Shown here: positions 1 through 48,837 of the stretch, in pieces
How positions within the stretch are numbered: position 1 is the stretch's first letter
Layout of the letters: every line of letters starts with the position of its first letter
Source of the DNA: a virus
Length of the DNA: 48,837 nt
Strand: one strand, 5' to 3'
Virus record (IMG/VR): IMGVR_UViG_3300035430_000295
Location: 1-48,837 of that record
The notes under the pieces: model-generated
Database searches by the model: none
What the model was told of the DNA's origin: nothing
The model's input: only the letters and a program-made list of their open reading frames with translations
Program-made: the position numbers and the translations under genes

Positions 1-2
1 CT

Positions 3-149
3 CCTAAGATGCAAGTCTTTGAATCTGGTGCAGTACAAGATATGTGTGGAGAGGATGTCTCATTCTGTCTTGATGCAAAAGAAGAAGGATTTGAGATTTG
101 GTGTGATCCTCGGATTCGTGTTGGACATGAGAAGATGCGTGTTATCTGA
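3..149 (+). CDS. Glycosyltransferase-like protein, C-terminal fragment (partial)
   Basis: The open frame entering from the left edge ends at a TGA at 147-149. Its readable end contains GEDVSFCLDAKEEGFEIWCD followed by PRIRVGHEK. The arrangement (G)ED-x-x-FC-x-x-A-x-x-x-GF, then a D-P-x-x-x-x-x-GH tail, is typical of the C-terminal part of GT-A fold family 2-like glycosyltransferases, where the ED pair lies near the active site. Only about 48 residues are visible, so the acceptor and donor cannot be inferred. The next ORF starts 5 nt after the stop, so it is probably co-transcribed. Family assignment is moderate; the reading frame itself is convincing. Confidence 0.6.
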   Translation, partial: PKMQVFESGAVQDMCGEDVSFCLDAKEEGFEIWCDPRIRVGHEKMRVI

Positions 150-154
150 TTCTG

Positions 155-316
155 ATGTTATACAATGTCTATTATGAGGGAAAACTCTTACAAAAGAGCA
201 TTTCCCCTGAGTCAGCAGCAGAGTTAATGCAATTATATGCGGATGCATACTTTGAAGACCCTGCTGCTTCACTCGACCCTATGCTTATTAAACTAGAAGA
301 GCTATTTGAGGATTAA
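155..316 (+). CDS. Small acidic hypothetical protein (53 aa)
   Basis: An ATG at 155 opens a 53-codon frame that starts MLYNVYYEGKLLQKSISPES and ends EELFED before TAA. It begins 5 nt after the preceding stop and ends 2 nt before the next ATG, the tight packing expected of phage operons. The C-terminal half is acidic and predicted helical by eye. I do not recognise a family. Its conserved spacing between two plausible genes is the main support. Confidence 0.6.
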   Translation: MLYNVYYEGKLLQKSISPESAAELMQLYADAYFEDPAASLDPMLIKLEELFED

Positions 317-318
317 TT

Positions 319-459
319 ATGGCCGTACGTTTCAATGCTGACAAGGATATTGTCGAAGTAACTCCCAAGAAAACTCGACAAGGTAGTGGAAAACACACAA
401 AGTATTCTGCTACTTCTCGTAATAACAAAAGGAAAGCCTATCGAGGTCAAGGTAAATAA
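319..459 (+). CDS. Small basic protein (46 aa), conserved type in T4-like cyanophages
   Basis: The frame starts MAVRFNADKDIVEVTPKKTR and ends RKAYRGQGK. It is strongly basic, with a short beta-like start and a Lys/Arg/Gly tail. I associate this protein type with T4-like cyanophage genomes, where it is a conserved hypothetical; that is recollection and not a search. It is the last gene before the terminator at 468-493, so it closes the upstream transcription unit. A nucleic-acid-binding or ribosome-associated role would fit the charge, but nothing in the sequence proves it. Confidence 0.65.
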   Translation: MAVRFNADKDIVEVTPKKTRQGSGKHTKYSATSRNNKRKAYRGQGK

Positions 460-467
460 TATTTTCA

Positions 468-493
468 GAGCATCCCTTCAGGGGTGCTTTTTA
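468..493 (+). terminator. Rho-independent terminator
   Basis: The stem AGCATCCC pairs with GGGGTGCT across a TTCA loop, with one G-U pair, and is followed directly by a T run. It lies 9 nt after the stop of the 46-aa gene and separates the upstream operon from the 237-aa gene. Confidence 0.85.
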
Positions 494-503
494 ATGTAAA
501 GAA

Positions 504-512
504 ACCTAAATA
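504..512 (+). promoter_or_regulatory. Weak T4-type late promoter candidate
   Basis: ACCTAAATA lies 26 nt upstream of the ATG at 539 and just after the terminator. It matches the TAAATA core of the T4 late consensus TATAAATA but not its first bases. It is the only promoter-like sequence I see for the 237-aa gene. Confidence 0.35.
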
Positions 513-538
513 TCCGGAACTCCACCGGAAGTGTCACT

Positions 539-1252
539 ATGACTGCTTTGATTTGTAACTTACCTTCTGTAGAAGTATGGGTCCGAAAAGAATACTTAAC
601 AGATCATCAGAGCGGTCATGGGGAATATGTAAAGGGTGTATGGGTCAGTTGTAAAAGTATTCCTGGAAGGGCATTTTACTTTGAAACTTATCTACCAGAG
701 TATGCTGCAATGTACGACAAATTGCCCGTCAGCGCCTTCTTATCGCGCTCGGAAGCGCCCGAACCTGATATGTCGCTACCTAACCTCCAATTCTGGAATT
801 GCATGGATTATGGGGTCGTAGCAGTCACTAAGCAGTTCATTGGAAGTATGGATTTTGAGTGTTACACCCGCGATCATGGTATCCAAAAAGGTACTTACAT
901 CTGTACAATAGACAACTATCATCAAGATCCTGATGTAGTAGACTATGCTACAAGTGAAAATCCAGCAGAACATAAGTCACATAATCTAATTGAACTTGAT
1001 AATGGACAATATGCACTGTATCCTAACAACAGATTACGCATTTTCGACAACTCATTGACTCCAGAAGAGCCAAAAATGCCTGATTTTAAGGTTTCAACTG
1101 TAGAATACAGTGTTGAGAACGGTTTTGATCGACTTGGTATGGGTCGAGAGGACGAATATTTTTGGAAAACGTCGAAGGAACACAAAAAAGAGGAAGAAAG
1201 TGCGGTAGATATGTACAAATCTCAAGAGGGAAGATACCCAGACCCACAATAA
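539..1252 (+). CDS. Conserved hypothetical protein upstream of gp25 (237 aa)
   Basis: This is an acidic soluble protein without signal peptide or membrane segment. It starts MTALICNLPSVEVWVRKEYL and ends with a charged, probably disordered tail (EHKKEEESAVDMYK, then RYPDPQ). It resembles a conserved cyanophage protein of unknown function encoded next to the baseplate gene gp25. That resemblance is from memory and no function is implied. The patch at 720-780, encoding LPVSAFLSRSEAPEPDM, is visibly more GC-rich than its surroundings. The ATG at 539 is the first start after the terminator; no strong ribosome binding site precedes it. Its stop codon forms part of a late promoter octamer at 1248-1255. 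Confidence 0.75.
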   Translation: MTALICNLPSVEVWVRKEYLTDHQSGHGEYVKGVWVSCKSIPGRAFYFETYLPEYAAMYDKLPVSAFLSRSEAPEPDMSLPNLQFWNCMDYGVVAVTKQFIGSMDFECYTRDHGIQKGTYICTIDNYHQDPDVVDYATSENPAEHKSHNLIELDNGQYALYPNNRLRIFDNSLTPEEPKMPDFKVSTVEYSVENGFDRLGMGREDEYFWKTSKEHKKEEESAVDMYKSQEGRYPDPQ

Positions 1253-1255
1253 ATA
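1248..1255 (+). promoter_or_regulatory. T4-type late promoter (AATAAATA)
   Basis: AATAAATA differs from the T4 late consensus TATAAATA only at position 1. Its TAA is the stop codon of the 237-aa gene. It is followed by AAGGAG at 1261-1266 and the ATG at 1272. Confidence 0.6.
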
Positions 1256-1271
1256 CAAAAAAGGAGAAAAT

Positions 1272-1433
1272 ATGTTAATCGAAAACGATTTTTTGGATAA
1301 TTTAGCGGCAAAACAGCATGAAAAGTTGATTCGCGAAATCATGAATGATGATAAAGACCGTAAAAAGACAAATGTTCGCAAAGAAAGTGAAATTTTCACT
1401 GATGAGAGTGAACCAGAGACACTTTATGAGTAA
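1272..1433 (+). CDS. Small hypothetical protein (53 aa)
   Basis: The frame starts MLIENDFLDNLAAKQHEKLI and ends TDESEPETLYE. A good ribosome binding site, AAGGAG at 1261-1266, precedes the ATG, and a late promoter octamer lies just upstream. The first half looks helical and amphipathic, while the second half is charged. I do not recognise a family. Promoter, ribosome binding site and position directly before gp25 make it a likely real gene. Confidence 0.7.
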   Translation: MLIENDFLDNLAAKQHEKLIREIMNDDKDRKKTNVRKESEIFTDESEPETLYE

Positions 1434-1440
1434 AATGGGT

Positions 1441-1448
1441 AATAAATA
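1441..1448 (+). promoter_or_regulatory. T4-type late promoter upstream of gp25 (AATAAATA)
   Basis: AATAAATA occurs 21 nt before the gp25 ATG. A second TAAATA core (CTAAATA, 1462-1468) abuts the start codon. These are the likely late promoter elements for the baseplate operon. Confidence 0.6.
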
Positions 1449-1469
1449 AACATATTATGCTCTAAATAA

Positions 1470-1883
1470 ATGCCGTTAGAATCACGGACATCTAGATATT
1501 TTAAAGATCTCAGTTTATCCTTCGTTAAAAACCCTGCAACGGATGATTTAACGACGCTGACGAATGAAAGAGCTATAACTAGGTCTATTCGTAACCTAGT
1601 TACAACAATAAAGGGTGAACGGTTTTTTGAACCTGACCTTGGATGTGACGTAAATAGACTTCTATTTGAAAATTATCTCAATGAAAACTCAATAAAAGTT
1701 TTAGAGACTGAAATTCGTAATACGATATTACGATATGAACCTCGCGTTGAGTTAGAAACAGACGCTGTGCGAGTCGATCCCGACGATGAAGGTAACGCTA
1801 TAGCAATTAAGGTAAAGTTCAGCATAGTGGGATTAGAAGCTGAACAACAAGTATTAGAGTTTGTATTCCAACCCCTAAGATAA
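1470..1883 (+). CDS. 25: Baseplate wedge subunit gp25
   Basis: This is the gp25-like baseplate wedge protein, part of the conserved inner wedge core of contractile tails, which joins gp6 and gp53 around the hub. At 137 aa it is close to T4 gp25 (132 aa). Visible hallmarks are GERFFEPDLGCDVNRLLFE near residues 49-67 and the family's EPR motif (Y89-E90-P91-R92). Only the start at 1470 gives the expected N-terminus (MPLESRTSRYFKDLSLSF). It is directly followed by gp6 with no gap: the ATG of gp6 comes immediately after the TAA. That indicates coupled expression. The assignment is firm from both sequence and position. Confidence 0.93.
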   Translation: MPLESRTSRYFKDLSLSFVKNPATDDLTTLTNERAITRSIRNLVTTIKGERFFEPDLGCDVNRLLFENYLNENSIKVLETEIRNTILRYEPRVELETDAVRVDPDDEGNAIAIKVKFSIVGLEAEQQVLEFVFQPLR

Positions 1884-3800
1884 ATGTCTTTAATAAATTT
1901 TTCAAATCTAGATTTTGCACAGATCAAAAAATCAATCATTGATCATTTAAAGTCAAACTCAACGTTTACTGATTATGACTTTGAAGGATCCAACTTATCT
2001 GTTTTAATTGATACGCTTGCATATAACACATATATCGCTTCATTCAACGCTAACATGGTTAGCAATGAGGTATTCATTGATAGTGCTACTCTAAGAGAGA
2101 ACGTAGTATCACTAGCAAGAAATATTGGTTATGTACCCCGTCCAAAACGCGCTGCAAGGGCAACTATTTCGTTCTTGGTATCATTTGGTGAATTCGTAAC
2201 TAAACCGGTTACTATAACATTAAAAAAAGGACTAGTCGCAATATCTCAATCTAACCCTGGTTCTACCACATCTACCTTTGTGATTACGGATGATGTTACA
2301 GTTCCTGTAATAGGTAATACCGCACTATTTGCAGACACTGAAATACTAGAGGGTGTAATTGTAGAAGAATCTCATACATATGATCCCGATGTTAGAGATC
2401 CTCGAATTATTCTGAATAATCCAAATATAGATACTACATCATTAAAGGTAAAAGTAAGAAAAACTTCAACATCCACTGGTGGCGACTCTTTCAAGTTGAT
2501 CAATAATCTATTTGAAGCAAAAGACAATGCAAACGTATTTTTCATACAAGAAGTTCAAGATCAAAGATATGAATTAATTTTTGGTGATAATATTTTTGGT
2601 AAAGCGTTAGAAGCAGGAAATATAGTTGATGCTTCTTATGTAATGAGTAATGGAGCATCTGGTAATGGTATAAGAGGATTTAGTTTTGCTGGCAACATAG
2701 TTGATAATGATGGAGCAGTTATCACTGTAGGTATTAGTCCTCTAGAAACCATCGCTCCATCTGTTTTTGGTGAAGATATTGAATCTATAGATTCTGTTAA
2801 AAAGTATTCAACAAAAGTTTATCAAGCACAGAGCAGGGCAGTTACTGCTGCGGATTACGAAGCAATAGTTCCCACAATTTATCCTGAGGCTGAGATTGTT
2901 TCCGCATATGGTGGAGAAACATTAGATCCTCCAGAATATGGAAAAGTTTTTATAGCAATCAAACCAAAGTATAGTCAATTCATGACTGATTTGGATAAAA
3001 GAAATTTGATAACGAATATAAGAAGTTATGCAGTTACTGGCGTAGCTATCCAAATTGTTGATATGAAGTTTCTGTATATTGAAGTTGAATCTCAAGTTTA
3101 TTTTGATCCTGCTAAAATTTCTTCAGCGTCAGCTCTTCAAAGTTTAGTTATTGATAATCTGAATAGTTATTCTAAGTCGGCAGAGATGAATGGTGTGGGT
3201 ACTAGATTTAAATACAGTAGAGTTAGTAACTTAATTGATAATACACATCGTTCTATTGAATCTAATATAACCAGTGTTCAGATGAGAAGAGATGTAGTAA
3301 CAACTATTAATGCTGTTGCTACTTATGAAATTTGTTTTGGAAACCCGATTAGAATTCTTCATGAGCAAAGAAACTATAATATTAGATCTAGTGGATTTAC
3401 CATTGATGGTATTGAAGGAACAGTATATCTGGGGGATGTTCCTAGTGATGATGCTAACGTAGGAAAGGTGTTTGCATTTAGATTAACCGGAAAGAATGAT
3501 ACTCAAGTTCAAAGGGAAGTTGGAACCATAGATTATGGTAAAGGTGAAATTATGCTTTTCAATATTCAGATTGAATCAACAGTTAAAAATTTAAATGGAA
3601 GTCCTGTAATTGAAATTTCAGCTTCCCCCGAGTCTAATGATATTATTGGACTTCAAGACTTGTATTTGCAACTAGATGTTTCACAGAGTGATGTTAATGC
3701 TATTGTAGATAGAATTTCCTCAGGAAGTGACCTGTCAGGCGCTACATATATTAGGAGTTCTAGTTACTTTGACTTCGCGGAGAACCTAATCAGAAATTAA
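1884..3800 (+). CDS. 6: Baseplate wedge subunit gp6
   Basis: At 638 aa this is close to T4 gp6 (660 aa), which dimerises to form the continuous inner ring of the baseplate. The N-terminus (IKKSIIDHLKSNSTFTDYDF, then a VLIDTLAYNTYIASFNANM block) is the standard gp6/J-like start. The central segment around residues 305-345 (KKYSTKVYQAQSRAVTAADY, then an IYPEAEIVSAYGGE block) is the conserved baseplate J-like core. A C-terminal extension beyond residue 480 carries beta-rich sequence. It follows gp25 without spacing and precedes the gp7-position gene by 6 nt. Function is inferred from the T4 homologue; the family call is firm. Confidence 0.93.
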   Translation: MSLINFSNLDFAQIKKSIIDHLKSNSTFTDYDFEGSNLSVLIDTLAYNTYIASFNANMVSNEVFIDSATLRENVVSLARNIGYVPRPKRAARATISFLVSFGEFVTKPVTITLKKGLVAISQSNPGSTTSTFVITDDVTVPVIGNTALFADTEILEGVIVEESHTYDPDVRDPRIILNNPNIDTTSLKVKVRKTSTSTGGDSFKLINNLFEAKDNANVFFIQEVQDQRYELIFGDNIFGKALEAGNIVDASYVMSNGASGNGIRGFSFAGNIVDNDGAVITVGISPLETIAPSVFGEDIESIDSVKKYSTKVYQAQSRAVTAADYEAIVPTIYPEAEIVSAYGGETLDPPEYGKVFIAIKPKYSQFMTDLDKRNLITNIRSYAVTGVAIQIVDMKFLYIEVESQVYFDPAKISSASALQSLVIDNLNSYSKSAEMNGVGTRFKYSRVSNLIDNTHRSIESNITSVQMRRDVVTTINAVATYEICFGNPIRILHEQRNYNIRSSGFTIDGIEGTVYLGDVPSDDANVGKVFAFRLTGKNDTQVQREVGTIDYGKGEIMLFNIQIESTVKNLNGSPVIEISASPESNDIIGLQDLYLQLDVSQSDVNAIVDRISSGSDLSGATYIRSSSYFDFAENLIRN

Positions 3801-3806
3801 TAGAAA

Positions 3807-6800
3807 ATGCACGGAAGTTCAACCAACAAAGTAAGATTAACGTCAGTAGTTCAGAGTCAACTACCTCTTTTTGCACAGGAAAATTATCCATTTCTCGTAG
3901 AGTTTTTAGAAGAATACTATCGATATCTTGAAAATCCTGGTCAAACTTATGACTTACTAACAAATCCAGACACGTATACTAAACTGGATTTTGTTGCGGA
4001 TTCTATTGCAACAACAGAACTTACAGAGGATGTTGATACTTTTGATGATACTATAACTGTAACTTCCACTAAAGGTTATCCTTTTGAGAATGGGATGATC
4101 AAAATTGATGATGAAATTATATACTATAAAACTAAGACTTCTACGACATTTGAGCAATGTACAAGGGGTTTTAGTGGAATTACTAACTATGATAATCCTG
4201 GAACCACGGATCTATTAAAATTTGAAGAAACAAGTGTTGATGAACACTTTTCAGGAGCATTAGTTAGTAACCTCAATGCTTTACTGTTAGATGAATTTTT
4301 TACCAAATTAAAAATTCAATTTGCTCCTGGATTTGAAAATGTTAGTTTTGCTGAAGGTCTTAATCAAAGTTTATTCATAAAGCAACTAAAAGATTTTTAC
4401 AATTCTAAAGGAACTGACGACTCTTTTGTTATTCTGTTTAAGGCTCTCTATGGAACTACTCCAAAAATTATAAGACCCAGAGATTTCTTATTCACACCAT
4501 CAATTGCTGACTATAGAAAAACTATAAATCTTGTTGTTGAAGAAATAGATGGAAATCCTGTAGAAATTCTTAATAGAGTTTTATATCAAGATGTAGATGG
4601 AGATATTGATACCGCATATGGAACTGTTGTTGGAGTAGAAGCAGTTGAGAAAAATGGTAATGAATACTTTGTTATTAGTTTAGATTATGGTTACAATAGA
4701 GATCTAAACGTTACTGGAACAGTATTTGGAGAGTTTAGCATACACTCCCAAACTCAAACTGTAGAGAATATATCTGTTGGTGCTAGTGTAATAACTGTTG
4801 ACACTACTTTAGGTTTTAGTGAGTCTGGAGAACTTCTTGTTCTTTTCAATGGAGATGAAGATGCTGGTCTTGATGACGAGTATATGGTCGTTAACTATGG
4901 TGGTGTAAGTGTAAACCAGTTCCTCAATGTAACTGGAGTTACTAGAGGTATTGAAGCTGGTTGGACTATGGGAATGAATTCGTATGTTTATTCATACGAT
5001 GATGATGGTGAAGAAGTACGGATGCGTGTTTCTGGAGTTTTAGGAGAATTAGTAGAAATTAAAAAAACTGCATACTCAGAAATTGGTGATTATGCAAAAG
5101 TATGGAGAATAGGAAAGAAAACAGATGATTTAAAAGCGTCTGAATGGTTGTTTAACCATGCAATTTCTAATAGAGTTGCTTTTATAGATGATGAAGGAAA
5201 TAATAGCTATGCAATAACAGTTTATGATAAGTGTCGAGTAAATGGTGGAGACATCGTACTTGTAAATTGTGATGTTAGAAATGCAGATGGATCTTTAGAG
5301 AGAATTGAAAAAGAATTTGAAGCATCCCCTGGACCTACTCCTGATGATTCTTTTAGAATTCTTAATGATCGAGAAATTGTAGAAGCTTTTTATGTAAAAA
5401 GAAAAGTTACAAAAGCTAAGGGCACACAAATAGCAGCTAATGTTCAAAATGTTTATATTGATTTAGAGAATGATGTATACGTTGCAACAAACTCACTTCC
5501 AAATTATTTTAATGAAGATCTTCAGTTAAATTATAGAGATGTTATAATTTCTGACCAGGTTTTTGCTAGTACAAAAACTTTCACAGTTAATAATCATGGT
5601 CTCTATACTGGAGATTCTGTATTTTATGACGCTTCATTTTCTGAAGAAAATACAGCAAATCTTTCTGGGTATTATTTTGTCCAAAGAGTTGATGAAAATA
5701 ATTTCAAGTTAGCAAAAAGTTCAAGTAATGTAGAGAATGAGATTTTTATTGAATCCACTGGTTTTGTAGATTTTGCAAAATTACTTAGAACTGACAACTA
5801 TGCTTTCAGTAAGCAAACACAAGTTGAACCACAACTTGCTCTAAGAAAAATATCAAATCAAAAAGAAAGAACCAAAGATACTGAAGCTCTGGCGATTGAA
5901 TCTAACGAAAGAGTAGGAATATTAAAAAATGGTGTTGAGATTGTTACAAATAGGTCTAAAGATTTTTGTTACTTTGGAGAAATTTCGGAAGTAACTATAA
6001 CTTCTGGTGGAGGTGGTTATGATGTTATAAATCCGCCAACATTATTCACTACGGATTCAAACGGATCAGGTTTTGAAGGAGAACTTATAGTTAGAGGAGG
6101 TCTCCTAAAGATAAACATCGAAGATCCAGGAATGGACTATCTGAAGTTTGCAGATTCTGTAACAATACGTGGAGGAAATCCAACTAAAATTGCAGAGGCA
6201 GCTCCAACATTTGCTCTTAAAGAAAATAAAAGATTTTTTAGATCAGATATTGCAGAAAAAGTTTCTTTAATTAATAATACAATTACTTTTGAAAAAACTC
6301 ATTCATTTAGAGAAGGTGATCATATAATTTATTCGGTTGAAGGTGAATCAACAGCTGTTGGTGGATTAGTAGATACTAATGAATATTTTCTTCATATAGA
6401 AAGTTCTACTACAGTCAGTTTGCATAATACTCTAGATGAGGGTCTTGAGGGGATTAATCCGATAGACATTACTTCTTTGGGTGTTGGTAATCATAGTATA
6501 AGAGCTATCGAACAAAGACTTGTTTTAAGTGCGATAGAAATTGCAGATATAGGAGAGGGTTACAATAATAACAAAGTAATTGTTACATCTTCGGGTATTA
6601 ACACTGCCAACTATACAATAACAAAACCAAATCATTTATTTAAAGATAATGATGAAGTTTTATATGAGCACACTGGAGATGCAATTATCGGTCTTGCTAG
6701 TACGATTACTTACTTAGTAACAAATAGTACTGAAGATACTTTTTCTTTATATGAAAAAAATGAAGATGAAGATCTTGGAAATGCTTATGTTAATAGTAAC

Positions 6801-9800
6801 AAACTAATAGAAATTGCATCCACACCAGATGGTTATCATACATTCAAGGCACCACCAATAACCGTTGAAATTGCAGGAACACTTGGAGTATCTACTTTTG
6901 TAACTGAAACTAGTAAGATTAAACTAAATCCTCTTTTTAGGGGAGAGGTTATAAAGGTAGAAATCAAAGAGGGTGGATCAAATTATGGATCTGCAGATAT
7001 TTTAAATTTCAAAAAACAACCTAGATATGATTTATTATCAGGAAGTGGAGCACTTTTACAACCTATTATTTTTGATGGACAATTGGAAGATGTTGTTATT
7101 CTTGCTGGAGGAAGAGACTTTAATGCAGCACCAGAAATCACATTATTTGAAAATGATCCAGAATTAGAAACTTCGCAAACCGTCTTAACTCCTATAGTAA
7201 GTAATGGTGCAATTAGTGATGTAAAAATAATAGAAAAGGGAAATTCTTATAGCCAGACTCCAAAATTTTACATAGAGACACCAGGAGAAGGATGCGAACT
7301 TAAATTTCAGATAAAATCATGGAACGTTGATCAGGTAGAAAGACTTATAAGAGAAAAATCAATTACATCTGATGATAGTTATCTCGTACCAAGTTTGGAT
7401 AGAAATCTTGGTATGCAATATACTCACATGTATGCTCCAAGAAAATTAAGAGCAAACTTGTTCTCAAAGAAATTTGAAGAAGGTGTAATTAAATATAGAA
7501 CTGATCTTGAAAATGATAACTCGGAAAATGCAGCAAAATATCATTCTCCTTTAATGGGGTGGGCTTATGATGGTTCTCCAATTTATGGTCCATATGGATA
7601 TTCTTCTGCTAATGGTGGAACAATCAAACAGTTAGTTTCTGGATATGAACGATTAGATATTGGTGGTAGACCCAACTTTCCGTTAGGATTCTTTATTGAA
7701 GATAATACTTTTACCGGAAAAGGAGATTTAGATGAAAATAATGGAAGATTCTGCATAACACCAGAATATCCTAAAGGTGTATATGCATACTTTATGACTG
7801 TTTCTGAGGAAATTCAAGGAACTGGTGATTTCTCTCAGAATAAATTACCACAATACCCATATTGTGTTGGAAAAACTTTAAGGTTTTCACCAATTTTATT
7901 TAATTACAGCGAAGATCAAGAAACTAATCAGGTTGAATTTGATTTTAAAGGATGTAGAAGAAATACTACACCATACAACTTAAAGGAATGGTATAGTGGA
8001 TATGATTACTTAATTCAACCGGATCAATTTGATGCTCATTATTCTAAAGTCACCAATCTTTCTAAAGGAAGAATTGATGATATTGAAATCTTAGATAAAG
8101 GTGATGGATATAGTGTAAATGATTTTGTTAGTTTCGATAATGTTGGAACTGGAGGAACTGGTGCTGCAGCTATTGTATCTGAAGTTGAAGGAAAATCTAT
8201 AACATCAATAGCTTTATCTGAAACTTATTTAAAAGTAAAAGCCTTTCAATCAACAGACAGTCTTCGTATTCATTGTGATCAAGAACATGGATTGTTTGAT
8301 AAGGACTTAGTAACAATTGTTGGTTTATCTACAGCAAACAATGTTCAAATCGATACTATTGCCCCAATAAAACTACCATTTCTTACCTTTAGTCTTAATA
8401 AAGATATTGGTGGATCTGCAGATACTGGTATTACTACTTATATACCAATAAAATCAGAATCTCTGAATAAGATTCGAGAAAATGATATTATTCAGATTGA
8501 CGATGAGAAAATGAAAGTTCTCAATGTTAATATTCGTCAATCATTTTTAAGGGTCTTAAGAGAACATAATGGAACTGTTGGAGTAGCTCACTCTTTAGAA
8601 ACTACAATAAATCATGTACCTACAAGATTTGAGATTAATCTCAATACAGAAAGTGGTAAAATATCCAAAGAAGATAGAGAATTATATTTTGATCCATCAT
8701 TAGTAGTTGGTATAGGAACAACTTCTGGAATAGGTATAAAAACAGATGTATATGTACATATACCTGGTAATCGCACATTCTTCCCCGGAGGACCTCAATC
8801 ATATCGCAAACTCTCTATTCCCACAAGAGCAATTTACATTCCTGGTCATGGATTGAAGACTGGAGAGAAAATTATATACAATTCAAATACTGGAGATAAT
8901 CTTTCAATATCAACTAATGGTATCGGATCTACTACCTTAGCAGATGAAACTGAACTTTTTGCCGTTGCATTTGATGGGAATTTAGTAGGAATATCGACCG
9001 TTCAACTTGGTATAGGAAGCGATTTCTACAGAATACCAGGACAACCAATTTCATTTGTCGGTGTTGGAACTGATGTAAACGCAGAGCCTTTGTATTTTGT
9101 TGGTGTTGGTACTGGTAAACATCATAGTTTTAGAACAATAAGAGATCATGCTTTTGCTGAAGTTTCAAGAACTGCATGTACAGTTTCTACTGGAGAAACT
9201 CATGGATTACGTCTAGAAGATCGGTTTAGAACGAATGTTCTTCCTGGTGGAAGAGAAGAATATAATGTCTATTATAATGATGTAACAAATAGAATTCTTA
9301 TTGATCAAAAAACATTTATATCCAGCGATGTAGATGTAGATAATAATCAAATACATTCAGTTGATCATGGATATCGTGATGGTGATAAGGTAATTGTAAT
9401 TGCTTCAGAAGCTGGTGGATTGGAGGATAATAGAATTTATTATACTAATTACATTACTAGAGATATTTTCTCTTTAGCATCTTCATATGAAGATGCTGTG
9501 GGTGAAGAAACTGTAACTCATAATATAACATCTGATGGATCCTTTAGATTGAGATTAGTAAATCCAGAAATTAGACCTATTAGGAACAATAGTTTAAGAT
9601 TTAATTTGGGAGACCCTTCTCTATCTTATATTGATGGAACTACTTCAAAATCAGCATTTGATTTTAAAGTATTCTATGATAGTGACTATAAGAGGGAGTA
9701 CTTAGTAGATAGAGATGGTAACTTTGTTGTTACTTCATCAGGAACAATAGGATTAGATTCTAACGCATATGTAGAAATTTTAGTTAATGAACTTACCCCA

Positions 9801-12800
9801 GAACAGTTATTCTATAAATTAGTTCCCAAAAATGATCTTGGATTAACTCAGAGTAAAAAAGATTTAATTATTGATGATTATAAGGTTTCTGATCCTACAA
9901 AAATTTCCTTTGTAAATAGTCCTATTAACGGAAATCATATAGTTGTTGCCACAGGAACATCTTCCTTTAGATTTGATACGCCGAGAAGAATCATTGGAGT
10001 CAGTTCATTTACACCATCAGATAGTACTATAGAATATATTACAAATTCTCCTACTGCAACTGGTCCAATATTTGATATTATAGTAAGAAATCCAGGAAAT
10101 AATTACAATACAGTTGTTGGAGTAACAACTGTTATAAGTCAAAGTGGCGGAACAGGAGCAAAAATTAGACCAGAGAGTGATTCTATTGGTTCTGAAAAAA
10201 CTTTCTTAACCGAAGATATTGGTTGGGATTATCCAACAGACCCAACTTTAAGTCCAACAGCTAAACTCCCAGATGTATTAATTGTTGACCAAAAACTTTC
10301 TTTTGATAAGATAACGAGATTAACTGCAGGATTAAACTACAATGTAGCTCCAGATCTTGTCGTAAGAGACAGTACAACTAGAAAAGTTTTAACTGAATTA
10401 CTATTAAATTATAATCTTGATGGGGATGTTACAATCATTAAGAATACAAGTGATTTATCTAACGATACTCCCATCTTTATACCTACTAATAATTCTAATG
10501 GTTATAGTATAGAAAATCTTACTATTAACGATAGTACTAAGATTGCAACTTTAACATTCAAGACTCAATTTAGTACTGGAACTACTTTCCCATTTGAAGT
10601 CGGTAATAATGTCTTAATTGAAGGTTGTGCACCAAAAACTACTGGTAGTTCTGGTAGAACTTTTAATAGCGTCGATTTTGATTATGATTTATTTGAAATA
10701 ACTGAAATTGATCCAAACTTTGGGGGATCAAACGCTACTATCAAATTTGATATGTCCAAGTCTGTAGGATCTGTAGAAACTCTTGGAGAATATGATGATA
10801 TTAGTGCTACAGGAATTGTTGTTCCGGAAATTTATTTCCCAACGTTTGCAGTAACAACAAAAAGAATTCCATATATTCCTGGAGAAGTAATTACAGGAAG
10901 AACAAGTGGGGCTCAGGCAGAAGTTCAAAAATATAATGAGCAAGCAGAAATCTTGAAAATATTTGGAGAGGAATACTTTGAGCTGAATGAAGAAATTATA
11001 GGAGATAAGAGTGGAACAGTTTCTAGAATTGACGATATTTATCTTTCCGATTTATATTATAAGATTAAACCATCAACTGAAATCGTAAAAGGTTATAAAG
11101 ATAATCATAGTTTCTTAAGTTCAAATGATTATAAGATTCAAGATAGTTTCTACTGGCAGAGATTCTCATATGCAATTGAAAGTACAGTAACTGAAAATGT
11201 TTGGGAAGAAGAAGTTGAAAGACTTAATCATCTCGTTGGATGGAAGAGATTTAGTAATTATCAATTAGAATCTAGAGACCTTTCGTTCACTGGAATTTCT
11301 ACATCTCAAGATGGAGGAGATTTTGTTTCTATCGCAGATTTCTCAAGAGTAGTTAATACAAATTGCGTATTCGACTTTGATATTACTGTTGATGAAACCC
11401 TTATAATCGGTAATAAGAGATTCTCTACTGGTATAGTATTCAATAGCAGAGAACTGCAAGACTTTAATAAGTCCGTTGGTAATAGAGTTCTTGTTATTGA
11501 TGATATCAGCGATGATTTTAATAGTGATCCAAGAGGAGATCAATTTAGTGTAATCGATACTTTCAAAATAACCGAATCTAGAGCTAGAAAATATTTAATA
11601 TTTGCTAGAGATAGTAGATTCACAAATCAAAGACAATTATATGTTGTAACAGCAATCCACAATGATAGTGATTTCTTCCTTAATCAATATGGACGTGTAG
11701 AAACTGTTTATGAATTAGGATCTTTTGATATTGCACTATTTGAGGATGAAGCTCAATTAAGATTCTATCCAGAAAAATATGAAGTTAATGACTATGATTT
11801 AAGTTTCATCACTCACAGTATTTCTGATTTCACTTCAGGAATTGGAACTACTGCATTTGGTAATGTCGTTGATATTAGAGTAGAAAATAGCACTGTTTCT
11901 TCTGGTGCTACCACCACGATTGCAACAATTCCTACAGATTATAGATCTTCTAAACTACTTGTTCAAATTGAAGAAGGTGGTGGTGTATATGAATTCGATG
12001 AGATCAGCCTAGTTCATGATGGATCAGAAGTAACATTCCAGGATTATGGTCAGTTAACTACAGATACTTTAAACGAGTACTCTACCGATGGTATTGGAAC
12101 ATATCATGCCTATATTGATGGATCTAACGTAAAAGTTGATTTAATTCCAGATGATTCTGCAATAGCAGCTGAAATTAATTCTTTAAGAATATCTCTTGCA
12201 TCCGAACCCTCTGGATTTACTACTGAAGGAAGCACAGAATTTACTACTGCTATTGCAGAATCTAATTATACATCAATTGATGCAGTAGATAGCACTAGTG
12301 GTAGTGTAATTTCTTCACATTTCAATGGAATCACGGGTATTGACGATTACAGTAGTGGTTACTACATCGTTAGTATTGACGACACCACTAATAATAAGTA
12401 TCAACTGTCCGAGTTAGTAAATGTTTCATCTTCTACAACCGCATATTATTCAGAATACGGTCAAATATTTAGTGATGATGAAGTTGGTATAGTTACCGCA
12501 GGTGTTGCAGGAACAGTTACATCAATTTACTTTACTGCAAATAATGCGATTGACTGTGAAGTGAGAGTTTATGCTCAACATCTTGGAATTAGAGATGAAA
12601 GAGTATCTAACGCTCAAATTGATATGATCAATGCTGATATTCTGACTGGAAATGCAGATTATCAAGGAACTCTAAACGCGGTCATAAGAGACTTTGAATT
12701 GTTCCATGAAGGAAATCCAATCTTCAAGAAAAAATTCGATGGATCTAATGTTGCTATTACTAGTATCAGTGAAGATACTTTTGAGTTACCTCAGCACTTC

Positions 12801-15800
12801 TTCGTAACAGGAGAAGAAGTTGTATATTCTTATGACGCACTAAATGAACCAGTTGGAATAGCCTATACAGATATTCCTGGAATTGGAGTAACTAACAAAT
12901 TACCACCCACATTATTCATCATTAAAGAAGATGAACTTCTTGTTAAGGTAGCAGCTAGTGCTACAGATGCTTTAGCACTAACACCCAAACCATTGAATAT
13001 AATTGATGTTGGTATTGGATCTGATCATTACTTTACATCAAAGAATCAGAATCCTAAGACTCTGATTACTATTGATAATATGATTCAATCTCCTATTGTT
13101 GCTACTGCAACTACAACTGGAGCTGGTAATACCTTTACAACTGTTCAAGATATTCTTACTCTAACTGAGCAACCAGAAAGATTCTTCAGTGGAGATTTCC
13201 TACAAATTGATGATGAAATTGTAAGGGTATCTATTGTTGGATATGGTGGTTCTGATAATGATATGTACGTTCAGAGAGCACTTCTCGGTACAAAACTTGC
13301 AAATCACGCACAATTTGCAGAAATTACTAAAATTATCGGTAATTATAATATTGTTGAAAATACTATCAGTTTTGCTGATGCTCCATTTGGAAAAACACCA
13401 GTAGGATCCCCAGACAATCGCCCTGATCAAAGAGATTTTACTGGAATTACGACTTTCTCTAGATTTAGTGGAAGATCATTTATGAGAAATGCACCCGTTG
13501 ATTCTACAAATGATCCGTACTATAAGAACTACATCTTTGATGGTATTGAAGATCAATTCACAGGAATTAAGAGTTCTTTTGAATTAAAAGTTGGTGGAGA
13601 AAGTGTTGATGGAGTAGCAGCAAGTAATGCTATTATTACTGTAAATGATTTATTCCAGTCCCCTAAAGTAGATCAAACTCTTGTTGATATTGCTGGAAAT
13701 TATACCTTAGAAGAAGATGGTGGAGCAACAAATATCATCTTTGATGAGTCGGAGTATACTAGAGAAGATGATATTGTTATTAAAGGTTTACCTGTTGGTG
13801 GAAGAATCGTTTCTGTCGGATCTACAAAGGGATTTGGTTATCAGTCTTTAGTATCTGCCGCTGGAACCGCTACAGTTTCTTCTGCAGGAACTATTAGTGC
13901 TATCAACGTTTCTAACGCAGGTGGTGGATACAGAACTGGTATTCAGACCAACATCGAGGTTTATATTCGCGAAGAAACCGTAGAATCATCTAATAAAGTT
14001 GCAATAGGAACTGCACTTGTTACTAGAGGTAGAGTTACTGGAGTAGCTGTTACAAATTCTCAAGTATTCTATGCTCCTAGAGATATTTCTAGTGTTGGTC
14101 ATACCACAACAACTGGTTTAACGACAGTTACAACATCTACTGCACATGGATTATCTATCGGTAATGAAGTTGTTCTGTCTGGATTAGGAGAAATCATTAA
14201 TAGTCCTATATTAGAATACGTGAGTGTAAGAGCAATTAACAGTGATACTGAGTTTGAAATTAACACTGGAGTCACTACAGATTCTTATTCTTATAGTTCT
14301 GGTGGTAAAGTTGAGAAATATTTTACTGTGGACTTTGACGATCCTCTCCCATACGATAATCTTGCTACATCATACTCCACAACTTCTGTCGGAGATACTG
14401 GAGGAAGAGCTGCGAAAGTTAGTGTTGTTGTTGGTCAAGGATCAAGTGTAATTGACTTTGATATAAAGAATGTTGGATATGGATATGCAATTAATAATGT
14501 TATAACGGTTTCTGTTGGTGGAACAGATGGAATTCCTTACATGTATCATGGAAGATTTGCTGATGCTGGTAATCTTCTTGCAAATAACAGACAGTTCCTT
14601 ATTAAAGAAGCTGTTGGATATGCAACTGCTACATATCCTGCTCTTCTTTCAGATCCAGATTATGATCAAACTAAGTGTGAAAGAGATACGGGATTTGTTG
14701 TTGATGCAATAGCAAAAGATCTATTCTTTGGTGGTAATTCTAATGCAGTTGCAACAGGTAATAAGTATTGGAGTGGAGCATTAAATTATGTTGATGGCGA
14801 AACCGAAGAAACTATTGCAACTTATGACTACCTTGCAGGCATTTCAACATATATTATAAACAACCAAAATCTACCTACTTCATATCAAGGTATTGCAGTT
14901 TCTGTTACTCAATTTAAGGATACTTCTATTGACTATGATGATGATTGTAGTCCTTCGTATAGTGTAGATTGCTGTGCTGATGTAGCATCTTCAATTTATA
15001 ACCTTGTTGGAATTATTACTTCAATTATTGATGATGGAGTGTCTGTTGCACCAGCATCTTTAGGTCCTCACGCTACACCAACATTATCCTTACCAACAAC
15101 TTTGGACTTTGAGGAGTTCAACTTCTATATTACTCAGACTCAAACTGATCAATTTACTGGATGGACAATTGGAGACCTCCGAGTCGTTGATGATATCAGT
15201 TCTCAATTTAATGGAGATAAAACTAGATTTGCTATTAAATTTGACGGAATTAGAACATCAATTAAATCTGCTAAAGGATCTTTAATTGATGTTCAAGCAA
15301 CGCTTCTCGTCTTCATTAATGATGTTCTTCAGGTTCCTGGAGAAGCATATGTATTCCCAGGTGGTAGTACACTTCGATTTACTGAAGCTCCTAAGTTAGG
15401 AGATACTTGTAAAATTATTTTCTATAGAGGCACTGGAGAAGTTGATGTTGAATTTGTAGATATTCTTGAGACCGTTTCTCCTGGAGATATCCTCACAATT
15501 GGTGGAGATGTTATTGATTTAAGACAAAAAGATAGATCGGTTAAAGCAGTTACTTCTACTGACTCTGTTGATACTTATCTTTATGGTGGTGTTGGAATCA
15601 GTAATGATCCATTTATCGAAAGACCAGTTAACTGGTGTCGAGCAGCTACTGACCTTATTATTGACGGTGAAGAAATTACCAAAGCAAGAGATATCTATGA
15701 AGCAGCAATTCTTCCTTTAACTAATATCATTTATGATGTTGGATCTGCAAGCACTCAAATTTGGATTGAAGGTGCAAAAACCACCTTTGATAATGTAAAA

Positions 15801-16793
15801 GAGAATCCAGGATTAAATTATGTAAATACTGTTGATATTATTGACCAAGATGAAACTAACGAGGCAGTAGCGACTGCTTCGGTAACTGCTGGAATTGTTA
15901 CTCAAATATCTCTAACCAATACTGGAGACGGATATTTTAAAATTCCTACAGTTTCTATTGGAGCACCAAAAGAAGATGGTGGAACTCAGGCAGAAGCTAC
16001 TGCCGCTATTGCATCTGGGCAATTAACAACTATCAACATTTCTGTTGGTGGAACAGGATATGATGATAACAACCCACCACCAGTCCTTATTACACCGCCA
16101 ACTCCAAAGTCAGAAACAGTATTCAGAGTTGACTTTGCGGGAGACTTTGGTGAAGTTATTGGAGTTGGAACAACAACAATTGGAGCAGGATCTTCTCAAG
16201 GTCTCATCTTTGAGTTTGCTATTCCAGAAAACTCCCCTCTGAAAGATGAAACAATTGTTGGTACTGGAAATACAATTGATTACAGTGGAATTGGAACTGG
16301 CGACTTCTTTACTATACGAGATTCTACGGTTGGAAATGCGACAACAGTTGGATATGGTGTTACTTCAATTGAAATAGATGGAGTTAACTTGGTTGAAGGA
16401 AATAAATTTATTGATAATGTATTCCAAGTTCATGATATTGTTCCCGGAACTCCAATCGTTATATTCAGTGACGACTTTGTTGCAAGTTTAACAAGACTTG
16501 GTTCTTATTCTGTTGGATTAGGGGTTTCCACTACAGTTGCTGATGGTGCAACACTGATTATTGAAAATAACACTCAGGTTGTTACTGTTGTTGAAGATTA
16601 TTCACAACTTGGACTTTCTTCATTCCTCTCTAGACAAACATTTGCAAACTTCTCTTGGGGAAGATTAGACAACATTGTAAGACCATTCCCTGAGTCTTAT
16701 AATATTAAGAGAGACAATGGAATTATTGGTATTGAAACTTCACCAATTCTAAGAAGAAAGAATCCATTAAAAGCCTCTAATTATCTTTCATAA
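3807..16793 (+). CDS. Giant gp7-position baseplate/virion structural protein with YHYH-type domain (4328 aa)
   Basis: This single 13-kb frame lies where T4-like phages encode the wedge protein gp7 and is four times the length of T4 gp7 (about 1030 aa). The N-terminal 250 residues (LPLFAQENYPFLVEFLEEYY; later LKDFYNSKGTDDSFVILFKA) form the conserved segment found at this locus in cyanomyoviruses. From residue 1245 a YHYH-type domain is visible (YHSPLMGWAYDG, PIYGPYGY, then YPKGVYAYFMTV near 1322). The remainder is a chain of beta-rich modules. These include many GGxGY-type repeats, QIDDE-type modules near 4087, 4840, 8490 and 13190, HGLxxGDxV motifs, and one CxRD...VDAIAxDL module at 14676-14738. 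There is no signal peptide or catalytic motif. It probably forms a much enlarged wedge periphery or fibre attachment. Homology to gp7 itself is inferred mainly from position. Confidence 0.8.
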   Translation: MHGSSTNKVRLTSVVQSQLPLFAQENYPFLVEFLEEYYRYLENPGQTYDLLTNPDTYTKLDFVADSIATTELTEDVDTFDDTITVTSTKGYPFENGMIKIDDEIIYYKTKTSTTFEQCTRGFSGITNYDNPGTTDLLKFEETSVDEHFSGALVSNLNALLLDEFFTKLKIQFAPGFENVSFAEGLNQSLFIKQLKDFYNSKGTDDSFVILFKALYGTTPKIIRPRDFLFTPSIADYRKTINLVVEEIDGNPVEILNRVLYQDVDGDIDTAYGTVVGVEAVEKNGNEYFVISLDYGYNRDLNVTGTVFGEFSIHSQTQTVENISVGASVITVDTTLGFSESGELLVLFNGDEDAGLDDEYMVVNYGGVSVNQFLNVTGVTRGIEAGWTMGMNSYVYSYDDDGEEVRMRVSGVLGELVEIKKTAYSEIGDYAKVWRIGKKTDDLKASEWLFNHAISNRVAFIDDEGNNSYAITVYDKCRVNGGDIVLVNCDVRNADGSLERIEKEFEASPGPTPDDSFRILNDREIVEAFYVKRKVTKAKGTQIAANVQNVYIDLENDVYVATNSLPNYFNEDLQLNYRDVIISDQVFASTKTFTVNNHGLYTGDSVFYDASFSEENTANLSGYYFVQRVDENNFKLAKSSSNVENEIFIESTGFVDFAKLLRTDNYAFSKQTQVEPQLALRKISNQKERTKDTEALAIESNERVGILKNGVEIVTNRSKDFCYFGEISEVTITSGGGGYDVINPPTLFTTDSNGSGFEGELIVRGGLLKINIEDPGMDYLKFADSVTIRGGNPTKIAEAAPTFALKENKRFFRSDIAEKVSLINNTITFEKTHSFREGDHIIYSVEGESTAVGGLVDTNEYFLHIESSTTVSLHNTLDEGLEGINPIDITSLGVGNHSIRAIEQRLVLSAIEIADIGEGYNNNKVIVTSSGINTANYTITKPNHLFKDNDEVLYEHTGDAIIGLASTITYLVTNSTEDTFSLYEKNEDEDLGNAYVNSNKLIEIASTPDGYHTFKAPPITVEIAGTLGVSTFVTETSKIKLNPLFRGEVIKVEIKEGGSNYGSADILNFKKQPRYDLLSGSGALLQPIIFDGQLEDVVILAGGRDFNAAPEITLFENDPELETSQTVLTPIVSNGAISDVKIIEKGNSYSQTPKFYIETPGEGCELKFQIKSWNVDQVERLIREKSITSDDSYLVPSLDRNLGMQYTHMYAPRKLRANLFSKKFEEGVIKYRTDLENDNSENAAKYHSPLMGWAYDGSPIYGPYGYSSANGGTIKQLVSGYERLDIGGRPNFPLGFFIEDNTFTGKGDLDENNGRFCITPEYPKGVYAYFMTVSEEIQGTGDFSQNKLPQYPYCVGKTLRFSPILFNYSEDQETNQVEFDFKGCRRNTTPYNLKEWYSGYDYLIQPDQFDAHYSKVTNLSKGRIDDIEILDKGDGYSVNDFVSFDNVGTGGTGAAAIVSEVEGKSITSIALSETYLKVKAFQSTDSLRIHCDQEHGLFDKDLVTIVGLSTANNVQIDTIAPIKLPFLTFSLNKDIGGSADTGITTYIPIKSESLNKIRENDIIQIDDEKMKVLNVNIRQSFLRVLREHNGTVGVAHSLETTINHVPTRFEINLNTESGKISKEDRELYFDPSLVVGIGTTSGIGIKTDVYVHIPGNRTFFPGGPQSYRKLSIPTRAIYIPGHGLKTGEKIIYNSNTGDNLSISTNGIGSTTLADETELFAVAFDGNLVGISTVQLGIGSDFYRIPGQPISFVGVGTDVNAEPLYFVGVGTGKHHSFRTIRDHAFAEVSRTACTVSTGETHGLRLEDRFRTNVLPGGREEYNVYYNDVTNRILIDQKTFISSDVDVDNNQIHSVDHGYRDGDKVIVIASEAGGLEDNRIYYTNYITRDIFSLASSYEDAVGEETVTHNITSDGSFRLRLVNPEIRPIRNNSLRFNLGDPSLSYIDGTTSKSAFDFKVFYDSDYKREYLVDRDGNFVVTSSGTIGLDSNAYVEILVNELTPEQLFYKLVPKNDLGLTQSKKDLIIDDYKVSDPTKISFVNSPINGNHIVVATGTSSFRFDTPRRIIGVSSFTPSDSTIEYITNSPTATGPIFDIIVRNPGNNYNTVVGVTTVISQSGGTGAKIRPESDSIGSEKTFLTEDIGWDYPTDPTLSPTAKLPDVLIVDQKLSFDKITRLTAGLNYNVAPDLVVRDSTTRKVLTELLLNYNLDGDVTIIKNTSDLSNDTPIFIPTNNSNGYSIENLTINDSTKIATLTFKTQFSTGTTFPFEVGNNVLIEGCAPKTTGSSGRTFNSVDFDYDLFEITEIDPNFGGSNATIKFDMSKSVGSVETLGEYDDISATGIVVPEIYFPTFAVTTKRIPYIPGEVITGRTSGAQAEVQKYNEQAEILKIFGEEYFELNEEIIGDKSGTVSRIDDIYLSDLYYKIKPSTEIVKGYKDNHSFLSSNDYKIQDSFYWQRFSYAIESTVTENVWEEEVERLNHLVGWKRFSNYQLESRDLSFTGISTSQDGGDFVSIADFSRVVNTNCVFDFDITVDETLIIGNKRFSTGIVFNSRELQDFNKSVGNRVLVIDDISDDFNSDPRGDQFSVIDTFKITESRARKYLIFARDSRFTNQRQLYVVTAIHNDSDFFLNQYGRVETVYELGSFDIALFEDEAQLRFYPEKYEVNDYDLSFITHSISDFTSGIGTTAFGNVVDIRVENSTVSSGATTTIATIPTDYRSSKLLVQIEEGGGVYEFDEISLVHDGSEVTFQDYGQLTTDTLNEYSTDGIGTYHAYIDGSNVKVDLIPDDSAIAAEINSLRISLASEPSGFTTEGSTEFTTAIAESNYTSIDAVDSTSGSVISSHFNGITGIDDYSSGYYIVSIDDTTNNKYQLSELVNVSSSTTAYYSEYGQIFSDDEVGIVTAGVAGTVTSIYFTANNAIDCEVRVYAQHLGIRDERVSNAQIDMINADILTGNADYQGTLNAVIRDFELFHEGNPIFKKKFDGSNVAITSISEDTFELPQHFFVTGEEVVYSYDALNEPVGIAYTDIPGIGVTNKLPPTLFIIKEDELLVKVAASATDALALTPKPLNIIDVGIGSDHYFTSKNQNPKTLITIDNMIQSPIVATATTTGAGNTFTTVQDILTLTEQPERFFSGDFLQIDDEIVRVSIVGYGGSDNDMYVQRALLGTKLANHAQFAEITKIIGNYNIVENTISFADAPFGKTPVGSPDNRPDQRDFTGITTFSRFSGRSFMRNAPVDSTNDPYYKNYIFDGIEDQFTGIKSSFELKVGGESVDGVAASNAIITVNDLFQSPKVDQTLVDIAGNYTLEEDGGATNIIFDESEYTREDDIVIKGLPVGGRIVSVGSTKGFGYQSLVSAAGTATVSSAGTISAINVSNAGGGYRTGIQTNIEVYIREETVESSNKVAIGTALVTRGRVTGVAVTNSQVFYAPRDISSVGHTTTTGLTTVTTSTAHGLSIGNEVVLSGLGEIINSPILEYVSVRAINSDTEFEINTGVTTDSYSYSSGGKVEKYFTVDFDDPLPYDNLATSYSTTSVGDTGGRAAKVSVVVGQGSSVIDFDIKNVGYGYAINNVITVSVGGTDGIPYMYHGRFADAGNLLANNRQFLIKEAVGYATATYPALLSDPDYDQTKCERDTGFVVDAIAKDLFFGGNSNAVATGNKYWSGALNYVDGETEETIATYDYLAGISTYIINNQNLPTSYQGIAVSVTQFKDTSIDYDDDCSPSYSVDCCADVASSIYNLVGIITSIIDDGVSVAPASLGPHATPTLSLPTTLDFEEFNFYITQTQTDQFTGWTIGDLRVVDDISSQFNGDKTRFAIKFDGIRTSIKSAKGSLIDVQATLLVFINDVLQVPGEAYVFPGGSTLRFTEAPKLGDTCKIIFYRGTGEVDVEFVDILETVSPGDILTIGGDVIDLRQKDRSVKAVTSTDSVDTYLYGGVGISNDPFIERPVNWCRAATDLIIDGEEITKARDIYEAAILPLTNIIYDVGSASTQIWIEGAKTTFDNVKENPGLNYVNTVDIIDQDETNEAVATASVTAGIVTQISLTNTGDGYFKIPTVSIGAPKEDGGTQAEATAAIASGQLTTINISVGGTGYDDNNPPPVLITPPTPKSETVFRVDFAGDFGEVIGVGTTTIGAGSSQGLIFEFAIPENSPLKDETIVGTGNTIDYSGIGTGDFFTIRDSTVGNATTVGYGVTSIEIDGVNLVEGNKFIDNVFQVHDIVPGTPIVIFSDDFVASLTRLGSYSVGLGVSTTVADGATLIIENNTQVVTVVEDYSQLGLSSFLSRQTFANFSWGRLDNIVRPFPESYNIKRDNGIIGIETSPILRRKNPLKASNYLS
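14676..14738 (+). repeat. CxRD...VDAIAxDL module inside the giant structural protein
   Basis: The encoded segment CERDTGFVVDAIAKDLFFGG belongs to the same module that occurs four times in the last gene of the window (44583, 45330, 46509, 46938). It is preceded by FLIKEAVGYATATYP, which also has counterparts in that gene (FIAREAVGFL, FIAQEAVGYI). This is the only copy seen outside that gene. Confidence 0.7.
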
Positions 16794-16796
16794 ATA
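16789..16796 (+). promoter_or_regulatory. T4-type late promoter upstream of gp8 (CATAAATA)
   Basis: CATAAATA differs from TATAAATA at one base. Its TAA at 16791-16793 is the stop codon of the giant gene. It lies 22 nt before the gp8 ATG. Confidence 0.65.
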
Positions 16797-16818
16797 ACTA
16801 GAAAAGTTTTGTATTTAA

Positions 16819-18372
16819 ATGTCTGCAATTATAACTGATCAAATTAGAATTTTGAACACGCAAAATTTTCTAGATCTTGCAGAAGATACGGAGAATAATG
16901 CATTCTATGCGTTTATAGGACTTCCTAATCCCACAGATGTTGTTAGCAACTGGGATACCTCTCCTCCTGCTCCAAAAGATTCTTTTGAGCAAGAGTTTGA
17001 TTATTGGGACACTATGATTGCATTGAAGAAAATATCTGCTGTGGATATTCGTCAGGTAATTAGAAAAATTACCTGGAGTTCTGGTACTACTTACGATATG
17101 TATCGCCATGATATTAGTAGAACAAACTTAGCAAAACCATCAAACGCTACCAGTCTTTATTCATCAAACTTTTATGTGATGAATAGCGACTTTAGGGTTT
17201 ATATTTGCTTGCAAAATGGTTCTGATCCAGAAAATCCAGATGGAAGACCATCTCTTGACGAACCTTTATTCACAGATTTAGAGCCACAAATTCCTGGAGA
17301 CAGTGGAGATGGATATGTATGGAAATATTTGTATACTATTAAACCATCTGATATTGTAAAATTTGACTCGGTTAATTTCATTCCTGTTCCAAAGAATTGG
17401 GAAACGGATGCGTCTTTTGATTCTATTAGAGATAACGCTACAAAAAGTGGTCAGATAAAGATTGTAAAAATAACGAATAGAGGCGCTGGATTGGGAACTG
17501 GTGGAATAACTTACTCAAATATCCCAATCAGTGGTGATGGAGAAGATGCAGAATGTACTATTGTTGTTAATAATGACTCTAAAGTAGATAGTATAACCGT
17601 ATCTGATGGTGGAGAAGGTTTTACTCATGGAAGAGTTGATCTTTCAAACTCTTCTCTTCTTTCTGGAACAACTGTACCAGAATTTGAAGTTATTATTCCT
17701 CCTTCAGGAGGTCATGGAACTAACATTTATAAAGAAATGGGAGCGACTAATGTTTTGATGTATACTCGCATCGAAAATGATTCTGATAATCCAGACTTTA
17801 TTGTTGGAAACCAAATTGCTAGAGTAGGTATTGTTCATAATCCAACTAAACCCGGATCTAACGAATTACTAACTGATGATAAAGTTAGTGCTGTTTATGC
17901 ATTAAAACTTACTGGTATTGGATATAGTTCTGCATCTTTTGTTTTTGATAGCGAGATAACTCAAGAAGTTGGAGTAGGAACTACTGCGGTAGGTAGAGTA
18001 GTTTCTTACGATGAGACTACTGGTGTTCTTAAGTACTGGCAGGATAAAGCGCAGGTTGGGTTTAATACTGATGGATCTCAAAGAACTCCAGAATATGGAT
18101 ATGTTCAGACTAGGTTTACTTCAGATACTGATGATGGCGGAACATTGGCTATCAATGGAGGATCTGTTGAACTTCAGATTGATGCAAACTTCAGCGGTAT
18201 AACTACCTCTATAAATAATACTACATATAACCTGGGTCAAAACTTTACCAATGGTGTCGCACCTCCAGAAGTAAAGAAATATTCAGGAGACATCATATAT
18301 GTCGATAACAGACCGGCGATCACAAGATCAAAGAGTCAAAAAGAAGATATTAAGGTCATTTTGCAATTCTAA
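16819..18372 (+). CDS. 8: Baseplate wedge subunit gp8
   Basis: This is gp8, the wedge protein that bridges the gp7 region and the outer baseplate in T4. Diagnostic motifs are SSGTTYDMYRHDISR near residues 87-101, NFYVMNSDFRVYICLQN near 117-133, and DGYVWKYLYTI near 164-174. At 517 aa it is much longer than T4 gp8 (334 aa). The extra length includes GGxGY-like beta repeats (ITNRGAGLGTGG; VSDGGEGFTHG) near residues 218-275, of the type also found in the giant protein and gp14. The C-terminus (DIIYVDNRPAITRSKSQKED) matches the conserved end of the family. A late promoter precedes it. The next gene starts 6 nt after its stop, so the two are probably co-transcribed. Confidence 0.92.
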   Translation: MSAIITDQIRILNTQNFLDLAEDTENNAFYAFIGLPNPTDVVSNWDTSPPAPKDSFEQEFDYWDTMIALKKISAVDIRQVIRKITWSSGTTYDMYRHDISRTNLAKPSNATSLYSSNFYVMNSDFRVYICLQNGSDPENPDGRPSLDEPLFTDLEPQIPGDSGDGYVWKYLYTIKPSDIVKFDSVNFIPVPKNWETDASFDSIRDNATKSGQIKIVKITNRGAGLGTGGITYSNIPISGDGEDAECTIVVNNDSKVDSITVSDGGEGFTHGRVDLSNSSLLSGTTVPEFEVIIPPSGGHGTNIYKEMGATNVLMYTRIENDSDNPDFIVGNQIARVGIVHNPTKPGSNELLTDDKVSAVYALKLTGIGYSSASFVFDSEITQEVGVGTTAVGRVVSYDETTGVLKYWQDKAQVGFNTDGSQRTPEYGYVQTRFTSDTDDGGTLAINGGSVELQIDANFSGITTSINNTTYNLGQNFTNGVAPPEVKKYSGDIIYVDNRPAITRSKSQKEDIKVILQF

Positions 18373-18378
18373 GAAATC

Positions 18379-21300
18379 ATGCCACAGGAACTAAATCTTA
18401 ACGTTTCTCCTTATTACGACGATTTTGATCGCGATAACGATTACTATCGCGTTCTATTCAAACCAGGTTATCCTGTTCAGGCAAGAGAACTTACGACTAT
18501 GCAGTCTATACTGCAAAGTCAAGTAGAAAAGTTAAGCGACCACTTTTTTAAAGAAGGTAAAGCAATAACTGGTGGTGAAATTCAATATTATGAAAAATAC
18601 CCATGTGTTATGGTTGATGATTCCTTTAATGGAAAGTCAATCTTAGAATATGCTGCTGATATATTAGATGAAATTATTGTTGGTGAACAATCTGGAGTTA
18701 GAGCAAAAGTAGATGCATATCTTCCAGGATCTAGTTCTGAGAGAGGATTTGATACTTACTACGTTAGTTACTTAAGTTCTGACTCATCATCTTCTCAATT
18801 TACTGGATTTATTTCGGGAGAAAATTTATTACTAGAAGATGGAATTCAGACTACGAATAACTTAGCTGATGAAACTGAAGATGACGATCCAGATGCTGCA
18901 ATTCAAGAAAATTTAGAAAATTTAGTTGTATTCTCAGCAGGAGCTCCATTTGCAAGATGTATTGAAGAAAATCCAAATGAAATTGGATCTGCAGTTCATA
19001 TTAATGATGGTGTTTACTATATTAGGGGACACTATGTAGAATCAGAAAAAAAGACTTTACTGTTAGATCAATATGATGATAAACCATCTTATCGAGTTGG
19101 TTTGATTGTTACCGAAGAAATTGCAACTCATTTGCAAGATGAAGATCTTCTCGATAACGCGCAAGGATTTTCAAACTTTACAGCACCAGGTGCTGATAGA
19201 TTACAAATTGAAATTGACCTTGTAAAAATTGATCTAGATGAAGATGAAGATGTAGAAAACTTTATCGAATTAATGGTAGTCCAGAATGGACAGATCATTA
19301 ATAATAATAGAAGTACAGCATATACAGAAAACGATAAGTATGTTGCAGAAAGAGTTGATGATATTGCTGGAGACTTCTATGTAGAACAACCTGAAGTGGA
19401 AGTTTTAGAAGCTCTAAATGATAAAGAAGGTAATGATGGTTTATATAACCCTGGAGAACTTACTCAACAGGGATCGCAACCCACAGATGATATGGGAATC
19501 TATAAGATTTCCCCATTTAAAGCTTATGTTAATGGTTTCCAAATTGAAATGAATTCTCCAACATATTTGGAGTTTGATAAACCAAGAGAAACTAAAGAAT
19601 TTTTAAATCAACAATTAGCATACAGCTCTGGTCCTACACTAGCAATAAACAGAGTATATGGATATCCTACTTTAGGTATTCAAACTACTTTCTATGTTAC
19701 TCTTAGAGATACAAGAGTAGGATCTGCTCAATCAGTGGCCTCTGGTAAAGAAATTGGTGTTGCTAGAGTGTATGACTATGAATTAGAAGATGGGACATAC
19801 GATCGTTCCAATTTAGATGTAAACACTTGGGACCTTACATTATATGATGTTAGACCTTATGTTGAATTTGAACTCAATGAACCGGTAACGCTAACAACCC
19901 CTATTCATATTAGAGGAAAAGCTACTGGGTCAACAGCACACTTAAGATTTGATGTTAACAATTCTGGTATTGCTACCGCCTATGAGGTAAAAGGTAGATT
20001 TAACGTAGGTGAAAAATTAATTTTTAATGGAGTAGAAGAAAATACAAGAGTTGTAAAAGATGCAACTGAATTTGGAATCAATAAAGTAAGATCAGTCCAT
20101 GCTCAAAATGCTAATGGAACTTACTTTAGTGCGGATACCGTACTTGATGCTTCTGAAGAAATTCCAGAACCAGGTTTAAATGTAAATATAACTGCTGCAA
20201 ATGGTGGTATTTCAACTGTAAGTGTTGCAAACTTTAATTTAGATAAAGTATTTAATGTTGGCGATCTTATATCATATACAAATAATTTAGATCCGGAAAT
20301 TGTAACTTACAATAGAGTTACACAGGTAGCTGCAACTAATATGAGAATTGAGGCAATTACCTCAGTTACAGGTATTTGTGCAGGTGGTCTTCCAACTTCT
20401 ACAGTACAAGCTACAGATTTCCAAAAAATTGAAGCAGAAATTGAAACTTCTGATGATAATACTCTTTATACAGAATTTCCAAAAGACGTTGTTTCAAATG
20501 TAAATCTTGAAGATTCTACTATTGTTGTTAGAAAAACATATAATGTAACAATTACTGGTAATCAAACAAACGCTATACAATCTGGAACTGATTTTACCTT
20601 CCTTCCATTCACTGCGGGAAGATATATTCTAACAAGAAATGATGGCTCTCTTGAAGAATTAACTTCAGACAAGTTTAGTTTCAATGGATCATCTACACAA
20701 CTGACCCTAAAAGGTCTTGGATCCGATACTACAGGTGTTCTTGTTGCAACTTGTAATAAGACTAATAACGCATCTAAAGTAAAGATAAGAAATAGAATTG
20801 AATCTCTTATCATTGATAAATCAAAACTTGTTCAGTCTGGTGTTGGTGGAACAACATTAAATGATGGATTGGAATATGGAAATTATCCATATGGTACTAG
20901 GGTGCAGGATAGAGAAATCTCTCTAATGAGACCCGATGTTATCGAGATCTTAGGAATCTTTGAATCCGATAACACTGCGGAACCAGATGTTAAAAAAATG
21001 GAATTCACCGAATTCTCTGGTCCAACTCAGTCTACGAATGACATAATCATTGGAGAAAGATTTGAGGGTGCAACTAGCGAAGCTATCGGTATTGTAGTTG
21101 AAAAAATCAATAATACTACCATTGGTTTTATTCCAGCAAACGATGATGCATTTGATGAAGTTAATGAGACGATTACATTTAAAGAGTCTGGAATAACTTG
21201 CAAATTTGTAAAAGAATTTGGATCAGATTTAAACATCACAAGCAAATTTGATCTAGCAGATGGTTTTGAAGATACAATTTACGACTACGCTAGAATTGTA

Positions 21301-24300
21301 AGAAATAAAGATGCTAAAGAACCTAAGAGAAAATTAAAAATTATATACGAATACTGCACATATGATGATGCAGACACTGGAGACATTACAACAGTAAATT
21401 CGTATTCTAACTTTGATTATAAGGATATTCCAGAGACTGGAGATCTTCCTCATTCTGATATTATTGATATTAGACCAAGAGTTGATTTTTATAATGTAGT
21501 AGAAGGTGCTAGATCTCCATTTGAATTCTTCGGTAGAAAATTTGATGGAGATGGAAACTCTGCTGATCACATCTTAGCTTCTGATGAAACTATTACACTT
21601 GATTATTCAATTTATCTGGGAAGAGTTGATAAGATTTTCCTAGATGAAGCAGGTGTATTCCACAATGTTGAAGGTCCTAGTGCAGAAGATCCAGCACCTC
21701 CTGCAACAAAAGAAGATTCTATTGAAGTTGCTCAGATTATTCTCCCAGCATATCTTGAGGATATGGAAGATGCTAGCATTGAATTAGCGGACCACAAACG
21801 CTATACAATGGATGATATCGGAGACCTTGAGGACCGTATTAAGCATCTTGAGTATTATACATCGCTTAATCTTCTTGAGCAGAGTACTGCTAACATGAAG
21901 GTAACAGATGGTAATGGTCTTGATAGATATAAATCTGGTTTCTTTGTTGATGATTTTTCTGACGCAGAAAACCAATTAAAGATAACAAATCTTAAAAACT
22001 CTGTAGATACTGAAGAAGGAGAACTGAGAGCAGCTCCATATACTACTCAAATTGACCTAGAATTAGGTACATTCAACGCTTTGGGTATTGGAACTGATGT
22101 TGTTGATTCTGTTAGTGTTGATGCTGAATTTGATGATAATCTTATTGGTGAAAACATTAGACAAACTGGTAGAGTTATTACTCTTGACTATGATGAACAA
22201 ATTGAAATTCATCAACCATATGCAACTCAGAGTGTTCCAGTTAATACTATCGTTGATATATTCTATGAAGGTGAACTAGAACTTCAACCAGATTCTGATG
22301 CTTGGGTGCGTCAAAACTTAGGTGGAAGAAGAGTACGTGATGGAAGAGGTAAGTATTGGTTTACTAAGAGACAATGCAGAAAGATGAAATTTCATCCCAA
22401 CTGGGGTTGGGGTGGTGTTATCTGGAGAGATTGGAGACATCATTGGAGAGGAAGTATTCCTAAAGGTGGTAAACGTCGTGGTGGTGAATATAGTGGACAT
22501 ACTCCTGGCCGCAGAAAGAGACGGAGAAGAAGAAGAATTAGAGCGGTTGGAGGAACATTCAGACGGAAAAGTAGACTGAAGATCAATAGAAGGAAAAAGC
22601 ATAGAGTTAAGGTTAAGAGAGCTGGTCAAACAAGAAAAGGCTGGGGTAAGAGAACTATAAGCCGTAGATTCTGGGCAAGGAGAGTCCGAGTTGGTAAACG
22701 CTTCGTAGCGGTTGCTATTCGTAAGTGGATGCGGATGAGGAACATCCAATTCAAAGCAAGGAAAATGAAACCCAATACTAGGGTATGGCCTTTCTTTGAT
22801 GGCGTTCCAGTAATTAAGACTGTTACTCCCAAACTCATCGAAGTTAGGATGATTAGGGGAACGTTCCAGGTTGGTGAGCGTGTAACAAGTGCAAGAAGAA
22901 GACGATTCCGCAGAAGAGGAATTATCGCAGTCAAAGTAAGAAAGAAAAGAATCAGAGTTAGAGCTGTTAGAGGATGGCGTTGGGCAATGAGATTCTCTGG
23001 ACGTGTGTGTCCTATCAATCACAAAGAGGGTCCATTTACAAATCCACTAAAAGTATATGAGCAGAACCCATATACAAGAACAGCGATGCCTACAAGTTAT
23101 GCATCCAACTCTACAATTTTGAATATTGATACTTTTATTATGTCTCTCAAACAGAGAGGTAGATATTGGGGATTTATTAATGGAAAAATGCGTCTGAAAG
23201 GACGTACAAGTAAAGCAGTCTGTAGAGTTGTTCGTAAGAGACTCGTTACAGATGCTCAGGGTACTGTTGCAGGTTCATTCTTCCTTCCTGCAGCAGATGG
23301 TGTGAGAAAGAGAAAGTTTGGTTATGCATTTAGTGCCGGCAGAAAGACCTTTAGATTAGTTGACTCCCCAACTAACTCTGATGATCAAAAAGAAATCAGC
23401 ACAATGGCTGAGGATGAATTCACATGTGCAGGTACTGGTATTAAAAGAAAATGGTGGGTTAGAAGATGGAAGGTTAAAAGACCACGTAGGTGTACTAGAA
23501 GACCTAATGCACAGGTCGGAAGACCAAGAGTTCTTAGAAGATGTAGAAAAGGTAGAAAGAACCCAATTGTACCAGATCCGGGCGATCCAGATCCACAACC
23601 ACCAAGACCAGAACCACCACGTCCATGTCCAGATCCTAATGCATTAATTTTAATGCATGATGGTTCTCAGAAGAGAGCAGGAGATCTGGTGGTCGGTGAT
23701 ATGGTCAAAACATATCATGAAGATACTTTTGAATATGGCGATTATCCAGTTATTCATGCTTCTATTGTAGAAGATGTTGAAAAACTCAAGTTAACCTTTA
23801 GTGAAAGTGAAATAACTTGTTCAATTTACCACAAGTTCCGTGTTGGTGACTCTTGGAAAGAAGCCAAAGATATGGAAGTTGGTGATGAAGTTTCTGGACA
23901 AACATTGAATGAGATTGAAACTGTTGAAAATGGACAAGTTGTTCATATCACAGTTGAAGACGCTCATACTTATATTTCTGAGGGTTTACTTTCTCACAAC
24001 AAGAGACCACCCCGTCCAGAACCACCACCAGAAGATGGTCCCAAAGAAGAAGAAGAAGATCGGCCCAAACCTCCCCGTTGCAGACGCAAAGGAAAAGGTA
24101 AGAGACGTTGTGGTGGGCGTCCAAAGCCGCCAACTGACGTTGATCCTGGCAGACCGAGACCTGATCCCGAAGATCCGGAGGAAGAGGGTGAAACTGACAA
24201 AGCCGTACGCCGCCGACCAAGAAACAAACCTAAAGTTAAAACTACTAAGGTAAAATACGTCTTTGATAAGAAAGGAAGAGCACTTCCTGTCTGGTATGTT

Positions 24301-25071
24301 CCTTATACTGTTAAAAAGGGTAAAGACAAGGGTAAGACAAAGTATCTTAACTTCAACAAGATTAAGAAACTTGGTGGTAAGAAGGATGCTAAAAAAGCTT
24401 TCAAGGAATATGGTTATCCATTACCTCCCAAAAATTACCCAGGTAGAGGAAAACCATCTAGACCAACTGGAGGCAAAAAGAAATCAACTACGATTGCGAT
24501 TAAGCAAAATCGTAAAGGTGTGATGAAGGTTATTGATACCTCCAAGAAGGCAAGGAAACTCAATAGTAAGGGAATCAAGAGTAAAGTCCTCGACGTTATT
24601 AAACCAGGTGATAAGGATTATGGACATTACAACAAGGGTAAACCTCAACTTTGGAAGTATGGTGCAACACTTCTCGCTACACAACATAAGGAGGCAACTA
24701 GAAAAGTTACCAAGCGTGGTAATAAGAAGTTTGAAAAGAAAGGATTCCCAGTTGGTAAACTACCACTTAAGAATGGTAGTATAAGAAGATTCCAACCACG
24801 CCCATCTCCTGCACGGAGAAGATCACGTCCAAGACCTGCACCGAGACCTGCACCAAGAGCAAATAGGAGAAGGGCATTAGGTGGAGGTTATCCACGGAGA
24901 CCTAGCCCTAGACCTAGACCTAGACCCGCTCCACGTCCACCAAGACCACCAGGTAGACAGGCAAGACGAGGAGGAGCAAGAGGAGGAAGAAGAGGAAGAA
25001 GATCTGACTTCCAGTTGAAGACAAACATTATGATCATTCAAAACGCACTAAATAGAGTGTTTACAATTTGA
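18379..25071 (+). CDS. Chimeric DUF4815-type tail/baseplate protein with Arg/Lys-rich core, Hint domain and truncated S74 start (2230 aa)
   Basis: Residues 1-1308 are an acidic virion domain whose start (LNVSPYYDDFDRDNDYYRVL, then FKPGYPVQARELTTMQSILQ) is typical of DUF4815 proteins of T4-like cyanophages. Residues 1309-1728 are saturated with Arg and Lys but keep scaffold motifs (GVIWRDW; FKARKMKPNTRVWPFFDGV; MPTSYASNSTILNIDTFIMS; GTVAGSFFLPAADG; RLVDSPTNS). Residues 1750-1874 form a Hint domain with Cys1750, His1818 and the terminal His1873-Asn1874, followed by Lys. Residues 1875-2208 are a basic linker ending in Pro/Arg repeats. Residues 2209-2230 start an S74 domain (SDFQLKTN), which is then cut by a TGA. 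It follows gp8 by 6 nt with no promoter seen. It is probably a baseplate or fibre-attachment protein that processes itself. Processing is inferred and not shown. Confidence 0.85.
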   Translation: MPQELNLNVSPYYDDFDRDNDYYRVLFKPGYPVQARELTTMQSILQSQVEKLSDHFFKEGKAITGGEIQYYEKYPCVMVDDSFNGKSILEYAADILDEIIVGEQSGVRAKVDAYLPGSSSERGFDTYYVSYLSSDSSSSQFTGFISGENLLLEDGIQTTNNLADETEDDDPDAAIQENLENLVVFSAGAPFARCIEENPNEIGSAVHINDGVYYIRGHYVESEKKTLLLDQYDDKPSYRVGLIVTEEIATHLQDEDLLDNAQGFSNFTAPGADRLQIEIDLVKIDLDEDEDVENFIELMVVQNGQIINNNRSTAYTENDKYVAERVDDIAGDFYVEQPEVEVLEALNDKEGNDGLYNPGELTQQGSQPTDDMGIYKISPFKAYVNGFQIEMNSPTYLEFDKPRETKEFLNQQLAYSSGPTLAINRVYGYPTLGIQTTFYVTLRDTRVGSAQSVASGKEIGVARVYDYELEDGTYDRSNLDVNTWDLTLYDVRPYVEFELNEPVTLTTPIHIRGKATGSTAHLRFDVNNSGIATAYEVKGRFNVGEKLIFNGVEENTRVVKDATEFGINKVRSVHAQNANGTYFSADTVLDASEEIPEPGLNVNITAANGGISTVSVANFNLDKVFNVGDLISYTNNLDPEIVTYNRVTQVAATNMRIEAITSVTGICAGGLPTSTVQATDFQKIEAEIETSDDNTLYTEFPKDVVSNVNLEDSTIVVRKTYNVTITGNQTNAIQSGTDFTFLPFTAGRYILTRNDGSLEELTSDKFSFNGSSTQLTLKGLGSDTTGVLVATCNKTNNASKVKIRNRIESLIIDKSKLVQSGVGGTTLNDGLEYGNYPYGTRVQDREISLMRPDVIEILGIFESDNTAEPDVKKMEFTEFSGPTQSTNDIIIGERFEGATSEAIGIVVEKINNTTIGFIPANDDAFDEVNETITFKESGITCKFVKEFGSDLNITSKFDLADGFEDTIYDYARIVRNKDAKEPKRKLKIIYEYCTYDDADTGDITTVNSYSNFDYKDIPETGDLPHSDIIDIRPRVDFYNVVEGARSPFEFFGRKFDGDGNSADHILASDETITLDYSIYLGRVDKIFLDEAGVFHNVEGPSAEDPAPPATKEDSIEVAQIILPAYLEDMEDASIELADHKRYTMDDIGDLEDRIKHLEYYTSLNLLEQSTANMKVTDGNGLDRYKSGFFVDDFSDAENQLKITNLKNSVDTEEGELRAAPYTTQIDLELGTFNALGIGTDVVDSVSVDAEFDDNLIGENIRQTGRVITLDYDEQIEIHQPYATQSVPVNTIVDIFYEGELELQPDSDAWVRQNLGGRRVRDGRGKYWFTKRQCRKMKFHPNWGWGGVIWRDWRHHWRGSIPKGGKRRGGEYSGHTPGRRKRRRRRRIRAVGGTFRRKSRLKINRRKKHRVKVKRAGQTRKGWGKRTISRRFWARRVRVGKRFVAVAIRKWMRMRNIQFKARKMKPNTRVWPFFDGVPVIKTVTPKLIEVRMIRGTFQVGERVTSARRRRFRRRGIIAVKVRKKRIRVRAVRGWRWAMRFSGRVCPINHKEGPFTNPLKVYEQNPYTRTAMPTSYASNSTILNIDTFIMSLKQRGRYWGFINGKMRLKGRTSKAVCRVVRKRLVTDAQGTVAGSFFLPAADGVRKRKFGYAFSAGRKTFRLVDSPTNSDDQKEISTMAEDEFTCAGTGIKRKWWVRRWKVKRPRRCTRRPNAQVGRPRVLRRCRKGRKNPIVPDPGDPDPQPPRPEPPRPCPDPNALILMHDGSQKRAGDLVVGDMVKTYHEDTFEYGDYPVIHASIVEDVEKLKLTFSESEITCSIYHKFRVGDSWKEAKDMEVGDEVSGQTLNEIETVENGQVVHITVEDAHTYISEGLLSHNKRPPRPEPPPEDGPKEEEEDRPKPPRCRRKGKGKRRCGGRPKPPTDVDPGRPRPDPEDPEEEGETDKAVRRRPRNKPKVKTTKVKYVFDKKGRALPVWYVPYTVKKGKDKGKTKYLNFNKIKKLGGKKDAKKAFKEYGYPLPPKNYPGRGKPSRPTGGKKKSTTIAIKQNRKGVMKVIDTSKKARKLNSKGIKSKVLDVIKPGDKDYGHYNKGKPQLWKYGATLLATQHKEATRKVTKRGNKKFEKKGFPVGKLPLKNGSIRRFQPRPSPARRRSRPRPAPRPAPRANRRRALGGGYPRRPSPRPRPRPAPRPPRPPGRQARRGGARGGRRGRRSDFQLKTNIMIIQNALNRVFTI
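22303..23562 (+). other. Arg/Lys-saturated low-complexity region superimposed on a conserved virion domain
   Basis: The encoded residues 1309-1728 begin at WVRQNLGGRRVRDGRGKYW and contain runs such as GRRKRRRRRRIRA and ARRRRFRRRG. The upstream 1300 residues are acidic, so net charge flips abruptly at about 22303. Conserved non-basic motifs persist between the basic runs, so the frame is intact. Lys/Arg codons are mostly AGA, AAG, AAA and CGT. Confidence 0.85.
23626..24000 (+). other. Hint (bacterial intein-like, A-type BIL candidate) domain
   Basis: This 125-residue segment starts at Cys1750 (CPDPNALILMHDGSQKRAGD), the standard block A of Hint domains. Block B is T1813-C-S-I-Y-H1818-KF. The end, DAHTYISEGLLSHN, carries the F/G blocks with terminal His1873-Asn1874. 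Catalytic residues for the N-S acyl shift and Asn cyclisation are therefore present. The next residue is Lys1875 and not the Cys, Ser or Thr needed for standard intein splicing. That pattern matches A-type BIL domains, which can cleave or splice at non-nucleophile junctions. There is no room for a homing endonuclease. PPRPEPP occurs just before and just after the domain. Confidence 0.9.
24796..25002 (+). repeat. Pro/Arg-rich repetitive linker before the S74 start
   Basis: The encoded stretch is a string of RP, APR and RRG units (for example RPRPAPRPAPRANRRR and SPRPRPRPAPRPP). At DNA level it includes tandem CCTAGA hexamers near 24901-24925. It resembles flexible stalk linkers placed before intramolecular chaperone domains and is unusually basic here. 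Confidence 0.75.
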
Positions 25072-25079
25072 ACTATATT

Positions 25080-25334
25080 ATGACTTCCCTTTTGACTAAA
25101 GTATGTAAACTTAATGGAACACTCTATGAGTGGAAGGACGACATGAAAAAACATCATGGGAGAAAGGGTTATGAGTATGGACTCATAGCCCAGGAAGTTC
25201 AAAAAGAATTTCCTGAAATGGTATATAAGGAAGATGGGTATTTGTCTGTTGATTATATTCAGATGATACCTGTCTTGGTAGAAGCTATTAAAGAACTTAA
25301 AACAGAACTTGATACCCTTAAGGGCAATAAATAA
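25080..25334 (+). CDS. C-terminal part of an S74-type intramolecular chaperone domain, separate frame (84 aa)
   Basis: The frame encodes KLNGTLYEWKDD, GLIAQEVQKEFPEMV and DGYLSVDYIQMIPVLVEAIK. These are the characteristic core and C-terminal helices of the peptidase S74 / endosialidase chaperone domain. The beginning of the same domain, with the Ser-Lys dyad context SDFQLK, lies at the end of the 2230-aa ORF in another frame. The two parts are offset by -1 and overlap at 25068. The ORF could start at the ATG at 25080 or at a TTG at 25068 inside the upstream stop region. It could be read by frameshifting, expressed as a trans-acting chaperone, or be the remnant of a disrupted gene. Its C-terminal Leu/Lys helix is intact. 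Confidence 0.8.
   Translation: MTSLLTKVCKLNGTLYEWKDDMKKHHGRKGYEYGLIAQEVQKEFPEMVYKEDGYLSVDYIQMIPVLVEAIKELKTELDTLKGNK
25326..25333 (+). promoter_or_regulatory. T4-type late promoter (AATAAATA)
   Basis: AATAAATA overlaps the TAA stop of the S74 ORF and lies 36 nt before the ATG of the 835-aa gene. It gives that gene its own late transcription start, which fits its separation from the upstream half. Confidence 0.6.
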
Positions 25335-25369
25335 AGGTAAATTACTCACCAAAGCCATTGAGCAGATAA

Positions 25370-27877
25370 ATGTCAGATAAACTAATTGATCCGTTAGCGC
25401 AAACATTCTATGTTGATAATCCCAAAGGGATTTTCGCAACTTCTGTTGATATTTACTTTTATGAAGGTGATTCTCGTTTACCGGTTTCTGTAGAACTAAG
25501 ACCTACAGTAAATGGAGTTCCATCGTCAGCAGACATTTATCCATTTTCTCAAATTACATTAGAACCAAGTGATGTAGTCACAAGTGCTGATGCGAATCTT
25601 CCAACTAACTTTAAATTTAAATCACCAGTATTTTTAAAGGGAGAAACATTTCATTCTCTTGTCGTTACCTGTAATAGTAAAGACTATTCGGTATGGGTTG
25701 CAAAGATGGGAGAACCCGACGTTACCAAAGCAAATCAAGACGATTCTAAGACAGTATTTGTTTCAGCAAACCCAAACTCTGGAGTATTCTTTAGATCTCA
25801 GAATGGTGCAACATGGACACCATCAGAAAGAGAGGATATGAAGTTTACTCTTTATAGAGCTAACTTCTTAGAAAATTCGGGAAATATAAACTTCTATAAT
25901 CCAGAGTTATCCGTAGGAAACGATCAAGTTTCTATTTTGGATAATGATGCATTTGAAATGGAATCTAGACAAGTGAGATTACTTTTAAGTGGTGGATTAA
26001 ATGAAGTTGGATTTGCTACTGGTGTTACGGTAAAGCAGGAAAATTCTAACGTTACGGGAAATTATATTTCAAATGCTGGTGCCGCCACATCACTATCAAT
26101 CTTTAATGCAGGTATTGGACTCACACCGTCCATTGGAGGTTTAACATATTTTGATGTAGCATTAACAAAAGTTACAGGAGAAGGAAGAAACGCCACTTGC
26201 AATTTAACTGTTCAAAGTGGAGTTGCTGTTGGTGCAACTATTGTTGCTGGTGGATCTGGATATCAAGTTGGAGACCTGGTAACAGCCAATACAGTTGGAT
26301 CAGGACTGGGAAGAAACCTAAGATTATCAGTTGGTGCGCTTGGAGATATAAACGAAATTATCGTTGATGATATTCAGGGAAATTTCAAAACTGGTGCTGG
26401 AAGTACTCTTACTTACGAAAACTCTAGTGGGATAACTACTCAAATAAATGCTTCTTCTGGAGGATTAACAGTTAGCGATACTACAGTTATACATGATGGT
26501 TTGCATATCAAGGTGAATCATCCAAATCATGGAATGTATGCTCCAGAGAGTGTTGTTTCAATTGATGATGTTGATCCAGATCATCCCAATGTAGATACAA
26601 CAGCAGACATTGATGAAGATTCTACAGCTCCAATTCCTTTAGATGATATACTTATCGATGATGAAACTGGATTGAGTATTTTTGCTAATTTTGAAAATGT
26701 TGGTGTATCTTCAACAAATCCAGGATACATTCAAATTGAGGAAGAAATAATTGCATACACTGGAATTGATGGACTTAATCTAACAGGAATTACAAGAGAA
26801 ATTGATGATACTCCAGGATCTTCTTATGAAGCGGGAGTTGACGTTGTTAAATATGAACTTAACGGAGTTTCTCTCAGAAGAATCAATAAAGTTCATGAAT
26901 TGCAAGATGCAACCGTAAATAATCCAATCGATTTAGATTATTATCATATAAGAATTGATCCTCAAGAGTCTGGAATAGATAGATCAGATAGTCCTTTTGG
27001 ATATCCAGATATGCACTTCAGAGAAACTAAGTCTAGCGGTGGTGATGATATTACCGCTACTCAGAATATTCAATATGAGATTATCGACCCAGAAATTTCT
27101 GCAACAGAAGTTAATGGTACTGATGTAGAACTTAATTTAAGAACTATAACTGGAAGAAGTGTTGGTGGTACTCAAGAAGCTTACCTTGCTGAAGACTTTG
27201 AAAAAATTTCTAGTGAGGAAGAGCATTTCTTATCTTCTCCCAGAATAATTTGTTCTCGTATTAATGAAACAGAACTTCTTGATGGAATTGATGGAATTGA
27301 AGGAAATAAATCTCTCAATATATCCGTCAATTTAACTACAACGACTCCACTACTATCACCAATGATAGATTTGGACCGTTGTTCTGTCATCTTAATCGGT
27401 AATAGAATGAATAAACCTATTACTGATTACGCTAATGATGAGCGTACTGCAGACCTAGAAAATGACCCCCATGCTTTTGTTTATGCTACTAGACCTATAA
27501 CTTTAGAGAATGCCGCGACATCTCTTCAGGTTTATGTTACTGCGTATGTGAATACTACTAGTGATTTGAGAGCCTTCTATGCTATTGATGATGACGGTAA
27601 GGAAGCCTTAATTTATTATCCTTTCCCGGGATTTGATAATATTGATAATCAAGGAAATGTTGAAGACTTCGCTAAATGTAATGGAACTCCAGATGAAAAA
27701 CTATCAAAAACTGATAGTAAAGGATTCCAATCGGACGACTTAGACTTCCAAGAGTTGAAATTTAGTATCAATAAACTCCCATCTTTTAGAGCTTTTGGTA
27801 TAAAATTATGTGCATCTACAGAAGATACAACGTATCCTGTTAGATTGAAAGATCTTAGAGTAATCGCGCTTGCTTAA
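25370..27877 (+). CDS. Virion structural protein, C-terminal half of the split DUF4815-type protein (835 aa)
   Basis: The N-terminus (DPLAQTFYVDNPKGIFATSV, then DIYFYEGDSRLPVSVELRP and VNGVPSS) is a block that, as I recall, is internal in cyanophage DUF4815 proteins, after the SPTNS-containing region. Here it starts a separate CDS. The middle includes a GGSGY repeat (IVAGGSGYQVGDLV) and a YIQIEEEIIAYTGIDGL module. The C-terminus (FRAFGIKLCASTEDTTYPVR, then LKDLRVIALA) is the usual end of this protein type. It is acidic, with no signal peptide. It is likely a baseplate or distal tail component acting beside the 2230-aa protein. Homology to internal parts of the longer family is from memory. 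Confidence 0.8.
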   Translation: MSDKLIDPLAQTFYVDNPKGIFATSVDIYFYEGDSRLPVSVELRPTVNGVPSSADIYPFSQITLEPSDVVTSADANLPTNFKFKSPVFLKGETFHSLVVTCNSKDYSVWVAKMGEPDVTKANQDDSKTVFVSANPNSGVFFRSQNGATWTPSEREDMKFTLYRANFLENSGNINFYNPELSVGNDQVSILDNDAFEMESRQVRLLLSGGLNEVGFATGVTVKQENSNVTGNYISNAGAATSLSIFNAGIGLTPSIGGLTYFDVALTKVTGEGRNATCNLTVQSGVAVGATIVAGGSGYQVGDLVTANTVGSGLGRNLRLSVGALGDINEIIVDDIQGNFKTGAGSTLTYENSSGITTQINASSGGLTVSDTTVIHDGLHIKVNHPNHGMYAPESVVSIDDVDPDHPNVDTTADIDEDSTAPIPLDDILIDDETGLSIFANFENVGVSSTNPGYIQIEEEIIAYTGIDGLNLTGITREIDDTPGSSYEAGVDVVKYELNGVSLRRINKVHELQDATVNNPIDLDYYHIRIDPQESGIDRSDSPFGYPDMHFRETKSSGGDDITATQNIQYEIIDPEISATEVNGTDVELNLRTITGRSVGGTQEAYLAEDFEKISSEEEHFLSSPRIICSRINETELLDGIDGIEGNKSLNISVNLTTTTPLLSPMIDLDRCSVILIGNRMNKPITDYANDERTADLENDPHAFVYATRPITLENAATSLQVYVTAYVNTTSDLRAFYAIDDDGKEALIYYPFPGFDNIDNQGNVEDFAKCNGTPDEKLSKTDSKGFQSDDLDFQELKFSINKLPSFRAFGIKLCASTEDTTYPVRLKDLRVIALA

Positions 27878-27879
27878 TT

Positions 27880-27910
27880 ATGGATGAAGAATTTTATGGA
27901 TGAAGAATTT
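27880..27910 (+). repeat. 16-bp tandem duplication spanning a start codon
   Basis: ATGGATGAAGAATTT occurs at 27880-27894 and again at 27896-27910. The first copy opens a frame that stops after seven codons. The second copy is in frame with the downstream gene. The first copy supplies a GGATGAAG sequence that could act as ribosome binding site for the second. Confidence 0.85.
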
Positions 27911-28174
27911 GATCAGTTTATTGAAATTGCTGATGAAGAAGAAGAAGAAAAAGGTGTTGCCCTTGTAAAAGATTATGAGGATCTTCTTAAAGATGAAAAC
28001 ACTGGAGCTGTAATCAACACAAATGATGGTGATTACGAAGCATACTTGACTATGCGGGAAATAAAGTGGAAGGAAGAACAAGAAAGAAATCAAATTTCGC
28101 ATGATATTGAATTTTTAAAAATCGCTGTGTTTGAATTACAACAACAAGTAAAGGAGTTACAAAATGAATCCTGA
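27896..28174 (+). CDS. Small acidic coiled-coil protein upstream of gp13 (92 aa)
   Basis: The protein starts MDEEFDQFIEIADEEEEEKG, has a central DENTGAVINTNDGDYEAYL block and ends in a heptad-like helix (HDIEFLKIAVFELQQQVKEL). I associate the DENTGAVINTN type with a small conserved protein next to the neck genes in cyanophages. Its function is unknown. I chose 27896 because the second copy of a 16-bp duplication begins there; an in-frame ATG at 27884 would add four residues. It overlaps the next small ORF by 11 nt, which suggests translational coupling. Confidence 0.75.
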   Translation: MDEEFDQFIEIADEEEEEKGVALVKDYEDLLKDENTGAVINTNDGDYEAYLTMREIKWKEEQERNQISHDIEFLKIAVFELQQQVKELQNES

Positions 28175-28328
28175 TGAAATCAAACTTAAGAAACTATCTA
28201 AAAACTTTGAATATGAAAAACTTTCTAGAGATATAGATAGTATAGATGATATTAAAGTTCTCCGAGATGTAACTAAAAGTTACGTTAAGTTGTACTTAAA
28301 ACAGCAAGAAACCCTTAAAATAATCTAA
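28164..28328 (+). CDS. Small hypothetical protein upstream of gp13 (54 aa)
   Basis: The frame starts MNPDEIKLKKLSKNFEYEKL and continues with a predicted helical segment ending VKLYLKQQETLKII. AAAGGAG at 28150-28156 is a good ribosome binding site for the ATG at 28164. It overlaps the end of the preceding gene by 11 nt and its TAA shares one base with the gp13 ATG. Length and context look like a conserved small phage protein, but I do not assign a family. Confidence 0.75.
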   Translation: MNPDEIKLKKLSKNFEYEKLSRDIDSIDDIKVLRDVTKSYVKLYLKQQETLKII

Positions 28329-29146
28329 TGGCTCAACCATCATCCAGACAAACCCTAATAGATTACTGTAAGAGACAACTAGGTGCTCCTGTATTGGAAA
28401 TTAACGTTGCAGATGAGCAAATAGATGATCTCCTGGATGATGCACTTCAATTCTTTCAAGAGCGTCATTTTGATGGGGTAGAAAAAACTTACCTGAAGTA
28501 TAAACTCACTCAAACTGATATTGATAGAGGAAAAGGAACAACAGGAATAACCACCACCACGGTAAGTGACGGTGGTATTGATTATGATTATGAAGAAGAT
28601 TCCAGATACTTACCCCTCCCCGATGGAGTAATCGGTGTGGAGAGGATTCTTCATTTCAATGGATCTAATAACATCTCTAGTGGGATGTTCAACTTTAAAT
28701 ATCAGTTATTTTTAAACGATATTCATTATTTGGGATCTACTGAGTTATTGACGTATCAGATGACTCAAACATTTTTATCTGATATTGATCATCTACTTAC
28801 TACTCAGAAAAAGATTAGATTTAATCAGAGAAAAGGTCGATTATACATCGACATGGATTGGAATGAGGCAGTTGCTGATGAATATTTGGTGCTGGATGCT
28901 TACGCTATTGCGGATCCATCATCATATTCAAAAGTATACAATGATTCATTCTTGAAGAAATATCTAACATCTCTTATAAAGCGTCAATGGGGAATGAATC
29001 TCATAAAATTCCAGGGAGTAAAACTTCCTGGCGGCATAGAACTAAATGGTAGACAATTATATGATGATGCTCAAAAAGAGATTGATACTATCATGGAACA
29101 AATGCCCACTTATTATGAGATGCCTCCTCTAGATATGATAGGATGA
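28328..29146 (+). CDS. 13: Neck protein gp13
   Basis: This is head-completion/neck protein gp13, which in T4 acts with gp14 to seal the head and join the tail. The 272-aa protein has the family pattern: RQTLIDYCKRQLGAPVLEIN at the start, VADEQIDDLLDDALQFFQER, then WGMNLIKFQGVKLPGG near residues 217-234 and DAQKEIDTIMEQM near the end. T4 gp13 is 309 aa. The start overlaps the upstream stop by one base (TAATG). gp14 follows 6 nt downstream. The assignment is firm. Confidence 0.93.
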   Translation: MAQPSSRQTLIDYCKRQLGAPVLEINVADEQIDDLLDDALQFFQERHFDGVEKTYLKYKLTQTDIDRGKGTTGITTTTVSDGGIDYDYEEDSRYLPLPDGVIGVERILHFNGSNNISSGMFNFKYQLFLNDIHYLGSTELLTYQMTQTFLSDIDHLLTTQKKIRFNQRKGRLYIDMDWNEAVADEYLVLDAYAIADPSSYSKVYNDSFLKKYLTSLIKRQWGMNLIKFQGVKLPGGIELNGRQLYDDAQKEIDTIMEQMPTYYEMPPLDMIG

Positions 29147-29152
29147 TAAGAT

Positions 29153-30625
29153 ATGCTCAATCCATTTTTTCAGCAAGGAACAAAAGCAGAACAAAATCTT
29201 ATCCAAGATTTAGTTAACGAACAACTTCGGATGTATGGAGTAGATGTCTATTACATCCCAAGACTTTATGTAAATGAAAAAACTATTATAAGAGAAGTAG
29301 TTGATTCTGAATTTAGAGATGCATATCCTATCGAAGCCTATGTAGATACTAGCGAAGGGTATGAAGGATCTGGGGAGATAATGAGTAAGTTTGGTATTGA
29401 ATCTCAAGATGACCTAACTCTCATTATCTCTAGAGAACGTTATGAAGAATATATAAAACCTTTAATAGAAAATAAGAGTAATATTAAATTATCAAGTAGA
29501 CCCAAAGAAGGAGATTTAATTTTCTTTCCTTTGGGTAATCGTTTGTTTGAAATTAAGTTTGTAGAGCACGAAAAACCATTTTATCAACTGAAGAAAAACT
29601 ATGTTTATGAATTGAGATGTGAATTGTTTAGAATTGGAGACGAAATTATTGATACTGATGTAGATGCAATTGATAATGCACTCTTAGGATCAGATGCTTC
29701 TCTTGGTGCAGCATTTGGATCTGGATCTGGATCCGCTGCACTCGGTATTGGTGCCGATCTTGCTGGAACAAGAGTTTACACAATGCTCGGTATTGGATCT
29801 ACAGCATCAGCACAAGCAACAGTCTTTGATGGTGGTGTAAGATATGTAACTATTACAAATAGAGGTACTGGATATACTTCTACTCCAGATATTATATTTT
29901 CATCTGCACCTGCTATCGGCGGATCAACAGCTGTTGGTGTAGCAACGATGATAACCGGAGTTGTTGATTATTGTAACGCAAATCTTGATAGATCAAGAGT
30001 TCAAGGAGTCAGGATAACTAATTCTGGATATGGATATACTTCAGATCCTCTTGTAAGATCTTCTGGTGGAGGTGGATCTGGATTTGTTGCAACTGCATCA
30101 ACTGCTAATGGAGTGGTTGGAATCATAACAGTAACTGATGGTGGTGCTGGATATTCTGGTCTTCCTACAATTAGTTTTACGGCCCCTGTTGGATCTGGTG
30201 CAACTGCTATAGCAGAAGCTGTCGTAAGTTCTGCGGGAACTATCACGGCAATTCAAATACTTGATGGTGGTGCTGGATATGCAACAACAAATCCACCCAC
30301 AATAACAGTAGCAGATCCTTACCTTGGTGGATCTGGAGACTATATTATAGGAGAAACAATTGTTGGATCTAGTAGTTCAACCACTGCTATAGTCAGGTAT
30401 TGGAATTCTACTACAAGACAATTGAATCTTTCACGACTCACGGGAGATTTCAATACTTACGATGAGTTTATTGGAGAAGAATCGGGTGCGAGACACATGG
30501 CAACTCCTGGATCTATTGCTGATAAATTTAATCTACCAGATCCTTTCGCATCTAATGATGACTTTGAAACCGAAGCGGATGCTATATTGGATTTCAGCGA
30601 AATAAACCCATTTGGTCGTCCATAA
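29153..30625 (+). CDS. 14: Neck protein gp14 with inserted GGxGY repeats
   Basis: The first 170 residues (MLNPFFQQGTKAEQNLIQDL; MYGVDVYYIPR; ELRCELFRIGDEIIDTD) are the conserved gp14 neck protein, partner of gp13. T4 gp14 is 256 aa and this protein is 490 aa. The extra length is an insertion near residues 225-400 of four beta repeats ending RGTGY, SGYGY, GGAGY and GGAGY. The conserved tail is recovered afterwards (ATPGSIADKFNLPDPFASND, then DFSEINPFGRP). The repeats belong to the same family as those in the giant gp7-position protein, and may decorate the neck surface. Confidence 0.92.
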   Translation: MLNPFFQQGTKAEQNLIQDLVNEQLRMYGVDVYYIPRLYVNEKTIIREVVDSEFRDAYPIEAYVDTSEGYEGSGEIMSKFGIESQDDLTLIISRERYEEYIKPLIENKSNIKLSSRPKEGDLIFFPLGNRLFEIKFVEHEKPFYQLKKNYVYELRCELFRIGDEIIDTDVDAIDNALLGSDASLGAAFGSGSGSAALGIGADLAGTRVYTMLGIGSTASAQATVFDGGVRYVTITNRGTGYTSTPDIIFSSAPAIGGSTAVGVATMITGVVDYCNANLDRSRVQGVRITNSGYGYTSDPLVRSSGGGGSGFVATASTANGVVGIITVTDGGAGYSGLPTISFTAPVGSGATAIAEAVVSSAGTITAIQILDGGAGYATTNPPTITVADPYLGGSGDYIIGETIVGSSSSTTAIVRYWNSTTRQLNLSRLTGDFNTYDEFIGEESGARHMATPGSIADKFNLPDPFASNDDFETEADAILDFSEINPFGRP

Positions 30626-30636
30626 GGGTTACTTTT

Positions 30637-30644
30637 GTTAAATA
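30637..30644 (+). promoter_or_regulatory. Weak late promoter candidate upstream of gp15
   Basis: GTTAAATA shares the TAAATA core but not the first bases of the consensus. It lies in the 42-nt gap between gp14 and gp15, the only sizeable gap in the neck block. Confidence 0.35.
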
Positions 30645-30667
30645 GTATATAATTATCATTTAATCTA

Positions 30668-31672
30668 ATGTTTGAGTACTTCTACCACGAGATATTAAGA
30701 AAAACGGTAATATCATTTGGAACACTTTTTAATGACATTAACATTAAAAAGACAGATTCTTCAGATAATGTTACCTCGGTAGTAAAGGTGCCTCTTGCAT
30801 ATGGACCTATGCAAAAGTTTCTTGCTAGGCTTGAGCAATCGGAAGATTTGAATAAAGCGACTCAAATTACATTACCTAGAATATCTTTTGAGATGACTGG
30901 TATTTCTTATGATTCTGCAAGAAAAGTAACAACTACTCAAACATTTTTAGCAGGAACAAAAGACGATGGTTCAGACATTAGAAAAAATTACATGCCCGTA
31001 CCTTATAATGTAGATTTTGAGTTAAGTATATACACAAAAATAAATGATGAAATGCTTCAAATCGTGGAGCAGATTTTACCATATTTTCAACCACAGTATA
31101 CAATGACTGTTAATCTCATTGATACTATTGGTGAAAAACGAGATGTTCCTGTTATTTTAAATTCCATATCAATGGATGATCAATATGAGGGAAATTTTGA
31201 ATCTAGAAGATCTTTAATTTATAGTTTAAGATTTACTGCAAAAACCTATATCTTTGGACCTGTCTCCACTGGAGCTGGAGTTACAGACATCATCAGAAAA
31301 TCTGTTATTGGATTTGGTGCAGGTGGAGTTGGATCTAGACAGATTGATGTTAGATATACTGCAGAACCAGTCGCTACTAAGAGTTACTCTGATAGTAATA
31401 CCACCACACTACTTAAGGACTTCCTTAAAACAGAAACAGTCCTGGAAGTTGTTTCTTCCTCGGGAATTTCTGCAGGAGATAAAGTATCGATCGGAGAAGA
31501 GACACTATACGTCTCTGATGTAAATGGTAATAAACTCAGAGTAACAAGAGGATATTATTCAACATCTGTTATTGATCACGTTGGTGGTACTGGGGTTAAG
31601 TTGATCACCGAGGCTGATAACGCCAAGATTGAAGTTGGTGATGACTTTGGATTTGGTGGTGATTGGTCATGA
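30668..31672 (+). CDS. 15: Tail sheath stabiliser / tail completion protein gp15
   Basis: This is gp15, the tail terminator that stabilises the sheath and joins it to the neck. Family features are the MFEYFYHEILRKTVISFGTL start, ITLPRISFEMTGISYD near residues 80-95, and DEMLQIVEQILPYFQPQYTM near 130-150, nearly identical to the T4 motif. T4 gp15 is 272 aa. The extra C-terminus (after about residue 255) contains an SIGEETLYVSDVNGNKLRVT module also seen in the giant protein and the 835-aa protein. It ends in an ATGA overlap with gp16. Confidence 0.93.
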   Translation: MFEYFYHEILRKTVISFGTLFNDINIKKTDSSDNVTSVVKVPLAYGPMQKFLARLEQSEDLNKATQITLPRISFEMTGISYDSARKVTTTQTFLAGTKDDGSDIRKNYMPVPYNVDFELSIYTKINDEMLQIVEQILPYFQPQYTMTVNLIDTIGEKRDVPVILNSISMDDQYEGNFESRRSLIYSLRFTAKTYIFGPVSTGAGVTDIIRKSVIGFGAGGVGSRQIDVRYTAEPVATKSYSDSNTTTLLKDFLKTETVLEVVSSSGISAGDKVSIGEETLYVSDVNGNKLRVTRGYYSTSVIDHVGGTGVKLITEADNAKIEVGDDFGFGGDWS

Positions 31673-32088
31673 GTAATAAGTTTGAAGAACTAGATGATAC
31701 CTTTAATGTAGATGCGGATATAGTTGAAGTGGAACCCGTAACTCCTAAAAAGAAAATTGAAGAAATAAAAGCAACTTCTAATGATATAAAAAAAGACTAT
31801 GATTATACAAGAGGAAATCTTTATTCTTTAATTGAAAAAGGTCAGGAAGCAATTAATGGTATCCTTGAATTAGCCCAAGAAACAGAGCAAGCAAGGGCAT
31901 ATGAAGTTGCTGGTCAATTGATTAAAAATGTTGCTGATGCAACAGATAAATTGTTAGATCTTCAGAAAAAACTGAAAGACGTTGAAGAAGAGTCTTCAAA
32001 AGGACCAACAAATGTTACCAATGCTCTTTTTGTAGGATCTACCGCAGATCTAGCAAAACTTTTAAAACAGCAACAAGATAATAAATAA
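31669..32088 (+). CDS. 16: Small terminase subunit gp16
   Basis: This is the small terminase, which recognises or regulates concatemer DNA for packaging with gp17. The 139-aa protein has the T4-like order: a variable N-terminus, DYDYTRGNLYSLIEKGQEAI, a central helical hairpin (ARAYEVAGQLIKNVADATDK), and the conserved end NVTNALFVGSTADLAKLLKQ that matches T4 gp16. I start it at the ATG at 31669, which overlaps the gp15 stop (ATGA). The upstream TTG at 31663 is less likely. The large terminase gp17 does not follow; a fibre cluster does. Confidence 0.92.
   Translation: MSNKFEELDDTFNVDADIVEVEPVTPKKKIEEIKATSNDIKKDYDYTRGNLYSLIEKGQEAINGILELAQETEQARAYEVAGQLIKNVADATDKLLDLQKKLKDVEEESSKGPTNVTNALFVGSTADLAKLLKQQQDNK
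32080..32087 (+). promoter_or_regulatory. T4-type late promoter (AATAAATA)
   Basis: AATAAATA overlaps the TAA stop of gp16 and lies 24 nt before the next ATG. It marks the start of the fibre/adhesin transcription unit. Confidence 0.6.
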
Positions 32089-32111
32089 TCCTACACCTAA
32101 ACGCAAATCAA

Positions 32112-32438
32112 ATGAGTGTTCCTGCAGTAACATCATTAGTAATATACAAAGGAACTGATTTCGAGAAAAAAGTTTCTATTGCTTTAACATCTTTGGCTGG
32201 TACAGAAACCATAACCGCCAAAATTAGAAAGCATGAAACTGCGAGCACCTCGTATAGTTTTGATACTCACATCGATACGACTAATAACGCTGTTGTTATA
32301 TCAATGGGCAATAGTGTTACCGACGATTTAACAGAGGGTAGAAATTATTTTGATATTATTTCTCAAAATTCATCTACTAATAAAATTATGAAATTGGTTG
32401 AAGGTTCAATAATAGTAAATCCAACGGTATCCTCATGA
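32112..32438 (+). CDS. Small virion-like beta protein of the fibre cluster (108 aa)
   Basis: The sequence MSVPAVTSLVIYKGTDFEKK, then ITAKIRKHETASTSYSFD and GRNYFDIISQNSSTNKIMKL, then VEGSIIVNP resembles small beta-sandwich proteins placed among fibre genes of marine phages (the KGTDF...KIRKH...EGxIIV pattern). A role as a fibre-linked or baseplate accessory protein is inferred from context only. It has its own late promoter upstream and ends in an ATGA overlap with the glycine-rich adhesin, so the two are translationally coupled. Confidence 0.7.
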   Translation: MSVPAVTSLVIYKGTDFEKKVSIALTSLAGTETITAKIRKHETASTSYSFDTHIDTTNNAVVISMGNSVTDDLTEGRNYFDIISQNSSTNKIMKLVEGSIIVNPTVSS

Positions 32439-33337
32439 ATTTTTTATCTCAATTTATGATGATGTCTTCCGCAATCATAGCGGCATCTCCAACTGATGAT
32501 GAGGCATTATTCACAACTCCAGGTACATATAATTGGGTTGCTCCACCAAAGGTGAGAACCATAAGTGTTGTATGTATTGGGGGAGGCGCTGCCCCCGCAC
32601 TTTCTCTTAACAACAATCCTGGTGGGGGTGGAGGAGCTTTAGTTTATGCTAATAATATAGTAGTTACTCCAGGAGAATCTTATACCGTTGTTGTAGGAAA
32701 GGGTGGAGATTCTCAAGGAAGTTCTACAAGCCCTTTATCGGGAGAAAATGGAGGTCTTTCTAGTTTTGCTACAGATACTGTTACATTAATTGCTAACGGT
32801 GGTTTTGCCAATGGTAATGGTGGAACTTATTCTGGTGGTGATGGTGGTGGAAATGGTGGACCAGCCAATGCCTCGCAGGGATATGGCGGAGGTGGAGCTG
32901 GTGGATATAGTGGAGATGGTGGAGCTGGCGGACAAGGTGGAACTTCTTCTCCAGCAAGTTCTGGTGATGATGGAGCAGGTGGTGCTGGAGGTGGTGGAGG
33001 TGGATCTTATGCACAAACATTTACTTCAACTCAACCAGGTAGAGCATCTTCGGGTGGAGGAACAGGAGCTTATGGACAAGGTTCAAGCGGATCTGGTGGA
33101 CTTGGAGCATCGTCTGATTCTGGTCTAGGAAATGCAACTGCTGCTGGAGGAGGAAGTAATGGTACTAACGGCGATTTAAACGGTGGTTTATACGGTGGTG
33201 GTGGAAGATCCGGATTTGTGAAATTAGTAACTCCAATCTTATACCTTGCTGGAGGATCCGGAGGATCAGGCGTTGTCCGTATAATATGGCCAGGGAATGT
33301 TAGACAGTTCCCTTCACTAAATACTCAAGAGATATAG
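32435..33337 (+). CDS. Glycine-rich tail adhesin-like protein (300 aa)
   Basis: Residues 28-60 (FTTPGTYNWVAPPKVRTISV, then VCIGGGA) are the usual opening of phage glycine-rich domains. From about residue 65 to 265 the protein is built from Gly-rich runs (GGDGGGNGG; GGGGAGGYSGDGGAGG). It finishes with SGGSGVVRIIWPG, the common closing motif of this fold. T2/S16 gp38-type adhesins use comparable poly-glycine II bundles at the fibre tip. No gp37 partner is recognisable here, so a receptor-binding role is a reasonable inference. It overlaps its upstream neighbour by 4 nt, and a chaperone-like gene follows 12 nt later. Confidence 0.8.
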   Translation: MNFLSQFMMMSSAIIAASPTDDEALFTTPGTYNWVAPPKVRTISVVCIGGGAAPALSLNNNPGGGGGALVYANNIVVTPGESYTVVVGKGGDSQGSSTSPLSGENGGLSSFATDTVTLIANGGFANGNGGTYSGGDGGGNGGPANASQGYGGGGAGGYSGDGGAGGQGGTSSPASSGDDGAGGAGGGGGGSYAQTFTSTQPGRASSGGGTGAYGQGSSGSGGLGASSDSGLGNATAAGGGSNGTNGDLNGGLYGGGGRSGFVKLVTPILYLAGGSGGSGVVRIIWPGNVRQFPSLNTQEI

Positions 33338-33349
33338 TAGAGATTTTAA

Positions 33350-33835
33350 ATGTTAATAAAATTAGAAAATGGTATTCCAGTTGGAAATCCCATTGATGAA
33401 AAAAATTTTAGAACACTACACAATAACACATCTTTTCCTAGATCTCTAACTGTTGATTGTGTAGAACCTTTTGGTTATGGTTTATATCAATACACGAGAC
33501 CTCCTGTTCCAGGAACACACTTTAAAGTTGAAGAAACAGTTCCTGTAAAAAATTCTGATGGAATTTATATGCAGACTTGGGAAACTAAAGCGATGTCTGC
33601 AGAAGAAATTGAAAAATCTACAGAATTGAAAAAAGTTGAAATTAAAAGATTACGGGATGAAAAATTAAAGGCAAGTGATTGGACTATGATGTACGATGTT
33701 CGCGAGAATGATCGTTATTCTGATGAATTTATACAAGCATGGTTAAATTATAGAGAGGACCTGAGAGAAATATCAACTCAAAAAGGATATCCGTGGAATA
33801 TTCGATGGCCAATTGAACCTACCCTTACTAAATAA
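33350..33835 (+). CDS. Probable tail-fibre assembly chaperone-like protein (161 aa)
   Basis: The last 75 residues contain EIKRLRDEKLKASDWTMMYD, then DEFIQAWLNYREDLREI and PWNIRWPIEPTL. The pattern R-D-x-x-L-x-x-S-D-W, then W-x-x-Y-R-x-x-L-R-x-I, ending in a W-P-x-x-P-like motif, is common in tail fibre assembly proteins and short fibre-associated chaperones. The first 90 residues are beta-rich. Position directly after the adhesin supports an adhesin-specific assembly role. The exact family is not certain. Confidence 0.7.
   Translation: MLIKLENGIPVGNPIDEKNFRTLHNNTSFPRSLTVDCVEPFGYGLYQYTRPPVPGTHFKVEETVPVKNSDGIYMQTWETKAMSAEEIEKSTELKKVEIKRLRDEKLKASDWTMMYDVRENDRYSDEFIQAWLNYREDLREISTQKGYPWNIRWPIEPTLTK
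33827..33834 (+). promoter_or_regulatory. Late promoter candidate (ACTAAATA)
   Basis: ACTAAATA overlaps the TAA stop of the chaperone-like gene and lies 24 nt before the next ATG. It has the TAAATA core, with two differences from the full consensus. Confidence 0.45.
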
Positions 33836-33858
33836 AGACATACTAAAAAGAGACGAGA

Positions 33859-36423
33859 ATGTCCTCATTATACGTTGATATCATAAGAAATAGAGATGGT
33901 AATGGTGCCCCAGTTTTTGACAAAGGCATCGTCATTTCGGGTATTATTACTGCGTCTGGATCCCTTGCTGGTGACTCAGTTTCAATTGGAGTAACAGAAA
34001 TTGTTAGTTCTTCATTTGAACTGAAAAACATCGCTGGTTTAGATACAACTACAACTGCGACCATAGAGTCTGCTATTGCTAATGCTCCGAATGATTTTAC
34101 AAGTTTAAACGTAAGCGGAATTGCTACATTTGGTTCTAATATTGATCTCAATGCCGATATTGATATATTTGGTCATACAGAAATTAATACCCTAAATGCG
34201 TCTGGAATATTAACTGCTTCTACATTAACGACTGGGGCAGAATCTTCTGCTATTAGAATATCTTCAAATACAATTAGTGGTCCAGCAACACTTACAATTG
34301 ATCCTGCTGGTATTGGGACAAATACAGGAACAGTTGTAATTCAGGGTGATCTTCAAGTAGAGGGTGATACAACGACCATAAATTCCACTACTTTAACTGT
34401 AGACGATAAAAATATTATTCTTGCTAGTGGATCTCTTACCGATGCATCCTCTGATGGTGGTGGTATCACACTAGAATCTGGAGAAGGAAATAAAACATTT
34501 AACTGGGTAGATGCAACAGATTCTTGGACTTCATCCGAAAATATTGATCTTGCTTCCAATAAGACCTTTAAGATTAATACAACAAATGTATTATCTTCCG
34601 ATTCTCTTGGAGCAGGTGTAACTAATTCTTCATTAGAAAACGTAGGTACTCTTGCTGGTCTTAATGTTTCTGGTGTCGCTACTGTTGGTCTAACAACAGT
34701 TTTAGAAACAGGCATCTTAACTCATGATGTAAATGTTTCTGGTGCTATCACGGCTACTACATTTACTGGTAATTTAGAAGGAACAGTTAATACAGCAACA
34801 CAGTCTAATATAACTTCTCTTGGTACATTAACTGGACTTAATGTATCTGGTCAAACTGATCTTAACAACGTAAATGTTTCTGGTGTTGCTACTGTTGGTC
34901 TAACAACAGTTCTAGAAACAGGTATCTTAACTCATGATCTAAATGTTTCTGGAGTATCTACTTTTAATGGTGATATTGATGTAGACGGTCATACAAATCT
35001 TGATAACGTAAGCATTGCTGGTGTTGTAACAGCAACAACATTTGTTGGAGATGGAGATTTTGTAGAATTAGATGTAGATGGTCATACGAACTTAGATAAT
35101 GTCTCCGTTGCTGGAGTAATCACCGCAACAACATTTGTTGGAGATGGAGATTTTGTAGAATTAGATGTAGATGGTCATACAAACTTAGATAACGTAAGTA
35201 TTTCTGGTGTAACGACATTTGCAAGTGATATTGATGTAGATGGTCATACAAATCTTGATAATGTAAATGTTTCTGGTGCTATCACGGCTACTACATTTAC
35301 TGGTAATTTAGAAGGAACAGTTAATACAGCAACACAGTCTAATATAACTTCTCTTGGTACATTAACTGGACTTACAGTATCAGGTAACATCACTGCTCAA
35401 GCAGATTTAGATGTAGATGGACATACCAATCTTGATAATGTAAGTATTGCTGGAGTAACAACTCATTTCAATCTCTTAGATCTTAATAATGCATCTCTAA
35501 ATGTTACTGGAAATATTAGCGGTACAACTATCAATGTATCTGGTGTTTCTACACTTTCTGGAAATATTACTGCTCAAGCAGATTTGGATGTTGATGGGCA
35601 TACTGAACTAGACAATGTAAACATTTCTGGTGTTACAACATTTGCTTCTAATTTAGATATCAATGATGCATCTATTGATGTTTCTGGAAACATAAATTGC
35701 GCGACAGTTAATGTATCTGGAGCATCTACTTTTACAGGTGTAGATATAACAGGACAATTAGATATAACAGGACAATTAGATGTTCAAGGTACTTCTGAAT
35801 TAACAAATGTAAATGTTGATGGATTTACAACTATAACTGGAGGAACTTCTTTAGCAAATGTTTCTATTAGTGGAGTAACAACATTTACAGATCTATTAGA
35901 TATTAATAATGCCTCTATTGATGTTACCGGAAATATTAACGCTGCTACTTTGAGAGCAGGTATTTCAACATATACTGGATTTGTTTATGATGAATTAGAT
36001 TCTGATACTGATTTAAGAAATGGAGGAGACTTTAATAGTATTACAGGTGTTGCATGGACTAGTGGAGCAACAGACACTCTTTATTGGGACTTTGCTACAG
36101 CACCTTCAGTAATTGGTGGTGAAGCTGATAATGGTATTGGTACAATTGAACTTGCAAATCTCCCAACATCTTTCCAATACTCTACAAGAGCAACATTAAT
36201 TACATTTACTGATGGTGATAATGATTGGGATGAAGGAAATGTTGCAGTTAAAGTCAATGGTCAGACACCAACGAATTATCTTTGGAGAAATGGTGCTCAA
36301 CCAGTTGGTACAACGACAGGGGCATCAAATCACTTTGATATCGTAGAATTCAAGATTGTACATGATACAAATAATGAGTTTAGCGTATTCGCAGAATGGC
36401 AGGCATATCACGCAACTACTTGA
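33859..36423 (+). CDS. Repetitive tail fibre protein (854 aa)
   Basis: This is a long fibre built from repeated beta units of the type DVDGHTNLDNVSIAGVTT and NVSGVATVGLTTVLETGILT. An early module (LQVEGDTTTINSTTLTVDDK, then NIILASGS) is common in marine phage fibres. Residues about 700-854 form a non-repetitive C-terminal domain with LYWDFATAPSVIGGEADNG and an FSVFAEWQAYHATT end, the likely receptor-facing part. DNA-level repeats (114 bp and 56 bp, perfect) show recent internal duplication. There is no S74 or other chaperone at its end. AGAGACGAG precedes the ATG. A fibre role is inferred from composition, repeats and context. Confidence 0.85.
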   Translation: MSSLYVDIIRNRDGNGAPVFDKGIVISGIITASGSLAGDSVSIGVTEIVSSSFELKNIAGLDTTTTATIESAIANAPNDFTSLNVSGIATFGSNIDLNADIDIFGHTEINTLNASGILTASTLTTGAESSAIRISSNTISGPATLTIDPAGIGTNTGTVVIQGDLQVEGDTTTINSTTLTVDDKNIILASGSLTDASSDGGGITLESGEGNKTFNWVDATDSWTSSENIDLASNKTFKINTTNVLSSDSLGAGVTNSSLENVGTLAGLNVSGVATVGLTTVLETGILTHDVNVSGAITATTFTGNLEGTVNTATQSNITSLGTLTGLNVSGQTDLNNVNVSGVATVGLTTVLETGILTHDLNVSGVSTFNGDIDVDGHTNLDNVSIAGVVTATTFVGDGDFVELDVDGHTNLDNVSVAGVITATTFVGDGDFVELDVDGHTNLDNVSISGVTTFASDIDVDGHTNLDNVNVSGAITATTFTGNLEGTVNTATQSNITSLGTLTGLTVSGNITAQADLDVDGHTNLDNVSIAGVTTHFNLLDLNNASLNVTGNISGTTINVSGVSTLSGNITAQADLDVDGHTELDNVNISGVTTFASNLDINDASIDVSGNINCATVNVSGASTFTGVDITGQLDITGQLDVQGTSELTNVNVDGFTTITGGTSLANVSISGVTTFTDLLDINNASIDVTGNINAATLRAGISTYTGFVYDELDSDTDLRNGGDFNSITGVAWTSGATDTLYWDFATAPSVIGGEADNGIGTIELANLPTSFQYSTRATLITFTDGDNDWDEGNVAVKVNGQTPTNYLWRNGAQPVGTTTGASNHFDIVEFKIVHDTNNEFSVFAEWQAYHATT
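34727..34840 (+). repeat. 114-bp perfect direct repeat, copy 1
   Basis: This segment is identical base for base to 35261-35374. It encodes NVSGAITATTFTGNLEGTVN and the following TATQSNITSLGTLTGL. The copies are 534 bp apart (178 codons), so both stay in frame. Confidence 0.9.
35032..35180 (+). repeat. Tandem 93-bp unit repeat in fibre gene
   Basis: A 56-bp block at 35032-35087 recurs exactly at 35125-35180, giving a 93-bp (31-codon) period. It encodes ATTFVGDGDFVELDVDGHT. The period is a multiple of three, so fibre length can change without loss of frame. Confidence 0.85.
35261..35374 (+). repeat. 114-bp perfect direct repeat, copy 2
   Basis: Identical to 34727-34840 (see that entry). The flanking bases differ, so the identity limits are sharp. 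Confidence 0.9.
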
Positions 36424-36431
36424 TATAAATA
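36424..36431 (+). promoter_or_regulatory. Perfect T4 late promoter octamer (TATAAATA)
   Basis: TATAAATA matches the T4 late consensus at all eight positions. It starts directly after the TGA of the upstream fibre gene and serves the 625-aa fibre gene, whose start codon appears to be TTG. Confidence 0.75.
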
Positions 36432-36466
36432 ACTAAAACTAAAATCAGTAAAGGGGATAGTGAACC

Positions 36467-38344
36467 TTGGCTATTCAGAAGAATTTTGTCGTAAAGAACG
36501 GTTTAGAGGTTGACGAGAATACTCTATACGTTGATTCGGATGAGAATAAAGTTGGTATAGGTACGATATTTCCCGATGTAGAACTCAGAGTTATCGGATC
36601 TATTGGTTGTACTGATTTTGCGGCAACTAGAAATTTACGAGCTCTAGGAATATCAACGTTTGCTGAACTTCAATTTTCTGGAGAAAGTTTAACAATTGGT
36701 TCTACAACTGGACAACCTGGTCAATATTTAAAGTCTACTGGATCGGGTGTTGAGTGGGCTTCATTCCCCACAACAGTTAGAGAACAACAGACATTTATTG
36801 CTACAGATAATCAAACGACATTTACATACGCATATAATATTGGATTTCTTGATGTATACATCAATGGTGTTAAATTAAGAGGTGATGGTGTAACTGATAC
36901 TTCTGACTATATTGCAAATAACGGAGTTAATTTTGCAATAAATGAAGAATGTTTTGATGGAGATATTGTTGAGGCAGTAGCATACAACCCAGCAGCGGTT
37001 GGTGGTGGAAATACTGGTATTCTTGGTGTTACCATCCAAGAAGAGGGAGTAATAGTAGGAAATTCAAATGGAGTTAATTCCATAAACTTCATTGGAGTTG
37101 CTATTACTGCAGTTGGTTCTGGTGCTGGTGTTACTGTTTATGGAACAGGTGGAGGTGGATCTGGAAGCCTGACTGTTAGAGATAAAAATAATATTGTAAG
37201 TGCTGCTACTAGTGATATAGATTTCACTGGAAATTCTGCGACAGTATTTACCAGCAGTGATGGAATAACTGTAGAAATTAACAGTGGAATTAACACTGTG
37301 GGAACAAGTACCTTCAATGATGTAAGAATTCTGGGGGTTCTCACCGCAGCACAATACAGTGGAGATGGATCTGGACTTACAAATATCACAGCAACGGGAA
37401 CTGGTGTAGAAATTCAAAATGATGGAGCATCAGTAGGTACTGCAGCAACAATTAGTTTTGTTGAAGGATTTACTATAGAACCAATTGCGGCAGGTGTTGT
37501 TACAGTAAGAAGTGCATATGCATGGAGTGGAACTGCTGCAGGAATTAGTACAACTGCTAATGTAAGTGTTAGTGGTCTTACTGAACTTGCTAATGCTTCA
37601 ATATCGGGAGTATCTACTTTCAGTGGTGGTGTTGACTTTACTGGTGGTGTTCAAATAGATTCAGATTTAAATATTACTGGAACACTTGATGCTGATGGTC
37701 ATACCGAATTAGATAATGTAAATATTTCTGGTGTAACTACGTTCGCATCAGATCTTGATATCAACGCAAGTGTAAACGCTTCAGGAATCATAACTGCATC
37801 ATCATTTAGTGGTTCTGGTGCTGGTCTAACAAGTCTTCCTGCTGGACAACTCACTGGTTCATTACCCGCCATTGATGGTTCTGCATTGACTGGAATTAGT
37901 GCTGATGATGGTGGTGGTAAGTTTAGCGATGAACAAACAAATTCTGGTATCCACACCACATCAAGTCATGTTGGATTTGGTACAACCAATCCAATAACGT
38001 CTGTCCAGATAAACAATGTTTATGGTATTGAAACTGGAGTGGGAACATTCTCAGCTTCTGCTGGTGTTGCATATACTGCAAATTCATATACGTCTTCAGA
38101 CTTTGTAACTTCAGAATACACATTATTCTTCCAACACTCATCAGGAATTCAATCTCAAAAGATCCTTGTTATGGATGATGATTCCACAGCATATTCCCAA
38201 GAATATGCAATCATGTATAGTAGCGATCTTCTGGTTTCTGTTGGTGCAACAGTTAAGTCTGGTAATGTAGAACTTTGGTGGACACCAGAAAGTGGAGTCA
38301 ACGGTATCGTTACATATAGGTTTACTAGGGAGACAATGATCTGA
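36467..38344 (+). CDS. Tail fibre protein with TTG start (625 aa)
   Basis: The N-terminus MAIQKNFVVKNGLEVDENTL and LYVDSDENKVGIGT is a common start of marine phage fibres; the first codon here is TTG at 36467. AAAGGGGATAG upstream supports initiation there. The middle has VSGLTELANASISGVSTFSG and DADGHTELDNVNISGVTTF repeats shared with the 854-aa fibre. The C-terminal 110 residues (SEYTLFFQHSSGIQSQKILV; YSQEYAIMYSSDLLVSVGAT) form a domain I associate with cyanophage fibre ends. A perfect late promoter lies upstream. The stop overlaps the start of the protease gene (TGATG), so protease synthesis is coupled to fibre synthesis. Confidence 0.85.
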   Translation: MAIQKNFVVKNGLEVDENTLYVDSDENKVGIGTIFPDVELRVIGSIGCTDFAATRNLRALGISTFAELQFSGESLTIGSTTGQPGQYLKSTGSGVEWASFPTTVREQQTFIATDNQTTFTYAYNIGFLDVYINGVKLRGDGVTDTSDYIANNGVNFAINEECFDGDIVEAVAYNPAAVGGGNTGILGVTIQEEGVIVGNSNGVNSINFIGVAITAVGSGAGVTVYGTGGGGSGSLTVRDKNNIVSAATSDIDFTGNSATVFTSSDGITVEINSGINTVGTSTFNDVRILGVLTAAQYSGDGSGLTNITATGTGVEIQNDGASVGTAATISFVEGFTIEPIAAGVVTVRSAYAWSGTAAGISTTANVSVSGLTELANASISGVSTFSGGVDFTGGVQIDSDLNITGTLDADGHTELDNVNISGVTTFASDLDINASVNASGIITASSFSGSGAGLTSLPAGQLTGSLPAIDGSALTGISADDGGGKFSDEQTNSGIHTTSSHVGFGTTNPITSVQINNVYGIETGVGTFSASAGVAYTANSYTSSDFVTSEYTLFFQHSSGIQSQKILVMDDDSTAYSQEYAIMYSSDLLVSVGATVKSGNVELWWTPESGVNGIVTYRFTRETMI

Positions 38345-40272
38345 TGAAAAAATACACCTTAGCTGTTACGAGTCCAGAGTATTGGTCTGAGATTCATGAT
38401 GCTTTAATTGTAGATTCTAATCAAGATAATATTCCGGATAGACAAGTTACATGCTCTGATTCTAAAAATCATAGTCCTACCAGAGGAACTTACGAATTAA
38501 CAGAAGAGGAAGCAGCAGAGATTGCTGCTCATCCTCATGTTAAGTGGATTGAATTATCTCCCATTGATAATCCAGATTCATATCCAAAACCACAGTTTGC
38601 TACAAAAAGATTTAAGAAGAATGTAAAATTTTATCGTGATGTAAGTTCTTCGGGAATACCAGCATCAGGTCCAACCTCTGAAGAAGAAAATAGATCTAAT
38701 TATGGTGTAGGAAGACCAACGGTTAGAAAAAGTGGAGAATTTTTTGCCGATAATTCAGGTAATGTTGATGTATCAACAAGAGATGTATCATACAACCTTA
38801 CTGGAAAAAATGTAGATGTTATTATTCATGATTCTGGAGTTTTGCAATATCATCCAGAATTTATGGATGCAAATGGTCAATCGAGAGTCAGAGACATTAT
38901 TCTTGATGGACCATATTATATTGATCCAGATTACTTCATTTCTAATGGATATACAACTACAAGAGCAGACGGTAGAGTAACAGGATCAGAAGTACAATCA
39001 AGGGCATGGTGGACAAATAGTTCTAATAGATCTGCACAGTTTCAATCAGAAGGAACTATTTCAGTATCATCAGACTATACTGAAGCAAGATCTATGGGTT
39101 CATCTTTAGATGGTACTAATAGTTTAACAAGTGGACACGGAACTGCATGTGCATCATTAGTAGCAGGTAAAAACTTTGGTAATGCTTTTGAAGCAAATAT
39201 TTGGAACATGCCTGGTATTGGTGATAATGTTTCAATGAGCCCAGAAACTAATTATGATGCAATGAAAATATGGTATCGCAATAGACCCGTTAATCCAAAT
39301 ACGGGAAGAAAAAATTCAGTTATTGTGAATGGAAGTTGGGGATATCAAGCGGGATTTGAATCTACTGATTTGGTTGATTATAAATTTAGAGAATCTACTG
39401 GAACATTTTCTGGTAATGCGCTAGTGAATGATCAAGTTACTGCGATGAAGGATGGTCTTAATAATGAAATTAGTGGTGCGTATAGATCTTGGTCAACATC
39501 ATCAAGATCTTCATCAACAAATACTGCAGCAGATGAATTGATGCAAAGTGGAGTAATTTATGTTGCTGCAGCAGGTAATAATAATCAAAGACTTGGAGTT
39601 GGTGCAGATGATGTAGATCGTTTGAACTATATGGAAGATGAATGGTTTAATGTTGGTGATCCCAGGTCAGAGTTTCCAGGAACTGCTTGTCCATGTAATC
39701 ATAGAGACTGGATGAATCCACAAGGTATTGGATTTGAATCTGATAAAGATTTTCATCCAGTAGTTTGTGTGGGTGCAATGGAAGATGGTATAACCACCGG
39801 TGGTGCAGAATATCAAGCAACATATTCAAATAATGGTCCTGGTATTGATATTTGGTCTCCAGCAGACGAAACCTTAGCTGCAGGTGGGGTTTTCTCTGAT
39901 GGTGGATATGATGACTATGAAAGATATGATGATTCTAGATTTTATGATGCAAACTTTAATGGAACATCTGCAGCTGCTCCCGTCGTCACTGGTATTGTTG
40001 CGTTATATTTACAAGTAAGACCAACAGCAACATCTAGAGATGTAAAAAATTGGATTAAAGATAATGGTACATTATTACTACAAACTATTGATGCTAACAG
40101 TGGTGATGGATGGTGGAGTCCTTATGGTGACGACACCGATACTGCATATTGGACTGGATCATACAATTTAAGAGGTGCAGATTCTCGCGTTCTTTATAAT
40201 CCATATGCTAATGATGATGAATTTTCAATAGAAAATGTAGAATTTGAAGGCATATCATTTGAAAGATCATAA
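38344..40272 (+). CDS. Subtilisin-like serine protease (S8 family, 642 aa)
   Basis: The full S8 catalytic set is visible: Asp163 in VDVIIHDSGV, His265 in TSGHGTACASLVAG, the oxyanion Asn412 in VAAAGNNNQ, and Ser542 in NGTSAAAPVVTGIVALYL. The first 75 residues (KKYTLAVTSPEYWSEIHDAL; TYELTEEEAAEIAAHPHVKW) resemble an I9-like inhibitory propeptide. There is no secretion signal, so it probably acts on virion proteins during assembly or travels on the particle. It could mature a fibre or degrade host surface protein. The start overlaps the upstream fibre stop by one base. Its substrate is not shown by the sequence; family membership is firm. Confidence 0.92.
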   Translation: MKKYTLAVTSPEYWSEIHDALIVDSNQDNIPDRQVTCSDSKNHSPTRGTYELTEEEAAEIAAHPHVKWIELSPIDNPDSYPKPQFATKRFKKNVKFYRDVSSSGIPASGPTSEEENRSNYGVGRPTVRKSGEFFADNSGNVDVSTRDVSYNLTGKNVDVIIHDSGVLQYHPEFMDANGQSRVRDIILDGPYYIDPDYFISNGYTTTRADGRVTGSEVQSRAWWTNSSNRSAQFQSEGTISVSSDYTEARSMGSSLDGTNSLTSGHGTACASLVAGKNFGNAFEANIWNMPGIGDNVSMSPETNYDAMKIWYRNRPVNPNTGRKNSVIVNGSWGYQAGFESTDLVDYKFRESTGTFSGNALVNDQVTAMKDGLNNEISGAYRSWSTSSRSSSTNTAADELMQSGVIYVAAAGNNNQRLGVGADDVDRLNYMEDEWFNVGDPRSEFPGTACPCNHRDWMNPQGIGFESDKDFHPVVCVGAMEDGITTGGAEYQATYSNNGPGIDIWSPADETLAAGGVFSDGGYDDYERYDDSRFYDANFNGTSAAAPVVTGIVALYLQVRPTATSRDVKNWIKDNGTLLLQTIDANSGDGWWSPYGDDTDTAYWTGSYNLRGADSRVLYNPYANDDEFSIENVEFEGISFERS

Positions 40273-40275
40273 ATA
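40268..40275 (+). promoter_or_regulatory. T4-type late promoter (CATAAATA)
   Basis: CATAAATA overlaps the TAA stop of the protease and lies 12 nt before the next ATG. One mismatch to consensus. Confidence 0.6.
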
Positions 40276-40287
40276 ATTAAAAAACCC

Positions 40288-40623
40288 ATGGCAGATAAGG
40301 ATTTTGGTGTAAAAAAGATAAATCTTATTAGTTCTTCCGGTACTTCAAAAGTAACCAGTCCAACTACTTTGAATTTAAATGCACCAACTGTCGCAATTAG
40401 CACAGATGTTACGGTTGGTGGAAAAGTCCAATCGGACATTATTGTTGGAACTGGATATTCTGTAGGTATTGGAAGCACTCAACCTACAGTAAATTTGGAT
40501 ATCAACGGTGACGCAAGAGTTGGCGTAGACACTTCTAAAGGATTGATTTTGACTGATTCTACGGGAACTCAATATAGAGTCGGTGTACACACTGATGGAA
40601 CTCTATTTACAGTATCTATCTGA
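40288..40623 (+). CDS. Short fibre-like protein (111 aa)
   Basis: The protein starts MADKDFGVKKINLISSSGTS and carries TLNLNAPTVAISTDVTVGGK and YSVGIGSTQPTVNLDINGDA, motifs typical of repetitive phage fibre shafts. It ends TQYRVGVHTDGTLFTVSI. Its length suggests an adaptor or short fibre segment and not a complete long fibre. A late promoter octamer lies directly upstream, but I see no good ribosome binding site. It is followed 30 nt later by another fibre gene with its own promoter. Confidence 0.75.
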   Translation: MADKDFGVKKINLISSSGTSKVTSPTTLNLNAPTVAISTDVTVGGKVQSDIIVGTGYSVGIGSTQPTVNLDINGDARVGVDTSKGLILTDSTGTQYRVGVHTDGTLFTVSI

Positions 40624-40629
40624 TAAATA
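40622..40629 (+). promoter_or_regulatory. T4-type late promoter (GATAAATA)
   Basis: GATAAATA overlaps the TGA stop of the 111-aa gene. AGGAAG at about 40637 and the ATG at 40654 follow. One mismatch to consensus. Confidence 0.6.
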
Positions 40630-40653
40630 CACACATAGGAAGACTCTACCAAC

Positions 40654-43600
40654 ATGGCAAGGAACAATAGAGAACTGTCTCAGTTAGCCGCTTTTATAGG
40701 AATTGAGGATCACAGTCAAGAAATTGATGCTGGTTCTAGTTACCAATTTGCTCAAGTTGTAGCCATTGGAGCATCTCTTTACGCTGGTACAGAAGAATCA
40801 CCTGCAGTTGGAATAGGAACAACAGATATAGTAAGAGCTTTCCAAGTTGCATCTAGAGATGGAACTCTCTTTTCAAAAGTTCAATCTGCCGAAGGAACTC
40901 CAGTAGGTGGTGGTATTGAAGTAGAGGGAGATGCAATAGTAGAAGGTATAGGTAGTTTTGGTGGAACTGTTTCCGCAAAGCAAGGAATTTATGAAGATGC
41001 ATACTCAGAGACTCTTGGTCTTGAAGTACCTCTGAGAGAAGCCCAATTTGGTGGTCATATTACTGTCAATACTAATGTTCAAGGAGACGTTGGTATTGGA
41101 ACAACTCAAATACAAATAGCTGTTAATAATGCAAATATAGAAATTGGAAGTACTGGTGGGATAGTAAATTCGGGTCTTCCGGTTTATATATCTGCTGGAT
41201 ATGTGCTTGATGGTGAGACTATAAATGTTCCAGCAGCTTTAGATGTTCAAGGTGGAAAAACAAACATTCAAGGTCCAGTAAGAATTGATGCCGGTGGTTT
41301 TACAACTTCTCTTACAATTCCAACAAGTTCTTCAGAAGGACTTGTAGCGATTGCTGGTGGAGTTGGAGTAGCAGGAACAATCTATCATGATAATGGAGAT
41401 CTAAGAACTGATTCTATTATCATAAATCCGAGTGGTAGTATTTTCTTAGATTCGGATACTACTACTTTACAGGTTAAGAGTTTTGCTGACTTTAGTGAAG
41501 CAGCTACAGAACTTGGAGCTATTAGCCAAGCAAGTGGAAATATTGCTACCTTTAGTTCTAACATATACTTATCTAACGGAGCGCATCCATCTGGGTTTGA
41601 TACCATCGGACAGAATGGTATTGCAGCCTTACAAATAGATGGTGGTGCGATAATTGGAGAAACTTTATATGTAACTAAAGAAATTCAAACTTTAGCATTT
41701 GCTTCTTGTAGAGATTTTACTGTTGATGCTGGTGGTGCTCAAGGAATAACACAAATTTCGACTCCACAAATCAATATTGGTGATGGTATAGAGATACTTG
41801 GTGTTTCGACACACGTAACTCGATTAAATACCCAAATAGATTCTGCTATTATACCATTTGAAAACGCTCTTTATAATTTAGGTGATACTTCATATTACTG
41901 GTCTAGTTTATTCGTAGACGAAATATTCACAAATACTGTTGCTATTAATACTGAGGCAACTATTGCTAATCTTACCGTTTCTGGAATAGGAACTTTTACT
42001 GATCAATTTTATCATAGTGGAGTTCCAGGAACTGCAATATTTTTTAATGGAGTAGATCTTCAAAATCAATCTACGATAGACACAGTAACTATAAGGCAGA
42101 CAACTGCTATTGAAGATATTTTAGGAACAGCAACAACTTCTTTAAGAGCGAAAGCAATCGATGTTGGTACTGCTGTTACTGATAATTATTATAACGTTCT
42201 TCTTACTGATACTAGTGGTGGGACTTTAGAAAATTCTGTATTTGCTGATGGTGGTCAAGATAGTAATGGAGAAGTTGGTTTAAGATTTAATCCGGTCAAT
42301 GATACATTGGATATCGGTGGTAATCTATATGTTAATGGTGCTGATACCGATAATATTGTTATCGGAATGGATCCGAATCTATTATCATCAATTAACCTTA
42401 AATTCTTTGAGGATGGTGTTAATACAGTAGAAATGTTTAGTAATGATCAAAGATCATTAAGTATTGGATCTACACTTGGTGTATCAACAATTAACTCATA
42501 TCGACACTCTGTTCGTGGTGATCTTCTTTTAGGAGCACTTGGTGTCGGTACTGCCGCAATTAAATCTGTTGGTGGTCTTGAGAATATAACAATTACAGGA
42601 AATACCTTAACGGAAATTTCTGGCGATATTGCTATGGAGGGCAGCACCTTTGATGTTAGAAATGCGTTATTCAACTTAGGCAATTCCAACTCAACAACAG
42701 TTAATGCCTTTAGACTTGCAGACACTATTACTATTGGTGCTACAGCTGGATTTACTTCATTTAGAAGCCCACTTGTAAGATTTGAAGGTGATATTAGAGT
42801 TGATGGTAACGCCATTCAAGCGTCTGATGGTCAAGAAAATATCATCATGACTGGTGCAGAATTGACTAGGTTCTCTGGAGACATTCAAGTTGATGGTACT
42901 GATATTCTAGTTGCTGGTGGTGTAACAAACATCACAATGAATACTAATCTCAATACTATTTTTTCGGGTGATATTCAGGTTGGTGGTAATGAAATTAGAG
43001 ATTCTGAGGGAGATTTAACTATAACTCTTGGAGGATCTGGACTTGTTAGTGTTGCTTCTACTTTAAAAGTTGAAGGAAATACAATTCAATCTGGTGCTGG
43101 TGTAACTAATATAACTCTAAGTACAGGTTATACTCAAATTGAGGCTGATCTGAGAGTTAATGGCGATAATATCAGAGCTTCTGATAATGCTGTTAATATT
43201 ACAATGAATGGATCAACCAATACGACCGTTGCTGGTGATCTAACAGTTGGAAGCAACTCAATTAATGCAGCAGATACCATTGAAGCAATTACACTAGTAA
43301 ATGGAACTGGTGCGGTTGGTATTGTATCTGATCTGACTGCAAATGGAAATCTTTATGTGAGAGGTGATATAACAAATATTCTATCAGAAAATCTGAATCT
43401 AAGAGATAAATTAGTTGATATTGGTCTAAGTATCAGCACAACAACAAATACTGATTTGGTAGCACCATCATCAGATGAAAATAAAGATTTGGGTTTACTT
43501 TTAAATTATTATACCACTAGTGCTAAAAAAGCAGCAGTTTTCTGGGATGATTCTGATGGATCTATTGGAATTGCATCAGATGTTTCTGAAACTTCTCAAG

Positions 43601-43740
43601 TATTATCAATTAATGAATATGCAAGAATAGTTGCAAAATCTATAACAATTTCGGATTGTGCAGGAACTTCGGACATTATTGAATGTGAAGGATCAACTAG
43701 AACTTTAGCAAATATCACTATCGATGGTGGAGAATACTAA
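40654..43740 (+). CDS. Large tail fibre/virion structural protein (1028 aa)
   Basis: The N-terminus MARNNRELSQLAAFIGIED is a common marine phage fibre start. The shaft contains VGIGTTQIQIAV-like and GGKTNIQGPVRI-like beta units. Residues about 710-905 hold tandem repeats of about 35 residues (GDIQVDGTDILVAGGVTNIT; ADLRVNGDNIRASDNAVNIT). A later module (ENLNLRDKLVDIGL; DLGLLLNYYTTSAKKAAVFW) is typical of fibre proteins. There is no recognisable C-terminal chaperone, and it ends ANITIDGGEY. It has its own late promoter and an AGGAAG ribosome binding site. A host-contact role is inferred from composition and location. Confidence 0.85.
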   Translation: MARNNRELSQLAAFIGIEDHSQEIDAGSSYQFAQVVAIGASLYAGTEESPAVGIGTTDIVRAFQVASRDGTLFSKVQSAEGTPVGGGIEVEGDAIVEGIGSFGGTVSAKQGIYEDAYSETLGLEVPLREAQFGGHITVNTNVQGDVGIGTTQIQIAVNNANIEIGSTGGIVNSGLPVYISAGYVLDGETINVPAALDVQGGKTNIQGPVRIDAGGFTTSLTIPTSSSEGLVAIAGGVGVAGTIYHDNGDLRTDSIIINPSGSIFLDSDTTTLQVKSFADFSEAATELGAISQASGNIATFSSNIYLSNGAHPSGFDTIGQNGIAALQIDGGAIIGETLYVTKEIQTLAFASCRDFTVDAGGAQGITQISTPQINIGDGIEILGVSTHVTRLNTQIDSAIIPFENALYNLGDTSYYWSSLFVDEIFTNTVAINTEATIANLTVSGIGTFTDQFYHSGVPGTAIFFNGVDLQNQSTIDTVTIRQTTAIEDILGTATTSLRAKAIDVGTAVTDNYYNVLLTDTSGGTLENSVFADGGQDSNGEVGLRFNPVNDTLDIGGNLYVNGADTDNIVIGMDPNLLSSINLKFFEDGVNTVEMFSNDQRSLSIGSTLGVSTINSYRHSVRGDLLLGALGVGTAAIKSVGGLENITITGNTLTEISGDIAMEGSTFDVRNALFNLGNSNSTTVNAFRLADTITIGATAGFTSFRSPLVRFEGDIRVDGNAIQASDGQENIIMTGAELTRFSGDIQVDGTDILVAGGVTNITMNTNLNTIFSGDIQVGGNEIRDSEGDLTITLGGSGLVSVASTLKVEGNTIQSGAGVTNITLSTGYTQIEADLRVNGDNIRASDNAVNITMNGSTNTTVAGDLTVGSNSINAADTIEAITLVNGTGAVGIVSDLTANGNLYVRGDITNILSENLNLRDKLVDIGLSISTTTNTDLVAPSSDENKDLGLLLNYYTTSAKKAAVFWDDSDGSIGIASDVSETSQVLSINEYARIVAKSITISDCAGTSDIIECEGSTRTLANITIDGGEY
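42788..43370 (+). repeat. Tandem repeats of about 35 residues in the fibre gene
   Basis: About six units of the form GD-I-x-V-x-G-N-x-I-x-x-S-x-G-x-x-N-I-T-M are encoded in succession. The DNA copies have diverged, so this repeat is older than those in the 854-aa fibre gene. Confidence 0.75.
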
Positions 43741-43744
43741 GGGT

Positions 43745-43752
43745 ACTAAATA
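43745..43752 (+). promoter_or_regulatory. Late promoter candidate (ACTAAATA)
   Basis: ACTAAATA lies 4 nt after the stop of the 1028-aa gene and 53 nt before the next ATG. Two differences from the consensus. Confidence 0.45.
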
Positions 43753-43760
43753 AGTTAGCA

Positions 43761-43791
43761 CCTAATTTCTATTAGGTTTACGGTATATACC
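43761..43791 (+). other. Hairpin and palindrome in the leader of the last gene
   Basis: CCTAAT and ATTAGG can pair around a short loop (43761-43776). Five nt later lies the perfect 10-bp palindrome GGTATATACC (43782-43791). A short T-run follows the first stem but is too weak for a convincing terminator. The pair may shape the mRNA leader or be an operator-like site. Confidence 0.3.
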
Positions 43792-43805
43792 AAATATGGA
43801 GATAG

Positions 43806-46800
43806 ATGGCAGATCCTCAGATTCGTTTAAAAAGGTCAACAGTAGCCGGTAAAATTCCAACTACCGCACAACTTGCTCTTGGCGAGTTAGCTGTAAATGC
43901 TTTTGATGGAGAACTATTCTTAAGGCAAGATACGGCAGGGGTTGGAATCGCAACTCGCGTTATCCGAGTAGGTGCTGGAGGATCTCTAGGTAAAACTATC
44001 TTCGTATGTAAAGAAGGCGATGATGCTAATACTGGTTTAAATGAAAAGGATGCAAAATTAACAATCAAAGCTGCTGCAGATATTGCAGAAATCTTTGATA
44101 CTGTTAAAGTTTATCCTGGAGTATATGTTGAGCAAAACCCAATTCTACTTGAAAAGAATGTATCGGTAGAGGGTCTTGAACTAAGAAACTGTATTGTTTC
44201 TCCTGCAAACGCAGATAAAGATTTATTCCATGTAAATGATGGATGTCACTTAACTGACCTTGGATTCACAGGATCTATGGATTCTGGATCTGCTGCGGTT
44301 GCTTTCAGACCTCTTGAGAGTGTAGCATCCGATAGATATTTCGACGCAGCAAGACTCATTCGCGTCAACTCAGACTTTATTGCAAGAGAAGCAGTTGGAT
44401 TCCTAACCAGTGGTTATAGTGGTTATGCAGGAACACACCTTGCACAAGATGGTGCAACTGCTCTTGAAGCAAACCTTGACTTTATTGCACAAGAAGCTGT
44501 TGGTTATATTACAAGCACTGACTATAAGAATCCAGCATTTGTTGTTACTGATGCTGGTGGTTCTGCAGACGACCCACAAAACTGTAGAGATGATATTAAA
44601 GATGTATTCAAAGCGATTGCATATGATTTAAAATCTACCGGTAACTTAAAATCGGTCGGTGCGGCATTATCATACTTCTCTGGTGGAGCTCTTGTCCACG
44701 TAGCAGGAACCGATTCAAATGGTTATAGTATTGCTGATGCTACCGTTGCTGCTATTGACCGTGCTGCTGGTATTGCAACATATGTAATTAACCAGAGACC
44801 ATGGGCTAGTGTTGGTGCCGGTAGTACTACAAACATTACTGGATTTGTTTATGATAATTTAACTGGTATTGCAACAATTACATCTGTTGGTCATGGTGTA
44901 ACAACAGGAGATATTGTTGAATTAGCAGATATAGAATTTACTTGTGGTGGTGGTAGTGGAATTACAACCACCATTTTCCCAGATGGTACAAACGGAGAAT
45001 ACTTCACAGTAACAGAATATGTTGGAGTAAATACTTTCAAAACAAATGTTGGCGTTTCTTCAATTGCTCACACCTATGATACTGGTGGAACGGTAGAAAA
45101 ATATAATACTTACTATGATGATTATACTCAAGCAATTGATTCTACGAGAAGAAATAAGAGATATCTTTATAATAATTCTAACGATAGAATTATTGTAGGA
45201 ACAGGATGGTGTACTGGTGTTGGTAATAGCATCAGTTATCTTTCAGGAATCACAACAAATGCTATCGGTGCTGGTTCTTCTTCTGGTGTTGTTGGAATTA
45301 TCACTGGTATTAACCTTGATACGTTCCGTTGCTCTAGAGATGTAAGAGATATTCTTAAGGCAGTTTGCTACGATATTACAAGAGGTGGATCCACAAAAGT
45401 CGTTGCTGCTGGTAAGACTTACTTTGACGAGACTTTAGCTCAGGTTGGTATTTCTTCCTTTGCTGCCGCTACTCTTAATAACTCTCCAATTGACGAGGTA
45501 ACTCAAACAATTCGTGCCGTTGATTATGCCCAAGATATTGTTCGTTGTGTAATTAATAACACAACATGGGGTGGAGTTTCTATTGGATATACGACTCCAA
45601 TTGTTGATATTGATTGGGATGCTAATACTGGTCTTGCAACTGTTACAACCAGATTTGATCATGATCTGTCTAAAGATGATGGTATTGAAGTTACTGGATT
45701 GGGATTCACTTGTGTTCCTGAGTCAATATCTACTGAGGGAGTTAATATTCTCTCCGAAACTTATGATAGCACAACAGGAATCGTCACTTTCGAGACTTCT
45801 ACTGCACATGGACTTAAGTCCGGTCAAGGAATAACATTTGAAAATCTTAGAGCTGGTACTGACGGTGGATTGCCGGTAGTACCCGCACCATTCATAGGTA
45901 ATGAAGATCGCAAGCTTATTGTCGATGATATTCCTTCTACCACAACATTTGTAGCAAGAATTGGTAAAAACCGAACTGGTGGACTTTCTGTAAACTATAA
46001 TACAGAACAAACAAAAGTTTTCCGTAGATACACTCCAAGTGTAGGAATTAATTCTGCGGTTTACGATAGACTAACTGGACTTACAACTATTGGATTCAGT
46101 GATCCTGTAGGAACAGATTCTTCTGATAATGATCCAGCATATATTGAGAATGATGGAACAGTTCGCCTTGAAGAATTAGTATTCGAGTGCGACTCTGGTG
46201 GTGGTCTCTCAACCCAGTTCTTCCCATCAGGTGCTGTTGGATATGACTTCCCAGTAGAAAAAGTTGGTGGAGACAGATATCAAGATTCTGCAAACCTGAT
46301 TGCTGGTAACAAACTAGAAATCACAGATAAGGCTCTTGCAAACATTGCAATTGTTCATCCCGACTTCTTCTATCCCGGAGACAATGAGATTACAACAACA
46401 TCCAGATATAAGGATGCATATCGTCTGATTCAGCAAAACAAAGGTGAAATTGTTGGTGTAGCATATACAAATGCTCAAGGAACATATCCATCGATTGATT
46501 CTACTAAGTTTAGAAGAAATCTGAATTACCTGGTAGATGCTGTTTCTACAGACATCTTCACTGGTGGTAATAACTACACCCTTGCTGTTACTAAAAAGTA
46601 TTTCGATAACGGAGGTTCTCTGATCGGAGCAGGCGATGATTCTATTGCTGGTCTTACCGATGAAACAGTTCTTGCTTTTAATGAAGCAAAATCATTGATG
46701 AAGCAGGCAATTGCTAACCAGTTATCTACAAAGGATACTTCAGTTTCTGGCGGTTCTAGTTACTTTGGTGATGGAAGTCCTGCTATTGGCAATAGCGAAA

Positions 46801-48837
46801 CCTACTCATGTAGTGATGTTCAAGCATCTATCGATACACTTGTAAGTATTTCTACAGAAGCATTTGGTAATGCTAACTTAAATGTTGTTAATGGTCTTAC
46901 TATTAACTATGGTAACTTCCCTGCCGGTGAGTTTAAGTGTAGAAGAGATATTGCATATGTTGTTGACGCCATCATCGATGATTTAAGAACAGATAGCAAT
47001 AAGAACATTAGAGAAACAACTAGAAAGTACTTTGATGCTACTGGATCACCTATCAGTGGTGGATTAATTGGAGAAGAATCTGAGTCTGTAACAGGATTCA
47101 CATCCATCGGAGAATATGCAAAACTTGCTATCAACAATCTTCTCAATTACAAAGATTACACAATTACCGCAGATCCGGCTGTAGGAATTAATTCCTCTCC
47201 TTCTGGTTGTGCAGATATTCGTGCTTCTATTGATAGTCTTGTTGGAATTATAACCACTCACGTCGGAGCAGGAAATCTAAACAACTTCCCAACACTTTCT
47301 ATCGCAAGTTCTATTACAGTTAATGCTGGTGTTTCTACTTTAGATCATACTTACGTTGGTGGTGGAAATGCCTTTATTGGAATCACAACAACTGTATTCC
47401 CAGATGGAACCTTTGGAAATATCTTCAATGTTGATTCGATTGTTGGACCCACAACATTTACGACAAACTTTGGACCTAGTGATATTTCTCATACATATGA
47501 TACTAATACAGGTAACATTCTGAAGTTCCAACCATTCACTAAGAACTCTGATTATGCTGGTGGACAAATTAAAGATGAATCTATTCAATATGATCCTAGA
47601 GTCAACAGCAACACAAGCCCTGCTGGTTGTAAGAACGTTCAGAGTGCTATCGATACTGTTATTGGTATCGTCACCTCAATTGTTGGTGGAGGAATCACTG
47701 CAATTCAAAGCCCAGTAAATCCAACTGGTATTACTACCAGATTTGAAGGATTTAATGGTGCTGGATATAACCCAGCAGAAGGTGAAGACGCAGATATTAA
47801 CTTCAGTCCTGGGTGTGGACAGATCTTCAAAGGTCCATATGTAAGAAACTGCACCAACTTCATCTTCGACAGCATTGGTCTGAAGATTGATGGATTTGCT
47901 GCAGAACCTGGAGACGAAGATGAGATTGGTGTTCAGGGTTCCATGTCGGTTGACTCTTATACGCAGTACAACCAGAGAGGAATTGGTGTATCGATTACAA
48001 ACGGATCCTACGCTCAGTTAGTGTCTATCTTCACAATTTGCTGCGACGAAGCAATCGTAACAGCAAGCGGTGGTCAGTGTGACTTGACTAACTCCAACTC
48101 TTCATTCGGAAGAATTGGTCTTATCTCTAACGGAATCAGTGATAATACAACTAAGTCTATCTACAGACAAACAGGTAAGGTTGTTACTGCTGCAGATGCA
48201 AATGATATTACATTAGAGGTCAGTGGTCTTGGAACTCAGAGACCTTATGATGGTCAAGTTTATTATATCGATCAACTGTATTACTCTCTAAATACAATCA
48301 CCATCACAAATGGTGGTTCTGGATATAACACAGCAAATGATGCGATTATCACGATTGATGCTCCAACAGGACCAAATGGAATTACTGCACAGGCAATTCC
48401 TACAGTAGAGAATGGAGGAGTTACAGCGGTTACTCTGATTAACACTGGTACTCAATATGAAACCAGAACTCCAAATGTAAGCATTGCAGCACCTCCTTCA
48501 GGAGTCACTGCAACAGCAGAAGTAACAAAGACTGATCCTCTATATTATAAGGTTGCTTCCGCAACTTTCCCAAGAGCAGGAATTTCAACTATCACTGCTG
48601 TTCAGGGGTTAAATAATGATGTATCCGTTGGTTCTACAGTTTATCTGAGTCGCCAGAGTTTACAAATCACATCTTCTCACTCGTTTGAATATGTTGGTGC
48701 AGGTAATGATATCTTCACCGCAAGACCTGGTGTTGGTGGTGTAACCATCCAAGAAAACGAGGTTGTTAAAGAAGAGGGTGGTGAAGTCATCTATACTTCT
48801 ACCGACCAGGCAGGTAACTTTAGAATTGGTGATGGTG
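43806..48837 (+). CDS. Very large beta-helix/repeat tail protein, 5' part (runs off the window)
   Basis: The frame is open from the ATG at 43806 (GGAG at 43799) to the end, more than 1670 residues. The N-terminus RLKRSTVAGKIPTTAQLALG, then ELAVNAFDGELFLRQDT, is a widespread fibre anchor motif. Residues about 65-165 (VCKEGDDANTGLNEKDAKLT; VYPGVYVEQNPI) look like a DUF1565/pectin-lyase-type beta-helix. Four CxRD-type modules occur (44583, 45330, 46509, 46938). A second beta-helix-like stretch near residues 1335-1450 contains GPYVRNCTNFIFDSIG and GGQCDLTNSNSSFG. It is followed by GGSGYNT repeats, and the last readable residues are DQAGNFRIGDG. It probably builds a large side fibre or tail spike. 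No catalytic site is identified. Confidence 0.85.
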   Translation, partial: MADPQIRLKRSTVAGKIPTTAQLALGELAVNAFDGELFLRQDTAGVGIATRVIRVGAGGSLGKTIFVCKEGDDANTGLNEKDAKLTIKAAADIAEIFDTVKVYPGVYVEQNPILLEKNVSVEGLELRNCIVSPANADKDLFHVNDGCHLTDLGFTGSMDSGSAAVAFRPLESVASDRYFDAARLIRVNSDFIAREAVGFLTSGYSGYAGTHLAQDGATALEANLDFIAQEAVGYITSTDYKNPAFVVTDAGGSADDPQNCRDDIKDVFKAIAYDLKSTGNLKSVGAALSYFSGGALVHVAGTDSNGYSIADATVAAIDRAAGIATYVINQRPWASVGAGSTTNITGFVYDNLTGIATITSVGHGVTTGDIVELADIEFTCGGGSGITTTIFPDGTNGEYFTVTEYVGVNTFKTNVGVSSIAHTYDTGGTVEKYNTYYDDYTQAIDSTRRNKRYLYNNSNDRIIVGTGWCTGVGNSISYLSGITTNAIGAGSSSGVVGIITGINLDTFRCSRDVRDILKAVCYDITRGGSTKVVAAGKTYFDETLAQVGISSFAAATLNNSPIDEVTQTIRAVDYAQDIVRCVINNTTWGGVSIGYTTPIVDIDWDANTGLATVTTRFDHDLSKDDGIEVTGLGFTCVPESISTEGVNILSETYDSTTGIVTFETSTAHGLKSGQGITFENLRAGTDGGLPVVPAPFIGNEDRKLIVDDIPSTTTFVARIGKNRTGGLSVNYNTEQTKVFRRYTPSVGINSAVYDRLTGLTTIGFSDPVGTDSSDNDPAYIENDGTVRLEELVFECDSGGGLSTQFFPSGAVGYDFPVEKVGGDRYQDSANLIAGNKLEITDKALANIAIVHPDFFYPGDNEITTTSRYKDAYRLIQQNKGEIVGVAYTNAQGTYPSIDSTKFRRNLNYLVDAVSTDIFTGGNNYTLAVTKKYFDNGGSLIGAGDDSIAGLTDETVLAFNEAKSLMKQAIANQLSTKDTSVSGGSSYFGDGSPAIGNSETYSCSDVQASIDTLVSISTEAFGNANLNVVNGLTINYGNFPAGEFKCRRDIAYVVDAIIDDLRTDSNKNIRETTRKYFDATGSPISGGLIGEESESVTGFTSIGEYAKLAINNLLNYKDYTITADPAVGINSSPSGCADIRASIDSLVGIITTHVGAGNLNNFPTLSIASSITVNAGVSTLDHTYVGGGNAFIGITTTVFPDGTFGNIFNVDSIVGPTTFTTNFGPSDISHTYDTNTGNILKFQPFTKNSDYAGGQIKDESIQYDPRVNSNTSPAGCKNVQSAIDTVIGIVTSIVGGGITAIQSPVNPTGITTRFEGFNGAGYNPAEGEDADINFSPGCGQIFKGPYVRNCTNFIFDSIGLKIDGFAAEPGDEDEIGVQGSMSVDSYTQYNQRGIGVSITNGSYAQLVSIFTICCDEAIVTASGGQCDLTNSNSSFGRIGLISNGISDNTTKSIYRQTGKVVTAADANDITLEVSGLGTQRPYDGQVYYIDQLYYSLNTITITNGGSGYNTANDAIITIDAPTGPNGITAQAIPTVENGGVTAVTLINTGTQYETRTPNVSIAAPPSGVTATAEVTKTDPLYYKVASATFPRAGISTITAVQGLNNDVSVGSTVYLSRQSLQITSSHSFEYVGAGNDIFTARPGVGGVTIQENEVVKEEGGEVIYTSTDQAGNFRIGDG
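44583..44645 (+). repeat. CxRD module, copy 1 of 4
   Basis: Encodes CRDDIKDVFKAIAYDLKSTG, same pattern as 14676 in the giant protein and the three further copies here. Confidence 0.7.
45330..45392 (+). repeat. CxRD module, copy 2 of 4
   Basis: Encodes CSRDVRDILKAVCYDITRGG. Confidence 0.7.
46509..46573 (+). repeat. CxRD module, copy 3 of 4 (Cys replaced by Phe)
   Basis: Encodes FRRNLNYLVDAVSTDIFTGG. The initial Cys and the Asp are replaced but the rest of the pattern is retained. Confidence 0.65.
46938..47000 (+). repeat. CxRD module, copy 4 of 4
   Basis: Encodes CRRDIAYVVDAIIDDLRTDS, then a KYFDATG segment that parallels KYWSGAL after the copy in the giant protein. Confidence 0.7.

Follow-up and report, generated by a model that had tools for sequence, protein, structure and literature searches.

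Inteins and BIL domains have mostly been discussed for enzymes and for bacterial surface and toxin proteins. In the scheme proposed for A-type BIL domains, Cys1 forms a thioester and the terminal Asn cyclises, with cleavage as the dominant outcome and splicing by means of a freed amine (PMC4031507; PMC5874633), and the length of BIL domains is given as 130–155 aa (PMC9185962). The BIL domain of C. thermocellum (2lwy) combines the Hint fold with Cys1 and a C-terminal His-Asn pair, needs no Cys, Ser or Thr at the +1 position and is inserted in variable regions. BIL2 of BUBL1 from Tetrahymena (6y75, 6tmm) resides in a eukaryotic polyubiquitin locus and makes an isopeptide with a Lys located in the downstream ubiquitin-like domain (PMC8616854). 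Here we describe a Hint domain of the same catalytic layout in a virion protein of an uncultured T4-like phage, encoded within a 48,837-nt record (hereafter the window), which differs from 2lwy in its phage host protein, in the conserved Lys at +1 and in its apparent exchange as an exact cassette.

The Hint domain of the window comprises 125 aa, compared with 109–164 aa among its relatives. The original prediction, made from the letters alone, had proposed a Hint/BIL domain without Cys, Ser or Thr at +1 in a tail-region protein, with Cys1750, His1818 and a terminal His1873-Asn1874 pair followed by Lys1875; all of these residues are found in the 2230-aa open reading frame (ORF), those of the domain itself are conserved across 38 homologues, and the catalytic positions are all present (Table 1). 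The T1813xxxxH1818 motif that was proposed alongside them is literally present, but does not represent block B of the Hint domain, which is S1815xxH1818 and aligns with the TxxH of the family, ruling out T1813 as the block-B residue. The alignment column of S1815 contains Thr 27 times, Ser nine times and Ala twice, whereas H1818 is invariant. The ratio dN/dS is 0.09–0.39 among Hint copies related to that of the window, and Cys1, the block-B His1818, His1863 and the His-Asn pair are conserved under purifying selection. When compared with profiles, as had been suggested, the excised domain scores above the cut-off of TIGR01443 intein_Cterm (19.0 versus 15.6), at the cut-off of PT-HINT (PF07591; 27.7 versus 27.7 with short flanks, 27.2 with longer flanks) and below that of the Intein_splicing profile. 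Six-frame searches of the whole record with PF14890 and PF07591 returned no match because the domain is divergent, although short excised queries do score, and the Hint domain has no match in PHROG.

Table 1. Features of the Hint-bearing locus, in window coordinates.
Feature	Position	Strand	Supporting observation
Host gene, 2230-aa DUF4815 (PF16075)/phrog_358 virion protein	18379..25071	+	PF16075 173 bits; phrog_358 1212 bits
Very basic region before Hint, residues 1311-1728	22309..23562	+	net +109 in 418 aa
Pro-rich linker upstream of Hint, residues 1729-1749	23563..23625	+	11 Pro in 21 aa
Hint domain, residues 1750-1874	23626..24000	+	AlphaFold2 pLDDT; similarity to BIL and intein structures in the PDB
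Cys1750 (position 1), candidate N-terminal nucleophile	23626..23628	+	C in 38/38 aligned Hints
Block B, S1815-I-Y-H1818	23821..23832	+	H1818 (codon start 23830) 38/38; S/T at 1815 36/38
His1863, block F histidine	23965..23967	+	H in 35/38 aligned Hints
His1873-Asn1874 (codon starts 23995, 23998), C-terminal pair for putative Asn cyclisation	23995..24000	+	H, N in 38/38
Lys1875 (+1)	24001..24003	+	Lys+1 in 52/66 distinct phage copies versus 2/18 cellular
Block common to window and L002, apparent horizontally exchanged cassette	23626..24005	+	Hint dS; DNA alignment borders
Downstream Pro- and Glu/Arg-rich linker, residues 1876-1950	24004..24228	+	
Basic C-terminal domain (KVKYVFDKKGRALPVWYVPYT...), residues 1951-2140	24229..24798	+	also in Hint-less L033
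Separate ORF with remainder of S74 chaperone domain	25080..25334	+	PF13884 38.5 bits, profile 16-58 of 58
Following gene, encoding the DUF4815 C-terminal half	25370..27877	+	fused in other phages

The AlphaFold2 model of the domain, calculated from an alignment of 38 window and locus sequences, has a mean pLDDT of 92.9, with low confidence for the final residues. The original prediction had named a non-Hint fold as its refutation; the model instead places the predicted fold beyond reasonable doubt as that of Hint. The nearest solved structures identified by Foldseek are Tetrahymena BIL2, which ranks first (E 1e-10, 21% identity), together with the C. thermocellum BIL domain. Among the 50 matches listed by VIA-align, BIL, intein and hedgehog Hint structures superimpose with Z of 14.7–20.3 over 118–138 residues, including Z 18.8 to 2lwy over 127 residues, Z 18–20 to class 1 mini-inteins such as Ssp DnaB and gp41-1, and Z 17.6 to the hedgehog structure 1at0. 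Because these Z values are tied, the fold alone cannot tell a BIL domain from an intein.

The assignment to a class draws on features other than the fold. As in A-type BIL domains, the Hint fold is accompanied by Cys1, by His-Asn and by a residue at +1 other than Cys, Ser or Thr, and the site is a variable Pro-rich linker that is Hint-less in the relatives L032 and L033. Class 1 mini-inteins (Ssp DnaB, gp41-1) share the fold and the N- and C-terminal catalytic residues with the window, but they need Cys, Ser or Thr at +1 and occupy conserved sites of enzymes, whereas the window has Lys1875 and a variable linker. A plain intein with Cys, Ser or Thr at +1 is ruled out; enzyme inteins recovered in the same searches have Cys or Thr at this position. 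Hedgehog Hog domains are also distinct, since the Hint domain of the window is not followed by a sterol-recognition region only, but by 356 Pro/Arg/Lys-rich residues that end in the start of an S74 domain. Phage Hints are already listed without function as phrog_21587 and as UniProt ‘Hint domain containing protein’ entries of uncultured phages, and some of the relatives found match phrog_21587 or its structural neighbours.

DUF4815/phrog_358 constitutes the N-terminal body of the host protein and is common in T4-like cyanophages. Baseplate wedge genes are located upstream, and head-tail adaptor, head closure and sheath-stabilizer (neck) genes downstream; judged solely from this gene order, a baseplate or tail position of the host protein is likely. 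The net charge is −129 for residues 1–1310, +109 for residues 1311–1728 and +74 for residues 1951–2230. The Hint domain had been thought to sit exactly between charge-opposed modules, which does not hold, as strongly basic regions flank it on both sides, and a charge border as the cleavage site is ruled out because the larger neighbours of the Hint are both basic. The region corresponding to residues 1311–1728 has a median charge of about −6 in 92 related ORFs, compared with +109 in the window; the highest charges in this set all occur in carriers of window-type Hints. A Pfam search of window positions 24163–24800, where a toxin domain would be expected behind a PT-HINT domain, found no family. 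Of the Pro/Arg-S74 part that was predicted to follow the Hint, the S74 domain is only begun in the host ORF, the end of which contains just the first ~22 S74 residues (SDFQLKTNIMIIQNALNRVFTI). The ORF with the remainder starts at an ATG ~10 nt or less from the host stop and in another frame, the split S74 domain spanning window positions 25006–25334. This arrangement recurs in the relatives L001, L002, L003, L035 and L051 and thus does not reflect a sequencing slip.

The product of the gene that follows (25370–27877) aligns to phrog_358 positions 1421–2055 and, across 889 columns, shares 36.8% identity with the corresponding C-terminal half of the fused L004 protein. Among readable relatives, 39 were called fused and 20 carry the C-terminal half as an ORF of its own; such split genes in many relatives indicate that the linker tolerates a break. 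L004 and L092 have fused genes and carry a Hint, which in both lies within the linker, ahead of the motif DPLAQ(T/S)F with which the C-terminal half starts, such that cleavage there would yield approximately the products of gene fission elsewhere. In the window the C-terminal half is already a separate gene, and Hint cleavage would therefore release only the piece comprising the basic linker and the start of S74. Among 75 non-redundant DUF4815 ORFs long enough to show a Hint, 13 contain one that starts 430–462 aa past the DUF4815 marker. These carriers belong to at least two Hint lineages, with a single origin being rejected (p-AU 1e-28), and either the Hint is useful at this linker or this is the sole linker that tolerates a Hint. 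The DUF4815 protein of L003 bears two tandem window-type Hints (L003:4195-5085), both with intact catalytic residues and HNK endings.

The DNA of the Hint domain has a history distinct from that of the surrounding gene. Between the window and L002, dS is 0.13 for the Hint, compared with 1.12 for the body, 1.70 for the basic region and 1.22 downstream, a contrast of a size that is not seen between the window and either L001 or L003. The near-identical block extends from the Cys1 codon to just after CAC AAC AAG AG, that is, through His-Asn-Lys and most of the next codon. Over 125 non-independent pairs that were picked for divergent flanks, codon identity is 0.79 at −1, 0.99 at Cys1, 0.99 at +1 and 0.52 at +2, the value at −1 indicating that the upstream border of the cassette is softer in some pairs. 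L032 retains ~84% DNA identity over the rest of the gene and has no Hint in the linker, although its contig contains frameshifts that make the detail of the linker uncertain; a search of this 86-kb contig for a Hint outside the linker did not find one. The Hint is also absent from L033, which has 59% protein identity in the DUF4815 region. On these sequence comparisons, the Hint domain is evidently mobile between phages as a precise cassette. HNH_3, GIY-YIG and LAGLIDADG_3 have no match in the 48.8-kb record, and a homing endonuclease of its own from these families is rejected within this record; as the record may be incomplete, mobility in trans is possible. Seven Hint queries against the cultured-phage isolate collection found no close relative above 60% identity and only more distant Hints, and the window-type family is, as far as these collections indicate, visible mainly in metagenomes.

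Lys occupies +1 in 52 of the 66 distinct phage copies for which both ends are present, followed by Ile and Leu (four each), compared with two of 18 cellular copies, the others having Ala, Glu, Gly, Ser, Asp, Ile, Gln or Thr (Fisher p 2e-7, which is overstated because the copies are related). Close relatives of the window Hint have Lys+1 in all cases. The patterns used to scan the contigs were peptides from the N-terminal or central part of the domain and did not contain the C-terminal motif. Both Lys codons are used at +1, and therefore the constraint acts on the protein. In a tree of 54 representatives, in which branches are long and single placements need caution, the phage copies with Lys+1 fall into more than one clade: five changes are required, at least three of them forced by supported branches, and a single clade is rejected (p-AU 3e-26). 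HNK forms the very end, or nearly so, of several proteins (L218, L219, L225, L232 and L234), which argues that Lys belongs functionally to the domain and not to a downstream extein. Among 36 phage representatives, Lys is at +1 in 25 and at +2 in six. Hints located at or near the C-terminus with HN-(I/L)-K and a short tail, which places Lys at +2, are observed in L007, L008, L166, L216, L243 and L252; their hosts are phage or prophage proteins, and those of L008 and L216 match tail protein families.

We suggest, with a probability of roughly 0.55, that the domain works as an autoprocessing cassette resembling A-type BIL domains, by which the chain is cut, and on occasion perhaps joined again, at a break-tolerant linker. 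Following translation, the domain would fold and Cys1750 would undergo an N-to-S acyl shift at the junction with Pro1749, assisted by His1818, while Asn1874 would cyclise with the assistance of His1863 and His1873. The chain would thereby be broken before Lys1875 and/or after Pro1749, so that the body and the C-terminal part would mainly end up as separate pieces; the freed amine of Lys1875 might also ligate the flanks to some extent, as a minor product. Cleavage at one or both junctions is to be expected because the residues of the A-type BIL scheme are all present and conserved at dN/dS of 0.09–0.39; with the catalytic positions complete and Cys, Ser and Thr absent from +1, cleavage at either end or nucleophile-free splicing is what the chemistry predicts. 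We infer, as three separate points, that the Hint would be active in infected cells, that cleavage would exceed ligation and that the virion would benefit. The observed basis for this reading comprises the motifs, the predicted fold, purifying selection, mobility, recurrent capture at the linker and the conservation of Lys+1, from which the window Hint appears to be real, mobile, probably active and A-type-BIL-like.

Three observations run against this autoprocessing reading. The invariant Lys+1 is not predicted by a simple BIL model, arrays of four Hints with degenerate copies suggest that some copies may be non-catalytic, and the C-terminal half of the window protein is already encoded separately, which would limit the product released by cleavage to the basic linker and S74 start. 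The four-Hint arrays, with their poly-Pro spacers and with His-Asn missing from copy 1 and Cys1 from copy 2, would fit a folded spacer or display bead, as would the divergent Hint-like segment that follows the typical Hint at the C-terminus in L012 and L013; such a bead would be a stable Hint fold between Pro-rich stretches that no longer processes the protein. We consider this distinctly unlikely for the window, as Cys1, the block-B and block-F histidines and His-Asn persist here and, despite large divergence, in almost all Hints that occur singly, and dN/dS is far lower than 1.

A doubtful, though somewhat better placed, alternative is that the Hint excises itself and joins the two halves of the linker via the freed alpha-amine of Lys1875 in a BIL-type reaction, which would make it a selfish mini-intein that is almost silent and has no endonuclease of its own. 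The borders of the mobile block, which lie near the splice points plus one Lys, are consistent with this, as is the conservation of the residues for both half-reactions, and A-type BIL domains are capable of such splicing, but cleavage dominates in them (PMC4031507). Moreover, Cys, Ser and Thr are absent from +1, the Hint resides in a linker where lost continuity is tolerated, no endonuclease family searched for matches the 48.8-kb record, and splicing is impossible for the Hints that end at HNK, where only cleavage or transfer on the N-terminal side could matter. Transfer of the Cys1-thioester acyl group to the side-chain amine of Lys+1 or another Lys, generating an isopeptide or cross-linked virion protein, would make sense of the prevalence of Lys+1, encoded by either Lys codon, in phage copies of different Hint lineages, of the drop in codon identity from +1 to +2 and of the Lys at +2 in the six further representatives, and Tetrahymena BIL2 provides a precedent for Lys isopeptide formation (PMC8616854). 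For phages, however, such chemistry is pure conjecture, and it appears highly improbable: the reacting Lys of BIL2 lies in a downstream domain rather than at +1, Asn cyclisation releases the Lys at +1, and the role of Lys might be no more than to promote Asn cyclisation or folding.

The open-access literature yielded no account of a Hint domain in DUF4815 proteins or in the tail proteins of cyanophages, most subscription papers lying outside this search. The surprising parts are the host context, the cassette mobility and Lys+1: Hint cassettes appear to enter one tail-protein linker repeatedly and show a bias towards lysine that is not foreseen by present BIL models. If active, such domains could provide maturation or cross-linking of tail proteins without a protease. 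It is a long shot that Lys+1 is a working part of a mobile phage Hint family and takes the N-terminal thioester on its amine to yield branched or cross-linked virion proteins; were this true, the conserved HNK ending, also found in proteins whose final residue is this Lys, would point to a novel Hint mechanism that was gained more than once in phage structural proteins.

Hints also occur in other phage contexts. The phage protein encoded at L202:4345-7821, next to a tail-fibre gene, contains a tandem array of four Hints with poly-Pro between them, of which copy 1 is without the terminal His-Asn and copy 2 without Cys1; four-Hint proteins are likewise found in L201 and in several of L203–L215. 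A typical Hint with poly-Pro behind it precedes another Hint-like segment in L012 (10538-11008) and in the terminal part of the L013 ORF; this second segment (GGGCVHVDSY...HHN) is highly divergent and matches no Pfam family. In the cultured Ruegeria phage vB_RpoS-V18 (L250:5001-5414), a Hint in the tail tape measure protein ends in HHN followed by Thr at +1, which corresponds to the layout of an ordinary mini-intein.
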